Shown: in pieces, positions 1 through 64,000 of the stretch
Position numbering within the stretch: position 1 is the stretch's first letter
Layout of the letters: each line of letters opens with the position of its first letter
NCBI RefSeq assembly: GCF_000242595.2
Contig: NC_017098.1
Span: 2,962,501-3,026,500 of the forward strand
Origin: Spirochaeta africana DSM 8902
GTDB taxonomy: Bacteria; Spirochaetota; Spirochaetia; DSM-27196; DSM-8902
Direction of reading: 5' to 3'
DNA: 64,000 nucleotides
Made by a program: the position numbers and the translations under genes
The notes under the pieces: model-generated
Databases searched by the model: none
Told to the model about the DNA's origin: nothing
The model's input: only the letters and a program-made list of their open reading frames with translations

Positions 1-70
1 GTAAAAGATCTGATCGCAATCGTCGCTTTTACGGCGTTTCCGCCGTTCCAGCGCCAAGAGCGTGAGCAGG

Positions 71-100
71 AGAGTATCACTCACCCATGCTCTGTGTCAA
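71..100 (-). promoter_or_regulatory. Strong sigma-70 type promoter reading off the left edge
   Basis: On the minus strand a perfect TTGACA box (95-100) is followed after 17 bases by ATACTC (72-77), or after 18 bases by TACTCT. No start codon lies 6-8 bases downstream, so this is not the leaderless type seen elsewhere in the window. The transcript continues left through a small GGCG/CGCC hairpin near 35-50 and leaves the window. A stable RNA or a leadered gene beyond the edge are both possible. Confidence 0.6.
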
Positions 101-269
101 GAGGTTTTGTGCACTTTCGTGCAGCTTCAAAACATCAGTCTTGAGTCTCTTGCCCGGCAGAATGCCGGGGCTCAATCAGCAGATCTGCTGACTCGCGATC
201 GGCGCCTCGCGGCGCGTGATCGTGAATATAGTCGACTCGCCTGCTTTGGTCAACAGGTTCACCGCAATT
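101..269. other. Gene-free stretch with two perfect palindromes
   Basis: No convincing coding frame is seen between the left-edge promoter and the HAD gene. The stretch holds a 7-bp hairpin with a 3-base loop (CCCGGCA/TGCCGGG, 153-169) and a 14-bp perfect palindrome (CAGCAGATCTGCTG, 177-190). The hairpin lies downstream of the leftward HAD gene and could end its transcript, but it has no T-run on either strand. Confidence 0.4.
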
Positions 270-1076
270 TTAAGAATGAATTTCCGCCTGTGCAGCCAGG
301 ACCTCCGCCGCAAACTCAGCAAAGCCTGCACCCCCGCCTGCCTCGGTAACCCACCGCGGTGCCGGGTCGAGTTCCTCACTGAAATCACGAACATTCGCCA
401 CCCCGACGCTCAGCGGTACCGCCGCAAACATCGGGCTGTCATTGGGACTGTCGCCAACATAGGCAACCCCATCGGCTTCCACATAGATATCCACACCAAA
501 CTCTTCCCGGAGAAATCGTTCAGACATACCCAGCTTCGAGTAGTCGCCGAACCAGGCGTTCACATGGATGGAGCTGATTTTGGCAACTGCCCCCTCACGC
601 TCACAGACCGCATGAATCCTGAGCACCTCTTCCCGGCTCAGATGGGGCTGTTCCTCGGCAAAATCGATAGCAAGATCAAACATCCGCGAGAACTGGTCTT
701 TGGCAATGCGAGCCCGCGGCACTTCCCGGAGCACAGCCTGCCAGAGATCCTCCAGCTGCTGTTGTGCGGTAGCGGGATCCGCTGCGTTGGGGTGATACAG
801 CCGTTCAAGCCTGCCCTTCTTCTCGCTGAATACCAGGGCTCCGTTTTCCCCTACCACCGCAGCGACTGGCCACTGCCTGGCGATTGCATCGCACCAGCCG
901 GCCGGGCGCCCGGTAACCGCAATCACGCCGATTCCGGCAGCATGCAGCTGCCAGATTGCCTGGTATGCCGCAGCAGTAAGCTTGCCGTGTTCCGTCAGGG
1001 TGTCGTCTATATCGGTCAGGATCCAGCGCACCCGCGCCAGCTGCGACTGCGTAAGCCCGGCAATCGGCTGCATCAT
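270..1076 (-). CDS. HAD-superfamily phosphatase (Cof/SPP-like)
   Basis: A 268-residue soluble protein. It carries the HAD nucleophile motif DIDDTLT near residues 22-28, VTGRP near 55 (motif II region), GENGALVF near 76, and YVGDSPND near 205 (motif IV acids binding Mg2+). The order and length match the HAD-IIB group, which includes sucrose-phosphate, mannosyl-3-phosphoglycerate and sugar-phosphate phosphatases; the substrate cannot be read from sequence. The start ATG overlaps the stop codon of the upstream phosphatidyltransferase gene (1073-1076), so the two are probably translationally coupled. The membrane partner makes a phospholipid or phosphatidylglycerophosphate substrate conceivable, but this is speculative. 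Confidence 0.85.
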   Translation of the reverse strand: MMQPIAGLTQSQLARVRWILTDIDDTLTEHGKLTAAAYQAIWQLHAAGIGVIAVTGRPAGWCDAIARQWPVAAVVGENGALVFSEKKGRLERLYHPNAADPATAQQQLEDLWQAVLREVPRARIAKDQFSRMFDLAIDFAEEQPHLSREEVLRIHAVCEREGAVAKISSIHVNAWFGDYSKLGMSERFLREEFGVDIYVEADGVAYVGDSPNDSPMFAAVPLSVGVANVRDFSEELDPAPRWVTEAGGGAGFAEFAAEVLAAQAEIHS

Positions 1077-1669
1077 TGCTGACGCTCTCGGCGGGATGCA
1101 CGAAAAACCTGCAGGTAGTCCAGGAAAGAGGTCCAGGACAGCAGCACTGCCAATCCGAAGATCACTGCAGCGGCGATCGAGAGTCCGCTGTGCACCTGCG
1201 GGGCATCAGCAAACAGATCCAGGCCGTTTACGCTGTATACCAGCATGCCGACAACACCACTTAAAAAATAAAACACTGCTTTCAGCTTCCCGCCCTTGCG
1301 CGCGGCCAGCGCAATCCCGTCGCGATACATCAGCATGCGAACAAACAGGATGCTTACCTCCCGGTAGACAATCAGCAGCAGGAACAGGGGATACATAATC
1401 CCCAACACGGCGAACGCCACAAAATAGGTCAAACGGCTGATAACATCGGAGTACGGATCCAGTACCTTGCCCAGATCGGTCACTGCACCGGTACGGCGAG
1501 CAACCCACCCGTCCAGCACGTCGGTGATTTCCATAGCAACAAACAGAACCCACAGTGCCGGCACAACCACAGCATACGGTACACCGAGCAAATCAGGGAG
1601 AAAGAAAAGGCCAAAAAGGATCGGGGAGGCAACGATTCTGGTTGCCGTCAGGGTATTCGGGAGGTTCAT
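1073..1669 (-). CDS. CDP-alcohol phosphatidyltransferase (PgsA-like)
   Basis: A 198-residue integral membrane enzyme of phospholipid synthesis. It has the full family signature: D50, D53-G54, A57-R58, G67, D71 and D75, whose aspartates bind the metal and the CDP-diacylglycerol. Several hydrophobic segments surround it. The family moves a phosphatidyl group from CDP-diacylglycerol to an alcohol such as glycerol-3-phosphate, inositol or choline. PgsA is the commonest member of this size, but the alcohol is not certain. It has its own promoter whose predicted start point falls on the ATG, with no Shine-Dalgarno sequence. The HAD phosphatase gene follows with overlapping stop and start. Confidence 0.88.
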   Translation of the reverse strand: MNLPNTLTATRIVASPILFGLFFLPDLLGVPYAVVVPALWVLFVAMEITDVLDGWVARRTGAVTDLGKVLDPYSDVISRLTYFVAFAVLGIMYPLFLLLIVYREVSILFVRMLMYRDGIALAARKGGKLKAVFYFLSGVVGMLVYSVNGLDLFADAPQVHSGLSIAAAVIFGLAVLLSWTSFLDYLQVFRASRRERQQ

Positions 1670-1675
1670 GGCGCA

Positions 1676-1704
1676 ATGCTACGCGCCATATCCCAGGCTG
1701 TCAA
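1676..1704 (-). promoter_or_regulatory. Leaderless promoter of the phosphatidyltransferase gene
   Basis: TTGACA (1699-1704), a 17-base spacer, TAGCAT (1676-1681), then 6 bases to the ATG at 1669. Transcription should start at or within two bases of the start codon. No Shine-Dalgarno sequence is present. Confidence 0.7.
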
Positions 1705-1754
1705 GCTTGGGTATCGGGAAGCAGCACACGCGACCCGATCAGACAGGTGTGGAG

Positions 1755-2111
1755 TCAGGCGCGACGCACAACCGGTGCACTGCTGTCCCAGTTCCGGATT
1801 GATGACGACCGCTGAGAGGCGGAGGGGGATCGTCGGCGGGAGTCCACCTCATCCAGCTCGATACCGGACTTGCCAAAATAGCTGTACAGCACCTTGTAAC
1901 CGCTGCGCAGTCGCTGCTTGACGATCTGCTTGAGTTTCCGCTCCATTTCCTCTGCCGAATCGAAGCTGTACAGCTTCTCACGACCGCTGGAAAGCTGGCG
2001 ACCCCAGGTGGCGGTAAAAGAGTATCGGGAGAATAGGTGCCCCTGCCGGTCATTGATGGTATAGTAGCGCAAGCCACCATCAGCCGCCGTGCGGTAAAAC
2101 GTGATCATCAT
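1755..2111 (-). CDS. WGR-domain protein
   Basis: A 118-residue protein. Residues about 4-85 look like a WGR domain, with W36-G37-R38 followed by a segment ending in YSYFGKSG; in larger proteins this domain binds nucleic acid. The last 30 residues are Ser/Arg-rich and probably disordered. It lies 21 bases after the membrane-protein gene and is the last member of the leftward thrS operon. Stand-alone WGR proteins are known in bacteria, but their role is poorly defined. The start is one of two adjacent ATG codons (2111 or 2108). Confidence 0.65.
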   Translation of the reverse strand: MMITFYRTAADGGLRYYTINDRQGHLFSRYSFTATWGRQLSSGREKLYSFDSAEEMERKLKQIVKQRLRSGYKVLYSYFGKSGIELDEVDSRRRSPSASQRSSSIRNWDSSAPVVRRA

Positions 2112-2132
2112 AGCGTTCTGATTATCGACGCT

Positions 2133-2909
2133 TTACCGGGAAAATTCAAGCTCATGCGTACGGAATAATCGCGGATACCAGACATCCCCTTGAACAGCAT
2201 CCTGCCGGAACCCCGGAAAGGCAGGGACGCCCCCGTCAAACGCCTGGGAGGATTCTGCCACAAAACTGCCGGCATCATCCATCCGGCCGGACTCCAGCAG
2301 CACCGGCAGTGCTACCTGGCGGCGCAGGAGCACCGCCCAGGGCGACACCCTGGAGACGCCCCACTCTACCCGCAGGGCTTCTCCAGGCAGTCGGACCAGC
2401 CGGGCATCCAGCTCCCTTCCGCGTCGATCCAGTACGCTTACCTCCAGCACCATATACTCCGCCGAGATCTGCAGCGGCTGGACCTGCAGTACCGCCGGCA
2501 GCGGCGCAAGGGGTGAATGCAGGCCCGAGAAAAACAGCAATCCAGCCGCAGCTGCAGTCGCGACGCTCAGAACAGGCAGCCCGGCTACCAGAGGGAACCG
2601 GACCAGGAGAACACCTGCCAGCAGTGCGCCCCCCAGCACTGCCGGGGCAGCCGCGTCTCGCAGTACCTCCGGTTCGCCCAGCAGACCAAGCACGCTGCAC
2701 AACAGGGCCAACGATGCACACAAAGCGGCCAGGCTGCGCCGCAAGGACTGAACCTTTCGACGTCGCTGGCCGGTCACCGGCAGCGGCAGCATGCCACGCA
2801 TGCGCGGAGGAACCGGCAGCAGCAGACGCAAAACCCAACCGCCGGCTGCCCCAAGGAGCACCCCTGCCGTCAGAAACCAGACTGCTGAACTGCCGGCAAT
2901 CGTAATCAC
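2133..2909 (-). CDS. Predicted membrane protein of unknown function
   Basis: A 258-residue protein with about four hydrophobic segments in the first 140 residues (near 5-30, 60-78, 88-108 and 110-128) and a soluble C-terminal part. The basic loop after the first segment (RRRKVQSLRR) suggests a cytoplasmic location there. It begins with GTG, overlapping the stop of the carboxypeptidase gene (GTGA), so the operon link is strong. I do not recognise the family and assign no function. Confidence 0.7.
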   Translation of the reverse strand: MITIAGSSAVWFLTAGVLLGAAGGWVLRLLLPVPPRMRGMLPLPVTGQRRRKVQSLRRSLAALCASLALLCSVLGLLGEPEVLRDAAAPAVLGGALLAGVLLVRFPLVAGLPVLSVATAAAAGLLFFSGLHSPLAPLPAVLQVQPLQISAEYMVLEVSVLDRRGRELDARLVRLPGEALRVEWGVSRVSPWAVLLRRQVALPVLLESGRMDDAGSFVAESSQAFDGGVPAFPGFRQDAVQGDVWYPRLFRTHELEFSR

Positions 2910-4429
2910 AGCCCGTAGATCTCCCCGTACTTCTGCTGCAGATAATCAACAAACGGCTGTGCCTGCAGCTCCTGCCCGGTTATGTCATGCAGCAGCTCGG
3001 CCGGGGTTTTGCACAGACCATGGACATGGATACTGCCTCGCAGCCAGTCCAGAATCCGGGTGAACTCCCCGCCGCGAATCAACGGGTCCAGCGAGCCCAG
3101 CTTGGCCTCCATGGCAGCAGTGAACTGGGCACCGTAGAGGTTGCCCAGGGCATAGGTCGGAAAATACCCGATCGCACCGTGAGACCAGTGCACATCCTGC
3201 AGCACCCCGTCGCGGTCGTCCGATGGCACGATCCCCAGGAACTCCTGCATACGGCTGTTCCAGGCCGCCGGCAGATCCTGCACAGCCAGATCACCGGTAA
3301 CCAGCTGCTTCTCGATCTCGTAGCGCAGGATCACATGCAAGCCATAGGTAACCTCATCGGCCTCGACGCGAATCAGCGAGGGCTGCACATTATTGATACC
3401 GCGATAAAACTCCTCGAGCTCAACATCCGCCAGCTGCTCTGGAAACACCTCCTGCAAATCGCCATAGTAGCGCTGCCAGAAGGCCCGACTGCGTCCGACA
3501 AGGTTTTCCCAGAAACGGGACTGCGATTCATGAATACCCAGGGAGGTTCCGCCGGCAACCCCGGTGTTTTTGATCTCATCGGCAAAACCCAGCTCATACA
3601 GGGCATGCCCGGCTTCGTGAATCGTGCCAAACAGCGCCGTGGGGAGATAGTTCTCCTCGTAGCGGGTGGTGATTCGCACATCGTCACTCGACAGGTCGAT
3701 GGTAAACGGGTGTGCGGACGTGGTCAGATAGCCGCGGGAAAAGTCGTACCCCAGCTCGGCAGCGATGCGGCGACTGAAACCCTCCTGCTTGTCGGCAGGA
3801 TAACTGCGGGTCAGGAAGTCTGTTCGCACCTGCGGCTGCGCTGCAATACGCTGAACCAGGGCGACCAGTTTTTCCCGCATCTCCCCGAACACCCGATCCA
3901 GGGTTTTGACCGTCATCCCCTGCTCGAACCGATCCAGCAGGGCATCGTAGGGATGGTCGGCATACCCCAGATACTCTGCAGTCTTGCGGTTCAGTTCAAC
4001 AATCTTCTCCAGATGCGGTGCATATGAGGCAAAATCGTTGTTGGCCCGCGCCTCGGCCCAGGCATGATTGGCAAGGCTGGTTACCCGGCTCTCCTCCTCG
4101 ACATGGGCCTTGGGAAGCTTTACATCCTGATCATAGGATCGTTTGGCCGCCCGCACCCGGCGCCAGTCCAGATCCTCAAGGCTGTCAACCGGAATGCCGC
4201 CGAAGGTCAGAATATCCAGCAGCTCGCCGATGCGGGGCTGGGTTGCGGTGTCGTGAATGAGCCCGCTCAGGTATGACAGCTGCTCGGCACGCTGCGGTAC
4301 CCCGCCCGAAGGGATCTGGGTTTCCAGATCCCAGTGCAGCAGGCTGGAAATCTGACCCAGCTTGACCGTCTCGGCATCGATAGCCGCCAGCTCGGCGAGG
4401 GCAGCCTTGATCTGTTCATGCTCACTCAT
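2906..4429 (-). CDS. Metallocarboxypeptidase, M32 (Taq) family
   Basis: A 507-residue cytoplasmic enzyme of the length usual for carboxypeptidase Taq. It carries the zinc site HEAGH near residue 270 and, about 30 residues on, the M32 signature [14 protein letters not shown], whose glutamate completes the metal site. M32 enzymes remove residues from peptide C-termini and are usually part of peptide recycling. The ATG overlaps the thrS stop (ATGA at 4426-4429), so the gene is co-transcribed with thrS and would share its T-box control. Confidence 0.93.
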
Positions 4430-6243
4430 AGTTCCTGATCCTTTATTTCGATTTTATGTACAACCTGCTCGCTCCAGTCATCCAGCGGCAAGCCGTTTTC
4501 CTGCTTGCCGCCGTACTTGCGTACCGAAACCGCATGCTCCTGCTGCTCCCTCTCACCCACAATCAAAGCATAGGGGATTTTACGTGTCTGTGCACTGCGG
4601 ATCTTGGCATTCAGGCGATCATCAGAGAGGTCAACCTCGACCCGCATCCCCTTGGCCTGCAGCTCGCGCTGCACCTGAGCGGCATAGTCGAAGAACGGCC
4701 CGGCCACCGGAATAACAACCGCCTGCACCGGCGCCAGCCATACCGGGAATGCCCCGGCGTAGTGCTCTATCAGAATACCGATAAATCGCTCCAGCGACCC
4801 CAGCACCGCGCGATGCAGGATAACCGGGGTATGACGGTGACCATCCTCCCCAATGTAACCGGCATCCAGTCGCTCCTTGCTGGGCAGCTGATAGTCAACC
4901 TGAATGGTGCCGCACTGCCAGTGGCGACCCAGGGCATCGACCAGGGTAAACTCCAGCTTGGGGCCGTAAAACGCCCCCTCGCCTGGCGCCAGCTCGTACT
5001 CGAGTCCGGCTGCGTCGCAGGCAGAGGAGAGAGCCGCCTCGGCTCGATCCCAGGTGGCGTCATCCCCGACACGGACATCCGGTCGGGTGGAGAACTTTAC
5101 GATGATGTTCTTGTCGGTAAAGCCGAACGCGGCATACATCCGCTTGAGCAGCTGCACAAACAGGGTTACCTCGCCGGAAATCTGCTCCTCGGTACAGAAG
5201 ATATGCGCATCGTCCTGCACAAAGCCGCGCACCCGCATAATCCCGTGCAGGGCCCCCGACTGCTCGTTGCGGGTGCAGCTGCCGAACTCGGCCATACGCA
5301 GCGGCAGATCACGGTACGACTTGAGCCCCTGCTTGAAGATCTCGATGTGTCCCGGGCAGTTCATGGGTTTGAGAGCAAACAACCGCTTTTCGCTCTCGGT
5401 AATAAACATGTGCTCCTGGTACTTGGCCCAGTGACCGGATCGTTCCCACAGCCCGCGCGGCATTACCGAGGGGGTATTCACCTCCTGATAGTTCTGCTCG
5501 AACACACTCTGGCGCACAAACTCCTGCAGGGTCCGGTAGATGGTCCAGCCGTTATGGTGCCAGAATATCTGCCCCGGATTGTCCGGCTCGAAATGGAACA
5601 GGTCAAGCTCCCGCCCCAGGCGGCGATGATCCCGCTTCTCCACCTCTTTCAAGTGTTCCAGGTACTGCCGCAGCTCCTTGCCGGTCAGAAATGCCGCCCC
5701 GTAGATACGGGTGAGCATCGGGCGTTTCTCGTCGCCGCGCCAGTAGGCGCCGGCTACCGACATCAGTTTGAATCCCTTGAAATCGATCTGTCGGGAGTTC
5801 TCGACATGGTTCCCCATACACAGGTCCACGAAGCCGTCCTGCTCGTAGAAGCTGATCGGTTCGCTTTCGGACAGATCCTCCAGCAGCTCCTCTTTATAGG
5901 GCTTTCCCTTCAGCAGCTGCCGCGCCTCGGCCTTGGGAACCTCGTACCCGCGAAAATCCACCTGGCTTTTCACGATCTCGCGCATGCGCTCCTCGATTGC
6001 CGGCAGGTCCTCCTCTTTAAGGGGTTCCGGCAGGTCGAAATCGTAGTAAAACCCGGTACTGATCGCCGGGCCTATTGCCAGCTGGGCAGAGGGGTATTTC
6101 TCCAGCACGGCCTGGGCCATAATGTGCGACAGCGAATGCCGCACCTTGTAGAGTTTTTCCTCAGGCTCCAGTTCCTTCCATGGCTTGCCCGGAGGATCAA
6201 CCCGGTCCTGCTTGTTCTTGATGCTTTCCAGTGTTGCTGCCAT
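4426..6243 (-). CDS. thrS: Threonyl-tRNA synthetase
   Basis: Charges tRNA-Thr in the cytoplasm. From the ATG at 6243 the protein has 605 residues. The N-terminal TGS domain (about 60 residues) is absent: only a 34-residue tail precedes the editing domain, which starts at HSLSH (residues 37-41) and continues to the CMGNHVEN segment. The class II catalytic core is intact (NCPGHIEIF, the motif 2 region ending [12 protein letters not shown], and [11 protein letters not shown]), followed by the anticodon-binding domain. An upstream in-frame ATG at 6369 would lie inside the T-box terminator. The 6243 start has AAGGAGGG 6 bases away and is clearly preferred. First gene of a four-gene operon. Confidence 0.96.
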
Positions 6244-6351
6244 ACAGCCCTCCTTGTGTACTTGCTCCGTATGTCCGTCTACCGGCCAATAACCGCTGGC
6301 CACTTCCCGACGCGAATCTCTCTGCTGCGCCAACAATCTCTGTTGCGCCAA

Positions 6352-6425
6352 TAAAAAGAGCCCTTGCACATTCTCCCGCCTGCCCGATCACGCCGGACAG
6401 ACAAGGACGAACACGCAAGAGCTCT
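6352..6425 (-). terminator. Regulated terminator inside the thrS T-box leader
   Basis: AGAGCTCTTGC (6415-6425) pairs with GCAAGGGCTCT (6357-6367) across a long loop and is followed by TTTTT (6353-6357). It begins just after the T-box sequence, as expected for the alternative to the antiterminator. Confidence 0.8.
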
Positions 6426-6737
6426 CGCTCAGGTTGCGTACCGCGGTACCACCTTGTTTCGCTCTGCTTTTTGTCATGGTTCCGGGATTCGCCCGACACC
6501 GGCAAGCAGTGCGCACCTCTTTCCCGTTATCGGACGGATTACCGGCGGAAACTACTGACCCTGCAGCCAGCCCCGTTGGGCGGCGGCGTCCAGGCAAGCC
6601 GGCCCGGACGACTGCAGCGGCGTTGGAACCGCAGCTCCGGAGGGGTTTTCTCCACGGCGGCATCGGGAACCTTCCAGCCAGGGGCTCCCTCTCTCGTGAT
6701 CCGTTTCGCGGGTACTCGTCTCCATCTTCGCTCTGGC
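6352..6737 (-). promoter_or_regulatory. T-box riboswitch of thrS
   Basis: The leader of thrS has the conserved T-box antiterminator sequence AAGGTGGTACCGCGG (6441-6455, minus strand). An AGTA motif and GAGAGAGGGAGC/GGCTGGAAGG elements lie further upstream, where Stem I belongs. A candidate specifier ACC (threonine) is at 6644-6646, in the context GGAGAAAACCCCTCC. A terminator follows: an 11-base arm (6415-6425), a distal arm (6357-6367, with one G-U pair) and five Ts. Uncharged tRNA-Thr is expected to stabilise the antiterminator and let transcription reach thrS and the operon. The T-box core is seen directly; the specifier assignment is my reading of the loop. Confidence 0.9.
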
Positions 6738-6741
6738 GGTA

Positions 6742-6770
6742 ATGGTGGGGAATTTGCACCCGGTTGTCAA
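6742..6770 (-). promoter_or_regulatory. thrS operon promoter
   Basis: TTGACA (6765-6770), a 17-base spacer and CACCAT (6742-6747) predict a start near 6735, just before T-box Stem I. The leader to the thrS ATG is about 490 bases. Confidence 0.6.
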
Positions 6771-6856
6771 GATGCATCGCGGCTGTCTGTCGGCCGGGAC
6801 ACCGGGCAATCAACGCCGAAGCAGACACCCTGGTACGGCTGTGGTATTCTGTCTGT

Positions 6857-7486
6857 ATGAAGAGCAAAACGCGGATTATGCCGCTGGCCGCGGATCAGAT
6901 CGATACCTGTACAGATGTTTTACTGGAAGCCTTCCGGAACGAGGCCTTTACCCGCTACTGGCTCGATCTTTCGGTCCAGCTGCAACGCATACGCTATCGC
7001 CGGGCTGCACGGCTGAAATTCCTGCTGCAGCACAAAGCAGGGATGCCGATTCTGGTTGCCGTGTGCAACAATCAGGCCGCCGGGGTGATATGCCTGAGGC
7101 CTCCAGGGTTCAAGTTCGGACCCTCGCGCATAGCTGAACTCATCCTGAACATTCCATCGCTGCTCCCGCTGCTCCCCGGGATGCTCCGTGCCCGCCCCAT
7201 TGCATCGGCTGTCAAGCCGCCTGGCGATCTCCCCGCACCCCACTGGGTGCTGGAGGCCATCGCGGTTGCCCCGCAGTGGCAAGGGCATGGCATAGGACGC
7301 GCCCTGCTTGAACAGGCGATATCCTTGTGTGAACAGGACAGCTCGGCTACCGGGATGTATCTGTTCACTGGCGATGAGCCTAATCGGCGCATCTACGAGC
7401 GGTTCGGTTTCGAGCTGCTTGAGCAGCGCGAAACCAATGGATTCACGTCATACCATATGTTCCGTCAAAACACCCCCGCTCACTGA
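6857..7486 (+). CDS. GNAT-family N-acetyltransferase
   Basis: A 209-residue protein. The acetyl-CoA binding motif A lies near residues 134-155: AIAVAPQWQGHGIGRALL, with the Q/RxxGxG/A core. It is followed by YLFTGDEPNRRIYERFGFE, typical of the C-terminal GNAT strand and helix. The acceptor is unknown. The gene is divergent from thrS. I chose the ATG at 6857 because a TATTCT box (6845-6850) sits 6 bases before it, the leaderless spacing seen across the window. The -35 match (CAGACA, 6822-6827) is weak. An upstream in-frame start at 6764 would place coding sequence over the thrS promoter. Confidence 0.85.
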   Translation: MKSKTRIMPLAADQIDTCTDVLLEAFRNEAFTRYWLDLSVQLQRIRYRRAARLKFLLQHKAGMPILVAVCNNQAAGVICLRPPGFKFGPSRIAELILNIPSLLPLLPGMLRARPIASAVKPPGDLPAPHWVLEAIAVAPQWQGHGIGRALLEQAISLCEQDSSATGMYLFTGDEPNRRIYERFGFELLEQRETNGFTSYHMFRQNTPAH

Positions 7487-7554
7487 ATCGATACCCGATT
7501 GCGTAGTCCGGCCTGCGACTTTCCTTTTTTGCAAGCTCGGGATACCATAGAGAC

Positions 7555-9255
7555 ATGGCAGAACCAGCAACCCCAGAACTGAACCTGATGTTTCCGGCTG
7601 GCAGGGAATCCTCTGCACGCCCGGTAAGTGAGCTGACCAGACAGGATCTTGCACTCGACCGAGTAGCCCGCGCCATTACCGGCGGCGGTTCGCAGTTCGA
7701 GACCATCGAGAAGATCCTCGGCTCACTCGAAAGCGACCCGGAAATCCTGCACTTTCGTCAGGCAGTCCTGCAGGACTTGATGTCCCATCCCGGACTTGCT
7801 GCTGCCTTTGAGCGCGCCATCCCGTACATCGACGAGATCACCCGATTTGTGCGCACCAGCAAGGAAACCGATTCACCGCTGCTGGCCGCTGTCTGGCGGA
7901 TTGGTGAGCTGGAGATGTACAGCCTGGTGGTGAACGACCTGGCCGACACCATCGCCAGCCTGGATACCCCGCTGGTTTCCCGGGGGCTGCAGTCCCTGGC
8001 AGAGCGCCTTGCTGCAATCCGGGCAGAGGAGAGCTATCAAACCCTGCAGCAGGAACTGCCGGAGCTGCTGGCCGGGATCAAGAAGCGCAAGAGCCTTACC
8101 CTGGGGGTAAACCTGGACGACAAGCTGCGTCCGGTCGAGGCCACCATCCTGTCGGTGAATGATCATGCCTACAAGGAAGGCAGTATGCTGGGCGGTTTTC
8201 TGAAGCAGGTCCGGCCGGAGTACCGGACCCACGCCCCGCTGCATCAGACCCTGAAGGATGCACAAGGCAACTACAGTACCAAGATCCCGCTCTCGCCGTT
8301 GTTCGGCGACCTGAACGAGATCCTGCGGGGATTGATCAAGCCGTTAAACCGCGCCATAGAAGGGTACCTTTCGATTAACAGCCGCTTTCTGCGCCGGATG
8401 CGCCGCGACTTTGCGTTCTATCTGGGGGCCCTGCAGCTGCAGCAGCGATTTGCCGCTGTCGGCATCCCCACCTGCTTTCCGGAGATACTGTCACCGGAGG
8501 ATGACCGCACCGAAATCCGGGGGTTTGTGAACCTCCAGCTGGCGCTTACTGCAGTCGACCCGCCCAAGCCGGGACATGGACTGGTACCGAATGACGCCGT
8601 CTTCGATGCCGATGCCGGTTACTATCTGCTGACCGGGCCCAACCAGGGGGGAAAGACCACATTTATTCAGGGGCTGGCGCTGGTTTTTGTCTGTGCCCAG
8701 GCCGGATTGTTTGTGCCGGCAGAGTCGGCGCGCATCGTACCGACAGATCACCTGCTGACACATTTCCCCAGCGAAGAGCGCGGGCGCCTGACCACCGGCC
8801 GCCTCAGCGAAGAGCTGGAGCGCCTCGACGAGATCTTCGGAAAGGTAAGTCCCCGATCCCTGGTACTGCTGAACGAGACATTCTCCAGCACCAGCCCTGG
8901 AGAGGCTACCCGTCTGGCTGAGGATATCGTACTGGGACTGCGGATGATCGGTGCCCGCGGGGTGTTTGCAACCCACCTGCACGAGCTTGCACTGCGCATC
9001 CCCCAGCTGAACGAGGCAGTCGCCGGCCCGCGACGGATCGCCAGCCTGGTAGCCCAGATCGAACCGGGCACCGGGGAGGTCGACGATCTGCCGCCAGAAG
9101 CCGCCGAACTGGCCGATCAGCAGGCTAACCCGGCCAAACGCAGCTATCGCATCGTCCCGGCCCCGCCGCAGGGTCGCAGTTTTGCACTGGACATTGCCCG
9201 TAAGCATCGCCTGAGCCTTGAGGATATTCAACAGCGACTGCGTGATCGTTCCTGA
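7555..9255 (+). CDS. MutS-family ATPase lacking the mismatch-recognition domain
   Basis: A 566-residue protein. The C-terminal half is a MutS ATPase: Walker A GPNQGGKTT near residues 361-369, a Walker B-like LVLLNETFSST segment and the ATHLHELA switch. The N-terminal half resembles the MutS lever/clamp domains, and the domain I that reads mismatches is missing. It also lacks the Smr nuclease tail of MutS2. MutS-like proteins of this build occur in several phyla, with roles not well established. A TACCAT box (7543-7548) lies 6 bases before the ATG and no Shine-Dalgarno sequence is present, so the mRNA may be leaderless; the -35 box (TTTCCT) is poor. Confidence 0.85.
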   Translation: MAEPATPELNLMFPAGRESSARPVSELTRQDLALDRVARAITGGGSQFETIEKILGSLESDPEILHFRQAVLQDLMSHPGLAAAFERAIPYIDEITRFVRTSKETDSPLLAAVWRIGELEMYSLVVNDLADTIASLDTPLVSRGLQSLAERLAAIRAEESYQTLQQELPELLAGIKKRKSLTLGVNLDDKLRPVEATILSVNDHAYKEGSMLGGFLKQVRPEYRTHAPLHQTLKDAQGNYSTKIPLSPLFGDLNEILRGLIKPLNRAIEGYLSINSRFLRRMRRDFAFYLGALQLQQRFAAVGIPTCFPEILSPEDDRTEIRGFVNLQLALTAVDPPKPGHGLVPNDAVFDADAGYYLLTGPNQGGKTTFIQGLALVFVCAQAGLFVPAESARIVPTDHLLTHFPSEERGRLTTGRLSEELERLDEIFGKVSPRSLVLLNETFSSTSPGEATRLAEDIVLGLRMIGARGVFATHLHELALRIPQLNEAVAGPRRIASLVAQIEPGTGEVDDLPPEAAELADQQANPAKRSYRIVPAPPQGRSFALDIARKHRLSLEDIQQRLRDRS

Positions 9256-9294
9256 ACATGAATGCACCGCGAAGGGCGGACACCACCGCACCCG

Positions 9295-11433
9295 CTAGCG
9301 GGCTATCAGCACCACCATGCTTTTGGCGCGAACCGGATACACCCCGTCGGCATCAATCGGGGGTTCGCTGCCGGGTTCCGGAAAACATTCAGACTCCGGG
9401 AGCGCGGTATCGATAGCCCGATACCAGTGTTTCCCCTCGATAGCCGGCGCAACCTGGAACGCCACCGCGCGTCGCGATGCATTGGCCATCACAAAGAAAT
9501 CGTTGTCATCGCGATCTGCATGAATCTCGGCATGCGAGCCATCCAGTCTGAACGCCAGACAGTCATTGACCGTCTCCCAGTTCAGCGGCTCTCCCGATGG
9601 CTCAAACCAGGAAATATCCGGCAGTCCATTGAACGCCCCATCGGTGCCGGTATAGAACTCGGGCCGCAAAAACGATGGATGTCGCTTGCGAAAGGCGATC
9701 AGCCCCTGTACGAACCGGTGCAGCTCGCCATACTCCTTGCACAGGCGGTAATCAGTCCAGGAAAGCTCGTTATCCTGACAGTAGGCATTATTATTGCCAT
9801 GCTGCGTCCGCCCGATCTCATCCCCGGCAAGCAGCATCGGGGTGCCGATCGACAGCAGCAGGGTTGCCATATAGTTTTTCTGCTGCTGCAGCCGCACCTG
9901 CCGGATGCGTTCATTGTCAGACGGTCCCTCAGTACCGTAGTTAAAGCTGATATTATGGTTATGCCCGTCGCGGTTGTCCTCGCCGTTGGCGGTATTATGC
10001 TTGGCGTTGTAGCTGACCAGGTCGCGCAGGGTGAAACCGTCATGGCTGGTGATGAAGTTTATACTGTGAAACGGTTTGCGACCGTCACGCAGATACAGGT
10101 CAGAACTGCCGGTCATGCGGGTAGCCAGCTGTCGTGCCATCCCGTAATCCCCGCGCCAGAATTTGCGCACATCATCGCGATAGCGATCGTTCCACTCGGC
10201 CCAGCGACCGCCGGGAAACCAGCCGACCTGATAGGCACCAGCCGCATCCCATGCCTCGGCAATGATCTTGGTATGTCGCAGCACCGGATCCTCGGCTATC
10301 CGCTCCAGAATCGGGGGGTTCTCCATAAGATTCCCCCGCTGATCCCGCCCGAGAATCGACCCGAGATCGAACCGGAAGCCGTCGACATGCATCTCGGTCA
10401 CCCAGTAATGCAGGCTGTCCTGAATCAGGCTGCGCACGACCGGGTGATTGCAGTTCAGGGTGTTGCCGCAGCCGGAGTAGTTCTTGTAGTAGCGGCGGTT
10501 GTCATCCAGCATGTAGTAGACCGAGTTGTCAAGCCCGCGAAAGTTGATGGTTGGCCCCATCTCGTTGCCCTCGCCGGTATGGTTGTAGACCACATCCAGG
10601 ATTACCTCGATGCCGGCCTTGTGCAGCTCGCGCACCATCTCCTTGAACTCGTATACCGCCGCACCTGGTGAGGGATCGCTGGCATAGGACGCCTTGGGGG
10701 CGAAGAACCCCAGGGTACTGTAGCCCCAGTAGTTGGTAAGACGCTCTCCTGTCTCGGGGTTTACGCGATCGTATTCGTTGGTATCGAACTCCTGGACCGG
10801 CAGCAGTTCCAGACTGGTAATCCCCAGCTCCTTCAGGTGAGGAATCATCTCGATAATCCCGCGATAGGTCCCCGGATGCTTGACCTGGCTGCTCGGGTGA
10901 GCACTGAGCCCGCGCACGTGCGCCTCGTAGATCACACTGAATCGCAGGGGATAGTTCAGCGGCCGGTCACCCTGCCACTCGAACTCGTCATCGTCGATAA
11001 CTACACACTTGGGGAAGTTTGCGGCATCCCGCCCCGGCCCCCTGACAAGATCCTTCTCTGCCCGGGAATAATCGTAGCCGCGGGCATTCTGCAGATCATA
11101 CTCGGCAGGATAGGCCAGCTCCTTGGCATAGGGATCGAGCAGCGGAATATCGGGGTTAAACCGGTGCCCGTGTTTCGGGTCATACGGCCCCTCTACCCGG
11201 TACAGATACAGCTGCCCCGGTTTGGCCTCGTGTACCAGCACGTGCCAGACATCCCCGGTTTTGTGATGGTCATCGAGCTTGATCTCTGCCGCTGGCTGCG
11301 CATCCTCGGCAGACGCGAACAGCTGCAGATACACCGCCGTAGCATGGCGACTGAAAATCGAGAACTGTACCCCGTGGGGGGTGTAGGTGGCGCCAAACGG
11401 CAGGCATTTTCCGGGACTGTAGGTTAACTTCAC
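9295..11433 (-). CDS. glgX: Glycogen debranching enzyme / isoamylase (GH13)
   Basis: A 712-residue cytoplasmic alpha-amylase-fold enzyme that hydrolyses alpha-1,6 branches of glycogen or limit dextrin. It starts with a CBM48-type N-domain (residues about 5-110). The GH13 conserved regions follow: DVVYNHTGEG, GFRFDLGS (nucleophile Asp near 350), IIAEAWD (acid Glu near 390) and FITSHDGFT (near 461). Length and order match GlgX/TreX. The start is GTG at 11433: TTGCCT-17-TATAAC lies exactly 6 bases upstream. The ATG at 11451 would lie inside that promoter and adds only six residues. The gene converges on the MutS-like gene. Confidence 0.92.
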   Translation of the reverse strand: MKLTYSPGKCLPFGATYTPHGVQFSIFSRHATAVYLQLFASAEDAQPAAEIKLDDHHKTGDVWHVLVHEAKPGQLYLYRVEGPYDPKHGHRFNPDIPLLDPYAKELAYPAEYDLQNARGYDYSRAEKDLVRGPGRDAANFPKCVVIDDDEFEWQGDRPLNYPLRFSVIYEAHVRGLSAHPSSQVKHPGTYRGIIEMIPHLKELGITSLELLPVQEFDTNEYDRVNPETGERLTNYWGYSTLGFFAPKASYASDPSPGAAVYEFKEMVRELHKAGIEVILDVVYNHTGEGNEMGPTINFRGLDNSVYYMLDDNRRYYKNYSGCGNTLNCNHPVVRSLIQDSLHYWVTEMHVDGFRFDLGSILGRDQRGNLMENPPILERIAEDPVLRHTKIIAEAWDAAGAYQVGWFPGGRWAEWNDRYRDDVRKFWRGDYGMARQLATRMTGSSDLYLRDGRKPFHSINFITSHDGFTLRDLVSYNAKHNTANGEDNRDGHNHNISFNYGTEGPSDNERIRQVRLQQQKNYMATLLLSIGTPMLLAGDEIGRTQHGNNNAYCQDNELSWTDYRLCKEYGELHRFVQGLIAFRKRHPSFLRPEFYTGTDGAFNGLPDISWFEPSGEPLNWETVNDCLAFRLDGSHAEIHADRDDNDFFVMANASRRAVAFQVAPAIEGKHWYRAIDTALPESECFPEPGSEPPIDADGVYPVRAKSMVVLIAR

Positions 11434-11439
11434 TCCACT

Positions 11440-11468
11440 GTTATAAACCATACCGGTACAGCAGGCAA
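11440..11468 (-). promoter_or_regulatory. Leaderless promoter of glgX
   Basis: TTGCCT (11463-11468), 17 bases, TATAAC (11440-11445), 6 bases, GTG at 11433. The spacing decides the glgX start. Confidence 0.7.
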
Positions 11469-11471
11469 TAT

Positions 11472-12230
11472 TTATCCGGCGGAAATAATAAAACGGTTCA
11501 ATTCACGCGAGGTTTCTGCCATGTGCGAGGCATGCAGCCAGTGCCCGGCCCCGGGAATCTCAACCAGGTTGATTGAAGGAAAGAACCGCTGCAGCTCGGC
11601 AGCATGCTGCGCCGGCACTACATACTCGGATTTCCCGCCATAGAGGCACAGCGACGCGCCGCTGTAGACAGCAGAGGAAATATCCCAGTCGCGCAGCGCA
11701 TCGTACTGTTCGGCCAGTGTGTCTACCGGGATACGCCACACCTCTTGCGGGTCGTAATTTTTCATCAGAAACCCGCGCACCATCTGGTCAGGCACATCCT
11801 GCGCCAGCATTGTATCGGCCTGGGAACGACTCTGCGGCTGTGCCTGCTGCACCCTGAGCAAGGCATCCAGGATATGGCTGTGTCGATCGGGGTAGCGAAC
11901 CGGCGCAATATCCAGCACAGCTGTGGCGGATACCAGCTCGGGGGACTGCAGCGCCAGGGCCATGGCAACCTTGCCGCCCAGCGAATGCCCTACCACCACC
12001 GCCGGGCACTCAAGCTTTTGCAGAAGCTCTGCGGCAAGCATGTCCGCCATCCGGCTGATTCGCATGTCCTGAATCCAGCTGCTGCGGCCGTGACCTGGCA
12101 GGTCCGCCAGCACCGCACGAAAACCATCGGGCAGGCCACGTGCCAGCCCGGTCAGGTTTTCTCCGGAACCGAACAGACCGTGAAGAAAAACCACCGGGGT
12201 GCCGCTACCAAGTTCACGGGTGTGTATCAT
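11472..12230 (-). CDS. Alpha/beta-fold hydrolase (esterase YbfF-like)
   Basis: A 252-residue soluble hydrolase. It has the oxyanion-hole segment FLHGLFGSGEN near residue 16, the nucleophile elbow GHSLGG near residue 82, a late aspartate region and the catalytic histidine in GAGHWLH near the C-terminus. Size and motif order fit YbfF-type esterases, but the substrate is unknown. I prefer the ATG at 12230, with TATGTT 6 bases upstream, over 12266. The promoter's -35 box is weak. The gene ends 38 bases before the glgX start and could be read through into it. Confidence 0.87.
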   Translation of the reverse strand: MIHTRELGSGTPVVFLHGLFGSGENLTGLARGLPDGFRAVLADLPGHGRSSWIQDMRISRMADMLAAELLQKLECPAVVVGHSLGGKVAMALALQSPELVSATAVLDIAPVRYPDRHSHILDALLRVQQAQPQSRSQADTMLAQDVPDQMVRGFLMKNYDPQEVWRIPVDTLAEQYDALRDWDISSAVYSGASLCLYGGKSEYVVPAQHAAELQRFFPSINLVEIPGAGHWLHASHMAETSRELNRFIISAG

Positions 12231-12360
12231 GGGCGTAACATAGCAACTTTGCCTACAAACGACCACAAAATACTATTTTTATCCGCTTTCTGGCCATACG
12301 CCTTTCTCTGATCGGCTTTTGTACACCTCGAGCACCGGCTTATCTGTCGAAAATCTGGTG

Positions 12361-12738
12361 ATGGATAACTACCTGCACCGACTGGATATCCTGCTTGCCA
12401 AACGCGGCTGGAACCGGAAACAGCTGGCGATGGAAAGCGGCATTAATGTAGGAACCGTTCAAGCCTACTGGTCGAAAAACCGCCCTCCCAAGGCAGAGGA
12501 CCTGATTCGCATATCACGTACCCTGGGCACCACCGCCGAATACATCATGACCGGGGACAACCCGCCGGCCGACACATTTCTGTCCCCGGAGGTAACAGAG
12601 ATCGCCCAGAGCCTGGAGAAGCTCAGTCGCGAAGAGCTGATCGAGGTACGCGCCATTCTCCGTGCCTATTCGCTCACCTATTTTCGCCGTGCAATCGATC
12701 GCCCGCTGCGGGCTGCCGAGAATCCCGACCACGGCTGA
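12361..12738 (+). CDS. Small helix-turn-helix (XRE-type) regulator
   Basis: A 125-residue protein. Residues about 4-62 form an XRE/Cro-type HTH: LLAKRGWNRKQLAMESGIN, then VQAYWSKNRPPKAEDLIRISRTLG, ending in TAEYIMTG as in many phage-repressor-like regulators. The C-terminal part is a short helix-rich segment (LEKLSREELIEVRAILRAY). The target is unknown. A TTGTAC-16-TATCTG promoter (12319-12346) would give a very short leader. An in-frame TTG at 12319 is less likely as the start, since it lies in that promoter. Confidence 0.8.
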   Translation: MDNYLHRLDILLAKRGWNRKQLAMESGINVGTVQAYWSKNRPPKAEDLIRISRTLGTTAEYIMTGDNPPADTFLSPEVTEIAQSLEKLSREELIEVRAILRAYSLTYFRRAIDRPLRAAENPDHG

Positions 12739-12805
12739 AAGCTCCGTGCTGCGCAGGAAACCTCTCGTAATATTCATTATACTGTAAGCAGCGAGAGGTA
12801 AAAAA

Positions 12806-14344
12806 ATGGAGAACGAAGGCAAGCAGTTTTTTATTGATTGTCAGTCCGGAACCCCGGATCGGATCTCACAGCAGCTGAAGGCCGGAGCGCCGGTCGACAT
12901 CACCGGCCGTAATTCCTGGACCCCGCTGATGTATGCCGCTCGCGGGAATCCGGACCCGCGGGTTATCCGCCTGCTGCTTCAAGCTGGCGCCGCGCTTGGT
13001 ACCCGCGCGCGCAACGGCACCACCGCGCTCATGCTGGCTGCAGCGTCCAATACAGAACCCGGGATAATTCAGGAACTGATCGCCGCCGGAGCCGACCGCA
13101 GCCAGACCGATTACGACGGCTGGAATGCCCTGATGCATGCCGCATTCGAAAACCCCAATCCTGACTGCCTGTCAAGCCTCCTGCAGGGCCTGAGCAAGCG
13201 GGAGCGGCATGATGCCCTGAACCAGGCATTTGAGCGCGGCTGGACGCCGCTTATGAATGCCGCCGGCAGCAACCCGTCGCCCCAGGCAGTACGCCGGCTG
13301 CTGGAACTGGGGGCAGACCCCCTTGAGCGCGATGTACAGGGCTGGACCGCACGCATGCATGCGGCCTATGAAAGCAGCTCGCCGGAAATCCTGCAGCTGC
13401 TGCTGGACAACGATGAACCCCTGAATCGCGGCGATGATCATGGCCGCACCGCACTCATGCTGGCTGCTGGCAATAACCCCAACCGGGAGATCACCGCCTT
13501 GCTGCTGGCCGCCGGGGCCTCTCCATCCGCAACCGACCAGGAAGGCTGGAGCGCCCTGCATCACGCAGCAGCACGCAATACCAATCCGCAGGTGCTTGCC
13601 TTGCTGCTGGAAAGCGGCATCTCGCCACGGCTGCTGTCGGCAACCGGGGTCACCGCACTGATGGCCGCCGCTGCGCACAACCCGTCTCCGGCGGCCGCCG
13701 AGCTGCTGCTGGGCACCGGCATTGATATCAACGCACAGGATAGCGACGGTCGCACCGCGCTGCACTACGCTGTCAGCAGCTCACCCAGCATCGAGGTAAT
13801 TTCCACACTGCTGGCGCATGGGGCCGATCCGGGCATCCCCGACCGGCGCAAGCGGACGCCGCTGTTTGCTGCTGCCGCCCGCTCCGGTCTGCGCGGCGGG
13901 GTACAGCTGCTGATCGATGCCGGCGGCCCGATCGAGGCAGCCGACCATGAAGGCTTGACCCCCCTCATGGCAGCGGCGATGTATCAATCACAGATGCACT
14001 CGGTGGCCGCCTTGCTGAACGCCGGCGCCGACCCCAACCGCCGTGACCATCAGGGGCGGACCGCCCTGATTCATGCCGTCCAGTGGGCAGGACGCGAAGA
14101 GGTGATAGCCACCCTCGTAAGCGGATCCGCCGAGATAAACTGCCAGGACAGTGAGGGCAAAACACCGCTGATCCATGCCGCCGAGAATCTGCAGATCGAC
14201 TCCGAAGCGGTCATCAACCTGCTGCTGTTATCCGGTGCCGACCGCAGCATTACCGACAACAGCGGCAAACGCGCTATCAGCTATGCCAGACGCAACAGTT
14301 TTCTGATCGGCAGCATGGCCTATCAGCTGCTGCAAAGCGCATGA
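12806..14344 (+). CDS. Ankyrin-repeat protein (13 repeats)
   Basis: A 512-residue protein made almost wholly of about 13 ankyrin repeats of 33-36 residues, each with a core like TPLMxAAxxNPxPxxxxxLLxxGA. Bacterial ankyrin arrays are protein-binding scaffolds; no enzymatic domain and no signal peptide are seen, so it is probably cytoplasmic. Many repeats keep an Asn-Pro turn (NPDP, NPNP, NPSP), suggesting expansion by duplication within the gene. A GAGAGG ribosome site lies 7 bases before the ATG, with a TATACT box further upstream. Its 3' end overlaps the convergent thiQ gene by 22 bases. Confidence 0.93.
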   Translation: MENEGKQFFIDCQSGTPDRISQQLKAGAPVDITGRNSWTPLMYAARGNPDPRVIRLLLQAGAALGTRARNGTTALMLAAASNTEPGIIQELIAAGADRSQTDYDGWNALMHAAFENPNPDCLSSLLQGLSKRERHDALNQAFERGWTPLMNAAGSNPSPQAVRRLLELGADPLERDVQGWTARMHAAYESSSPEILQLLLDNDEPLNRGDDHGRTALMLAAGNNPNREITALLLAAGASPSATDQEGWSALHHAAARNTNPQVLALLLESGISPRLLSATGVTALMAAAAHNPSPAAAELLLGTGIDINAQDSDGRTALHYAVSSSPSIEVISTLLAHGADPGIPDRRKRTPLFAAAARSGLRGGVQLLIDAGGPIEAADHEGLTPLMAAAMYQSQMHSVAALLNAGADPNRRDHQGRTALIHAVQWAGREEVIATLVSGSAEINCQDSEGKTPLIHAAENLQIDSEAVINLLLLSGADRSITDNSGKRAISYARRNSFLIGSMAYQLLQSA

Positions 14345-15336
14345 CCCTGCTCTGCCAGCAGGTGGCTGCGGCGAATCCCCAGCCAGACTGACTGGCCAAC
14401 AGAAAACCGCTGCTCACTGACCGCCCCAAGCTCGCCGATTTCTGTCTCGAGGTCGTACTCATAGAACATGCCGCGATAATGCACACCGCGCACAACCCCC
14501 GGCAGATGGCAGGAGGCATCCTCTGCCTCGGCCATACCGATATGTTCCGGACGCACCAGGAGGGTGCCGGCAGCCGGGGGCGTTGCTGGTCCGCTTGCCG
14601 AACCAGTCACCGGGATCGCCCCTTCCGGAACCAGATTCGCCCGCCCCAGAAACCGCGCCGCGTAGGCGGTCCGCGGTCGCAGATACAGGTCCCGCGGGGC
14701 GCCGGTTTCGACAATCCTGCCCTCAGCGAGAAGTACAATCCGATCAGAAATCGACAGTGCCTCGCTGCGGCTGTGGGTTACGAATATCATGGGAATGCGG
14801 AGCTCACGCTGGATCCGGATCACATACCGCCGCAGCTCCTCGCGACGCTCGGTATCCACCGCCGAGAACGGCTCGTCAAGCAGCAAGGCCCGGGGTTCGG
14901 GCGCCAGTGCACGTGCCAGGGCTATTCGCTGCTGTTCGCCGCCCGAGAGGGTCTGAACCTCGCGCGGGCCGAACCCCTGCAGACCTACCAGCTCCAGCAG
15001 CTCCGCAGCCCGCCGGGCGCGCCCGGCCCGCGGCAGTCCCTGTGCCCGCAGTCCGTAGGCCACATTCTGCTCTACGTTCAGATGAGGGAACAGGGTATAG
15101 TCCTGGAACACCAGCCCGAGCCTCCGGCGCTGCGGGCTCAATCCGGATATATCCTGTCCATCCACCAGAACCCGCCCTGTATCCAGTGGCTCGAAACCGG
15201 CAATGATTCGCAGGGTGGTGCTCTTGCCGCTGCCGCTCGAGCCCAGCAGGCTTACAATCTCGTCCCTGCCGACCGAAAAATCGACCTCCAGGCTGAAGTC
15301 ATCATACCTGCGCTGCACCTGTTCGATCTGTATCAC
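14323..15336 (-). CDS. thiQ: Thiamine ABC transporter, ATP-binding protein
   Basis: A 337-residue ATPase. Walker A is GSSGSGKST near residues 32-40, the signature is LSGGEQQR, and Walker B runs into the D-loop as LLLDEPFSAVD. The C-terminal extension of about 100 residues (TOBE-like) resembles FbpC/PotA-type ATPases, longer than the E. coli ThiQ. It should power uptake of thiamine or thiamine phosphates with ThiP. The ATG overlaps the thiP stop (15333-15336). The thiamine assignment rests on the upstream TPP riboswitch; the protein alone would also fit iron or spermidine transport. Confidence 0.88.
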   Translation of the reverse strand: MIQIEQVQRRYDDFSLEVDFSVGRDEIVSLLGSSGSGKSTTLRIIAGFEPLDTGRVLVDGQDISGLSPQRRRLGLVFQDYTLFPHLNVEQNVAYGLRAQGLPRAGRARRAAELLELVGLQGFGPREVQTLSGGEQQRIALARALAPEPRALLLDEPFSAVDTERREELRRYVIRIQRELRIPMIFVTHSRSEALSISDRIVLLAEGRIVETGAPRDLYLRPRTAYAARFLGRANLVPEGAIPVTGSASGPATPPAAGTLLVRPEHIGMAEAEDASCHLPGVVRGVHYRGMFYEYDLETEIGELGAVSEQRFSVGQSVWLGIRRSHLLAEQGHALCSS

Positions 15337-16973
15337 AACCCCTCCTGCTCCCGGGCGTAGGATGTAGCATCTATTATCCAGAATGCGGTCAGCACAATCG
15401 CAATATACAGCACACCCAGCGCCAATGCCGCATCAAAACTCTGAAAACCGATCAGCCGGTACAGGGCAACCGGGAAAGTCACCACCTGTCCGCGACCGAT
15501 GGTCAGCACACCGGTAAAATCCGCCAATCCGAGTGCGAAAGCAAGTACATAAGCATTCAGTATCCCGCGGTGCAGCACCGGTATATCCAGGGTGCGCAAC
15601 CGGAACCACACCCCGCCGCCAACACTCTGCGCCGCCTCGGTGTATGCCACCGGAAAGTCATCCAGAGCTGTTCGCAGCACCCGAAACACCATCGGAAAGG
15701 CCATTATGGCCTGGGTAATCGCGATAATCACCACCGGCGGCAGCACTTCGATCCATAACATCCGCATACCCAGGCTGAGGGTAACACTGGAAATCGCCAA
15801 CGGCAGCATCATCAGGGTGTCCAGATACGGCAGCCGTCGCCCGCGCAGGGCCCGGGCCGCCAGATAGGCCGCCGCTGTACACAGCAGTGCCGACAAGGCC
15901 GCTAGCCCGAGGCTCGTGCCGATCAGCTGCACCAGGGTAGTGCGCATGACCTCGTACAGATCGCGATCCCCGATTCGCCCTCCGCCAAGCAATGCGCGAA
16001 AGGCAGCAACGCTCCAGCGGCCGCCGGGGCGAAAGGCCCGCACCACCAGGGTGATCAGCGGTGAAAAAAATACCAGGCCGATCAACAGCCAGTAGCCCAT
16101 CGTCAGCACCCGGCCAATGCGGCCGACCGTGCTCCATGGACGAACATGGAAGCGCCCACCGCGACGGCGAGCCCGGTGCCCAACCGTCCGCTGCAGCAGA
16201 AACACCACACTCGCGGCAATCCCGATCTGCAGCAGCGCCAGTATCCCGGCACCCCCGGGGTTCAGATTCTGAAACATCTCCTGGTAGATACGAACCTCGA
16301 GCGTGGTCCAGCGCACACCGCCGAAAATCAGCACAACCCCGAAACTGACAAAGCAGTACAGGAATATCACCGTGAGGGCCGAAACGATCGAGGGTAGCAG
16401 CAGGCGCAGATCAAGCCGCAGCAGACGCAGCCACACCGGCTCACCGAGCGAGCGGGAGACGTCACACAGCCGGGAATCCACCGCCAGCCATCCGGCCGAG
16501 ATCATGCGCAAGGCAACCGAGATATTGAACAGTACATGAGCAAGAATAATCCCGAACGGGGAATACACCAGCGACAGGTCGGTCTGGAACAACCGGCTGA
16601 GGAATCCGGCTCTGCCATACATACTAATGATGGCCAGCACCACAATCAGGCTTGGCAGCACAAACGGCAGCAGGGTAAGACTCTGCACCAGCCGCTTGCC
16701 CGGAAAACGCAGATGCGCCAGCAGATAGGCCCCCGGCAGGGCCAGCACCACACTGATGACCGCCGACAACCCGGCCTGCAGCAGCGAGAACCGCACACTG
16801 CCGCGAATTGCCGGCCGCTGCAGCAGCTGCAGTACCGGCTGGAGGGCGGACCACCCCTCGGCGGCCAGCCCCGGCAGCAGGTCGCCAAAACCCGCCCCCA
16901 GCACTGCTGCTACCGGCGGCACCAGCAGCAGCAGAAAAAACGCGCCCGCCAGATGGGGCGCGCCGCGATGCAT
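15333..16973 (-). CDS. thiP: Thiamine ABC transporter, permease (two fused halves)
   Basis: A 546-residue inner-membrane protein with two homologous permease halves, as in ThiP and FbpB. About twelve hydrophobic segments are visible, with an EAA-type loop in each half (SRSLGEPVWLRLLRLDLR near 190-210, and TEAAQSVGGGVWFRLRTLD in the second half). The start ATG at 16973 overlaps the thiB stop as TGATG. An in-frame ATG at 17006 lies inside thiB and is less likely. It forms the thiamine channel with the ThiQ ATPase and receives substrate from ThiB. Confidence 0.9.
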   Translation of the reverse strand: MHRGAPHLAGAFFLLLLVPPVAAVLGAGFGDLLPGLAAEGWSALQPVLQLLQRPAIRGSVRFSLLQAGLSAVISVVLALPGAYLLAHLRFPGKRLVQSLTLLPFVLPSLIVVLAIISMYGRAGFLSRLFQTDLSLVYSPFGIILAHVLFNISVALRMISAGWLAVDSRLCDVSRSLGEPVWLRLLRLDLRLLLPSIVSALTVIFLYCFVSFGVVLIFGGVRWTTLEVRIYQEMFQNLNPGGAGILALLQIGIAASVVFLLQRTVGHRARRRGGRFHVRPWSTVGRIGRVLTMGYWLLIGLVFFSPLITLVVRAFRPGGRWSVAAFRALLGGGRIGDRDLYEVMRTTLVQLIGTSLGLAALSALLCTAAAYLAARALRGRRLPYLDTLMMLPLAISSVTLSLGMRMLWIEVLPPVVIIAITQAIMAFPMVFRVLRTALDDFPVAYTEAAQSVGGGVWFRLRTLDIPVLHRGILNAYVLAFALGLADFTGVLTIGRGQVVTFPVALYRLIGFQSFDAALALGVLYIAIVLTAFWIIDATSYAREQEGL

Positions 16974-18019
16974 CAGCGTAGAACGTCTTCCCACGCCATC
17001 AACCATGTAGAGAAGTTATCACCTACCAGCTGAGGATCCAGGCTGACCGCATTCTCTACCGACGCACCGGCGGTAAAGGCCTCGGGCAGCTCGACCCCGG
17101 GGTGAATCGGGTACATAATCTGATTCAACGGAATCAGCTCCTGGAACTCCTGACTGACCAGAAAATCCATGACCCGTTCGGCATTCAGTCGATTGCGGGC
17201 ATTGTGCACAATCCCGGCCACCTCTACCTGCAGATAGGCTGCATCATCGAACAGCACCGCCTGATACCGGTCGGTCTCCTCGAAATGACGATGAAAGGCA
17301 GGGCTGGTTTCATAGCTCACCACCAGTGGTGCCTCGCCCTGGGTGTACAAGCCATAGCCATCGGACCAGCCGCTGGTAACCGTCAGTATGTTCGGCTGCA
17401 GCTGCTGCCAGAAATCCAGCCAGTCATCCTCGCCAAATACCGCAATGGTGTACAGCAGAAAGTTTCGCCCAGGTGAACTGGTGCCTGGATTGAGCATAAT
17501 AAAGGAGTTGCGAAAATCTTCGCTGAGCAGATCCTCCCAGCTCTCCGGTACACGCTCCAGGTTCTCCATATCGGCGTTCAGGGTAATGTAGCCGAAGTCA
17601 AACGGTACCGCGTAATACTCGGGATCTACCAGCAGCTCATCGCGAACCAGCTGCAGATCTGCCGGTTCATACGGCTCCAGCATATTCTCCGCCCGCAAAC
17701 GCGGCAGATAACTCTCATCCAGGCCAATCACTACATCCGCCTGTGGATTGCTGCGCTCCAGATAGAGCTGGGTAAACACCGCCCCGGTGTCTCCAATCCG
17801 CTGCAGATCAACCTCGACCCCGTACTCGCGCTCCATGTGCTCCACAATCGCGCGACGCAGGGTACCCGGCAGGGAATCGTATCCATAGATAACCACCTGA
17901 TCGGTTTCTCCGCGACGAGCCTCGATATCTGCAGCAGCCTCCTCGGCTGTCCGGTCGCACGCAGCGAGCAGCCCGGCTGTCAGCACGGCTGCCAAAAGTA
18001 TTCGTACCAGCACTTTCAT
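16973..18019 (-). CDS. thiB: Thiamine ABC transporter, substrate-binding lipoprotein
   Basis: A 348-residue lipoprotein with signal peptide and lipobox LLAAC (Cys near residue 21). It is followed by a type 2 periplasmic-binding fold: VVIYGYDSL, ADVVIGLDESYLPRL, and later the SGWSDGYGLYTQGEAPLVVSY region typical of ThiB/TbpA. It should capture thiamine or its phosphates outside the inner membrane. The start at 18019 has AGGAGG 6 bases upstream. An upstream in-frame ATG at 18097 sits directly at the riboswitch 3' end and would spoil the signal peptide. First gene of the thiBPQ operon. Confidence 0.9.
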   Translation of the reverse strand: MKVLVRILLAAVLTAGLLAACDRTAEEAAADIEARRGETDQVVIYGYDSLPGTLRRAIVEHMEREYGVEVDLQRIGDTGAVFTQLYLERSNPQADVVIGLDESYLPRLRAENMLEPYEPADLQLVRDELLVDPEYYAVPFDFGYITLNADMENLERVPESWEDLLSEDFRNSFIMLNPGTSSPGRNFLLYTIAVFGEDDWLDFWQQLQPNILTVTSGWSDGYGLYTQGEAPLVVSYETSPAFHRHFEETDRYQAVLFDDAAYLQVEVAGIVHNARNRLNAERVMDFLVSQEFQELIPLNQIMYPIHPGVELPEAFTAGASVENAVSLDPQLVGDNFSTWLMAWEDVLR

Positions 18020-18097
18020 ACTGTTCCTCCTGGAAGTGTGTCCGGGTGACGTATCGGGGAGAATATCAAGCTGAGCAGGAATTGTCTGACTGGCCAT

Positions 18098-18194
18098 ATT
18101 TCCTCCGCCGGCATTACCCGGATCAGGTTCAAGGGTATGATCTCAGCCGCGCTCGCCGGCTCCACCAGGCGGGACGCAGCACCCCTAACACGGA
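18098..18194 (-). promoter_or_regulatory. TPP (THI-box) riboswitch
   Basis: The minus strand carries the full THI-element core: GGGGTGC (5' P1/P2 side), GGCTGAGAT, ACCCTTGAACCTGATC and GGGTAATGCCGGCG, ending in GGAGG. Binding of thiamine pyrophosphate normally shuts off the downstream genes. The thiB ribosome site is about 70 bases beyond the aptamer, so an expression platform lies between 18098 and 18030. I see no T-run terminator there, so translational or Rho-dependent control is more likely. Confidence 0.95.
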
Positions 18195-18294
18195 CAAGGT
18201 ACGCAAGTTGCACCGGGAGGTCAAGCCGTAGGGAGGCGTGGATCACGCGGGAGGGCATGGAACGGAAGAGCGTAAAAGGTCGGCTGCCACCAGG

Positions 18295-20496
18295 CTATCC
18301 GAGCTCGGCGAAACCCCGTTCTACATCCGAGAGATATCTGGTGAGATCTTCGGAACGAACCCGCAGATCCTCCAGCATGCTACTGTCGTGGGTGTGCGAT
18401 ATACTCTGCATACGAACCAGATCAATCTGCAGCTGTTTCAGGCTGTTCAGGGCACCGGTGAGGCGCAGATTGAGCATCTCCTGCTGGTTGACCAGCTCAC
18501 GATATGAGGCCCGGTGCTGCTCGATCTGCCGGATCGATTCTGCATACTCTCTCTGCAGACGCTGATCATCCGTGCTGGCCTTGCGTCGCTGCAGCTGTAC
18601 CAGATCCCGCTCAAGATCGGCTGTGGGAATACTGGATACCAACCCCTTTACCTCGATGCATTTTGCCTCCAGATCCTCTATCTGGTTCACATAGGTATCA
18701 AGTACCGCGGGGAAATCCCGCTCCAGCGGCGCGCCGGCCTTGCGTGCTTTTTTATACTGCGACAGGATCACGCTGCGAATGATGCGCGCCTGCTGCGTTC
18801 GGGTATAGCCCTCGGCACCAGGCTTGGGCAGCCGATTGACCGGCCGGAACAGCGGCAGCGAGGGCACCAGAATCCCGGCACGCTCCATGCGCGTGCGCAG
18901 CTTGCGGATCTTGCCGGGATAGGCAGCCAGATGCGCGACAAGCCCGATTCCCATCGCACCGATCGGTATCAGCGACCAGGGAAACCCCGGCGATGTCACC
19001 AGATTGATCATCACCAGCAGGGCACTGGTGCCCACAGTCGAGACGATATGCGCCCCCATGCTGCTGCGTGCCTGCTCGTATTCCTGCAGCATCTTGAGAC
19101 CGGCACGATCCAGGTTGGGCAGGGCCTCAAGGTGACGCACCGCATCCTGCTTGCGCTTGACATCGTGAATGTGGTTAAGGGTCCCGATACCCCATCCGAA
19201 CAGCGGGAACAGAAACCACGGAAATCCTGGCGATGTCACCATGTTGATGAGGAACAGGAAGGCATTCACTCCCAGGTAGCTTCCCAGGTGCCCCGCCAGT
19301 TCTGCACGATGCTTGCCGGCATCCCGCTCTACCTTGGCTCGATACTGCTCTACATACTGCTGATCTGTCAGAGCCTGCTGCCCGCCGCCGCCAAGAATCC
19401 CTGCCTCGCGCAGGGCAGAGCCGATACGGCTGAACAGATCGCGCTCATGCGCAGGCGCGCTCCCGTAACCCGATCCGGTAGTGCCCGATCGTCCCGGGGT
19501 GTAGGCCCCGCGCCGGCTGCCGGCAGAACCGGCAGCGCCGGTAGCGGCGGCGTTAGCGTCGGCAGCGCCGGGCGATCCCGACGCGCCAGTACCACTGCTG
19601 CGGGCAATCAGCCCCTTGTGCAGCAGCTGCTGCAAGGCCCGCAGGGTGTCATCATCAACGGATGGAAACAACTCCTGTGCCTCGTCCAGGGTGATCCGGC
19701 GCCCACGGGATTTGATCTCGCCCAGCACCGTGGCGCGCACCAGCTGCTCCAGGGCTGCAGTCTGCTCGGCCCGTCGGGCATCGCTGTGTGCGCCGGCGGG
19801 AGACGGATCGGCCTGTTTCGCCCCGGCCGCTGCTGGCGCGGCGGGAGGCCGCTCGGCGTTGTCATGCGCGGCCTGTGTCTGATTGGCCGCTGCTGGCGTG
19901 GTGGGAGGTCGCTCGGCGCTGTTCTGCGCGGCTGCGGTGGCTGCGGTGGCTGCCGTGGATGCGGCGGATGGCCGCTCGGCACTCACCGCGATCTCGTATA
20001 CCGGCACCGATCGCTGGATATTCTTCAGTTTGACCTCGCCCCTGGCCTCGATCGGCACCGAGAGCTTGTTGACAATCATGTTGTAGACATCCTGACTGAT
20101 CGCAATCCGTCCAGGCTGCGCTACCGTCTGCAGGCGACTGGCGATGTTTATCCCCTCACCCAGGGCGTCATCATCGAAAAAATGGATGTCCCCCAGATGA
20201 ATACCGATCCGCAGCTGCAGCGGCTCCCCCCCGCGGGTTACATTCCAGGCATGCATCCGGTCCAGGATGGTAACCCCGGCCTGCACTGCCTGCACAGTAT
20301 TGGGGAAATCAACCAGAAAACCATCGCCCATCGACTTGATGATCGTCCCGTTATACTCCCCGATCGCATCAGCAACCAGGCGGTTGTGACTGGAAAGCAG
20401 CTGCAGGGTTTCGGCCTCGTTTTGTTCCATCATGCGGCTGAAGCCGACGATGTCGGTGAACATAATCGCAGCCAGTCGATAATCAGATGAGCTCAT
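18295..20496 (-). CDS. Class III adenylate/guanylate cyclase with two 2TM domains and a C-terminal coiled coil
   Basis: A 733-residue protein. Residues about 5-170 are a class III cyclase: FTDIVGFS with metal Asp, IKSMGDGFLVDF with second Asp and the substrate-selecting Lys, GIHLGDI and GEGINIASRLQ. Residues 175-245 are an Ala/Pro-rich linker with repeated NAERPP units. A short helical segment (TLDEAQELFP) and a Gly-rich part follow. Two related 2TM segments near 405-450 and 480-530 share the phrase MVTSPGFPW / LVTSPGFPW. The last 200 residues are strongly coiled coil. This suggests a membrane-anchored cAMP (or cGMP) source whose oligomer state is sensed through the coil. Own promoter, divergent from radA. 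Confidence 0.88.
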   Translation of the reverse strand: MSSSDYRLAAIMFTDIVGFSRMMEQNEAETLQLLSSHNRLVADAIGEYNGTIIKSMGDGFLVDFPNTVQAVQAGVTILDRMHAWNVTRGGEPLQLRIGIHLGDIHFFDDDALGEGINIASRLQTVAQPGRIAISQDVYNMIVNKLSVPIEARGEVKLKNIQRSVPVYEIAVSAERPSAASTAATAATAAAQNSAERPPTTPAAANQTQAAHDNAERPPAAPAAAGAKQADPSPAGAHSDARRAEQTAALEQLVRATVLGEIKSRGRRITLDEAQELFPSVDDDTLRALQQLLHKGLIARSSGTGASGSPGAADANAAATGAAGSAGSRRGAYTPGRSGTTGSGYGSAPAHERDLFSRIGSALREAGILGGGGQQALTDQQYVEQYRAKVERDAGKHRAELAGHLGSYLGVNAFLFLINMVTSPGFPWFLFPLFGWGIGTLNHIHDVKRKQDAVRHLEALPNLDRAGLKMLQEYEQARSSMGAHIVSTVGTSALLVMINLVTSPGFPWSLIPIGAMGIGLVAHLAAYPGKIRKLRTRMERAGILVPSLPLFRPVNRLPKPGAEGYTRTQQARIIRSVILSQYKKARKAGAPLERDFPAVLDTYVNQIEDLEAKCIEVKGLVSSIPTADLERDLVQLQRRKASTDDQRLQREYAESIRQIEQHRASYRELVNQQEMLNLRLTGALNSLKQLQIDLVRMQSISHTHDSSMLEDLRVRSEDLTRYLSDVERGFAELG

Positions 20497-20504
20497 GGGC
20501 TTAA

Positions 20505-20533
20505 ACCATAGTTCGGCACCGGTGGTTTGTCAA
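20505..20533 (-). promoter_or_regulatory. Promoter of the cyclase gene, nearly leaderless
   Basis: TTGACA (20528-20533), 17 bases, TATGGT (20505-20510), then 8 bases to the ATG at 20496. The predicted start is at or one base before the ATG. No Shine-Dalgarno sequence is present. Confidence 0.65.
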
Positions 20534-20557
20534 TTCCGGTCAGATCCGGTGCGGGGT

Positions 20558-20585
20558 TTGTCACAACACGAAAAATGCGCACAAT
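20558..20585 (+). promoter_or_regulatory. Possible leaderless promoter of radA
   Basis: TTGTCA (20558-20563), 16 bases, CACAAT (20580-20585), 6 bases, ATG at 20592. The -10 box is weaker than in the other cases. It is divergent from the cyclase promoter 25 bases away. Confidence 0.4.
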
Positions 20586-20591
20586 AGATAT

Positions 20592-21980
20592 ATGGCAGCC
20601 AAACGAACAGTCCATTACGTCTGCAGTGAATGCGGACACAGCGAGGTCAAGTGGGCAGGTCGATGCCCGTCCTGTGGCACATGGAACACCATGCAGGAGT
20701 TCCGCGAGTCGAATGCGCGCGCTGCCGCCCCATCCCGTATCGCCCCATCTCGTGCCGCTGCAGCCCGGACCGCCCCGGTACCGCACCCGGCCGCCCAGTC
20801 GCTGCACGAACTGGAAGCTGGTGAAGGGCTGCGGTTTTCTACCGGCCACCCCGAGTTCGACCGGGTGCTCGGCGGCGGGCTGATCCACGGCTCCACGGTA
20901 CTGCTGGGCGGCGAACCCGGGATCGGGAAATCCACCCTGATGCTGCAGACAGCCGCGCTGGTCGACTGCCGGGTGCTGTACGTTGCCGGCGAGGAATCCC
21001 CGCGCCAGATCAAGAACCGCGCCGACCGCCTGGGCCTGGGCGACCGCCAGCTGCGTTTGAGCAGTGAAACCACCCTCCACGAACTGCTGGATGTCCTGGA
21101 CGCCGAACAGCCCGAGCTGGTTGTAATCGACTCCATCCAGACCCTGTGGGACGAAGACACCGGCTCGCCGCCCGGCGCCCCCACCCAGCTGCGCCGCTGC
21201 GCCTATGCTGTGTCGGAATGGTGCCGCCTGCACGAGGCCACCGCGGTGTTCATTGCCCATGTAACCAAGGAGGGCACCATCGCCGGGCCCAAGATACTCG
21301 AGCACATGGTAGACGCCGTGCTGTACTTCGAGCAGTCCGAACACGAGCTGCGCTTCCTGCGCATCCCCAAGAACCGCTTCGGCACCACCGACGAGATCGG
21401 GCTGTTCAGTATGGGTGCCGACGGGCTCACCTCGGTAAGCGACCCGACCGGGCTGTTCTTCGTACAGCGCAGCGACCCGCTGCCGGCCGGGATAACCACC
21501 ACCCCGGTCTACGAGGGCTCGCGGGTACTGATGGTAGAGATTCAGGCCCTGACCGTCCCGGCCGCCGGTGGATCATCGCGCACCTACTCCGACCGCATCG
21601 ACCCTCGCCGTGTCTCGCGGATCGCCGCCGTGCTGGAAAAGCACCTCGGGCTGCGCTTCTCGGATCAGGACATATACATCAATGTTGCCGGGGGTATCCG
21701 GATATCCGAGGTCGCCGTGGATCTGGCCATTGCCGTAGCCCTGTACTCGGCACGCACCGGCGTCCCCTGCCCGGCCAACACCACCTGCACCGGCGAGGTC
21801 AGCCTGGCCGGCGAGGTACGCCCGGTAATCCACCTGACCAAGCGCCTGACCGCAGCCAAGGACCTGGGGATTACCACCTGTGTCGGACCAGCCGCTGCCC
21901 GCCGCGGCGAACAGGTCGACCAGAGCTACCAGCGGGTCGCCACCCTGGGGCAGGCGATACAGATGTTGCTGAAGAAATAA
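20592..21980 (+). CDS. radA: DNA repair protein RadA
   Basis: A 462-residue cytoplasmic protein that helps process recombination intermediates with RecA. It has a four-cysteine zinc finger (CSECG...CPSCG, residues 11-32), a RecA-like ATPase with Walker A GGEPGIGKST (near 112-121), the RadA signature KNRFG, and a C-terminal Lon-protease-like domain. Length and domain order match the family. No Shine-Dalgarno sequence is present; a possible leaderless promoter precedes the ATG. Confidence 0.97.
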   Translation: MAAKRTVHYVCSECGHSEVKWAGRCPSCGTWNTMQEFRESNARAAAPSRIAPSRAAAARTAPVPHPAAQSLHELEAGEGLRFSTGHPEFDRVLGGGLIHGSTVLLGGEPGIGKSTLMLQTAALVDCRVLYVAGEESPRQIKNRADRLGLGDRQLRLSSETTLHELLDVLDAEQPELVVIDSIQTLWDEDTGSPPGAPTQLRRCAYAVSEWCRLHEATAVFIAHVTKEGTIAGPKILEHMVDAVLYFEQSEHELRFLRIPKNRFGTTDEIGLFSMGADGLTSVSDPTGLFFVQRSDPLPAGITTTPVYEGSRVLMVEIQALTVPAAGGSSRTYSDRIDPRRVSRIAAVLEKHLGLRFSDQDIYINVAGGIRISEVAVDLAIAVALYSARTGVPCPANTTCTGEVSLAGEVRPVIHLTKRLTAAKDLGITTCVGPAAARRGEQVDQSYQRVATLGQAIQMLLKK

Positions 21981-22048
21981 TTTTTAAGTAGACAGCATAT
22001 TAAATTCTTGTTTTAATTACTATATCCAATATATCAGGAGGCTTATCA

Positions 22049-22861
22049 ATGCGCCGCAGAAATTACCGTCTTTTCACACTGCTCTTGATCCTTTGCTTGT
22101 TCTCCTTCTCATGTCAGATCCACACCGGATGGGCGAACTACACGGTTGCTGAGCCAGCAATCTCTCCCAGAAACCCTGGGGGTGATGCGACCCGAGTACG
22201 GATTCTTTTCTCAAATGTAGAAGCAGGGCCAGGAATGAGGCAGCTACCGGCTACCTCGTACGAGGTGTACATGTCCACAAGCACCTCCGACGGTGAGTAT
22301 CAACGAATCATCACCATCTATGGCACCACTGACAGCGCTGAAACCGACCCGAACGTTAACCTCACGGCTGCACCTGCTGCCTCCGGGCACGATCTCCAGG
22401 TTGATATCCTTGCCACGACCTTCAGCCTGCAGCGCGGCGTTGCCTACAGTTTCCGGATGAAAGCGATAAACGACGAGCACAACATCGTCAGCGAGCTATC
22501 AGGTAATGCAGTAAACTTTCTGCAAGACCTCGACAAGGCATCAATAAGCCTGATCGACAGCTTCAATAGTGATACCGGAGAGGTTGCGGTACGCATGGAT
22601 GAACCGGTTACCGGTGCAAATGAATACAGCATTGTGCTGTCAAGCGATGAAAACAATGCTACCGGTGGCAACGTTATCGAAACCATCAGCGTTGATCGGG
22701 ACGACCTGCTCTCGGATTCCGGAGCCAGGGTCACCGTAAACACCGGAAATCTCACAGAAGGAGGAGATTACTATATCCACCTGCGAGCCAATGATACCCG
22801 GGATGAAGGCACAGGTCAGGATTCCTACTCTGACTCGATCCAGATCACCTACGAGCCATAA
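22049..22861 (+). CDS. Predicted lipoprotein with fibronectin-III-like repeats
   Basis: A 270-residue protein with a signal peptide and lipobox FSFSC (Cys near 24). Two all-beta segments follow, each reading like a fibronectin type III or Ig-like domain: SYEVYMSTS...GVAYSFRMKAINDEH, then NEYSIVLSS...GGDYYIHLRAND. It is probably a surface or periplasmic lipoprotein; no catalytic motif is seen. AGGAGG lies 7 bases before the ATG. A T-run terminator directly follows, so it is a single-gene unit. Confidence 0.82.
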   Translation: MRRRNYRLFTLLLILCLFSFSCQIHTGWANYTVAEPAISPRNPGGDATRVRILFSNVEAGPGMRQLPATSYEVYMSTSTSDGEYQRIITIYGTTDSAETDPNVNLTAAPAASGHDLQVDILATTFSLQRGVAYSFRMKAINDEHNIVSELSGNAVNFLQDLDKASISLIDSFNSDTGEVAVRMDEPVTGANEYSIVLSSDENNATGGNVIETISVDRDDLLSDSGARVTVNTGNLTEGGDYYIHLRANDTRDEGTGQDSYSDSIQITYEP

Positions 22862-22887
22862 TTGCACACGCTGCGATGACAACTCTC

Positions 22888-22915
22888 AGGCGGGCTTCGG
22901 CCCGCCTCTTTTTTT
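22888..22915 (+). terminator. Rho-independent terminator after the 22-kb lipoprotein gene
   Basis: AGGCGGG-CTTCGG-CCCGCCT (22888-22907), followed by a seven-T run (22909-22915). The UUCG-type loop makes it very stable. The T-run is only on the plus strand. Confidence 0.92.
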
Positions 22916-22940
22916 ATTCCCGGTTATTGCTTGCCACCAC

Positions 22941-23738
22941 CTACTCCAACCGCCCCCCGCGCGCCGTCCAGTCCTCGATCGAACCATCGTACACCGCTAT
23001 CCGGTCCATCCCCAGCAGCCGCCCGCAGAAAAAGGCCAGGCTCGCGCTGTAGCCGTGGTCGCAGAAGAAGATCACCCGATCCTCGCTGCCGATGCCCGCT
23101 CCGGCGAACACCGCCTCGGCCTCGAACGCCCGCCGGATGGTTGGCACCGGCCGGCCTACAAACAGCCGGCTGTACGGCAGATTGATGCTCCCGGGGATGC
23201 TGCCCCGTTCAAAATGCCGCCGCGGCAGGGTATCACACAGGATTACCCCGCCCCCCGCTTGCGAGGTCAGGATATCCGAAAACTCCGCCCGGAACCGCCA
23301 GTTCGGCCGCGGCAGATAGTCACTCTGTTCGGGCGACGCCGGCCGGTACTCCACCGAGGCCAGATCCCCCGTCCAGGCCGAGTATCCCCCGTTCATCACC
23401 GCCACCTGCTCATGCCCCAGCACCATCAGAATCCACCACAGCCGGGTCGCCACATAACTGCCGCCCTGGTCGTAGATCACTATCGGCCGGTCGTCCTGGA
23501 TCCCCGCCTCGGAAAGCCGCGACGCGCAGAACTCGACATCCCGCAGCTGATGGCTCACCAGCCCCCCGCCAGACACCACATCCTCGCCCTCCAGATAGGA
23601 CGGCGGCAGATGAATCGCCCCCGGGATATGCCCCATATCGTACTGCACCCGCTCGCGGGCATCGATAATCTGCACATCCGGCATGGCCGTGTACAACCGT
23701 TGCGGAGAAATCAGCTGGGAATGCGACGGAACCTTCAC
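22941..23738 (-). CDS. Thiosulfate/3-mercaptopyruvate sulfurtransferase (tandem rhodanese)
   Basis: A protein of about 265 residues with two rhodanese domains. The first (near 10-125) has IIDARERVQYDMGHIPGAIHLP and YDQGGSYVATRLWW without a catalytic cysteine. The second (near 150-265) has SIPGSINLPYSRL and the active loop FFCDHGYSAS, whose Cys should carry the persulfide. That inactive-active pairing is normal for SseA-type enzymes. The start is uncertain: GTG at 23738 is chosen because the fold begins soon after it, but a TTG at 23786 is in frame, and neither has a good ribosome site. Confidence 0.85.
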   Translation of the reverse strand: MKVPSHSQLISPQRLYTAMPDVQIIDARERVQYDMGHIPGAIHLPPSYLEGEDVVSGGGLVSHQLRDVEFCASRLSEAGIQDDRPIVIYDQGGSYVATRLWWILMVLGHEQVAVMNGGYSAWTGDLASVEYRPASPEQSDYLPRPNWRFRAEFSDILTSQAGGGVILCDTLPRRHFERGSIPGSINLPYSRLFVGRPVPTIRRAFEAEAVFAGAGIGSEDRVIFFCDHGYSASLAFFCGRLLGMDRIAVYDGSIEDWTARGGRLE

Positions 23739-23891
23739 CCTATAAAGCTCGCTGTATTCATCAGCCGCGTCAAGAACTTCACACAAAACCTGTCCCGGGA
23801 ATAGCCGCTACGCCGGTTTTTCAGTAGCTTTTTACTCAACAAACCGCGGCGCGTGCACCACACCCGGTCCCCCGCCGCCCAGGAGGAACCC

Positions 23892-24344
23892 ATGCTGTCA
23901 CCCGGCGATACCGCCCCCGATTTCACCCTTACCGATGCATCCGGCCAACCCGTCACCCTGGCCCAGTTTCGCGGCAAAAAGGTCGTCGTGTACTTCTACC
24001 CCAAGGACAACACCCCCGGCTGCACCACCCAGGCCTGCGGACTGCGCGACGCCTACCAGGACATCCTGGACAAAGGCGCCGTCGTCGTCGGCATCAGCGC
24101 CGACAGCGAAGCCTCCCACGCCAGGTTCCAGAGCAAGTACGAACTCCCCTTTCACCTTGTCAGCGACCCCGAAAAGATAGCCATCTCCGCATTCGGCGCC
24201 TGGGGCGAAAAAAAGATGTACGGCAAGGTGTACCAGGGCATCACCCGCTGCACCTTCATCATCGACGAAACCGGCACCATCGCCCACGTCTTTCCCAAGG
24301 TCAGCCCCAAAACCCACGCCGACAAGGTACTCGAGGTTCTCTGA
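23892..24344 (+). CDS. bcp: Thioredoxin-dependent peroxiredoxin, Bcp/PrxQ type
   Basis: A 150-residue cytoplasmic peroxidase. It shows APDFTLTDASG, then FYPKDNTPGCTTQACGLRD with the peroxidatic Cys and, five residues later, the resolving Cys of the PrxQ arrangement. Length is typical. The ATG at 23892 has AGGAGG 5 bases upstream; an in-frame ATG at 23853 is rejected. It lies divergent from the rhodanese gene, and both handle reactive sulfur chemistry. Confidence 0.95.
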   Translation: MLSPGDTAPDFTLTDASGQPVTLAQFRGKKVVVYFYPKDNTPGCTTQACGLRDAYQDILDKGAVVVGISADSEASHARFQSKYELPFHLVSDPEKIAISAFGAWGEKKMYGKVYQGITRCTFIIDETGTIAHVFPKVSPKTHADKVLEVL

Positions 24345-24379
24345 AAGAGGGAGGCCCATCAATCGTAGGCCGGCCCGGC

Positions 24380-24433
24380 AGTGCGCCCCTCCCGGGCGCA
24401 CTAAAATTGACACTACCGATGGCACACAGTGCC
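24380..24433. promoter_or_regulatory. Inverted repeats upstream of the 24.5-kb lipoprotein gene
   Basis: A perfect 9-bp inverted repeat (AGTGCGCCC/GGGCGCACT, 24380-24402) has no T-run after it. A second one (GGCAC-ACA-GTGCC, 24421-24433) overlaps the expected -35 position, with ACAGTG occurring twice in 10 bases. The first may end the bcp transcript; the second has the look of an operator. Both roles are inference. Confidence 0.35.
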
Positions 24434-24455
24434 ACAGTGCGTTATATTTAGGTAT

Positions 24456-25715
24456 ATGAAACCGCGAATCGGTCTCGCAGTCCTGTTCCCCCTCGCGTTC
24501 GCCGCTCTCGCCTGCGACTTTGGCGACCCCTTTGCCGAGTACCGCGGGGTAAACCTGCTGCCAACAGAAGCCCAGGAGTTCAGCTTCACCGGCGACCAGA
24601 CCGACTGGGCCTGGCAGCCCTACGTCTACGACCCCACCGCCGACGCCGATGACCCCGCCACCGAGAACGTCGGGCTGGTGCTGGACGCCCTCGACCCTGG
24701 CGACCCGCGCGCTCATCTGCTGGTGTTCGAGGATGCCGCGGCCGACGGCGGCCCCGGGGCTGCCCGGCTGGAGATCCCCAACCTCATGCCGAACGGGGAT
24801 TTTGAGGCTACCGCCGATGGGGCCGTGCCGGCCGACTGGAACCCAGATGGATTCAATGAGTTCGAGGTACAGGAAATTCCGGGGGCCAACTATCAGATAA
24901 ACCAGAAGGTTCTGCGCATCCAAAGCGATAACATCAGTGATGCAGCCACCTTCCAACTGACAAATCTCGCTGGTTCCCGTCCGCCGAATGGTTCACGGTT
25001 GTTCATTCGCTACCGCATTCGCAGCAGCGGCTCACCCACCAACCGCCTGCAGCTGCGTAATTCCGACGACAGTGCACAGCAGATACTGAATGCCGGCGGA
25101 CTGCCAGCAAGCGAAAGCCCGCTGGAGTTTCCCGCCGATTATTTTGCCATTGATATAGCAGGAACGAGCATATCCAGTACCTTCGCGGTGTCGGCAGATC
25201 TCGGAGACGCTCCAATCCTTGCCCTGCCGGCTGGCATCCTTGCAGACCAGGGCACCCTGATGGATGCAGCAATCGATGACCTGCGCATTGGCCGCTCCGA
25301 CACCGGGAGCTACATTCATACCCAGGTCCCGCTTTCGGCTGCAGACGGGCAACGACTGCTAAGCGGCACCTATCGCCTGAGCTTGGAAGTACGTCGTGAC
25401 CCGACTGCCGATCTGAACGATGTGAATAAAACAGCCAACCGCTTTCCGGCGCCGAGGATTGCCGCTGAGGTATTTCCTGCAGGCAGCTCTTTCGGTCTGA
25501 ACCCGGTTGGCCGCAAGCTACCGGACTGGGAAGACGCCGGTGAGTGGACCAGGCTCAGCTTCACCTTCTCCAACCTGCAGATACCTCAGGGCATTGACGA
25601 CGAGGATCCCGCAATCGAGATTCGGATCTATGCCAACGATAACAGCAACGAGGAACGCACCAGCGACATCGGCAGCATACTGATCCGTCGCCCGCGACTT
25701 GAGTTTATTCCATAG
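24456..25715 (+). CDS. Predicted lipoprotein with a carbohydrate-binding-like module
   Basis: A 419-residue protein with a signal peptide and lipobox FAALAC (Cys near 20). The middle part (NLMPNGDFEATADGAVPADW...) reads like a galactose-binding/CBM-type jelly roll, a motif common at the start of such modules. The rest is beta-rich and acidic, with no catalytic residues recognised. A TATATT box lies 7 bases before the ATG, with a poor -35. It converges on the giant surface protein gene with a single base between the stop codons and no terminator. Confidence 0.72.
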   Translation: MKPRIGLAVLFPLAFAALACDFGDPFAEYRGVNLLPTEAQEFSFTGDQTDWAWQPYVYDPTADADDPATENVGLVLDALDPGDPRAHLLVFEDAAADGGPGAARLEIPNLMPNGDFEATADGAVPADWNPDGFNEFEVQEIPGANYQINQKVLRIQSDNISDAATFQLTNLAGSRPPNGSRLFIRYRIRSSGSPTNRLQLRNSDDSAQQILNAGGLPASESPLEFPADYFAIDIAGTSISSTFAVSADLGDAPILALPAGILADQGTLMDAAIDDLRIGRSDTGSYIHTQVPLSAADGQRLLSGTYRLSLEVRRDPTADLNDVNKTANRFPAPRIAAEVFPAGSSFGLNPVGRKLPDWEDAGEWTRLSFTFSNLQIPQGIDDEDPAIEIRIYANDNSNEERTSDIGSILIRRPRLEFIP

Positions 25716-25716
25716 G

Positions 25717-28700
25717 TCAGCGCACTACCATTACCCGCCGGTACTCATCGATACCTGGCGCTACCACCCGGACAAAGTAGATCCCACGGGCCACAGGTCG
25801 CCCGCCCATGTTGGTACCATCCCAGGTCACCGTATGCCTTCCGGTCCCTTGCGGCCCACGATGCAGCACCCGGATCAGATCGCCTGCCAGATTAAATACC
25901 TGAATGGTCACATTGCCCGGATCCTCCAACCGATACTGCAGAATAGTGTTCTCGCCGCGATCAGGATTGATAACATTGTTCAGAATAGTTACCCCGGCCC
26001 GCTGCTCTACCGGACGTCGCAAGCCAACACTCCAGGGAGCCAGGGCAAGATAATCAGACTCATCCAGAAGTCGGGCAGCAAACAGGTGCCCAACACCGAA
26101 CACGAAACTGAGCTCTGTACTGGATGCCATCTCCTCATCATTGAGGCGAAAGCTATGCAACTGCCCATTGCGTGCAAATGGCGCCTGGCTGCGGGCCCCC
26201 AGCAGCGGAAAATCGGTCAAACCCGGCTGCACCACCGGGAGCCAAAGCTGACTGCGACTGCCGTACCGACGATTTGCCGGTGCGTCCAGCGCCCAATACA
26301 GCATTACCGGTAATTCATTGGACACACCCTCAGCCAGCTGCGACTGCAGGGTAATCCGCTCCGGAGCCATCGTCTCGCTGCCGTCAAACACCGTTACCGC
26401 CGGGGTGCGGGTGTCCGGCTCGATCTCGCGGATACGATCTACGGCATACACCGGCTCGATTACCCCAATACCAATATCGGTGATTCGCTTGTAGCGATCT
26501 TCCAGCATGGCATTTTCCACCAGATCAACAACCTGACCAGGCTGCGCCGATATCTGTAACTCGAACAATTCCCCGGCCTCGACCTCCCGACCAAGATCAA
26601 GATATACATCCCAGATACTATCAACCAGGTCAGAATCCGGCGGACCAGTCCGCACAATCTCTATACTCACTGGGGTTTCCAGTACGGCGTCTACCGGCGC
26701 TCCATCGATCCTGCTCAGAAGAAAATCATCAGCCTCAAGGGGCCTGCGAACTTCACCGTCATACCCGAACACCGGCTCACTAAACCGCAAGAAAACCCGG
26801 TCACTGCCTGCCGGCAATATTGCCAGGGAGATTCGCGGCGGCGTCCGCTCAATCGCCCGCATTCGCTCAATACCATCCGGCATACGCAGCAGATTACCGG
26901 CCAGATCGGTAATCCTGGCCTTGCTTTCGTCGTAGCTTACCCAGAGTTCAGTAACCAGCCCCCAGGGATGCCCGGACGGAGTAATATTGAGGCGAAAATA
27001 CGAATCATCTGCAACCTCGATTGCATTATCACCAAACAGGGTGTTGGTGACAGCAGTTGTAAAATCTATATTCACATCATTACGCAGCGGGGTAATCTCA
27101 TACTCCTCGATACTGAATGCCAGGAATTCATCAGTACCATCCGGTTTCCAGATCGAGTTCCAGCTGGTATCCCGAATACCTTCATGTGGCCGCTGGTTCG
27201 GATGATTCTCCTGCGGGTTCCAGAGCGTTTGAGAATTATCCAGAATATGGAATTCGAGCCCATCAACCAGGTTGGTAGTTTCATCGGCGGTCGCAACGAT
27301 CTCGAAGAAGGAGCCATCAGCATCTTCGCCATCACCAGTATACACGGCAAAGGCAGGGGGGTCGACGTCCCAGCCTTCGAGCTCTTCCGCATGCGCAGGT
27401 TCCCCTTGCGGAAGCTGTGCATCCGCAATGCCAGGCAAAAGTGACTCCAGATCAAAACTGTTAGCCGCTGTCACAAAGCGAATCTCCAGCGGGAAACGAT
27501 CATAATTTTCGTCATCGGTTGCAATAATTTCATTGCCAGCTGCATCGGTAATCCGAGAATTTCCAATAGTGCTTACCGGTTGCCCGACCGGGTCGGATAG
27601 TTCTTCCAGATATCCCAGCCAGTGCCAGCGCCCGTCATCCTCCTGACTCCACCCTGCAATCGAGATTGTAACCCCATGATCTCCAGAGGGATTCATGGGT
27701 GCAGCGCGGTACAGGCTGTTTATGGTGGCGCTGCCGTCTCTGCTGCCCCCATGGAAAACCTCGCTATATCTAAAATACCCCGTGACCTCCACATCGGTAT
27801 CACTGTTCGGGATATGACCGCCCCACTCGCCAGCGCCAAAACTTTCCTGGGCGCGAAAATTTTCTGCCGGCGTACCGGCTCCAATTGCAAATGCGGCATT
27901 TTCGCCAATATTAACCGGCTCCGAGTACCGCAGGTGAAAATAATTCCGACCGTCCCAAGGCTGTTCAGTTGCTTGGTCCGGATCAAACCGGTGGTGAGGG
28001 GCACGCATGGCAACTACAGCAACAAGGATGGGCGCGGCCTCGTCAGTAGTACCGTTGAACACATCAAACCCATTGTTGTTATAATTGCGCACCGCAGTAC
28101 GACCACCAGCCGAGCGCAAAACTCCCTTCAGCATTGAGATGTCAGGAATAGTTTCGCGATGTTCAGGTTCTGCGCCCGGACGACCACGGTCGGTACTGCC
28201 AGGATTCACTGGCCCATCACCAGTCGCGTCGGTATTCCAGCGGTACTCCGGGTTGCTGCCATCGTAGTTAACCTGCAGGTACAGCACAAGCAGCTCGTCG
28301 GCATCTTCATCGTAGTCCGATGAGTCCGGGTCAAGATTGCCCGACAGCGTCCCGTTGGCCTCCAGAGTGGTGAATACTCCCGAGAAGGCTCTTTCGCCAC
28401 CATGCACTGACAATTGGCTTATTTGTTGCCAGATCTCATCGTTGAAGTTGGCGATTGGCTGGGTAAAGGTAACGCGAATCACGTCATCATACACCGTCTC
28501 GGCGCTGGCGATATGGGGGCGTCCAAAATTCCAACCATCGCTAGTTTGCTGGCCATATGTCGGGCTGAGGGGATCATCATTCCATGCATAAAGGGTGTTG
28601 TTGCCACCGTTGGTTACCCGATGGTTATCTTCGTTTTCAGCGTTTACATCGTCCCTTACAACCGCAGCAGCGATCACACCACCGCTGGCCTGTGAGCGAC

Positions 28701-31700
28701 TGACTTGCGAGGAAAACACAACACTGTATGGCAAGCCCCATGGATACGCAGGGTCGTCCAAAAAATTGGCGGCGCTGTTGTCTTGTACTGTCAGAAACCA
28801 ATCACCGGTTCCGACTAGGTCAGCCCCGTTTACGTAGAGATTGGCACCGACAATCAAGCTGGCGCCGGCAAGGTCATCGAAAACCGCCCAGTTGGCGGCA
28901 GGTAACAGACCAAAAGTTGCGGTTGCCTCGGTGTACCCAAGTCCACCAGGATGATAGACCAGTGTGTTGGCGTCGGGATAAGCAAAATATATGTTGCCCG
29001 GGCTGTCGGGATTCCTGTCGGCATCGTTTGGGTTATAACTTTCGCCAAAAACCACCAGATCGCTTACGGTTTCGATGGTGCGTCCCGCCAGATTATCCAT
29101 GGTTCCCCGGTAAAAAACCAGCCGATTGACAAGCAGGTTGCGCTGCAGACTTATGGCGGATCCTGGCGCATCGATGTAGAGATCCTGATGCTGCAGATCC
29201 AGTGTGGCTGGTGTGCCGTTCAGGCTTGCTGCACCGAGGAGGCGGACATGACCCAAGGCCTGGTTGGCACCAGTGGCACCATCCAGCATCACATTACCAG
29301 TGCCGGCGTTAATGGTTAACACACGTTCATTGCTAAAATCATCTGCGTTGATAGTACTGTAAAAATGTATTTCTCCATCTGCAGATTCAACAGCCACGTC
29401 TCTTTCAAGGATTACTGGACTGCGAAAGCGAATATTGCCTCCACCACTGAAAATGCTGTTGGCTGCATCTGAGATATGTATTCCTGCATCAGCGCGAATA
29501 TCAACTGCTCCGTCGTTTGTAGAGACGCCATTTGTCAGGTTCACGCTACCTATTGTCAAAGAAATTGTATCACTGTTGCGATACTCCACACCCTGACCAG
29601 CTCCAGTTAAATTTATTGCAAGCGTTGCAACTTCATTGTCGTCTCTGCTTAGAGTATACGAACCAGCCCCAAGTAGCTCGAGAGAGGCAGCAATTATTGC
29701 ACCGGTTTGCGTCACTGAATTGGAGCAGCTGAGTACCAGGGTGTCGTTGGCATCCACCCCCGCCAGTACAATCGCAGCGGTGCGACTGACAGTTACATCA
29801 GCGCCAGTCAGATCCATCGCTCCGGTGGTAGAGCCAGCTTGATTCAAGATGATATTATTTGTGCCGGCATCCAGGGTTACCGTACCTGTAACATCCCAGT
29901 CACCGCCGTCGGTTATATCATCATTCTCGGTAATCGAAACATCAGCTCCGGTTACCGTTAAGGCACCAAACACATTCCCTGCATTGATCAGCGTGATATT
30001 GTTCGCTCCGGCATCCAGTGTGGTCGCACCAGCGCTTATTGCTGCACTTTGAGTAATGTCGCCTCCGGCGGTTGCACTAAACGCTCCCCCGATTGTCGAG
30101 GCAGCAAATGCTATTGCACTATCATTGTCTATCGTCGCATTGCCAGTACCATGCGTACTCAGTGCAACTATTCCACCAGTGACATTTATTTCGTCCAGCG
30201 TTATCGCTGCGTTGTTGTCATTGGTCGTTACAGTAAGTCCATTGTTAACCGTAATCATACCGCTGTCGGTAATCTCGTTCCCACTCACAAGCGTTAGACT
30301 GGTCACTGCTCCGCCACCAATCTCAATCGCTGCGGTGCGACTCACCGTCACATTAGCACCAGTCAGAGTCATCGCACCGGTTTCAGAGCCAGCCTGATCC
30401 AGGGTTATGTTGTTCCCGCCAGCATTCAGAGTTACTGCACCTGTCACCGCCCAGTCACCGCCGTCGGTTATATCATCATTCTCGATAATCGAAACATCAG
30501 CTCCGGTTACCGTTAAGGCACCAAACACATTCCCTGCATTGGTCAGCGTGATATTATTCGCTCCAGCATCCAGTGTGGTCGCACCAGCAGTGATTGCTGC
30601 ACTTTGCGTAATGTCGCCTCCGGCGGTTATGCTCAAAGCCCCACCAACCACCATCGCCGGCAGCTCAATCGCTGAGTTGTTAAACTCAATCGTTACGTTG
30701 TTTGTTACGTTCGCCACACTCGGTAGAGTTGCCGCATCGTTCACATTACGAAACAACAGATTCTCGATGTCTCCTGCACTCGTAGCAAAGGTCACCGCTC
30801 CATCAAAATCGTTTTCATGTGTACCCAAGTTGATATCAGAACCACCCGCCACGGTAAACACTGATGTACCCGTAACACTTACAATTCCATTTTGGGTTAT
30901 ATCACCAGCAGCAGTTGCAGCAAAATCCCCCCCGATTGTCGAGGCAGCAAAGGCTATTGCACTATCATTGTCTATCGTCGCATTGCCAGTACCATCGGTA
31001 GTAAGCGCCACTGTCCCACCAGTAACATTTATGTCATCCAAGGTAATTGGCGCGTCGTTAGCTGTTGTCGTAGCACTCAAGCCACCACTTACCGTGATTG
31101 TGCCACTGTCACTAATCGCATTCTCACTTTCAAGTGTCAGACTGGTCACTGCTCCGCCGCCAATATCTATCGCTGCTGTGCGACTTACCGTCACATCAGC
31201 ACCAGTCAGAGTCAGCGGTCCAGTATCAGAGCCAGCTTGATCCAGGGTTATATCGTTCCCGCCAGCATTCAGAGTTACTGCACCTGTCACCGCCCAGTCA
31301 CCGCCGTCGGTTATATCATCATTCTCGGTAATCGAAACAACAGCTCCGGTTACTGTTAAGGCACCAAATTCATTCCCTGCATTGGTCAGCGTGATATTAT
31401 TCGCTCCAGCATCCAGTGTGGTCGCACCAGCAGTGATTGCTGCACTTTGCGTAATGTCGCCTCCGGCGGTTATGCTCAAAGCCCCACCAACCACCATCGC
31501 CGGCAGCTCAATCGCTGAGTTGTTAAACTCAATCGTTACGTTGTTTGTTACGTTCGCCACACTCGGTAGAGTTGCCGCATCGTTCACATTACGAAACAAC
31601 AGATTCTCGATGTCTCCTGCACTCGTAGCAAAGGTCACCGCTCCATCAAAATCGTTTGCCTCTGTACCCAAGTTGATACCAGAACCACCCGCCACGGTAA

Positions 31701-32265
31701 ATACTGATGTACCAGTAACATTTACAATTCCGCTTTGGGTAACGTTCCCACCAGCGCTCACATCCAGATTACCGCTGACCGTTGATGCTCCCAGTATTAT
31801 CGCATTGGTATCTACCAGCGTCACATTGTTGGCGTCAGAGATTACTACCGTGCCAAAATCGTTGTCTACGTTATCAAGCGTAACATCAGTAACAGGCACA
31901 TTTATGGTTAAGGTATTAGAAATCAATGCTTGATCGGTAAGATTAAACGCTGTTCTAATAGTAAATTCGTCCGCATTTATTGGATCAACGATGGTGACTT
32001 CTGCTGGAGAGTTCACTATTGTTTCGATAACAATATTTGCCCCATTTGGCGGGAATCCTCCCTCCCAGTTTGAGTCATTGGTCCACACATCATCAGCGGT
32101 ACCTCGCCATATATGCGTCTGCCCCCAGACCCCCGCCGGAAGCAGAACAATCAGCCCAATCAATACCACCAGAACAACGCGGTGCTGTGCTACACGAGAG
32201 TCTTTGAGGATCTTCGCCTCGCATCGAGATGAGTTGAGCAGGGTGTTTCGGAGGTGTAGCTTCAC
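25717..32265 (-). CDS. Giant repetitive exported surface protein (2182 residues) with a C-terminal FlgD-type Ig domain
   Basis: The signal peptide ends near residue 50 (LLPAGVWGQ). Residues 55-900 are a repetitive beta-strand region rich in Asn, Thr, Gly, Ala and Asp, with units like ITQSAAITAGATTLDAG and TLTGADVTVSRTAAI. It most resembles the beta-helix of large adhesins. It contains two almost identical 281-residue tandem repeats plus a shortened third. Residues 1100-2100 hold Ig-like blocks (for example RVTFTQPIANFNDE). The last 80 residues match the FlgD-like Ig module also used as a secretion or anchoring tail (YRLEDPGNVTIQVFNLAGD...RGIYFVRVVAP). Starts with GTG, AAGGAG 5 bases upstream. 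Base composition looks lower in GC than the neighbours. Confidence 0.85.
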   Translation of the reverse strand: MKLHLRNTLLNSSRCEAKILKDSRVAQHRVVLVVLIGLIVLLPAGVWGQTHIWRGTADDVWTNDSNWEGGFPPNGANIVIETIVNSPAEVTIVDPINADEFTIRTAFNLTDQALISNTLTINVPVTDVTLDNVDNDFGTVVISDANNVTLVDTNAIILGASTVSGNLDVSAGGNVTQSGIVNVTGTSVFTVAGGSGINLGTEANDFDGAVTFATSAGDIENLLFRNVNDAATLPSVANVTNNVTIEFNNSAIELPAMVVGGALSITAGGDITQSAAITAGATTLDAGANNITLTNAGNEFGALTVTGAVVSITENDDITDGGDWAVTGAVTLNAGGNDITLDQAGSDTGPLTLTGADVTVSRTAAIDIGGGAVTSLTLESENAISDSGTITVSGGLSATTTANDAPITLDDINVTGGTVALTTDGTGNATIDNDSAIAFAASTIGGDFAATAAGDITQNGIVSVTGTSVFTVAGGSDINLGTHENDFDGAVTFATSAGDIENLLFRNVNDAATLPSVANVTNNVTIEFNNSAIELPAMVVGGALSITAGGDITQSAAITAGATTLDAGANNITLTNAGNVFGALTVTGADVSIIENDDITDGGDWAVTGAVTLNAGGNNITLDQAGSETGAMTLTGANVTVSRTAAIEIGGGAVTSLTLVSGNEITDSGMITVNNGLTVTTNDNNAAITLDEINVTGGIVALSTHGTGNATIDNDSAIAFAASTIGGAFSATAGGDITQSAAISAGATTLDAGANNITLINAGNVFGALTVTGADVSITENDDITDGGDWDVTGTVTLDAGTNNIILNQAGSTTGAMDLTGADVTVSRTAAIVLAGVDANDTLVLSCSNSVTQTGAIIAASLELLGAGSYTLSRDDNEVATLAINLTGAGQGVEYRNSDTISLTIGSVNLTNGVSTNDGAVDIRADAGIHISDAANSIFSGGGNIRFRSPVILERDVAVESADGEIHFYSTINADDFSNERVLTINAGTGNVMLDGATGANQALGHVRLLGAASLNGTPATLDLQHQDLYIDAPGSAISLQRNLLVNRLVFYRGTMDNLAGRTIETVSDLVVFGESYNPNDADRNPDSPGNIYFAYPDANTLVYHPGGLGYTEATATFGLLPAANWAVFDDLAGASLIVGANLYVNGADLVGTGDWFLTVQDNSAANFLDDPAYPWGLPYSVVFSSQVSRSQASGGVIAAAVVRDDVNAENEDNHRVTNGGNNTLYAWNDDPLSPTYGQQTSDGWNFGRPHIASAETVYDDVIRVTFTQPIANFNDEIWQQISQLSVHGGERAFSGVFTTLEANGTLSGNLDPDSSDYDEDADELLVLYLQVNYDGSNPEYRWNTDATGDGPVNPGSTDRGRPGAEPEHRETIPDISMLKGVLRSAGGRTAVRNYNNNGFDVFNGTTDEAAPILVAVVAMRAPHHRFDPDQATEQPWDGRNYFHLRYSEPVNIGENAAFAIGAGTPAENFRAQESFGAGEWGGHIPNSDTDVEVTGYFRYSEVFHGGSRDGSATINSLYRAAPMNPSGDHGVTISIAGWSQEDDGRWHWLGYLEELSDPVGQPVSTIGNSRITDAAGNEIIATDDENYDRFPLEIRFVTAANSFDLESLLPGIADAQLPQGEPAHAEELEGWDVDPPAFAVYTGDGEDADGSFFEIVATADETTNLVDGLEFHILDNSQTLWNPQENHPNQRPHEGIRDTSWNSIWKPDGTDEFLAFSIEEYEITPLRNDVNIDFTTAVTNTLFGDNAIEVADDSYFRLNITPSGHPWGLVTELWVSYDESKARITDLAGNLLRMPDGIERMRAIERTPPRISLAILPAGSDRVFLRFSEPVFGYDGEVRRPLEADDFLLSRIDGAPVDAVLETPVSIEIVRTGPPDSDLVDSIWDVYLDLGREVEAGELFELQISAQPGQVVDLVENAMLEDRYKRITDIGIGVIEPVYAVDRIREIEPDTRTPAVTVFDGSETMAPERITLQSQLAEGVSNELPVMLYWALDAPANRRYGSRSQLWLPVVQPGLTDFPLLGARSQAPFARNGQLHSFRLNDEEMASSTELSFVFGVGHLFAARLLDESDYLALAPWSVGLRRPVEQRAGVTILNNVINPDRGENTILQYRLEDPGNVTIQVFNLAGDLIRVLHRGPQGTGRHTVTWDGTNMGGRPVARGIYFVRVVAPGIDEYRRVMVVR
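29770..30068 (-). repeat. Partial third copy of the long internal repeat
   Basis: This block repeats the ITQSAA-to-SRTAAI section of the long repeat. It is displaced 555 bases from copy 2 rather than 843, so 288 bases (96 codons) are absent in frame. It is less well conserved than the two full copies. Confidence 0.7.
30061..30903 (-). repeat. Long tandem repeat, copy 2 (843 bases)
   Basis: This matches copy 1 at an offset of exactly 843 bases (281 codons). The stretch 30500-30840 is nearly base-for-base the same as 31343-31683, including silent positions, which points to recent duplication or gene conversion. Confidence 0.88.
30904..31746 (-). repeat. Long tandem repeat, copy 1 (843 bases)
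   Basis: First full repeat of the giant protein, starting near residue 174 (NVTQSGIVNVTG). Boundaries are set by the 843-base period and are approximate. Confidence 0.85.
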
Positions 32266-32654
32266 TTGTTCTCCTTGGCGGCAGTGTACCTGCGTACAGG
32301 CTAAATATACACCATGCAGGGGCTTGCTTCCATATTCGGCAGGCCACCGGGCGGAAACAACCGCGAATTTGAGCCCACGCCGACAAGATGGGGGTGCCGG
32401 AAGACCGGCGGGGCCGGCCGGGCGGAGGGGACGGAGCCCGGTCAGCCGGACCCGGGCGATGGGGATGCGGTGCAGAGCGGCGTTCTGGTGCGCATGGGAT
32501 CAGGCTGTGGTGGTCAGGGGCACGCTGGCATGTGTTCTGCACCGCGGGCGCGAAGCGCGGTGCGTCGATGCCGGGCTGCAGGCAGGGGGGATACCCCCTC
32601 CAGACAAAGCAGGATCGCTTTTCAGCGGCGGCAAATCCTGATAGGTTGGCAGGT
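32266..32654. other. 389-base intergenic stretch, very GC-rich on its right side
   Basis: Between the divergent giant-protein and LRR-barrel genes. The left 75 bases hold the leader of the giant gene, with TATATT near 32310 on the minus strand. The rest (about 32345-32640) is extremely GC-rich with many short inverted repeats (CCGGAAGACCGG, GGGGGATACCCCC). A plus-strand frame runs through it into the next gene, but it has low-complexity Gly/Arg content and no ribosome site, so I do not call it coding. A structured RNA or a decayed gene is possible. Confidence 0.4.
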
Positions 32655-34289
32655 ATGCAAAGGCGAATATACGGCGGGATACTGTGTGTCGGGATGTGGC
32701 TGCTGGCAGGGGCGCTGCCGGCCCTGGCGAACACGGCGGGGAATACATCGGAACTGATAGCGGATGCGGCACTGCGGCAGGCGATTGCGGATGAGCTGGG
32801 ACTGGGCGCGGGATCGGCGATAGACGGGGCTGTGCTGGCGGAGCTGGAAACTCTGCGGGCGCGGGATGCGGGTATCCGGAGCCTGGCCGGGCTGGAGCAT
32901 GCGGTGGGGCTGCGGGAGCTGGATCTCCGCGGCAATGATGTCCGGGATCTGCAGCCGTTGGCGGGTTTGACGCAGCTGGAGTGGCTGAGTCTGCGCGAGA
33001 ATCCGCGACTGCAGGATATTGCACCGCTGCAGGGTCTGACCGGGTTGAGCTACCTGAACCTGAACCGCAATACCCGTATCCGGAGTATTCAGCCTCTGCA
33101 GGAGATGCGGCAGCTGGACACCCTGATTCTGCGCGGTGTGCGGGTGCTGCACCGGGAGGAGGAGCAGGTGGTTATTGCGGCGCTGGGGCCGATGGAGCGG
33201 CTGAATCTGCGGGATACCGGGCTGACGACGGTTGCGGTGCTGCTGCCGGGGCTGGATGCCGGGGGCTATCGCGAACAGCTGGATGTCAGCGAGAATCCCT
33301 TGCGTGACAGCGGGCTGCTGATCCCCTATCGCGAGCAGATTGCCGAATTTGCCGTCAGTGGACCGCAGCTGGGGGTTCGCATCCGGGCAGAGGGTGGTGC
33401 CGTTTATGGCGAGGGGCCCTACTACGACATGGATCTGCGACTGATGCTGGATGCCGAGCCGCGTTCCTTTATCCGGGTTTACGGGGCGCTGGATATCGAG
33501 CTGGATCCCGAGGATATGGAGTTCGAGCTGGATATCGATGAGGTGTTCCTGCAGTACGGGCTTACCGAGCGCTGGCGGCTGCGGGTCGGCAAGCAGAAGA
33601 TGGCATGGGGGCAGGCCCTGCTGCTGGATCAGCCGGGCGACTTTATGGCAGATGTTGATGACGGGGCGGCGCTGCGTCTGGATGCCGATCTTCTGGACAG
33701 CGGGGCAAACCGATTGCGGTTTACCGGGGTGATGCATGCCGAGGGCAGCTTTTTTGCCGACGGGGATGCGCCGGAGTTCGGGGAGTTTGCCTATGCCGGG
33801 CGACTGCGCGGGAGTCTGGGCTGGTTCCGCTACGGTACTGCGCTGTGGTACCGGCAGCCGCACTATCTGCCGCTGCGCACCAGTGGCTATGCCGGGGGCG
33901 AATGGGGCGACTGGCAGCTGATGCTGGAGACGGTGGCCTACTGGGATCGCCATGATTTCCCCGAGGGCGACGGTTTTCTGACTGCCAGCACGGTCTGGTC
34001 GCCGGCCGACTGGAAACTGACAGCCGAGTATCAGTACGACAGCCGGGTGCTGGATGCGCGCGGGCAGCGGGCCGCCGTCAGGGTTGATCTGCCGGAGCTG
34101 AGCGGCTGGGAGCTGTCGCTGTATCAGGAGCATGAACTGCGGGATACCCGCGGCGAGTTTGTTCCGCGGGCTCAGCGGGAGATCCTGCCCTACACCGATC
34201 TGATATTTGAGCTGCCGATTACCTACGGAGATCCCGACAGCCGCACCCTTGGTGCGCAGCTGGGGCTGGATTTCTCGCTGAGCTTCTGA
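32655..34289 (+). CDS. Leucine-rich-repeat protein fused to an outer-membrane beta-barrel
   Basis: A 544-residue protein. The signal peptide ends at LPALAN near residue 26. Residues about 30-210 are SDS22-type leucine-rich repeats: LRELDLRGNDVRDLQPL, LEWLSLRENPRLQDIAPL, LSYLNLNRNTRIRSIQPL. Residues about 235-544 look like a porin-type barrel, with alternating hydrophobic strands, many Trp/Tyr, KQKMAWGQALLLDQPGDF as in alginate/OprP-like barrels, and a C-terminal strand ending in Phe as outer-membrane proteins do. The LRR part would lie at the periplasmic or outer face as a binding module. The stop overlaps the next lipoprotein's ATG (TGATG). TAGGTT lies 7 bases before the ATG. Confidence 0.8.
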   Translation: MQRRIYGGILCVGMWLLAGALPALANTAGNTSELIADAALRQAIADELGLGAGSAIDGAVLAELETLRARDAGIRSLAGLEHAVGLRELDLRGNDVRDLQPLAGLTQLEWLSLRENPRLQDIAPLQGLTGLSYLNLNRNTRIRSIQPLQEMRQLDTLILRGVRVLHREEEQVVIAALGPMERLNLRDTGLTTVAVLLPGLDAGGYREQLDVSENPLRDSGLLIPYREQIAEFAVSGPQLGVRIRAEGGAVYGEGPYYDMDLRLMLDAEPRSFIRVYGALDIELDPEDMEFELDIDEVFLQYGLTERWRLRVGKQKMAWGQALLLDQPGDFMADVDDGAALRLDADLLDSGANRLRFTGVMHAEGSFFADGDAPEFGEFAYAGRLRGSLGWFRYGTALWYRQPHYLPLRTSGYAGGEWGDWQLMLETVAYWDRHDFPEGDGFLTASTVWSPADWKLTAEYQYDSRVLDARGQRAAVRVDLPELSGWELSLYQEHELRDTRGEFVPRAQREILPYTDLIFELPITYGDPDSRTLGAQLGLDFSLSF

Positions 34290-35155
34290 TGCGAACCATC
34301 GTAACCCGGCCGGTTAGCCGGCCCTATCGCAGCACCGCCCTGGTATCCATTGCGGTTCTGGTTCTGCTGCTGGCACTGCTGCTGTCTGCCTGCAGCGGGC
34401 CGTTCCAGACGACACCCGGCAGTGGAATCCCTGCAGCGATCGCGGCTGGTACGCGCGAGGTTGATTTTGCGGGATACCGTGGTACCCCGCAGTCCCTGCC
34501 GGGGGATATGTTTGTCGAGGGCGAAAACGGTGCGGGCGTCACGATTGCCGATGGCTACGAGCCATTTGCCGGGGTGTACCGCTACGAGGGTGATCCCGAT
34601 GCGCGCTTCAGCGGCTTTGCGGCGGCCAGCGAGGCCGGCAGCTCGCAGGTTTCCTTTGCCATTCGTGAGCGCGGCGAAGCGGATCTGCGCAACGCCCGGC
34701 TGTTCTACCCGTATACCAACACCACCCGCTACACCATCGCCGGGTTCCGGGTGCACTACTATGTAGAGGTGTGGTTTGTCGGGGTTCGCGACAACCGCAT
34801 CCGGCTGAAGTACCATACCGATACCAGCGGATTCGGGGATATAGACGACATAGTCAGCACCCCCAATCCGCGCCTGGCCGAATACCCGGTGTTCGGGATC
34901 GGCTTTGCGGTTAACGGCAGGGAGGCACAGAATCGTACCCTGGTGCAGACCGAGTTCCTGCTGCCGTCAGATCAGCAGCTGCAGCCGGGAGAAAAGGCCT
35001 GGTTCCGCTGGCAGTACTCCAACGGCGTATACGACGACGGCGAATCCCGCAGCGCGCTGGGCATCAGCGACATCGTGATCGAACCGATCATTCATAGCGA
35101 ACGATCGAGTTATTATCACCACTCCACTCGCGCTCCGGGTTGGCCGGGTCGGTAA
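34289..35155 (+). CDS. Predicted lipoprotein co-expressed with the LRR-barrel protein
   Basis: A 288-residue protein with a long basic N-terminus, hydrophobic segment and lipobox LLSAC (Cys near 35). The mature part is beta-rich and aromatic (RYTIAGFRVHYYVEVWFVG), with a WFRWQYSNGVYDDGES segment near the end that recalls carbohydrate-binding modules. Tight coupling to the upstream gene (shared base at 34289) suggests that the two act together in the outer membrane. Its last 68 bases overlap the convergent CotH-domain gene. Function unknown. Confidence 0.75.
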   Translation: MRTIVTRPVSRPYRSTALVSIAVLVLLLALLLSACSGPFQTTPGSGIPAAIAAGTREVDFAGYRGTPQSLPGDMFVEGENGAGVTIADGYEPFAGVYRYEGDPDARFSGFAAASEAGSSQVSFAIRERGEADLRNARLFYPYTNTTRYTIAGFRVHYYVEVWFVGVRDNRIRLKYHTDTSGFGDIDDIVSTPNPRLAEYPVFGIGFAVNGREAQNRTLVQTEFLLPSDQQLQPGEKAWFRWQYSNGVYDDGESRSALGISDIVIEPIIHSERSSYYHHSTRAPGWPGR

Positions 35156-36959
35156 TCCATTCCCCACTGCCGACAATGTAGAATTTATAGCGCATGCCGT
35201 CCAGAACATCGGTCCGGGGTATCGTGAGATCCTGCATGTTGCCGTCGGAATTATCCGGCGTCAGGGTGTACAGGGGGTCGTCATCCGCCCAGCCGTTCAG
35301 TTCACCGCGCAGCCGGACCTCGCCGTCATGCTCAAAGCGAAAGATCACCTCATCGTCGGTTATCTCCGGACTGATATAGTGTTGCACCGGCGGCCAGTCG
35401 GGATCCGGCTCCGGATCCCCGGGATCGGGCAGCTCCGGTGAGCCCTCCCAGCTGCCGTCCAGCTGCTGCCGGGCAGACTCTGCCCGCAGGCGCACAAAGT
35501 TCTCGGGGGATGCAGGGTCCAGCAGCCGATAGGCGGTATGCGAGGCGTACGCAGTATCGCTGATCTGGTGATGGTTATTGTGGGAGGCACCTTCCACCTC
35601 TACATAATCCGGATGAACATAGCTGTGCAGCTCCAGGTTGTCGTGCCAGGACTGAACCCGGGCTGCAATCCGCTGCGCATGAAACAGCCCGTGATCCGGG
35701 TCTATCAGCTCTTCAATATAGCCGAACAGCTGATCTCTCAGGCTGTCGCGAGCCATAACCTTGTCCATAAGGGGGCGTTCCTGATCCGATCTGCCCCAGG
35801 CATGGATGTCGCGGGTGGCAATATCGCTCCACTCATCAAACCAGGCGGTACCGGTACCAAAGATATTGTCATAATCCCAGGGGATGTAGTGCCAGATACC
35901 CCGGGAGTCCTGATACAGATAGTAGTTGTTGCCGTTTACCCAGTAGCCGTCCCACTGCCCGAGCATCATGTTCACGGCATAGGCACGAAGCAGCCCCTCG
36001 ACATTCATGTTGGCTCGCAGATAGCGCTCGAACGCGGCCCCTTCCAGGATATTGATCGCCCGTACAAACTCTTCCAGCTCGTCCCGGGCATCGGAAAACC
36101 GCACCCCTCGCCCGGGGTTGTGATGCTTGAAGTCGTATATCGGGGCATAGTTCTCGCCGGGAGACCCCAGCTTGTACTCCTGTCCGATCCGGTCGCCGGC
36201 GATTGAGTCCAGGGTCAGGCTGGCCGGCCCCATCGAGGTATACAGACTCTTCCAGCTGTAGCCGAGATTGTCATCGAACCGTTCCTGGTAAAAGGAGCGG
36301 TCAACCGACTCGATCATGGCATACACCCCGTAGGCATAGGTGGCGATCTCGCTGCCGTCCGGTTCGGTTACCTGCAGATATACCCGGGCATAGGACGCCC
36401 GGGGCGCCGTCACCCCGAAGCGGTTGAACAGGTCGTAGGCCAGTATCTCTCGGGCATAGCTGGGATCCTGGTTGTGCCACTTCAAGATCATGTTACGCAG
36501 CCCGTAGAACCGGCCGCCATCGACATAGCTGTTAAAGCTGATCCGGAAATGGGCATTGCGCCGCGCAGCGTTCGGGTCAAAGCTGTCCCCGCCAATCTGC
36601 GGCAGGGCCCGGCTGGTGTTGCCGCGGGTACGCACCCCCACCTCGCCGTAAAACGGATCGACCCGGCCGTTCTTCTCGAAACTGAACCCGCCCCGCACAT
36701 AGTGCTCATTCAACGAATTATAGCGAAAGTTCTGAATCAGCTGATCATACTCGTCCCGGACAAGCCGGATGGTGATGACCGGCAGGGCATCCAGATCGAA
36801 GATGTAGTCGGACTGCGCCGGGCCGTCCGGTCCGGACTGGGTCGCATAACTGCCGTCGGTTGCCCGAAACGGGCCCAGCAGGATCGCATCGCAGCCGGAC
36901 AGCAGCAGAACAGCCAGCAGAAAAACACAGCGCCAGCAGCGGCGCGAGAAGAGATTCAT
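35088..36959 (-). CDS. CotH-domain lipoprotein with a C-terminal glycogen-binding-type module
   Basis: A 623-residue protein with signal peptide and lipobox LLSGC (Cys near 22). Residues about 45-440 are a CotH domain: GEVGVRTRGNTSR, FRISFNSY, MILKWHNQDPS, YKLGSPGENY and the core WHYIPWDYDNIFG. CotH proteins are atypical, secreted protein kinases in some bacteria; activity here is unproven. After a Pro/Asp linker (near 515-530), residues about 535-623 resemble a CBM48/AMPK-type module (RLRGELNGWADDDPLY). The start at 36959 has TATTCT exactly 6 bases upstream and no ribosome site. Confidence 0.88.
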   Translation of the reverse strand: MNLFSRRCWRCVFLLAVLLLSGCDAILLGPFRATDGSYATQSGPDGPAQSDYIFDLDALPVITIRLVRDEYDQLIQNFRYNSLNEHYVRGGFSFEKNGRVDPFYGEVGVRTRGNTSRALPQIGGDSFDPNAARRNAHFRISFNSYVDGGRFYGLRNMILKWHNQDPSYAREILAYDLFNRFGVTAPRASYARVYLQVTEPDGSEIATYAYGVYAMIESVDRSFYQERFDDNLGYSWKSLYTSMGPASLTLDSIAGDRIGQEYKLGSPGENYAPIYDFKHHNPGRGVRFSDARDELEEFVRAINILEGAAFERYLRANMNVEGLLRAYAVNMMLGQWDGYWVNGNNYYLYQDSRGIWHYIPWDYDNIFGTGTAWFDEWSDIATRDIHAWGRSDQERPLMDKVMARDSLRDQLFGYIEELIDPDHGLFHAQRIAARVQSWHDNLELHSYVHPDYVEVEGASHNNHHQISDTAYASHTAYRLLDPASPENFVRLRAESARQQLDGSWEGSPELPDPGDPEPDPDWPPVQHYISPEITDDEVIFRFEHDGEVRLRGELNGWADDDPLYTLTPDNSDGNMQDLTIPRTDVLDGMRYKFYIVGSGEWITDPANPEREWSGDNNSIVRYE

Positions 36960-36965
36960 TGCTAC

Positions 36966-36994
36966 AGAATACGGTTCATTGGCCAAAGATGCAA
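36966..36994 (-). promoter_or_regulatory. Leaderless promoter of the CotH lipoprotein gene
   Basis: TTGCAT (36989-36994), 17 bases, TATTCT (36966-36971), 6 bases, ATG at 36959. Confidence 0.7.
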
Positions 36995-37083
36995 TTGCAT
37001 TCCACCGTAGAAAGCCAGGCTGCGATGGCGGCACGGCCGGTAAAACTGGATTATACTGTACAGAAAGGGAGGAAGGAGGGATT

Positions 37084-37989
37084 ATGATTTCCACAGGTGC
37101 AGGGAACAGGCATGGATGGGGTGCACTGATCGTGTCAGCAGGCATCAGCATCGCGCTTATGGCAGCTGTGCCGGGCACGGCACTGGCGCAGACCGGCGCG
37201 GGATCACACGCCGGGCGCACATTTACCGGGCAACGACCGGCGGCCCTGCCGGGCAGCGTGGCTGTGCCGGGAGCAGTCGAGCCGGGCGGCTCGGCAGGGC
37301 GGCCGAGTACAGTCGGTGCAGCCAGCTCGGGGCCAGCCCGAATCTATCTCTCGCAGCAGGAATACGAAGCGGCAGTTGCGCACTTCCAGCAGCTGCTTGG
37401 TGAACCGATCACCAGCACGCACGACTCGCGCAGCGGCAGCCGCACGGTCTTCTTTGCCTACCGGGCCGAACAGACCCAGCCGGGGGTTACCCGCTACACC
37501 GGGGTGCGGATCACCACCATCAACCCCGACAACGCGGTACCGGCAATCCTGCGCGAACTGCGCAGCGCCGTGCAGCGCGGCTTCCTGACCCAGGCACGCT
37601 ACGACGAGATTGCCCGCGAACACGCCGACCTGGTGCCGCTGTTCTTCCGCCCGACTGGTGCCCCCGCGGAGCATGGCCGCGCTGCCGATGCCGCGGTCCT
37701 GCGCCGGTACCGCAACTTTGTACAAACCGGGCTCTGGATGGAGTCGGCCGAGATGCAGCAGGAGATGATGCGCCTGGCCGCTGCCGGCGATCAGGCCGGG
37801 CTTATCCAGCTGCAGCAGCAGCTGGAGCAGAATGTTTCCCGGGTACAGCAGCTGCAGACCACCGCCGCCATTGTGGATCACTGGCTGGACTCCCTGGCCG
37901 AGATCCGCGCCCTGGCACCGGAGCACGGTTTCCGGCTGCAGATCGATATGGAGTACACCGCGACCTACTCGGACGATATGAAGGGCTGA
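37084..37989 (+). CDS. Exported protein of unknown function
   Basis: A 301-residue protein with signal peptide (GALIVSAGISIALMAAV, cleavage near ALAQ, residue 36). A Gly/Pro/Ala-rich stretch follows (37-80), then a soluble alpha/beta part with paired FFAYR and FFRPT strands. A Gln-rich helix (LIQLQQQLEQNVSRVQQLQ) near 235-265 is probably coiled coil. AAGGAGGG lies 3 bases before the ATG and a TATACT box at 37052-37057. Family not recognised. Confidence 0.7.
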   Translation: MISTGAGNRHGWGALIVSAGISIALMAAVPGTALAQTGAGSHAGRTFTGQRPAALPGSVAVPGAVEPGGSAGRPSTVGAASSGPARIYLSQQEYEAAVAHFQQLLGEPITSTHDSRSGSRTVFFAYRAEQTQPGVTRYTGVRITTINPDNAVPAILRELRSAVQRGFLTQARYDEIAREHADLVPLFFRPTGAPAEHGRAADAAVLRRYRNFVQTGLWMESAEMQQEMMRLAAAGDQAGLIQLQQQLEQNVSRVQQLQTTAAIVDHWLDSLAEIRALAPEHGFRLQIDMEYTATYSDDMKG

Positions 37990-38029
37990 TCGGGAAGCGC
38001 GGACATCTTCCCCGAATGGGTATAGCCCC

Positions 38030-40744
38030 CTACCCCCGCGGCCGCACCCGGTCGGTCGGCTCGGCCTGGCTGGGGTCCTCGGGCCAGTAGTGCTTCGGGT
38101 AGCGACCACGCAGCTCCTTGCGTACCTCGGCGTAGGTCGAGCGCCAGAAACTGGCCAGGTCGCGGGTGATCTGCACCGGGCGCCGTGCCGGGGACAGCAG
38201 CTCGATCTCCACCGGCTCGCCGCCGGCACGCGGCCCCTGCATCATCCCGAACAGCTGCTGAATCCGCGCCGAAAGCACGCAGCGATCCCCCTCGTAGCGC
38301 AGGCGCTGCCGCGAACCGCTGGGCAGCAGCACCGACTCCGGGGCCAGCTCATCCAGCCGCCCCTGCAGCTCCCACGGCAGCAGGCTCAGCAGCACCGCAC
38401 GCATATCCAGCCGCTGCAGACAGTCCCCGCCCGGGCGCCGCGGCAGGAACCCCGGCAGCCACTCATCTGCCACCGCTGCCAGGGCCGCATCCGAGACATC
38501 CGGCCAAACAGGGTCGCCGGACGCCGGGGCGCGTAGGTCGGCACTCTGCGGCTGCCCGGCGGCCGGGCCGGCACCACTGGCTTCACCGCCTCCACTGGCC
38601 GCCCCGGCTCCACCGGTACAACCGGCTCCACCGCCCTGCCGCCCGCGCAGAAACAGGATGCGCGCCTGCAGCTCGCGCGCGCCGCGGCTCCATCCCGGCA
38701 GCTGTTGTCCGCTCTCGCGAACCAGCGCTGAAATCGTTGCCGCCGGATCGGCCAGATCCGACACCCGCAGCGGGGTCTGCTCAAGCTCGATCGCCCCCAG
38801 CATCTCCACCCGGCGCGCCCGCACCTGCCCGTCCTCCAGATAGGCCCGCTCCCCGGATTCCGCCCGCCGCCGGATCAGGGCCGCCGCCTCGTCGTCGCTG
38901 AGCCCGGCCGCCAGATTGATCACCCCGCCGCGTGCCCCCCGCTGCACCTCGACCGCCACCAGCCACTGCGGCCCGAACCCGTTCTCGCCCGCACGCAGGG
39001 AAAACTCGCCGCCCCCGGCCAGCCGCCAGCCCCCGTACGCCGTCCGCCGCCCCACCCGGTCGGGAAAGGCCGCCGCCAGCAGCATCCCCGGGCTTTCCGC
39101 AACACCGGCATCATCGGGATCCCCGGAATCAACCAGCCTCAGCACAGCGGGATCCAGCCGCTCAACCGCCCGCCGCAGGCGTTCGCTCTCGCGGCTGACT
39201 CGGGGCGCCGCACCGCGGCGCAACCCCAGACTGCCGTCATCCGCGGCGCGCGCTGCGCTCTGCTCGCAGAGACGGTACCGTGCCAGAAGATCGGCCCCGT
39301 ACTGCCCCGCTGCTTCGCGCGAGAGCGGATCGCCCTCCTCTACCAGCGCGGCAAGCCAGGCGGCCCGGGCCAGCACCCCGTCCGCTCCCCGGGGCTTATC
39401 CCCGGATGTACGCTGTTCGGCAGCCGCTGCCCGGAGTACCATCGCCCCCAGGCGAACATCCACCGGCAGCTGCTGCAGGGCCTGCCCCAACGGGGTGATC
39501 CTGCCGGCAGCATCCAGCGCGCCCAGTCCCTGCAGGCTGCGACGGGCCGCTGCCGCCCGCTCAGGCGGTGGCGGATCCGGCCAGTCATAGCCCTCGGGGC
39601 GGGCATCACCCCAGACCGCCAGCTGCAGCAGCAGCCAGTCGGTGTCTCCGGCGACAATCTCGGGCGGGTCGAAAGCCGCCAGCTGCTCGGTCTCGGGCCA
39701 CAGCCGCACCACCCGTCCCGGGCCCAGGCGTCCGGCCCGCCCGGCGCGCTGCACGGCCGAGGCCATGCTGATCCGGTCGGTTACCATCCGGCCGATCCCG
39801 CGGGCGGCATCCTGGATCCGGCGCCGCCGCAGACCGCTGTCGACCACACACCCGATCCCGGGGATGGTCAGGCTGGTCTCGGCTACATTCGTGGCCACCA
39901 CTATCCGCACCTGCCCCGGGGCCGGGGGCTCCAACGCCCGCCGCTGCTCCGCCGGGCTCTGGCGCCCGTACAACGGCAGCACCTCGACCCCTGCCGGCAG
40001 CTGTTCGCTCAGCAGCCGGCAGCACTGCCGGATCTCCCCCTCGCCCGGCAGAAACACCAGCATACCCGGCGCGGGCCACGCGGTTGGCGCCGGCTGGCTG
40101 CCGGCGGCCAACTCCTGCCGCACCACCCGGGCAGCATGCGCGGCAACCCGCTCGCCGGGTCGCGGCGGGGCATAGCCCTCGGTTACCTCATAGAGGGACT
40201 GCTCGGCCCGCAGCACCGGCGCCCCCTGAGCGGCAAACCAGCTAGTCTCCAGGGTAGCCGACATCACCAGCAGACGCAGATGCGGGGCAAACACCCCCTG
40301 GGCCTGGCGGGCCAGCACCAGGCTCAGGTCAACCTGCTGCGAGCGCTCATGATATTCGTCAAGGATAACAATAGCGGTATCGGCCGCCTCGGGGTCATCG
40401 ATCAGGCGGCGCACAAAGATCCCCTCGGTCATTACCAGGATGTGCGGATCGCGGGGCAGATCGCGCTCGTCGCGGGTCAGCCAGCCGATACGCCAGCGGC
40501 CCTCGGCAAGGCTGCGCAGTCGCTCGGCCACTGCCCGTACCGCCGCGCGGCGCGGCTGCAGCACCAGTATCTTTCCCGGCTTTCCATCGACTGCCGGCAG
40601 CCCGCGCTCGGCCAGATACAGCGGGATCAGGGTCGACTTGCCGCTGCCCGGCGGGGCCTGCAGCACGGTTACCGGGTAATGCGGCAGGGTTTCCAGCAGC
40701 TCGTCGCGCACCGCAGCCACCGGATAAGGCGGCAGTCGGGTCAT
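38030..40744 (-). CDS. hrpB: ATP-dependent RNA helicase HrpB
   Basis: A 904-residue DEAH-family helicase. Motif I is APPGSGKST near 31-39, motif II is DEYH, motif III is SAT, and the C-terminal RecA domain has NVAETSLTIPG and QRAGRAGR. An HA2-like region and the HrpB-specific C-terminus (RYPKHYWPEDP) end the protein. DEYH instead of DEAH is not unusual for HrpB. It is thought to remodel RNA, with an unclear physiological role. An Ala/Gly/Pro-rich insert lies near residues 705-745. The ATG overlaps the K+ channel stop (40741-40744). Last gene of a leftward four-gene operon. Confidence 0.94.
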   Translation of the reverse strand: MTRLPPYPVAAVRDELLETLPHYPVTVLQAPPGSGKSTLIPLYLAERGLPAVDGKPGKILVLQPRRAAVRAVAERLRSLAEGRWRIGWLTRDERDLPRDPHILVMTEGIFVRRLIDDPEAADTAIVILDEYHERSQQVDLSLVLARQAQGVFAPHLRLLVMSATLETSWFAAQGAPVLRAEQSLYEVTEGYAPPRPGERVAAHAARVVRQELAAGSQPAPTAWPAPGMLVFLPGEGEIRQCCRLLSEQLPAGVEVLPLYGRQSPAEQRRALEPPAPGQVRIVVATNVAETSLTIPGIGCVVDSGLRRRRIQDAARGIGRMVTDRISMASAVQRAGRAGRLGPGRVVRLWPETEQLAAFDPPEIVAGDTDWLLLQLAVWGDARPEGYDWPDPPPPERAAAARRSLQGLGALDAAGRITPLGQALQQLPVDVRLGAMVLRAAAAEQRTSGDKPRGADGVLARAAWLAALVEEGDPLSREAAGQYGADLLARYRLCEQSAARAADDGSLGLRRGAAPRVSRESERLRRAVERLDPAVLRLVDSGDPDDAGVAESPGMLLAAAFPDRVGRRTAYGGWRLAGGGEFSLRAGENGFGPQWLVAVEVQRGARGGVINLAAGLSDDEAAALIRRRAESGERAYLEDGQVRARRVEMLGAIELEQTPLRVSDLADPAATISALVRESGQQLPGWSRGARELQARILFLRGRQGGGAGCTGGAGAASGGGEASGAGPAAGQPQSADLRAPASGDPVWPDVSDAALAAVADEWLPGFLPRRPGGDCLQRLDMRAVLLSLLPWELQGRLDELAPESVLLPSGSRQRLRYEGDRCVLSARIQQLFGMMQGPRAGGEPVEIELLSPARRPVQITRDLASFWRSTYAEVRKELRGRYPKHYWPEDPSQAEPTDRVRPRG

Positions 40745-41544
40745 GGGCAGGGCTCCTCCGGGGTTTCATCGGGCTCACCCCGGATAATCTCGGCCGAGAC
40801 AATCCCGGTAGGCACCGCAATAATGGCGTAGCCCATAATCATCACCACGCTGGAGATAAACTGCCCCAGCGGGGTCTGCGGCGAGATGTCCCCGTAGCCG
40901 ACCGTGGTTATGGTAACCACCGTCCAGTACAGGCTGACAAAGATATTCGTGAACCCGTTCTCGGGGCCCTCGACCAGATACATCACCGAGCCCAGTACCA
41001 CGATCAGGGTCCCGACACCGAACAGGAACACACTGATCTTGGGCAGCGAGGCCCGCAGGGCCGCCAGCAGATACTGTGCCTCGCGGGAGTACTTCCAGAG
41101 CTTCAGCAGCCGGAACACCCGCAGTACCCGCAGGGTACGCAGGAAGATCAAGCTCGGCAGCCCGGCGAACAGCAGCCCCAGCCAGGTCGGCAGCACCGCC
41201 AGCAGATCGATCACCCCGAAAAAACTGCCGGCGAAACGCAGACGACGGTTAGTCGCCACCAGCCGCAGCAGGTACTCCAGGCTGAAGACAATTGTAAATC
41301 CCCATTCCAGGGCCGCAAACACCGCTCCCCACTGCGCACGCAGCTCGGCGACGCTCTCGAGCATGGTGGTCAGCACGCTGAGAGCAATCACCACGATCAG
41401 GATCACATCGAAGCGATATCCTGCCGGGGTTTCGATGGTAAACAGCAGATCGTACAGCCGCTGACGCAGTCCATGCGACGGCCGGGCATCCGGACGCTGC
41501 CGCACCCGGTTTTTTCGCGGATTGTGGTATCCCGGTCCCGGCAT
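40741..41544 (-). CDS. Voltage-gated potassium channel (6TM, Kv type)
   Basis: A 267-residue membrane protein. Six transmembrane segments are visible, with an S4 sensor of regularly spaced arginines (LRTLRVLRVFRLLKLWK near 135-150) and the selectivity filter TTVGYGD near 225. Bacterial homologues set membrane potential. The start at 41544 overlaps the upstream stop as TGATG; an in-frame start at 41649 falls inside the transglutaminase-like gene. The operon context with a helicase is probably incidental. Confidence 0.93.
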   Translation of the reverse strand: MPGPGYHNPRKNRVRQRPDARPSHGLRQRLYDLLFTIETPAGYRFDVILIVVIALSVLTTMLESVAELRAQWGAVFAALEWGFTIVFSLEYLLRLVATNRRLRFAGSFFGVIDLLAVLPTWLGLLFAGLPSLIFLRTLRVLRVFRLLKLWKYSREAQYLLAALRASLPKISVFLFGVGTLIVVLGSVMYLVEGPENGFTNIFVSLYWTVVTITTVGYGDISPQTPLGQFISSVVMIMGYAIIAVPTGIVSAEIIRGEPDETPEEPCP

Positions 41545-42806
41545 CAGTACATCCTCTGGAACACAAACCCCATCCAGTCGGCCGGATCGGCCATGTCCTG
41601 GGCGATCATCCCCAGCCCGACCGGTGCGGTCAGCTCGGCCACCAGCCACTCCCGTCCGGCAAACGGAAACCGGGCACCGGATCCTGGCACATCCACCCCG
41701 GCCAGGGCATGCATGTGCACCGTGCTCACCATCATGATGGTATCAAACCCCAGCTGATCCAGCACCGCGGCGTACAGCAGCACCAGCGAGTCGCAGTCAC
41801 CCTGCTCCAGATAGATGGTCTCCAGCGGGTTCAGGAAATCCGACACCCCGCCGGGCCGGTCGTAGTCATAGTCCTGCAGCCAGCTGAGTACCGCCGCCGG
41901 CAGCTCATCACGCTCCAGACCGGACTCCTCGGCCGCCCGGCGCCAGGCATCGGCCACCGGGGTCAGTCGGGCATAGTTGTCGCGCCACACCATGCGAAAG
42001 TAGCGCTCCCAGGCGATCTCCTGCAGCTCACGCGGGGCCCGGTCACCGGCATAGGCAGTCAGCAGGCGCGCCTCGCGGTCGATCACCACCTGTGCGGCAT
42101 CGGCCTGATGCGGATCAATCATGACCTCCTGCTCGGTATCCAGCAGCTCCAGCACCACCGCCACGCTGTCCTCGCTCAGACCCCGCCGCCCCGGCTGAAA
42201 CGGCACCACAAACTGACTCATCGGCCCGGGCAGGCCATCGCCACTGCCGTCCAGCGACAGCGAGTCCAGGAATGACACCAGAAAATCGTGATAGGTCTCG
42301 TACCCGTCCTCGCGAACATAAGCCAGCGCGGTCAGGGGATACAGCGGGTCGTTCAGCAGCAGGGCATAGCCGCGCACCTCGCGTGAACCAGCCATAAACC
42401 GCATATCGGCCAGCAGCGCCTCGCGACCGGCATACACAAACCCCGCGGTGTCCAGCAGCTCGGCCTGCAGCGGCCCCACTATACCCTCCAGCATCTCGGC
42501 AGGGTCGGCAAACTCCCGATCCTCATGCACCATGGTCTGTACCACCGCACTGCCGTCCGGACTGGCAAAACTCAGCAGGCGCATCCCTTCGGCATCAGTC
42601 AGCAGCCAGCCCGAGGGCGGGTCCAGACGATAGCCATACTCCTCGACAATCACCGGCTCGTGCAGGGGTACCCCGGCGACCTGCTGCTGCGGGGTCTGCA
42701 CGTACTGTGCGGCGACCGCAACCGGCAGCAGCAACAGCAGGCCGGTAAGTATCCACGCAGTCCGGCGCCGCAGCGGTGCCAGCATTCCTCTATTACGCAT
42801 GTTCAT
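41544..42806 (-). CDS. Exported transglutaminase-like protein
   Basis: A 420-residue protein. The signal segment (WILTGLLLLLPVAVA) ends near residue 32. The C-terminal 130 residues carry a transglutaminase-like Cys protease fold: YLEQGDCDSLVLLYAAVLDQLG with the catalytic Cys, then a His in STVHMHALAGVDV and a later acidic residue. The N-terminal 200 residues have a PsbP/YbgI-like look (YRLDPPSGWLL) and no clear family. Substrate unknown; it may act on peptides in the periplasm. GGAGG lies 4 bases before the ATG at 42806; a second ATG at 42800 is an alternative. Confidence 0.8.
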   Translation of the reverse strand: MNMRNRGMLAPLRRRTAWILTGLLLLLPVAVAAQYVQTPQQQVAGVPLHEPVIVEEYGYRLDPPSGWLLTDAEGMRLLSFASPDGSAVVQTMVHEDREFADPAEMLEGIVGPLQAELLDTAGFVYAGREALLADMRFMAGSREVRGYALLLNDPLYPLTALAYVREDGYETYHDFLVSFLDSLSLDGSGDGLPGPMSQFVVPFQPGRRGLSEDSVAVVLELLDTEQEVMIDPHQADAAQVVIDREARLLTAYAGDRAPRELQEIAWERYFRMVWRDNYARLTPVADAWRRAAEESGLERDELPAAVLSWLQDYDYDRPGGVSDFLNPLETIYLEQGDCDSLVLLYAAVLDQLGFDTIMMVSTVHMHALAGVDVPGSGARFPFAGREWLVAELTAPVGLGMIAQDMADPADWMGFVFQRMY

Positions 42807-42831
42807 AACGCCTCCATCGGCAGAATAGCCC

Positions 42832-43599
42832 TTACGCCTTGACCGCAACATACACCATCTTCCCGCTGGGACGGGGCGCACCATATCCGTCCGGCTCTTC
42901 CTCAACCTCGATCATATCGCTCGGATGCAGCCCGGACTCACGCAACAGCTGCACAACCTCGGGCGGGCTCCAGGCCCGCTGCCGATGCTCCTCAATCCCC
43001 TCGGGGAACTCCAGTCGGGTAATCCCCACCCGCTGCTGCTCATCATAACGCATGGTCTCCCGGATTCGCTGTCCCTGCAGCAGGTAATCCTCGCTGTTCC
43101 CGGCTGCGGTTCGATCTGCTCCGTAGCGGTACAGATCAGGGGTATTCAGATCACAGATCAGTACCCCGTCCGGTGCCAGCACCCGGCGTACCCGGTAAAA
43201 AAAGCCGGCCAGATCCTCCGGATCCAGCAGATAGTTCAGGGAGTCGTGCATGCAGGTTACCAGGTCTATCGGCCCCGGAAATGGAAAGGGATCGCGCACA
43301 TCCGCCTGTCGCAGTGGCACCCCGGGCAGCCGGGTGCGTGCCTGCCGCAGCATCTGCGGCGAGAGATCAAACCCCATCAGCTCCCGCCCGGCCGTCACCT
43401 GCCACTCATCCTGCAGCAGCTCCAGCAGCACACCCGTCCCGCAGGCCGCATCGCAGACCCGCCGGAGCGGCCGCAGTGCCGATTCCTCGGCAGCCAGGAT
43501 CAGATCCCGGCAGTAGCCGGCATACTCAGCCCAGGCCAGGTCGTAGTACCGGGCGAACAGGGAATAGGGTGCTGCCGATCCATCCTGCATATTTTTCAC
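42832..43599 (-). CDS. SAM-dependent methyltransferase
   Basis: A 255-residue class I methyltransferase. Motif I is VCDAACGTGVLLELL near residue 47, followed by an acidic residue in GFDLSP, then LVTCMHDSLNYLL (motif IV position) and LAPDGVLICDLNTPDL. The fold and start (YSLFARYYDLAWAEY) are typical of small-molecule methyltransferases of the UbiE/Coq5-like set; the substrate is unknown. I prefer the GTG at 43599 (AGGAGG 7 bases upstream) over the ATG at 43590. First gene of the leftward operon and divergent from the CrtZ-like gene, 39 bases apart. Confidence 0.86.
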   Translation of the reverse strand: MKNMQDGSAAPYSLFARYYDLAWAEYAGYCRDLILAAEESALRPLRRVCDAACGTGVLLELLQDEWQVTAGRELMGFDLSPQMLRQARTRLPGVPLRQADVRDPFPFPGPIDLVTCMHDSLNYLLDPEDLAGFFYRVRRVLAPDGVLICDLNTPDLYRYGADRTAAGNSEDYLLQGQRIRETMRYDEQQRVGITRLEFPEGIEEHRQRAWSPPEVVQLLRESGLHPSDMIEVEEEPDGYGAPRPSGKMVYVAVKA

Positions 43600-43638
43600 T
43601 CGCCATCCTCCTGCTGATGTACGTATACTGTATAGGGT

Positions 43639-44211
43639 ATGGATAATTTGATAACCCCCACCGTCGCAACTGCCTTGCAGTTCCTCTTGAATGCGGCCGC
43701 CTTCATAGCTGCCGCCATCGCTATGGAGTTCGTCGCGATGTTCACCCACAAGCACATCATGCACAAGTACGGCTGGTGCCTGCACTACGACCATCACAAC
43801 ACCAGCGGGCACCGGCTGCAGAAGAACGATCTGTACGCGATCTTTTTTGCCGGGCTGTCGTTTGTGCTTATCTTTTTCGGGTTGCGCAACGGCTGGGCCC
43901 CCATGGCCTCGGCCGGGTTCGGGGTGGGGCTGTACGGGATCGGCTACTTCACCTTTCACGACATCATGTATCACGGGCGCATCCGGCGCCTCAAGTTCAA
44001 GCCAAAAAACCGCTACCTGCGGCGCATCCTGAATGCCCATCGGGTGCATCATGCTACGGTTACGCAAAAGGGCGCCCTCAGCTTCCACTTCCTGTGGGCC
44101 CCGAAAAAGTACAGCTCGGAAAACCAGCCCGAGGTCGATGCCCAGCTCAAGGAGATCCGTGAGATGCAGATGATGCTGAAAAAACAGCGTGCAGAGAAGG
44201 GGCACGGCTGA
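43639..44211 (+). CDS. CrtZ-like beta-carotene hydroxylase / membrane di-iron hydroxylase
   Basis: A 190-residue membrane protein of the fatty-acid-hydroxylase superfamily. Four His clusters are present: HKHIMH, HYDHH, HDIMYH and HRVHH, in the spacing of CrtZ beta-carotene hydroxylases, with about four membrane helices. The family uses a di-iron site and O2 to hydroxylate carotenoid rings. No other carotenoid genes are in this window, so the substrate could be a different lipid. The short C-terminal tail is charged. Confidence 0.85.
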   Translation: MDNLITPTVATALQFLLNAAAFIAAAIAMEFVAMFTHKHIMHKYGWCLHYDHHNTSGHRLQKNDLYAIFFAGLSFVLIFFGLRNGWAPMASAGFGVGLYGIGYFTFHDIMYHGRIRRLKFKPKNRYLRRILNAHRVHHATVTQKGALSFHFLWAPKKYSSENQPEVDAQLKEIREMQMMLKKQRAEKGHG

Positions 44212-44225
44212 CACCACCAACTGTC

Positions 44226-44266
44226 GGCAGTCTGTAATACCGCCGGCTGCAGCCTGACAGACTGCC
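44226..44266 (+). terminator. Candidate terminator hairpin after the CrtZ-like gene
   Basis: GGCAGTCTGT (44226-44235) and ACAGACTGCC (44257-44266) pair perfectly over 10 bp. The following sequence (TCTCCTTC) is only pyrimidine-rich, with no T-run, so efficiency is uncertain. Confidence 0.45.
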
Positions 44267-44279
44267 TCTCCTTCAGGCT

Positions 44280-44308
44280 TTGACCGAGCGGGCTGATCCC
44301 GCTACACT
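44280..44308 (+). promoter_or_regulatory. Leaderless promoter of aroA
   Basis: TTGACC (44280-44285), 17 bases, TACACT (44303-44308), 6 bases, ATG at 44315. It is the clearest leaderless example in the window, with no Shine-Dalgarno sequence. Confidence 0.75.
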
Positions 44309-44314
44309 TCCGGC

Positions 44315-45628
44315 ATGGAGAAGACAATTATCCCCGGTAAACTTGCCGGCAGCGTCCGCATTCCCGGATCAAAATCGCACACTATTCGCGCCCTGCTGAT
44401 TGCCACCCTGGCCGAGGGCGAGAGCATTATCCGTGACCCGCTGTACTCGGCCGACACCCGCAGCTGCATCGCCGCCTGTCGCGCCTTCGGGGCCCGCATA
44501 ACCGAAGCAGCAGATCATATCACCGTGACCGGTCTGGGGGGCCTGCCGCAGCCCCCGGCACAGCCGATTGATGTCGGCAACTCCGGCACCACCCTGTACC
44601 TGGCCGTAGGCATCTCGGCTCTGGTGGACGGTACCACCGAGTTTACCGGCGATCACCAGATTCAGGCGCGCCCGATCAAGCCGCTGCTGGACAGCCTGGC
44701 GGATATGGGTGCCCGCATCGAGTATCTGCAGAACGATGGGTATCCCCCGTTCCGAATCACCGGCCCGATCCGCGGCGGCTATACCACCATCGAGTGCAAA
44801 ACCAGTCAGTATCTCTCCAGCCTGCTGCTGTCGCTGCCGCTCACCCCGGCCGGCAGCGAGCCGAGCCGGATCAGCGTACCACTGCTGAACGAAAAGCCGT
44901 ATGTGGATATCACCCTGGCCTGGCTGGCCGAGCAGGGGATTACCCCGCAGCACGACAACTACGACAACTGGGTGATTCAGCCCGGCGCGCACTTTTCAGC
45001 CTTTGACAAGCCGATCGCCGGGGACTTCTCCTCGGCAACCTTTATGCTGTGCGCCGCAGCCATGACCGGCAGCAAGCTGCGCCTGGAGGGGTTGGACATG
45101 ACCGACAGTCAGGGCGACAAGGCGGTTGTCGGCATTTTGGAGCAGATGGGCTGTGCGGTATCCATCGAGGAGTTCGCGATCGGGATCGCCGGCCCCGGTC
45201 ACCCCGACTGCCCGGCGACACAGCTGTCCGGGGGCGAGTTCGACCTGAATGCCATTCCCGATGCCCTGCCGGCCCTGGCAGCCTGCGCTGCCTGCGCAGC
45301 ACAGGAGGTCCGACTGGTGAATGTGCCCCAGGCCCGCCTGAAGGAAACCGACCGGATTGCGGTAATGGCTCGCGAGCTTACCACCCTCGGCGTGGACATC
45401 AGCGAGCGCCCCGACGGCCTGGTGATCCGCCCGGCTGCCGACCCGGCCCCGGGCAGCCCGAAGTTCCGGTCCGGATCGGTACACGGTCATGGCGACCACC
45501 GCATTGTCATGTCGATGGCAATCGCCGGTCTTGCAGCAGATGGCCCGGTTACGGTGGACACCGCCGAGACCGCTGGCATCACCTTTCCGGACTTTTTTTC
45601 CACTTTGGCAGAACTTCGCCTAAAGTAA
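44315..45628 (+). CDS. aroA: 3-phosphoshikimate 1-carboxyvinyltransferase (EPSP synthase)
   Basis: A 437-residue cytoplasmic enzyme of the shikimate pathway that joins PEP to shikimate-3-phosphate. It begins KLAGSVRIPGSKSHTIRALL (phosphate and substrate contacts), has the NSGTTLYL loop near 90 and closes with KETDRIAVMARELTTLG and GHGDHRIVMSMAIAG, all EPSPS hallmarks. The first motif reads NSGTT, where many enzymes have NAGTA. Length is normal. Transcribed from its own leaderless promoter and followed by a T-run terminator, so it is monocistronic. Confidence 0.95.
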   Translation: MEKTIIPGKLAGSVRIPGSKSHTIRALLIATLAEGESIIRDPLYSADTRSCIAACRAFGARITEAADHITVTGLGGLPQPPAQPIDVGNSGTTLYLAVGISALVDGTTEFTGDHQIQARPIKPLLDSLADMGARIEYLQNDGYPPFRITGPIRGGYTTIECKTSQYLSSLLLSLPLTPAGSEPSRISVPLLNEKPYVDITLAWLAEQGITPQHDNYDNWVIQPGAHFSAFDKPIAGDFSSATFMLCAAAMTGSKLRLEGLDMTDSQGDKAVVGILEQMGCAVSIEEFAIGIAGPGHPDCPATQLSGGEFDLNAIPDALPALAACAACAAQEVRLVNVPQARLKETDRIAVMARELTTLGVDISERPDGLVIRPAADPAPGSPKFRSGSVHGHGDHRIVMSMAIAGLAADGPVTVDTAETAGITFPDFFSTLAELRLK

Positions 45629-45695
45629 CCGGGTTGAACCCCGATACTAAAATCGTGGAGCGACTCGCACAGCGGGCCACTCCCCTCCCACTTTC

Positions 45696-45740
45696 GGCCG
45701 GGGGCATCCCCTCCCAGTGTTAGCCCCCGGCCATCTTTTT
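45696..45740 (+). terminator. Rho-independent terminator of aroA
   Basis: A perfect 10-bp stem (GGCCGGGGGC at 45696-45705, GCCCCCGGCC at 45723-45732) with a 17-base loop is followed by ATCTTTTT (45733-45740). Confidence 0.88.
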
Positions 45741-45806
45741 CCAATCTTGACAGCAACAATTTGACTGCCCCCGCCTCCTGCGCGAAACTGTATACAGGAG
45801 GCAGCA

Positions 45807-46409
45807 ATGAATCAGGCAAAACTCACCATCCAACGAACCTCGCAGTGGATCAACAGCGGCAGTTCCTACCGGGTACTGCTGGACGGAGAGGAGCAGGGTT
45901 CGGTCGCCGATGGTCAGCAGATCACCCTCGAGGTGGAACCCGGCACGCATACCGTGGCCATCACCATCGGGCGCAGCCGCAGCCGCCCCCTCACGATCAG
46001 CCTGGAGCCTGCGGAAGAGAAACAGGTGGTCTGCGGCAGCAAGCTTACCGGCTGGCACCGCTGGCTGGCGCTGTACTATGCCATCCTGCCGATTACCGAT
46101 CTGTACATCGCCGAATTCCAGGAGGGGATGCAGATTGTGTATCCCGAACTGACCCGCGACGAGGTGGTTCGACGCGGACTGCTCCACTTTATCTGGCACA
46201 TCGGGATCATCGGCTGGGGGCTACCGGTGGGTCTGTTCGTCTATGTCGTACTGCTGTTGCTGAACCTGAGCGATCTCTCACCGCTGGCAGCGCTGCTGAA
46301 TCTGGTCAGCACCCTGGGCATATTTGCCCTCGGCGGGGTGATCTTCGGCCTGGTAATGTGGCCGACCTTTCGCTCCACAAGCCGGGAGACCGATACCGAC
46401 AGCAACTGA
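45807..46409 (+). CDS. Small membrane protein with an N-terminal PEGA-like domain
   Basis: A 200-residue protein. Residues 1-75 are beta-rich and resemble a PEGA module (YRVLLDGEEQGSVADGQQITLEVEPGTH). Two hydrophobic segments near 130-155 and 165-185 follow. AGGAGG lies 5 bases before the ATG. The function is unknown; the fold suggests a membrane-anchored domain that binds cell-wall or surface components. Confidence 0.7.
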   Translation: MNQAKLTIQRTSQWINSGSSYRVLLDGEEQGSVADGQQITLEVEPGTHTVAITIGRSRSRPLTISLEPAEEKQVVCGSKLTGWHRWLALYYAILPITDLYIAEFQEGMQIVYPELTRDEVVRRGLLHFIWHIGIIGWGLPVGLFVYVVLLLLNLSDLSPLAALLNLVSTLGIFALGGVIFGLVMWPTFRSTSRETDTDSN

Positions 46410-46555
46410 TCCCCGGTGCCCTTCCTCGATCACCTGCTATCCGCGCAGGGTGCCACCCGCGCACACTCAAGCTTACCTGCCAGATGTGTTACCCACCCGG
46501 GATTCGGGCATTTTATGAGTAGAATTCTCGTATTAAATGCCGTCTGGAGGTCGCT

Positions 46556-47560
46556 ATCGTTACGTCCCGCTTTCTGTATGCTGCCGCTGTCCTGACCCTG
46601 CTGGCCGGATTTACCTGGGTCGGGGCGGTAGTTCATGAGTCCTCACCGCTACGGGAGGAATCCCCCTCCCCGGATGCCACTGCCACTACAACCGGGCAGC
46701 CTCCCTACACCCCGCTTACCGGACCGCCCCTGGTGGCGATCCAGCCCGGCCACTGGCAGATCGAAGAACTGCCGGATGAGCATGCCCACCGGCGTACCAA
46801 TATCGGGGCGGTATATCAGGGGGTGCGCGAAGTGGATATCGCGCTGGCGGTAACCGCCGCCCTCCAGGATCTGCTGGAGGCCGAAGGCTGGCAGGTTCAG
46901 GTAGTACCGGCAACGGTACCCCCCGGGCTGCAGGCCGATGCATTTATCTCGATCCATGCTGACTGGGCCCGTGACACCGGACGCAGCGGCTGGAAACTGG
47001 CACCGCCCTGGCGTGCAAGCCCGGCCGGCCGGATGCTTGCCGCCTCGCTGCACCGGGCATTTACCGAGGAAACCGGTCTGCGAGAGGATGTCGCTGGCAT
47101 AACGGTCGGGATGCGGGGGTACTTCGGGTTCGCCGCCCATCGATTCGAATACGCGGCCAGTCCGTATACCCCGGCGATACTGGTGGAGCTGGGGTTTGTT
47201 ACCAACACCGCCGACCGCCGCCGCATGACCGAACAGCCGGAATACTATGCCGGTATTCTGCATCGCGGGCTGCGGGAGTATTTCTCGCAGTTCGACCGCA
47301 GCGACACCGCACTGCTGACCCCGCCGGTATTTGAACCGAAGACTGCCGGGCCGTTCGGGGCCACTGCATACCGGTCTCCCGACGCATCCGCTGCGGTGGT
47401 GCAGCATCTGTCACCGCTGCAGGTCATCCGTCCGATCGGGCGCGAGGGGGAGTGGTACGAGGTGCGCATCCGCACCCCGGCACTGAGCGGCTGGATCCAT
47501 CAGCGCGAGATTGCAACCCGTCAGGAAATCACCGCACTGCCGGTCAGATCGCTGCAGTAG
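46556..47560 (+). CDS. N-acetylmuramoyl-L-alanine amidase with a probable ATC start
   Basis: A zinc amidase (Amidase_3) that cleaves the cell-wall sugar-peptide bond. From ATC at 46556 it has 334 residues. Zinc and catalytic residues are in PGHW (His), REVDIAL (Glu), SIHAD (His) and ELGFVTN (Glu). An SH3-type domain, probably for wall binding, ends the protein. The frame upstream of GTG 46733 is open to a stop at 46520 and encodes a hydrophobic export signal (RFLYAAAVLTLLAGFTWV). It has no ATG, GTG or TTG, but ATC sits 5 bases after GGAGG. Starting at GTG would cut into the first strand of the fold. A sequence error is the alternative. Confidence 0.78.
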   Translation: MVTSRFLYAAAVLTLLAGFTWVGAVVHESSPLREESPSPDATATTTGQPPYTPLTGPPLVAIQPGHWQIEELPDEHAHRRTNIGAVYQGVREVDIALAVTAALQDLLEAEGWQVQVVPATVPPGLQADAFISIHADWARDTGRSGWKLAPPWRASPAGRMLAASLHRAFTEETGLREDVAGITVGMRGYFGFAAHRFEYAASPYTPAILVELGFVTNTADRRRMTEQPEYYAGILHRGLREYFSQFDRSDTALLTPPVFEPKTAGPFGATAYRSPDASAAVVQHLSPLQVIRPIGREGEWYEVRIRTPALSGWIHQREIATRQEITALPVRSLQ

Positions 47561-47595
47561 CAGAGCCCTGCCCGCAACCTGGCCCGCCGGACAGC

Positions 47596-47625
47596 TTGCC
47601 TCGCCGGCGGTCCGGCGCGTATACT
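47596..47625 (+). promoter_or_regulatory. Leaderless promoter of tatD
   Basis: TTGCCT (47596-47601), 18 bases, TATACT (47620-47625), 6 bases, ATG at 47632. Confidence 0.68.
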
Positions 47626-47631
47626 CCTGCC

Positions 47632-48381
47632 ATGCTGCTGGATGCCCATCTGCACTGCCCTGACCCGGACACCGCGATCCCGCCAACTGGCGAGTTCTGG
47701 GTCAACGCAGCCTCCCCGGACGACTGGTCAACGGTACTCACCCTTACCAGGACATACCCGAATATACGCGGGTTTATCGGACTGCACCCCTGGCATACAG
47801 CCGAGGCCCCGACGGGCTGGCTGCCCCGGCTGGCGCAGCTGCTGCGGGGCCATCCTGCTCTGGGCATCGGTGAAATCGGGCTTGATCGCTGCGGACGCCA
47901 TGCCGCAACCCTGCCGCGGCAGCAGGAGGTACTGCGGCAGCAGCTGCAACTGGCCGTCGAGCTGCGACGACCGGTTTCGCTGCACTGCTGCCGGGCTTAT
48001 GCAATCCTTGTCGGGGAGCTGCAGGAAATTGCCGCCACGAGGCAGCCCATACAGCCTGACCGGGCAGGGCCCCTGAAAGGCCTGATCCACCGCTTTGCCG
48101 CCGGGCTGCCGGAGCTGCAGCAGCTGTGTGAACTCGGGCTGCATATCTCGTTTCACCCATCCCTGGCAGAGGCAAATCCCGGGCAGCAGGCGCTGCTGCG
48201 GCACTGCCCGCGCGAGCGACTGCTGCTGGAGACCGACGCGCAACACGGGCCGGATATGCAGGTTCTGCAGCAGCACTACGACCAGGCAGCAGCGATACTC
48301 GGGATATCCCGCACCGCACTGGCACAAAAGGTACACAAAAATGGAACGATTTGTACGAACACAGGCCCTGCTGGGCGCTGA
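47632..48381 (+). CDS. TatD-family metal-dependent hydrolase
   Basis: A 249-residue TIM-barrel hydrolase of the TatD DNase family. Metal ligands are seen in DAHLHC (near residue 5), GEIGLD (near 81), SLHCC (near 118), LIHRFAAG (near 145) and LETDAQ (near 200). The family acts as 3'-5' DNase/RNase or D-aminoacyl-tRNA related enzyme; the true role is unknown here. The ATG at 47632 is fixed by the leaderless promoter, and an in-frame extension to 47452 overlaps the amidase. Its last 41 bases overlap the following gene, so the two are co-transcribed. Confidence 0.9.
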   Translation: MLLDAHLHCPDPDTAIPPTGEFWVNAASPDDWSTVLTLTRTYPNIRGFIGLHPWHTAEAPTGWLPRLAQLLRGHPALGIGEIGLDRCGRHAATLPRQQEVLRQQLQLAVELRRPVSLHCCRAYAILVGELQEIAATRQPIQPDRAGPLKGLIHRFAAGLPELQQLCELGLHISFHPSLAEANPGQQALLRHCPRERLLLETDAQHGPDMQVLQQHYDQAAAILGISRTALAQKVHKNGTICTNTGPAGR

Positions 48382-49087
48382 GAACTGGCAACGGCTGCAG
48401 GAATGCCGCATAACCATCATCGGTATGGGGGCGGTCGGCAGCTATGCCACCGAGGCGCTGTGCCGCAGCGGTGTCGGCTCGCTGCGGCTGGTGGATTTTG
48501 ACACTGTTTCAATCTCCAATATCAACCGGCAGCTGTATGCCCTCAGTTCCACCCTGAACCGTCCCAAGGTGGAGGTGGCGGCCGAGCGGGTACAGGACAT
48601 CAATCCGGACTGCCGGGTGGAGGCACTGCAGAGCTTTGTCCACACCGACACCCTGGATGCGGTTCTGGACAGTCGCCCTGATCTGGTAATCGACGCCATC
48701 GACTCGGTCACCCCGAAGGTGGCCCTGCTGCGAGGGGTATGGGAGCGCCAGATCCCGCTGCTGTCGTCGATGGGAGCAGCGCTGCGCACCGACCCCACCC
48801 GTATCAGCCTTGGCGACATCATGGATACCAGCGGCTGCCCGCTGGCCCGTGCAGTACGCACCCGCCTGCGCCGCCAGGGGATCGGTCGCGGGATAACCTG
48901 CGTGTACTCCACCGAACCGGTCAGCTTCCACTACGGATCGGCCGGACGCGACGGGACCCAACGCACCATCAACCGCGGACTGGAGCGCAACGTCCTGGGC
49001 AGCCTGCCGACCCTGACCGGCATCTTCGGGCTGATGCTGGCCAACCAGGCTATCAAACTGCTGACATCATACCACCTGCAGGATTAA
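48341..49087 (+). CDS. tcdA: tRNA threonylcarbamoyladenosine dehydratase (TcdA/CsdL)
   Basis: A 248-residue E1-like (ThiF/MoeB) enzyme that cyclises t6A37 in tRNA. It has the nucleotide-binding loop GMGAVGSYATEAL near 30, DFDTVSISNINRQ near 57, DAIDSVTPK near 110 and ends GIFGLMLANQAIKLL. The order and length fit TcdA more than MoeB (no CxxC pairs). The ATG lies inside the end of tatD in another frame, a close translational link. The stop at 49087 is 16 bases from the convergent chemoreceptor end. Confidence 0.88.
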   Translation: MERFVRTQALLGAENWQRLQECRITIIGMGAVGSYATEALCRSGVGSLRLVDFDTVSISNINRQLYALSSTLNRPKVEVAAERVQDINPDCRVEALQSFVHTDTLDAVLDSRPDLVIDAIDSVTPKVALLRGVWERQIPLLSSMGAALRTDPTRISLGDIMDTSGCPLARAVRTRLRRQGIGRGITCVYSTEPVSFHYGSAGRDGTQRTINRGLERNVLGSLPTLTGIFGLMLANQAIKLLTSYHLQD

Positions 49088-49103
49088 TCACATTCGGTGG
49101 TGA

Positions 49104-51047
49104 CTACAGGTCCTGCGCACCCTGGAACTGTAGCGAAGGCGGCGCACTGATATCCGCTGTTTTCAGGCGGAAGAAGGCAACGACATCTTCAAGAGCCTCG
49201 GCCTGTTCCAGCAACAGCTTGGCAGCATCAGCCATGTTCTCAGTCTGGCCAGTCTGCTGCTCGGCGGTTGCCGACACCTCCTCAGCTGAGGATGCGGTTT
49301 GCTGTACAACGGTATCGAGCTGTGCAACGGCCTGGTTAACCTGACGTGCACCGGTGTTCATCTCCCGACTGGATGCTGCTATCTCTTGAATCAACTCAGC
49401 AGTGCGCTTGATATTTGGCACCATCTCTTCCAGCATGACGCCCGCCTCTTCGGCCACCTGGACAGAGGAAAGACTCAACTCGCTTATTTCCTTGGCTGCT
49501 GTGGCAGAGTTCTCAGCCAGTTTTCTGACCTGTGCCGCCACAACCGCAAATCCCTTGCCATACTCACCTGCTCGGGCCGCTTCGATCGCAGCATTCAGGG
49601 ACAGCATATTCGTCTCGCGGGCTATGTCTTCAATGATAGTGATCTTCTCCGCAATCTGCCGCATCGCCAGCACCGTTTCTGCCACAGCTGCCCCGCTTTT
49701 TTCCGCATTTCCGGCCGACTGCACAGCAATAGCCTCGGTGGCCTGGGCATTATCGCTGCTTTGCTGGATACTGGCGAGCATCTGTTCCATGGAGGCGGAT
49801 ACCTGCTCGACCGATGCTGCCTGCTCTGACGCCCCCTGGGACAGCTGATTCGAAATGATCGACATCTCGTTCGCACCCTTCGAAACATCATCACCAATCT
49901 CTCGCAAATTATCCCCGGTATGAAGCACCTGGCCAGCACTTGTTTTGATGCTGGACACCGCCTCGCTCAATCTGCTCTGCAGATTACCAAACGATCTGGC
50001 AAGGTCACCGATCTCGTCATTTCGGGCAACATACTGCTGATACTCACCATCGCTCAGATCCATGGAGAAATCCCCCAGGGAAAATTTCCCAGCGAGACTC
50101 ACCGCCGAAGTAATCGGCCTGGTTAGCCGTTTTGCCAGGATATAAATCGACAATGCCGCCACGAGCAGTACGACCACATTCAACAGCACTATTGTCATGG
50201 TGATCAGACGAACTGAGGAATAGAATTCATGGTTAGGGATCGCTACCGCCAGCGACCAGTCCGGTGAGTTAGGAATCGGTGTGTAGAAGGCTGTCACCGG
50301 TACACCCTGTTCGTTTCGATAGGTGCCGATCCCCTCCTGTACTCGAACCAGCTCACGGGCAAAGGTATCCAGTCCTGAAAAACCCATTTCCGCTGACTCA
50401 AACAGATTCAGCTCCATTGGATACTCTTCGTTGGGGTGTGCGACTACGAGTCCTTCAGAATTCACCACAAAGTTGATCGCATTATCGGTAACCGACCGGC
50501 TGGAAACTATTTCATCGAGGGTATTCAGGGTGACCGCAATCACAATCTGCCCGACAGTGCGATCAGCATCGCGTACGATGTGACTCACCATAAACTGGGA
50601 CTGGTTGAATGATCGTGAGAAGATTGGCTGATCAACATGTACGGTATTACCCCGTACACTGACCGCCTGAAAGTACTCCCGGTCAAAAACATTGTTCGAG
50701 GTCCCCCGCGAGCTGTAGTTCTGACCGTCGGCTGCAACAAATACGTTATGGCTGTGATCCGGATTGAGCACATCCTGTCGGGTCAGCATCAGTTCCCAGA
50801 TCGCATCGGTATCACCGGAGCGAACTACTGGCAGATTGGCAAGAACAGCGGCCTCGTTAATATGCCCCTGGATCCAGCGGCCAAGCTCATAGGCCCGGGC
50901 CCGAGTCTCATTACGAGCAGATTCAGTAACCATCTCGGTAGCGACAGTGCGGATCTGTACCACCAGTAATACGCTCTGAACCAGCAGCAGTCCCCCGATA
51001 ATTCCTCCAAAAAACAACAGCATCCTCGATCTCAGCGCCAGTCTCAT
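49104..51047 (-). CDS. Methyl-accepting chemotaxis protein with a Cache sensor domain
   Basis: A 647-residue chemoreceptor. The first transmembrane helix is near residues 11-32, followed by a double Cache ligand domain (about 40-285, with DREYFQ and VDQPIFSRS), a second helix near 290-312 and HAMP near 313-366. The long cytoplasmic signalling coil has the MCP hairpin [27 protein letters not shown] and conserved Glu/Gln methylation positions. The ligand is unknown, commonly amino or organic acids. The ATG at 51047 has AGGAGG 6 bases upstream. Confidence 0.95.
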
Positions 51048-51156
51048 CCGCCACCTCCTGAACCAAGTCTCGCGCATGCAGCTAAAAATTACCATCTTCA
51101 TCCGAAAACCCGACCGTCTCCGTTGAAACCGGGATGCTGCTGACCGTCATGCATAG

Positions 51157-51184
51157 AAAAAAAGAGCTGCCAAAACGGCAGCTC
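51157..51184 (-). terminator. Rho-independent terminator of htpG
   Basis: On the minus strand GAGCTGCC-GTTTT-GGCAGCTC is followed by TTTTTTT, downstream of the htpG stop codon (51276). Confidence 0.92.
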
Positions 51185-51275
51185 AATATTCCCAGCCAGG
51201 GGATCCCCCTGTCATATAATCAGTTCTTCCTGCCGGAGGCACCTCTGGCACAGCACGGCAGGTAACAGCAACAGC

Positions 51276-53168
51276 CTATTTCAGTGCCTGCTGCATCACG
51301 CGATTCAGTCGCTGAACAAACTCGACCGGATCCTTTACCGAGGCCCCCTCAACCAGCAATGCCTGATCCAGCAGCAGGATGGCGCTGTCGGCCACCAGCT
51401 CCTCGTCGCTCAGATCCTTGAGCTTTGCTACAATCGGGTGATCCGGGTTCACTTCCAGGATCGGCTTTACCTCGGGCATGTCGGTCTGGCCCATGGCCTT
51501 CATGATCTGCTGCATCTGCATGGTCGGATCGGCATCGTCCACCACAATACAGCTGGGAGAATCCGACAGGCGCACCGAGACCCGGACATCCTTGACCCGC
51601 TCGCCCAGGGCGGCCTTGATCTTCTCGACCAGATCCTTGCTGGACTCGGCCTTCTCCTTGTCGCCCTCGTCTTTCAGGTCATCACCAGCGTCAGCGCGGT
51701 TTACCGGCTTCAGCTCGACATCCTTGTAGCGACCGATACTCGGCACCACAATCTCGTCGATGTCATCGGCCATAATCAGCACCTCGATGTCCTTCTTCTT
51801 GTAGGCCTCCAGCAGCGGTGAACTGCGCAGGACCTGCTCGTTGGAGCCGGTGATGTAGTAGATCGCCTTCTGATCCTCGCCCATGCGCTCCTTGTATTCA
51901 GCCAGGCTGGTCCAGCCCTCGACCTTGGTCGACTTGAAGCGCACCAGTTCCATCAGGGTCTCGCGGTTGCCGAAATCCTGATACAGACCCTCCTTGAGAG
52001 GGCGATTGTACTGCTCGATAAACTCGAGGTACTTCTCCTGCTCGTCCTTGGCCAGGCGCTCGAACTCACCCAGGATCTTCTTGACCGAGGAGTTGCGGAT
52101 ATTGGTCATTACCCGATTCTGCTGCAGGATCTCGCGGCTCACGTTCAGCGGCAGATCCTCGCTGTCGATGATCCCGCGCACAAATCGCAGGTAGCTCGGC
52201 AGCAGCTCCTTCTCGTCATCGGTAATAAACACCCGTTTTACATACAGCTTGACCCCGGGTCGGTAGTCGACCTGGTACATATCGAAGGGAGCCTTTTTCG
52301 GCACAAAGAACAGGGTGGTGAACTCGATGGTACCCTCGGCCTTGGTGTGCAGGTGCAGCAGCGGATCCTCGCTGTCGTGCCCGATGGTCTTGTAGAACTC
52401 GGCATAGTCCTCGTCGCTCAGCTCGTTCTTGGGTCGTTTCCAGAGAGCCGCGGCACTGTTCACCTGTTCGGTGGCCGGTACCGTACTCTTTTCCTTGCCC
52501 TCATCATCATATTCCTTCTTGAGATAGCTCAGGTAGATGGGAAAGGCAATGTGATTGCTGTACTTCTTGATAACCTGCTCGATCTGCCAGCGAGAGGCAT
52601 ACTCCTTGCCCTCGTCATTCAGAAACAGGGTAACCGTGGTACCCTGGGTGTCGCGTTCGGCAGGTGAGATCTCGAAGCTGCCCTGGCCGTCAGAAACCCA
52701 TTTCCAGGCTTTGTCCTCACCGGCCTTGCGGGTAATAACCTCGACCTTGTCGGCCACCATAAAGGCCGAGTAGAAACCGACCCCGAACTGCCCGATCAGG
52801 TTGGCGTCTTTCCTGCTGTCTCCGGACAGTTTGCCCAGAAACTCCTTGGTGCCGGAGCGGGCGATAGTACCCAGATTCTCCACCAGATCCTGATCATTCA
52901 TCCCGATACCGGTATCGGCCACCGTGAGGGTAGCCGGTTCACTGTCGTTGCCGTGCTCGGCAGGATCCCGAAAGCGGACATCGATCCGCGGTTCGAACTC
53001 CAGCTGCTTCAGGTTTTCATCGGTCAGGGTCAGATACTTCAGTTTGTCCAGTGCATCCGATGAGTTCGAGACCAGCTCGCGCAGGAAGATCTCCTTGTGC
53101 GAGTACAGTGAGTGAATGATGAGATTCAGCAGGTGTGATACCTCGGTCTGAAATTCATGTGTTGCCAT
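51276..53168 (-). CDS. htpG: Chaperone HtpG (Hsp90)
   Basis: A 630-residue cytoplasmic chaperone. The GHKL ATPase domain has LVSNSSDALDK near 36, VADTGIGM near 85 and GQFGVGFYSAF near 120. The middle domain holds RGIIDSEDLPLNVSREILQ, and the C-terminal dimer domain is complete, without an MEEVD tail. The ATG at 53168 is preceded by AAGGACAG; an in-frame ATG at 53216 lies over the promoter. It is divergent from the first DUF4230 gene. Confidence 0.97.
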   Translation of the reverse strand: MATHEFQTEVSHLLNLIIHSLYSHKEIFLRELVSNSSDALDKLKYLTLTDENLKQLEFEPRIDVRFRDPAEHGNDSEPATLTVADTGIGMNDQDLVENLGTIARSGTKEFLGKLSGDSRKDANLIGQFGVGFYSAFMVADKVEVITRKAGEDKAWKWVSDGQGSFEISPAERDTQGTTVTLFLNDEGKEYASRWQIEQVIKKYSNHIAFPIYLSYLKKEYDDEGKEKSTVPATEQVNSAAALWKRPKNELSDEDYAEFYKTIGHDSEDPLLHLHTKAEGTIEFTTLFFVPKKAPFDMYQVDYRPGVKLYVKRVFITDDEKELLPSYLRFVRGIIDSEDLPLNVSREILQQNRVMTNIRNSSVKKILGEFERLAKDEQEKYLEFIEQYNRPLKEGLYQDFGNRETLMELVRFKSTKVEGWTSLAEYKERMGEDQKAIYYITGSNEQVLRSSPLLEAYKKKDIEVLIMADDIDEIVVPSIGRYKDVELKPVNRADAGDDLKDEGDKEKAESSKDLVEKIKAALGERVKDVRVSVRLSDSPSCIVVDDADPTMQMQQIMKAMGQTDMPEVKPILEVNPDHPIVAKLKDLSDEELVADSAILLLDQALLVEGASVKDPVEFVQRLNRVMQQALK

Positions 53169-53206
53169 AGTTCTGTCCTTGTGTGAATAGTTTTGGAAGT
53201 TCCCGT

Positions 53207-53236
53207 AATATACCAACCCGGGGCGCTGATCGGCAA
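53207..53236 (-). promoter_or_regulatory. htpG promoter
   Basis: TTGCCG (53231-53236), 18 bases, TATATT (53207-53212). The leader is about 30 bases with a ribosome site, contrasting with the leaderless neighbour. No CIRCE-type inverted repeat is seen. Confidence 0.6.
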
Positions 53237-53299
53237 GTGCCGGAACGGTGTCAGGTCACCGCCTGCGCAGACCGGATCGGCTGCGTGCACCACATAAAT

Positions 53300-53328
53300 T
53301 TGCATACCCCTGCCGGCCGCATTACTAT
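53300..53328 (+). promoter_or_regulatory. Leaderless promoter of the first DUF4230 gene
   Basis: TTGCAT (53300-53305), 17 bases, TACTAT (53323-53328), 6 bases, GTG at 53335. The spacing picks the GTG as start. Confidence 0.68.
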
Positions 53329-53334
53329 ATCTGG

Positions 53335-53937
53335 GTGGATACGGGTGCGAAACGGCGAAAAATCCTGATATGGCTGCTGGCTGCGGTGATCCTGCTGGGA
53401 TCTGGTGCCGTTCTGCTGCAGCAGCAGATGCGGTCTCGTGCCACGGCGGCGGCTTTGCCGCAGCTCGAACAGCGAATCCGTGCGGTGCTGCAGCTGCACA
53501 CCGCTGAGCACCTGTACCGCGATGTCATCTATGTCGGAGAGCAGACCCGCACCCTGGGGTTTGCAACCCGTGATCAGCATCTGCTGTTTGCAATCCAGCT
53601 GCGGGTGCGTGCCGGGATAGATCTCGATGACTCCAGTCTGCTGCTTGCGCCTGGCAGGGCCGGGGAGATACAGGTTACCCTGCCACCGGCACGGATTCTC
53701 TCTGTGCAGGCAGATGAACACAGTATACACGAATATTTCTCCGGCGGCCGCGGCACACCGATCACCATGCTGAGCTATTTTGAAGAGATCGCCGCCGCCA
53801 AGGATCTGGCGGCGGCCGATGCGCGGCAGCGCGGGATTCTGCAGCAGGCCTACCGAAACGCACAGGAGATTATCAGCAATATTCTGGAACTGGATGGAAC
53901 AGCCAGGGTAGTATTTACCGGGGAGGACAACGCATAA
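53335..53937 (+). CDS. DUF4230-type membrane-anchored protein, first copy
   Basis: A 200-residue protein with one N-terminal membrane helix (IWLLAAVILLGSGAVLL, near 11-27), then a beta-rich outer part: LHTAEHLYRDVIYVGE, FAIQLRVRAGIDLDD and VTLPPARILSVQADEHS. This order fits DUF4230, a family of anchored proteins with unknown role. It ends in TAA overlapping the ATG of the second copy (TAATG), so the two are coupled and may form a pair. Confidence 0.8.
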   Translation: MDTGAKRRKILIWLLAAVILLGSGAVLLQQQMRSRATAAALPQLEQRIRAVLQLHTAEHLYRDVIYVGEQTRTLGFATRDQHLLFAIQLRVRAGIDLDDSSLLLAPGRAGEIQVTLPPARILSVQADEHSIHEYFSGGRGTPITMLSYFEEIAAAKDLAAADARQRGILQQAYRNAQEIISNILELDGTARVVFTGEDNA

Positions 53938-54725
53938 TGCTGCGCCTGCCGTTTAAGATCCTGCTGACAACAGTGATCGCCGCTGTGGTGATTGCATCTG
54001 CCGCCGTCCTGTACCAGCGCCTGACCGGCACCCCCCTGCTGCCGGATCTCCGGCCTGTTACCCGCAGCCGGACAGCCCACTCGGAGCTCCTGTTCCAGGA
54101 AGCACGAGACATCTATCAACTGGTTACCGCAGAGTATGTGGTAAAAACCGTTTTTCCTCATGACTTTATTCCCGGCGGCTACTCGATCGAGCGTATTCTG
54201 CAGCGGGTTCGCGGGGCACGGGAGCCGGTTTCGGAACTCCTGTCCCGTCGCGAACTGGCGTATCTGGAGCTGTATAACCTTGGCCTGGAGACCGGACTGC
54301 CGGCACGCACCGACTCCACCCGGTTCATTGTGTTTACCGCGGTTCTGACCGCTGGCTACGATCTGGAGAACACCGTTTTTGCCGACCCGAACAACGACAG
54401 CTCCCGGGCAGTGCGGGTGTACCACATCGACGGTGAACCGGCACTGGATGTCGTGGTGCCGTCACCGGCGATTCTCTCTGTCGAGTTAAAGGATCCTACC
54501 CGGGAAACCTATCGTTACCCGGACATACCGGTTACCCCGGGGCAGCTGCAGCAGATCAGCCGCTATCTGCATCAGCAGCTGCAGGACCATGCCCACAGCC
54601 GTCGTCTGCTGGCGGCAGCAGATCAGAATGGCCGGCGCTTTCTGCAGCAGACATTCGAGGCTGCCGGGTACGCAACGGTACGCTTGCTCAGTCAACAGGA
54701 ATTTGATGGAGGCCGCAAGGAATGA
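53937..54725 (+). CDS. DUF4230-type membrane-anchored protein, second copy
   Basis: A 262-residue protein of similar plan: N-terminal helix (LLTTVIAAVVIASAAVL), then HSELLFQEARDIYQLVTAEY, FIVFTAVLTAGYDLE and VVVPSPAILSVELKD, the last matching VTLPPARILSVQADE of the first copy. The two are paralogues that have drifted far apart. The last four bases overlap the start of the HD gene. Confidence 0.78.
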   Translation: MLRLPFKILLTTVIAAVVIASAAVLYQRLTGTPLLPDLRPVTRSRTAHSELLFQEARDIYQLVTAEYVVKTVFPHDFIPGGYSIERILQRVRGAREPVSELLSRRELAYLELYNLGLETGLPARTDSTRFIVFTAVLTAGYDLENTVFADPNNDSSRAVRVYHIDGEPALDVVVPSPAILSVELKDPTRETYRYPDIPVTPGQLQQISRYLHQQLQDHAHSRRLLAAADQNGRRFLQQTFEAAGYATVRLLSQQEFDGGRKE

Positions 54726-55627
54726 AGGAATTCACCCCGGAGTACGACAGTTTTTTTGTGCTGACCCCCGACAAGACCATAGCCGAGGTACGGCGCTGGA
54801 TGGGCGCCGCCTATCCGGACATGCCCATGACGCAGCTGGAGCGCGTGGAGCAGGATATCCTGGCACTGTTCGCCGGCGAGTTTCCCGGCTACCGCCACAG
54901 CACCACCCACTACCATGATTTGCCGCATACCATGTCGGTCTACCTGGCAACCGCCCGTTTACTGCACGGTGCCTGGCTTGCCGGACAGGGGGTTTCCATG
55001 CCCTGCGCATGGAACGGCCTGATCGGGGCATTGTTTCACGACGTAGGACTGATTCAGACCGAGGATGACACCAGCGGAACCGGCGCCAAGTACGCTGCCA
55101 ATCATGAGCAGCGCAGTATGAAGTTTGCAGCTGATTATCTTGCACGCAACTGCGAGCAGCTTCCCCTGACGGACATCCGCATCGTAAAAAAGTGTATCGC
55201 CTGTACCATCCTGTCTCTCGATCCCTCAAGTATCGAATTCCCCGATCGTGAAACCAGGCTGGTAAGTTTTGCGGTAGGAGCGGCCGACCTGTACGCGCAA
55301 ATGGCAGACAGGGCCTACCTGGAAAAACTGCTGTTGCTGTACGATGAGTTCGTCGAAGCCCATGTACCCGGATATAAATCGCCGCTGGACTTACTCCGCG
55401 GCACCCAGGGCTTCTGGGACCATGTCGTCAGCACGCGTATCCAGGACAAAATGGATAATGTCGGGGATTATTTCATTGAACATTTTGCCAGTACGATCCA
55501 GCGACGGGAGAACCTGTATCTTTCCTCAATTCACCAGAATCTGGCGTATCTGCAGCAGATACTGGAGCAGCATGCCCAGGAGTATCGTGACATGCTGCGC
55601 CGGACAACTGAAATGATCCTGAATTGA
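54722..55627 (+). CDS. HD-domain phosphohydrolase / phosphodiesterase
   Basis: A 301-residue soluble protein with an HD metal site: HYHDLPHTMSVYLATARLLHG near 61, then ALFHDVGLIQ (HD pair) near 102, and a later aspartate in AAADLYAQMADRAY. The spacing resembles the cyclic-nucleotide phosphodiesterase branch of the HD superfamily. Since the window also has a nucleotide cyclase, a role in cyclic-nucleotide breakdown is possible but unproven. Third gene of the DUF4230 operon (ATGA overlap at 54722). Confidence 0.82.
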   Translation: MKEFTPEYDSFFVLTPDKTIAEVRRWMGAAYPDMPMTQLERVEQDILALFAGEFPGYRHSTTHYHDLPHTMSVYLATARLLHGAWLAGQGVSMPCAWNGLIGALFHDVGLIQTEDDTSGTGAKYAANHEQRSMKFAADYLARNCEQLPLTDIRIVKKCIACTILSLDPSSIEFPDRETRLVSFAVGAADLYAQMADRAYLEKLLLLYDEFVEAHVPGYKSPLDLLRGTQGFWDHVVSTRIQDKMDNVGDYFIEHFASTIQRRENLYLSSIHQNLAYLQQILEQHAQEYRDMLRRTTEMILN

Positions 55628-55707
55628 GGCACGAGGGGCTTTACTCCCCCAGATAAATTTGGTACATTGTTTATATAAAGATTTTCGTATATAAGGAAGG
55701 TGACACT

Positions 55708-56064
55708 ATGGTTGAGGTATTAACCACCGAGGCATTCAAGGAAAAAATATTCGATTTTGAAAACAGCAGTGAATGGAGCTACAAGGGCGACAAGCCTGCA
55801 GTTATCGATTTTTACGCTGACTGGTGCGGCCCGTGCAAGATGGTTGCGCCGATTCTTGAGGAACTTGCCAGCGAGTACGAAGGCAAGATCAACATCTACA
55901 AGATCAACACCGATGAGCAGCAGGAGCTGTCGGCTGCCTTTGGTATCCAGAGCATTCCCTCGATCCTGTTCATCCCCACCGACGAACAGCCCCAGATGGC
56001 TGCTGGCGCTCTGCCAAAGGATTCCTTCAAGAAGGCATTCAAGGATATCCTGAAGGTCGAGTAG
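55708..56064 (+). CDS. trxA: Thioredoxin
   Basis: A 118-residue cytoplasmic thiol reductant with the active site WCGPCK near 34-39, a cis-Pro in QSIPSIL and the usual length. An N-terminal extension of about 10 residues (TTEAFKEKIFDFEN) is slightly long. AAGGAAGG lies 6 bases before the ATG. It is a likely electron donor for Bcp at 23.9 kb. A hairpin ATCCCGGG/CCCGGGAT follows at 56072-56107 without a T-run. Confidence 0.95.
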   Translation: MVEVLTTEAFKEKIFDFENSSEWSYKGDKPAVIDFYADWCGPCKMVAPILEELASEYEGKINIYKINTDEQQELSAAFGIQSIPSILFIPTDEQPQMAAGALPKDSFKKAFKDILKVE

Positions 56065-56202
56065 CACCACACCATGATCCCGGGTCGGCAGCTGATACCC
56101 GCCCCGGGATTACCACTTCCCTCCCCGGAAACCGACACCCGGCCGCCGTCAGGGCTACACTTGCGATAACAGCAGGATTTCAGGTACGATGGCGCGACAC
56201 AT

Positions 56203-57468
56203 ATGCTGTATTCATTTATTGCGCTCGGGATTCTGTTGATCCTCTCGGCTTTCTTCTCCGGTACCGAGACGGCGTACACCTCACTCTCCACGGCTCAGAT
56301 CCATCAACTGCGCAGCCAGCATCCTGGTCGGGGGCGTCTGGTGGCGCATCTTACCGAACACCCGGACATTCTGCTTACCACCGTGCTGATCGGAAACAAC
56401 CTGGCCAACATCGGCGCCTCTACCCTGGCGGCAGACATCACCGCCCAGATGTTCGGACGCGGTGCCCTCAGCATTACCACCGGCCTGTTGACCCTGTTTG
56501 TACTCATCTTTGGCGAGGTAACCCCCAAACAGCTGGCAATCTTTCACAACGACTTCTGGGCACTGCACACAGCACGGCTGATCTACCTGCTTTCCCTGCT
56601 GCTGCGTCCCGTAATTATCTTCATCAGCGGTGCCAGCCGCCTGATTACCCGACTCAGCCGCACCCGGCGACAGCACCAGCTCTCGCTCGAATCGATCCTG
56701 AACATTGTACGCCACGGCGAGATGACCGGTGTTATCGAGAGTTTCCAGGGGCGCATGGTGAAAAGCCTGTTCAAGCTCAACGATGTCCCGGTGTCGGCGA
56801 TACTGACCCACCGGACCCAGGTGGTAAGTGTGGAGAAACAGACACCGATTGCCCGGGTGTTTGAAACCTGTATCCAGCGAGGGTTTTCCCGACTCCCGGT
56901 ATACGACAAGGATCCGGAGCGCATCGTCGGGGTCGCCCTGTTCCGGGATGTGGGCGCGGCATATCAGCTGCAGCACGGCAACAAACCGGTCAAGACGGTA
57001 ATGCTGGAGCCCGTCTTTGTGTCGGAAAACCGCAAGGTCGAGGACGTATTCAACACCCTCAAGCGGGAAAACCTCAATATGGTCATCGTACTTGATGAAT
57101 ACGGCGGTCTGGCCGGCATCGTAACCATGGAGGATGTGGTAGAGGAACTGCTCGGCGAGATGTACGACGAAAACGAGCTGAAGCTCGGGGAAAAGATCCT
57201 GGCGCTCAACGACAATGAGTATCGGGTCTTTGCCGACACCCCGGTCTATCAGTTCAACGAGTATTTTGCTGCCACCCTGCCGGAAGACAGCGCGGCTCAG
57301 ACAATTGGCGGGTATCTTACCAACCTGCTTGGCAGAATTCCCACGTCCCACCAGATAATCGATACCCCCTGCGGGCGTTTTGTGGTCGAGCGGATGGCAC
57401 GCAAGCACATTATAACCCTGCGCTACCGTCCGACAGCGGGCTCCGATACGGAATCCGAAGAATCCTGA
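56203..57468 (+). CDS. CorC/HlyC-type membrane protein (DUF21, two CBS, transporter-associated domain)
   Basis: A 421-residue inner-membrane protein. DUF21 covers residues 1-180 with about four helices and the [12 protein letters not shown] and [15 protein letters not shown] motifs. Two CBS repeats lie near 200-325 ([23 protein letters not shown]), and a CorC_HlyC domain ends the protein ([12 protein letters not shown]...IGGYL). The family includes Mg2+/Co2+ efflux proteins; hemolysin labels are historical. The ion is not proven. TTGCGA-18-TACGAT lies 12 bases before the ATG, giving a leader of about 5 bases. Confidence 0.92.
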
Positions 57469-57487
57469 AGAAAAGTTACCAATATAC

Positions 57488-57516
57488 TTGCCTATTCCTG
57501 ATAGATTTACTATACT
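57488..57516 (+). promoter_or_regulatory. Strong promoter of a short transcript upstream of leuS
   Basis: TTGCCT (57488-57493), 17 bases, TATACT (57511-57516). No start codon lies close behind it and a terminator follows about 60 bases after the predicted start (near 57523). Confidence 0.7.
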
Positions 57517-57522
57517 TTGTAT

Positions 57523-57615
57523 TGACGCAGGCTTGATACACCTGCATCATCCGCTGCACCGTATCTTTCTCCACGGACCCCCAGGTTTTGTTACCTCCTT
57601 TCCTGGGGGTTTTTT
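57523..57615 (+). ncRNA. Candidate small RNA (about 93 nt), or leuS attenuator leader
   Basis: It starts at the promoter just described and ends at a terminator with a 9-bp perfect stem (ACCCCCAGG 57577-57585, CCTGGGGGT 57602-57610) and six Ts. The 16-base terminator loop contains ACCTCCTTT, identical to the anti-Shine-Dalgarno end of 16S rRNA. A GCAGG/CCTGC hairpin (57527-57545) precedes it, and its ACCTG can alternatively pair with CAGGT of the terminator arm. leuS has its own promoter further on, so an independent RNA is favoured over an attenuator. The ends are predictions. Confidence 0.55.
57577..57615 (+). terminator. Rho-independent terminator between the CBS protein gene and leuS
   Basis: A perfect 9-bp stem with a 16-base loop and a six-T run. 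It ends the short transcript above and insulates leuS from upstream transcription. Confidence 0.9.
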
Positions 57616-57652
57616 ATCCTCTGACTGTGTCCGCCCCCGTTCACCACCGCAA

Positions 57653-57681
57653 TTGACCAGCACCCCCCTCTCCGGTAGTAT
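57653..57681 (+). promoter_or_regulatory. Leaderless promoter of leuS
   Basis: TTGACC (57653-57658), 17 bases, TAGTAT (57676-57681), 7 bases, ATG at 57689. Confidence 0.7.
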
Positions 57682-57688
57682 TTTCGCC

Positions 57689-60154
57689 ATGAGCGCATAC
57701 CCATTCAAAGAGATAGAACCCAAGTGGCAGCAGTACTGGCTGCAGAACAAAACCTTCAAGGCGAAAGAGGATCCCTCCTTTCCGCCGGAGAAGCGTCGCT
57801 ATGTACTGGACATGTTTCCCTACCCATCGGCTGCCGGCCTGCATGTCGGACACCCCGAGGGATATACCGCAACCGATATCTACTGCCGGTTCCTGCGAAT
57901 GCAGGGCTATAACGTGCTCCATCCGATGGGCTTCGATTCATTCGGCCTGGCTGCGGAGACCTATGCTATCCAGAATGGTACCCATCCGCGCACCAGCACC
58001 GAGCAGAACATCGATCGCTTTCGCGAGCAGATCCGCAGCCTCGGGTTCTCTTACGACTGGGACCGTGAGGTATCTACCCACAAGCCGGATTACTACCGCT
58101 GGACCCAATGGATCTTTCTGAAACTCTATGAACGCGGACTGGCCTACATGGCCGAGATTCCCATGTGGTACTGCGAAGCGCTGGGCACGGTGCTGGCAAA
58201 CGAGGAGGTGATCACCACCCCGGATGGACCTCGTTCGGAACGCGGCAATCATCCGGTTGAGCGCCGTCCGCTGCGACAGTGGATGCTCCGGATAACCGCC
58301 TATGCCGACCGTCTGCTGGAGGGACTGGACGATCTCGACTGGCCGGAGTCCATCAAGGCAATGCAGCGCAACTGGATTGGCCGCAGCGAGGGGGCAAACG
58401 TCCGGTTTCAGCTGGTCGATACCGCTGCAGCCGACACTCAGGACGATATCGAGGTCTTCACCACCCGTCCCGACACCCTGTTTGGCGCCACCTATATGGT
58501 GCTGGCACCGGAACACCCCCTGGTAGATCGCATTACCACCACCGAACAGCGTGCACAGGTCGACCGCTACATAGAGCTGGCTCGCACCAAGTCGGATCTG
58601 GAACGTACTGACCTGGCCAAGGAAAAAACCGGGGTTTTTACCGGTGCCTATGCAGTGAATCCGGTCAACGGGGCGCACATCCCGATCTGGATATCCGACT
58701 ACATCCTGTTGAGCTACGGTACCGGGGCTATTATGGCGGTTCCGGCTCATGATACCCGGGACTTCGAGTTTGCGCGTACCTTCGACCTGCCGATCACTCC
58801 GGTGGTAGCCCCGGCCGACGGCGGTGCTGCCGTGACCGACGGCAGCGAAATGACCGAGGCCTTTACCGATGAAGGGATCGCGATCAATTCCGGTCAGTTC
58901 AACGGGATGCCTACCGCCGAATTCAAGCAGGCTATTACCGCCTGGCTGGCGGAACAGGGACTGGGCAGTCATGCGGTCAATTACAAGCTGCGCGACTGGA
59001 TTTTCAGCCGTCAGCGCTACTGGGGGGAGCCGATTCCGCTGGTACATTGCGAGGACGGCAGCATCCAGCCACTCCCCGAGGATCAGCTCCCGCTGACACT
59101 CCCCGAGGTCGAGACCTACAAGCCCACTGGCACCGGCGAGTCGCCGCTGGCTAATGTTGCAGAATGGGTCAATACCGGCTGCCCCGCCGAGCCGGGGAAA
59201 CAGGGAACCCGCGAAACCAACACCATGCCGCAATGGGCCGGTTCCTGCTGGTATTTCCTGCGGTACATCGATCCGCACAACACCGAGCAGCTGGTAGATC
59301 CGGAAAAGGCTGCCTACTGGATGCCCGTCGACCTTTATGTGGGCGGGGCCGAGCATGCGGTACTCCACCTGCTGTATGCCCGATTCTGGCACAAGGTGCT
59401 GTTTGACCTGGGCGTGGTACATACCGAGGAGCCGTTTACCCGCCTGGTAAACCAGGGAATGATCCTGGGTGAGGGCGGGGTCAAGATGTCTAAATCTCTG
59501 GGCAATGTAATCAACCCCGATGACATCGTTGCCGAGTTTGGCGCCGATGCAATGCGCGTATACGAGATGTTCATGGGACCGCTGCGGCAGTCAAAGCCCT
59601 GGAACACCCAGGGGTTGAGCGGGGTATACCGCTTTCTCGACCGGGTCTGGAAACTCGGTCAGCGCAGCCTCAGCGATGCCCAGCCGCCGGAAGCACTGCA
59701 GCGAACCCTGCACAAGACTATCCGCAAGGTTGCCCGGGACACCGAGAACCTGGACTTTAATACCGCGATTTCTCAGATGATGATCTTCATCAACGAAATA
59801 AGCAAAGAAAACACCCACTACCGGCAGTTGTGGGAGCCCTTTGTGCTGGTGCTGGCTCCGTACGCGCCGCACCTGGCCGAGGAACTCTGGCAGCAGCTTG
59901 GCCATACCGAAACCCTGGCTTACGAATCCTTCCCGATCTGGGACGAGGAGCTGTGTCGCGATAATGAGGTCGAGGTGGTGTTTCAGGTAAACGGAAAAGT
60001 CCGCGACAAGGCGGTACTGCCGGCTGACAGCGACAAGCAGGCACTGGAGGCGGCGGCACGGGCCAGCGAGAAGATCCAGGGCTACCTCGACGGGAAAACC
60101 GTGGTCAAGGTCATTGCGGTGCCGCGTAAACTGGTCAACTTCGTGATCAGGTAG
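57689..60154 (+). CDS. leuS: Leucyl-tRNA synthetase
   Basis: An 821-residue class I synthetase that charges tRNA-Leu. The HIGH-type motif is LHVGHPEG near 45-52, a CP1 editing domain spans about 220-410 ([18 protein letters not shown] and the [15 protein letters not shown] core), the KMSKS loop is VKMSKSLGN near 601, and an anticodon-binding and C-terminal domain follow. Length is typical. The start at 57689 follows from the leaderless promoter; a longer in-frame reading to 57488 runs through the terminator and is rejected. It ends at a 9-bp hairpin (60163-60184) without a T-run. Confidence 0.97.
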
Positions 60155-60197
60155 CACACGCGGTGCGGGGCACTCGCCCCGCACCCGTTGCGGCCGG

Positions 60198-60881
60198 TTA
60201 TATGTCCGGCATCTGCTGCCAGCTGAAGCCCCCGGTCTCCAGCCGCAGCCAGCCGATCCCCGCTGCCGGATGCCACAGCAGGTACTCGCCTGCAGGCAGT
60301 CGGTTCGGTATCTGTGGATGTGGCGGATACGGCAGCCGCCAGCCATCAAGCAGTATCAGGGCCTCAGGCTCAAGGTTGTATCCCGGCGGGCGGAAAAAAC
60401 CCGACGACAGGGTTCCGGTCAACAGCCCGAACACTGCATCCTCGACAGACAGCGTCCAGGCGAGGCCGCCAGTTGCCTGCATGGCCGTCTGCTGCACCCG
60501 CTCCAGATTGGCATGACGCAGATCACCCCCGGCAGCCAGCACCCCGAGCCCGACCTCATTGATCCACCCCTCCCGGTAGCACAGCTGCAGGGTTGCCCGC
60601 GGTTCACGCCAGCGGGCAACGGCACCGGCAGCCGGCCCGATCCGGAACCCGTCCAGTGTATACGGGACAGCGACCACGACCCCGCCAGCCCCCACCGGAA
60701 CCTGGAGCTGGCGTTCAGTTGTCTCCAGCTCACCCTCCGGCCAGCGAATCCGCCAGACAATACCCCCTGCGCGCCAGATCTCGCCCGGGGGCGTCTCCGG
60801 CAACCGTACCTGCCGCATCGAATGCGGCATCAAGCCACAGCCGGCACACAGCACCATTGCTGCCACTACAAGATAACGCAT
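60198..60881 (-). CDS. Predicted lipoprotein of unknown function
   Basis: A 227-residue protein with signal peptide and lipobox LCAGC (Cys near 15). The mature part is beta-rich with many Gly/Pro turns and Trp residues (IVWRIRWPEGE, GGFSWQQMPDI) and no recognised domain. AGGAGGG lies 4 bases before the ATG at 60881; an ATG at 60905 lacks this. It is divergent from the next gene and convergent with leuS. Confidence 0.75.
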   Translation of the reverse strand: MRYLVVAAMVLCAGCGLMPHSMRQVRLPETPPGEIWRAGGIVWRIRWPEGELETTERQLQVPVGAGGVVVAVPYTLDGFRIGPAAGAVARWREPRATLQLCYREGWINEVGLGVLAAGGDLRHANLERVQQTAMQATGGLAWTLSVEDAVFGLLTGTLSSGFFRPPGYNLEPEALILLDGWRLPYPPHPQIPNRLPAGEYLLWHPAAGIGWLRLETGGFSWQQMPDI

Positions 60882-60910
60882 ACACCCTCCTACAGTGATA
60901 TACACAGGTA

Positions 60911-60939
60911 TTGCACGCTGGGCATTAATAGGGGATAAT
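60911..60939 (+). promoter_or_regulatory. Leaderless promoter of the 469-residue protein
   Basis: TTGCAC (60911-60916), 17 bases, GATAAT (60934-60939), then 7 bases to the second ATG at 60947. The ATG at 60941 is just one base from the -10 box and cannot be in the transcript. Confidence 0.68.
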
Positions 60940-60946
60940 TATGATA

Positions 60947-62356
60947 ATGGATGCGACCACAGAATTCTCGCAACAACTGGCCGATGCCCTGCTGGAGTAT
61001 CGTGAGTATCTCGAGGGGACTGAATTCACCAAACTCCGGGAAGAATTCCGCATGTTTTATCTGGCGTTCGAAGGCATCTACAAAACCCTCAAGAAGAAGG
61101 GCCTTATTCAGGACGATCCCTACCGATTCGAGGCCAAGGTAGCCGGGCTCGAACTCCCGGATCAGAGCAACTTTCTGGAGAATGAACGTGACGACAAGAT
61201 GTCAATCCGGCTGAGCCAGTTCGATGCCCAGCTGGACTACATCAACAACTACTTCCAGTTTTCGCTGGATGAACTCACCCTGGATCGGATAAAACTGCTG
61301 GCCAAGATCACCACCTACATTCGCTGGAACGAGCTGACCGAGACCAACCCCAGCATAAACACCCGGAGCATGGCGCAGTACCTGATGAAGATCAAGCATG
61401 GCGGCGAAAACCTGTCTGCCGGGATTGTCAAGGACAGCCAGGATCAGCTGGCCAAGTACGGGCGCTCTATTCGCACCCGCCTCAAGAAGATCACCCGCTA
61501 TCATCGCGAGAGCTACAAGCTGGCTATCCGTCAACAGATAACCGATACACTAAGCCTGGAACCGACCGGGAATCCGGCCGAACAGTACATGCCGCAGGTC
61601 AAGCGTGCGTTTATGGCCAGCATGGGCGACCGCCCCTTCTACGCCGAGTTGATCAGCGAGGTGCTGAATGAGGATTTCGGCCCTGAGCGGGAAGAGCTGC
61701 AGTCAGCCCTGCTGAAGGATCTCCGACCCGAGCGTGAGGTCAAGCAGAAGAAAAAAATCGGGCCTTCCTTCGAGGAGATGCTGCTGGATGCTATCCGCAC
61801 CATGGCACAGTCATCCCGGGCCCTGGAGCTATGCATCACCAAGCTGAACGAGAACCATTACCTGCTGGAAAACCAGCGGATTTCACTGGGCACCCGGCTG
61901 CGTCGCTGGTTTACTCACAACGTCCTCAAGGCGCACCAGGAGCGCACCTACGAGATTGAATACATGGATCCGGTTACCTCTACCCGCAGAACCGAACGAG
62001 TGCCGTACGCGGCTTTCAGCGACATGGTACTCAAGAAAAGCAAACTGTACGGCGGCATCCTCGGGAAGATAGGTACCGTTGCTACCCGTCTGGAGCGTGC
62101 CGGCGAGGAACAGTTGTTCCAGTTTCTGCATAAAAATCTGGAAGAACTGCAGCTGATCCATCGCCGACTAACCGGGCTGGATGCCTTTTTCAAGACCGAG
62201 GTATCCCCGGATCAACGCAAACAGGTACGCGGCATCAAGAATGACCTGACAACCCTCAAAAACACCATGGTGAACGCCAACCAGAAAAAGCATGACTATG
62301 TTTCCAAGAAGGAAGAGATTGAACAGCTGAAAAAGCTGGGTATCCAGGACGTGTAG
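60947..62356 (+). CDS. Conserved cytoplasmic protein of unknown function, helix-rich
   Basis: A 469-residue soluble protein with no signal or membrane segment. It is rich in Glu, Leu, Lys and Arg with long helices (EFRMFYLAFEGIYKTLKKKG; QIRQQITDTLS; a C-terminal coil ending KKEEIEQLKKLGIQDV). It reminds me of hypothetical proteins conserved in spirochaetes, but I cannot confirm this without a search. The start is taken as 60947 because of the promoter spacing. No function is assigned. Confidence 0.72.
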   Translation: MDATTEFSQQLADALLEYREYLEGTEFTKLREEFRMFYLAFEGIYKTLKKKGLIQDDPYRFEAKVAGLELPDQSNFLENERDDKMSIRLSQFDAQLDYINNYFQFSLDELTLDRIKLLAKITTYIRWNELTETNPSINTRSMAQYLMKIKHGGENLSAGIVKDSQDQLAKYGRSIRTRLKKITRYHRESYKLAIRQQITDTLSLEPTGNPAEQYMPQVKRAFMASMGDRPFYAELISEVLNEDFGPEREELQSALLKDLRPEREVKQKKKIGPSFEEMLLDAIRTMAQSSRALELCITKLNENHYLLENQRISLGTRLRRWFTHNVLKAHQERTYEIEYMDPVTSTRRTERVPYAAFSDMVLKKSKLYGGILGKIGTVATRLERAGEEQLFQFLHKNLEELQLIHRRLTGLDAFFKTEVSPDQRKQVRGIKNDLTTLKNTMVNANQKKHDYVSKKEEIEQLKKLGIQDV

Positions 62357-62377
62357 TAGCGGCCCCGCAGCTGCCGA

Positions 62378-64000
62378 TTACACCCGAACCGGATACCGGC
62401 CGATCAGTCGCACATCCTCTGCCTCCTGCGGCAGTGCCGCCAGGGCAGCCGCAAGCTGTTCTCCGCCAGGGGCAACCTCAACATCGACGTAAAACCGGTA
62501 CTGCCAGGGCTTGCCGAAAATCGGCCGTGACTCGATCTTTTTCAGGTTCAGCCCGTGCTGAGCAAGGATACTCATACAACGCAGCAGTGCCCCCGGGGTG
62601 TCCGGGGTACTGAACACCATGGATGCCTTGCTGGCCTCAGCGGGTTCCTGCTCATCCGCCCGTGCGATAACCGCAAACCTGGTAAAATTCAGGGGATTGT
62701 TCTCGATACCCTCCCGTACTACCGCCATCCCGTATACCTCGGCAGCTGCAGCGCCGGCTATTGCCGCCTGGGAGGGATCCCCGGCCTCGGCTATATGCTG
62801 TACCGATCCTGCAGTGTCATAAAAGGGGATGCGCTCCCAGGCGGGAAACTGCTGCAGGAACCTCGAACACTGTGCCAGCCCCTGTGGATGGGAATATACC
62901 CGACGAATCTGCTCCAGCCGGCTGCCTGGCGGTACAATCAGGGCATGCTCAATGCGGATCTGCACCTCACCAATGATCTTGATATCACGGAACTGCAGGA
63001 AATGATCATAGTTCTCGTGTACCGAACCGGCCAGCGAATTCTCCAGGGGGATAATCCCGTAACGCACCCGGTGGTTCAACACCGACACAAATACATCATG
63101 GAAAGAAGCGCAGGGCAGGGGTTCCGCCTCCGACTCGCCGAAGTAGCGCCGCATGGCTGCCTCGGAATAGGCGCCGCGCTCTCCCTGAAACGCCACCATA
63201 TCCAGTCCGCTTGCTGCAGCTGCTGCCGGGTTACTGCCACTGCGGGGGCTTTTCTGATTCATGGCCGAGGTATCGGTGGTTGGCAGGTTATAACGTGACG
63301 GCGGACGTACCAGCTCCCGCTCCAGCGGCACCTCGAGCACCTCGATATCCAGCACCATGCGCTGAAACTGTTCGATAACCGCAGACAGCTGCTGATTGTC
63401 GGATGCAGCTGCATCAATCACAATCCCATCGGCACCGGCAGCAATCACCCCCAGAGCGATCCTGCCAAGCTGGGCACCATGCAGACCGAAGGCACCGGGA
63501 GCCACCAGCAACGGCCAGTCTACGGTGTTGAACAGGTGGGCAATGGCCACAATATCTATTCCGCGTCCGCTCGGGGTCGGGGCATGCTCCCCCTCCTCTA
63601 CCAGCACGATATGGCTGTTGCCGTTGCGCTTGATCTGTTCAGCAGCCGCCAGCCATTCCTGCAGGGTTGCCCCAGGATGGCGGCTCAGGAAAACCGGCAG
63701 CTTCTCGGCACCGACGGCAGCAAGCAGGGGCTCATTCTGCATATGCCAGTAGGGAACATGCAGCCCTGCCGCTGCCCCGGCAAACGCCGCAACCGAATCG
63801 GCGCTGCCGACAGGGACAATAACCCCCATAGCGGCCGCTGCACGCAAGCCCTCCAGTTCAGTCGGTGTTGGCAGGGTTTCCAGCAAGCCGGGCCTGCCGC
63901 AGCTTATCCAGCCCAGTACGGCGCCGGCATCCCGTGCGGCGGTCAAGGCTGCCGTCATCTGTTCGGTGGAGCCGCTCACCCGGATGATGGGCGAAATGCG
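62378..64000 (-). CDS. pheA: Prephenate dehydratase with ACT domain, fused to a degenerate DAHP-synthase-like domain (partial)
   Basis: At least 540 residues; the frame is open to the window's right edge, so the true start lies outside. The C-terminal part is a complete prephenate dehydratase: VAFQGERGAYSEAAMRRYF, YGIIPLENSLAGSVHENYD, NFTRFAVIA, then an ACT domain (TPDTPGALLRCMSILAQHGLNLKKIESRPI). It makes phenylpyruvate for phenylalanine, and ACT binds Phe as feedback inhibitor. The first about 240 visible residues follow class I DAHP synthase (MQNEPLL, LPVFLSRHPG, AAGADGIVID), but the catalytic Lys of KRG reads SRH and the DPSHATG loop reads APGAFGL. The upstream domain is therefore probably not catalytic. 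Confidence 0.85.
   Translation of the reverse strand, partial: RISPIIRVSGSTEQMTAALTAARDAGAVLGWISCGRPGLLETLPTPTELEGLRAAAAMGVIVPVGSADSVAAFAGAAAGLHVPYWHMQNEPLLAAVGAEKLPVFLSRHPGATLQEWLAAAEQIKRNGNSHIVLVEEGEHAPTPSGRGIDIVAIAHLFNTVDWPLLVAPGAFGLHGAQLGRIALGVIAAGADGIVIDAAASDNQQLSAVIEQFQRMVLDIEVLEVPLERELVRPPSRYNLPTTDTSAMNQKSPRSGSNPAAAAASGLDMVAFQGERGAYSEAAMRRYFGESEAEPLPCASFHDVFVSVLNHRVRYGIIPLENSLAGSVHENYDHFLQFRDIKIIGEVQIRIEHALIVPPGSRLEQIRRVYSHPQGLAQCSRFLQQFPAWERIPFYDTAGSVQHIAEAGDPSQAAIAGAAAAEVYGMAVVREGIENNPLNFTRFAVIARADEQEPAEASKASMVFSTPDTPGALLRCMSILAQHGLNLKKIESRPIFGKPWQYRFYVDVEVAPGGEQLAAALAALPQEAEDVRLIGRYPVRV

Follow-up and report, generated by a model that had tools for sequence, protein, structure and literature searches.

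A putative class I T-box leader of thrS in Spirochaeta africana belongs to a leader lineage spread through the class Spirochaetia

The thrS gene of Spirochaeta africana DSM 8902 raises the question of whether its expression is controlled by a T-box riboswitch and, if so, how such an element came to stand in a spirochaete. T-boxes have been described as restricted to Firmicutes, Actinobacteria, Chloroflexi, Deinococcus/Thermus and Geobacter (PMC3766115), and the survey of Wels 2008 covered six spirochaete genomes and counted zero T-boxes (PMC2494555). Our literature search found no paper linking the T-box riboswitch with Spirochaetota; the member lists of TBDB and Rfam may contain single entries. 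The window analysed here, a stretch of 64,000 nucleotides, had been ascribed to a probable spirochaete by a sequence-only reading made without knowledge of the host. This ascription was correct. Indeed, the host carries three genes for FlaA (periplasmic flagellar sheath), a family that none of the 14 control genomes contains, and has a relative in the same order, Salinispira pacifica (genome G200), whose closest relative is S. africana (PMC4511686). The window also holds one open frame, on the minus strand (25717-32265), that runs to 2182 codons.

Directly upstream of thrS, on the minus strand between 6737 and 6353, we found the full set of parts of a class I (transcriptional) T-box leader (Table 1). 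The T-box core, the Stem I motifs, the ACC specifier and the terminator, all announced earlier from the letters alone, were present. The covariance search with the Rfam T-box model RF00230, chosen beforehand as the check, matched positions 6737-6400 of the minus strand to the model end to end (1-219) at 58.4 bits, with an E-value of 5.6e-12 computed for 901 bases and 4227 families. This score lies below the curated gathering cut-off of the family (93 bits), and an Rfam scan at that cut-off returned no T-box match at the thrS leader; a default scan would therefore wrongly have dismissed the T-box. When the whole genome (3,285,855 bp) was searched, the thrS leader was its sole T-box.

Table 1. 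Features of the thrS locus (positions in the window)
Feature	Position	Strand	Basis
TTGACA, −35-like hexamer	6765-6770	-	located in sequence, judged by eye
CACCAT, weak −10-like, 17 nt past TTGACA	6747-6742	-	judged by eye
Stem I (anticodon-reading domain)	6632-6734	-	RF00230 alignment, own model R1, covariation
Stem I specifier-loop 5' strand GACGAGUA	6720-6713	-	RF00230 alignment
Stem I AG-rich bulge	6695-6684	-	RF00230 alignment
Stem I distal loop	6681-6671	-	RF00230 alignment
Specifier ACC (threonine; tRNA-Thr GGU), in loop GAAAACCC (6650-6643)	6646-6644	-	RF00230 alignment
Linker, Stem II / IIA/B-like region, with CGAUAA F-box-like motif	6515-6631	-	RF00230 alignment
Stem III region with flanking purines	6463-6514	-	RF00230 alignment
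T-box core CAAGGTGGTACCGCGG	6456-6441	-	
Antiterminator	6401-6457	-	de novo fold and RF00230
7-nt T-box bulge UGGUACC, would pair with tRNA 3' end	6451-6445	-	de novo fold
Intrinsic terminator: hairpin 6426-6356, U tract TTTTT 6357-6353	6353-6426	-	
Shine-Dalgarno AAGGAGG, 5 nt ahead of ATG	6249-6255	-	sequence
thrS, threonyl-tRNA synthetase, 605 aa, type A lineage	4426-6243	-	Pfam and tree
M32 carboxypeptidase, overlaps thrS stop by ATGA	2906-4429	-	PF02074, E 1e-184

The identity of the specifier follows from the Rfam consensus, which puts the codon after GAA plus one base (GAA-a-UUC-a); the host specifier loop reads GAA-A-ACC-C in the RF00230 alignment, and the cognate tRNA-Thr(GGU) is encoded in the genome. 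Folded alone, the antiterminator took the canonical shape of a helix A1, the 7-nt bulge and a helix A2. The terminator reached −45.5 kcal/mol (z −6.6), and none of 200 shuffles was equally stable. The 3' strand of the antiterminator is part of the 5' arm of the terminator, which makes the two structures mutually exclusive. The Stem II linker is weakly resolved and carries a lineage-specific insertion, 76 bases long in the RF00230 alignment; the Stem II and IIA/B pseudoknot is an optional element of the T-box family. Transcription would begin just ahead of Stem I, from the TTGACA hexamer with its poor −10. A scan of the leader for consensus promoters and terminators listed none, because it permits loops of 3-8 only and because the −10 is weak. 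A long plus-strand open reading frame that spans the leader (6231-6860) was discounted, as it runs antisense to a conserved RNA. Just past the terminator, the 5' untranslated region of thrS (minus strand, 6351-6318) contains two copies of a 15-nt direct repeat, TTGGCGCA(A/G)CAGAGA, and a possible small hairpin (CAACA-GAGAU-UGUUG); these may be fortuitous or may serve a second control at the post-transcriptional level.

The pairing of Stem I was followed across the class with our own model, R1, built from 33 Stem I sequences. The host Stem I reached 94.4 bits against R1 (E 6.6e-23), a model that includes the host sequence. Over the 33 leaders, 90.8% of the cells were paired, compared with 65.7% in shuffled and 36-48% in slid alignments, and two-sided changes were present in 14 of the 18 pairs, amounting to 163 two-sided cells where shuffles gave 52. 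RNAalifold recovered Stem I unaided from this alignment; the T-box shape of Stem I was absent when the host sequence was folded singly (z −0.8). The parts of the leader, their mutual exclusivity, the agreement between codon and gene and the class-wide compensatory changes in Stem I are established computationally.

The leader is almost certainly a class I T-box riboswitch by which the charge of tRNA-Thr controls the transcription of thrS and, via read-through, of the M32 gene behind it. For tRNA binding, charge sensing and antitermination we rely on the known T-box mechanism. When threonine is short, uncharged tRNA-Thr(GGU) would make two contacts, its anticodon pairing with the ACC of Stem I and its unoccupied CCA end with the UGG of the T-box bulge; this second pairing would hold the antiterminator, so that the terminator is blocked and thrS is transcribed. 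A charged tRNA would be unable to stabilise the antiterminator, and the long terminator hairpin would then stop transcription ahead of thrS. The leader is real, well conserved and, as far as its letters tell, ordinary in its mechanism; the surprise lies in its host range. It has in common with thrS leaders of the Bacillus subtilis type a Stem I with a codon-like specifier, an AG bulge and a distal loop, a Stem III, a T-box bulge, an antiterminator opposed to a terminator, and the cognate synthetase downstream. However, it differs from them in its phylum, its low score against the family model, its long Stem II linker, a U in the variable position of its UGGN motif opposite U73 of the tRNA, and in being, as is normal for the spirochaete leaders, the only T-box of its genome. 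The class II (translational) T-boxes of Actinobacteria, found on ileS, also sense tRNA, but they act by hiding the ribosome site, without a terminator, and their Stem I is mostly short, whereas the spirochaete leader places a strong intrinsic terminator about 100 nt ahead of the ribosome site.

We then asked whether the leader is the unusual, isolated gain by transfer that had been proposed for it. The RF00230 search found T-boxes in 72 of the 393 genomes of the phylum, mostly one each; 71 of these 72 genomes belong to the host's class, and in the host's order 16 of 46 genomes carry one. The cut-off of 93 bits was exceeded in 25 of the 72, about two thirds being missed by it. Matches to the R1 model were spread over about 30 families, in 175 of 395 class genomes; the position ahead of thrS was checked individually for the 73 leaders described next, and a few of the other matches are T-boxes of other genes. 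About 88 T-box loci found with RF00230 were read. In 73 of them, all from different genomes, the T-box stands ahead of thrS, and the specifier is ACC in every one. The thrS leaders of Salinispira pacifica and of genomes G252 and G349 share GAGACGAGUA and GAAAACC(C/A)CU with that of the host, in addition to the specifier and the target; they vary in the type of threonyl-tRNA synthetase (ThrRS), A or B, in the last base of UGGN (A, U or G) and in the presence of M32 downstream. Judged from these comparisons, the host leader is a member of a thrS-leader lineage spread through the class Spirochaetia. The proposal of an isolated gain is not borne out by a T-box found in about 30 families and, given this spread, any transfer into the spirochaetes would be old. 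A recent single transfer of a T-box-thrS cassette from Firmicutes, where T-boxes are commonest (PMC2494555, PMC3766115), is scarcely credible: the leader type is common to all these families, and the nearest ThrRS from outside the spirochaetes was from Pseudomonadota and not from Firmicutes among the matches listed (79 of 80 kept, comprising only stretches that match the search patterns).

T-boxes of other genes were seen as well. Four of them (L157, L161, L142 and L090; family f13, G226 and G383) have a specifier that reads ATC (Ile) or GTC (Val) and precede a gene for a large protein with helix-turn-helix, cupin and AMP-binding (acyl-CoA synthetase-like) domains, as identified by Pfam for L157; this target is unusual and may connect an acyl-activating enzyme with Ile/Val tRNA. 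Three in family f11 (L082, L084 and L085), with a specifier read as TAC (Tyr), lie upstream of a sodium:solute symporter, perhaps a tyrosine-controlled transporter. Further T-boxes precede an ABC substrate-binding lipoprotein that is TrpX-like (L129 in G392, specifier TGG), a trpB-like gene (L138 in G173) and a beta-eliminating lyase of the tryptophanase/tyrosine phenol-lyase kind (L086 in G297).

The acceptor end of the tRNA introduces a difficulty. The pair between the variable base N of UGGN and the tRNA discriminator is Watson-Crick in the majority of T-boxes, with G:U allowed, which is a tendency with exceptions and not a strict criterion (TBDB, PMC7778990). The discriminator of tRNA-Thr(GGU) was U73 in all 26 class genomes in which it was read, the host included, and the CGU and UGU isoacceptors of the host also have U73. 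The host leader, with U at N, departs from the expected Watson-Crick or wobble pair. Over the 73 thrS leaders, UGGU occurred 36 times, UGGA 27 times, UGGG 7 times and UGGC once, with N unread in the remaining 2; where both partners were read (26 genomes), the combination was U:U in 14, including the host, A:U in 11 and G:U in 1. In half of the leaders, therefore, only UGG:CCA can pair. Covariation between N and the discriminator was not seen in these 26 genomes, since the discriminator never varies. One might take the U opposite U73, together with 58 bits where the cut-off is 93, as marks of a decayed T-box, a relic that no longer responds to tRNA and whose terminator merely lowers thrS expression. 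We regard this as very improbable. Stem I, the specifier loop, the bulge and the terminator are all intact, and the ACC and the core are invariant across very divergent leaders. Moreover, UGGU is at least as common as UGGA among the 73 leaders, so the mismatch is no mark of one decaying copy. Lost elements, for their part, leave no trace: at 41 thrS loci of T-box-less genomes the R1 model gave no convincing match (best E 0.25). As a conjecture on the origin of the mismatch, the T-box might have come from an A73 lineage and might be in the course of re-tuning.

The enzyme encoded beneath the leader has a history of its own. The thrS product carries the Pfam domains tRNA-synt_2b, HGTP_anticodon and tRNA_SAD, and the ThrRS tree of the class falls into two supported lineages, A (the host, Salinispira and most of families f6, f9 and f11) and B (most others), both of which are found under T-boxes. 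An origin of type A in Pseudomonadota is beyond the reach of this tree, in which the central branch has a support of 34 and other phyla are unsampled. Family f2 holds both types: three genomes with ThrRS A and one, G252, with B. A single f2 clade of ThrRS was rejected (delta lnL 325, p-AU 6e-69), the G252 enzyme grouping with the type B of other families and not with that of its own order. The M32 genes of f2, in contrast, form one clade (99/98) with G252 nested inside, and its exclusion was rejected (p-AU 7e-4); genes further downstream of M32 are also common to G252 and its f2 relatives. The leader of G252 scores best against that of Salinispira pacifica, with 207 of 282 aligned bases identical (73%). 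These results are most simply explained by an exchange of thrS alone, at least once, between a retained leader and a retained M32 gene. Both ThrRS types sitting behind the same leader and ahead of M32 could also be explained if early spirochaetes had kept the two behind one leader and each lineage had lost one copy, with no gene exchange. This history seems unlikely, as it requires many parallel losses, as no genome with both types was present among the matches listed, and as the G252 enzyme sides with other families.

The gene behind thrS had been predicted to encode an M32 carboxypeptidase; Pfam confirmed it, and the overlap of 4 nt makes co-transcription of the two genes likely. Its suggested role as an arm that recycles threonine found no specific support. 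M32 enzymes have no particular specificity for threonine. Many spirochaete families keep thrS and M32 together, with and without a T-box, and the linkage persists in the T-box-less families f3, f60, f62 and f5; conversely, no M32 gene was seen adjoining the T-box-thrS unit in families f7, f9, f10 and f14. M32 is a conserved operon partner; its presence does not argue for threonine recycling. The host also encodes homoserine dehydrogenase, which makes threonine biosynthesis plausible; this biosynthesis is not under T-box control.

Taking the leader, the tRNA and the enzyme together, we tentatively propose, at somewhat less than even chances, that the spirochaetes have their own long-standing, thrS-only T-box lineage, in which three acceptor-end pairs (UGG:CCA) would suffice, U:U would be tolerated and the leader would act as a fixed landing site for exchanged ThrRS genes. 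The known range of this riboswitch is extended by its presence in diderm bacteria, class-wide and usually with a single target; most of its spirochaete members are hidden by the Rfam cut-off. The exchange of thrS gives a clean example of one enzyme replaced by another while the riboswitch ahead of it is conserved and, with natural UGGU, UGGA and UGGG variants facing one constant tRNA end, the spirochaete leaders would provide a test of the importance of the discriminator pair.
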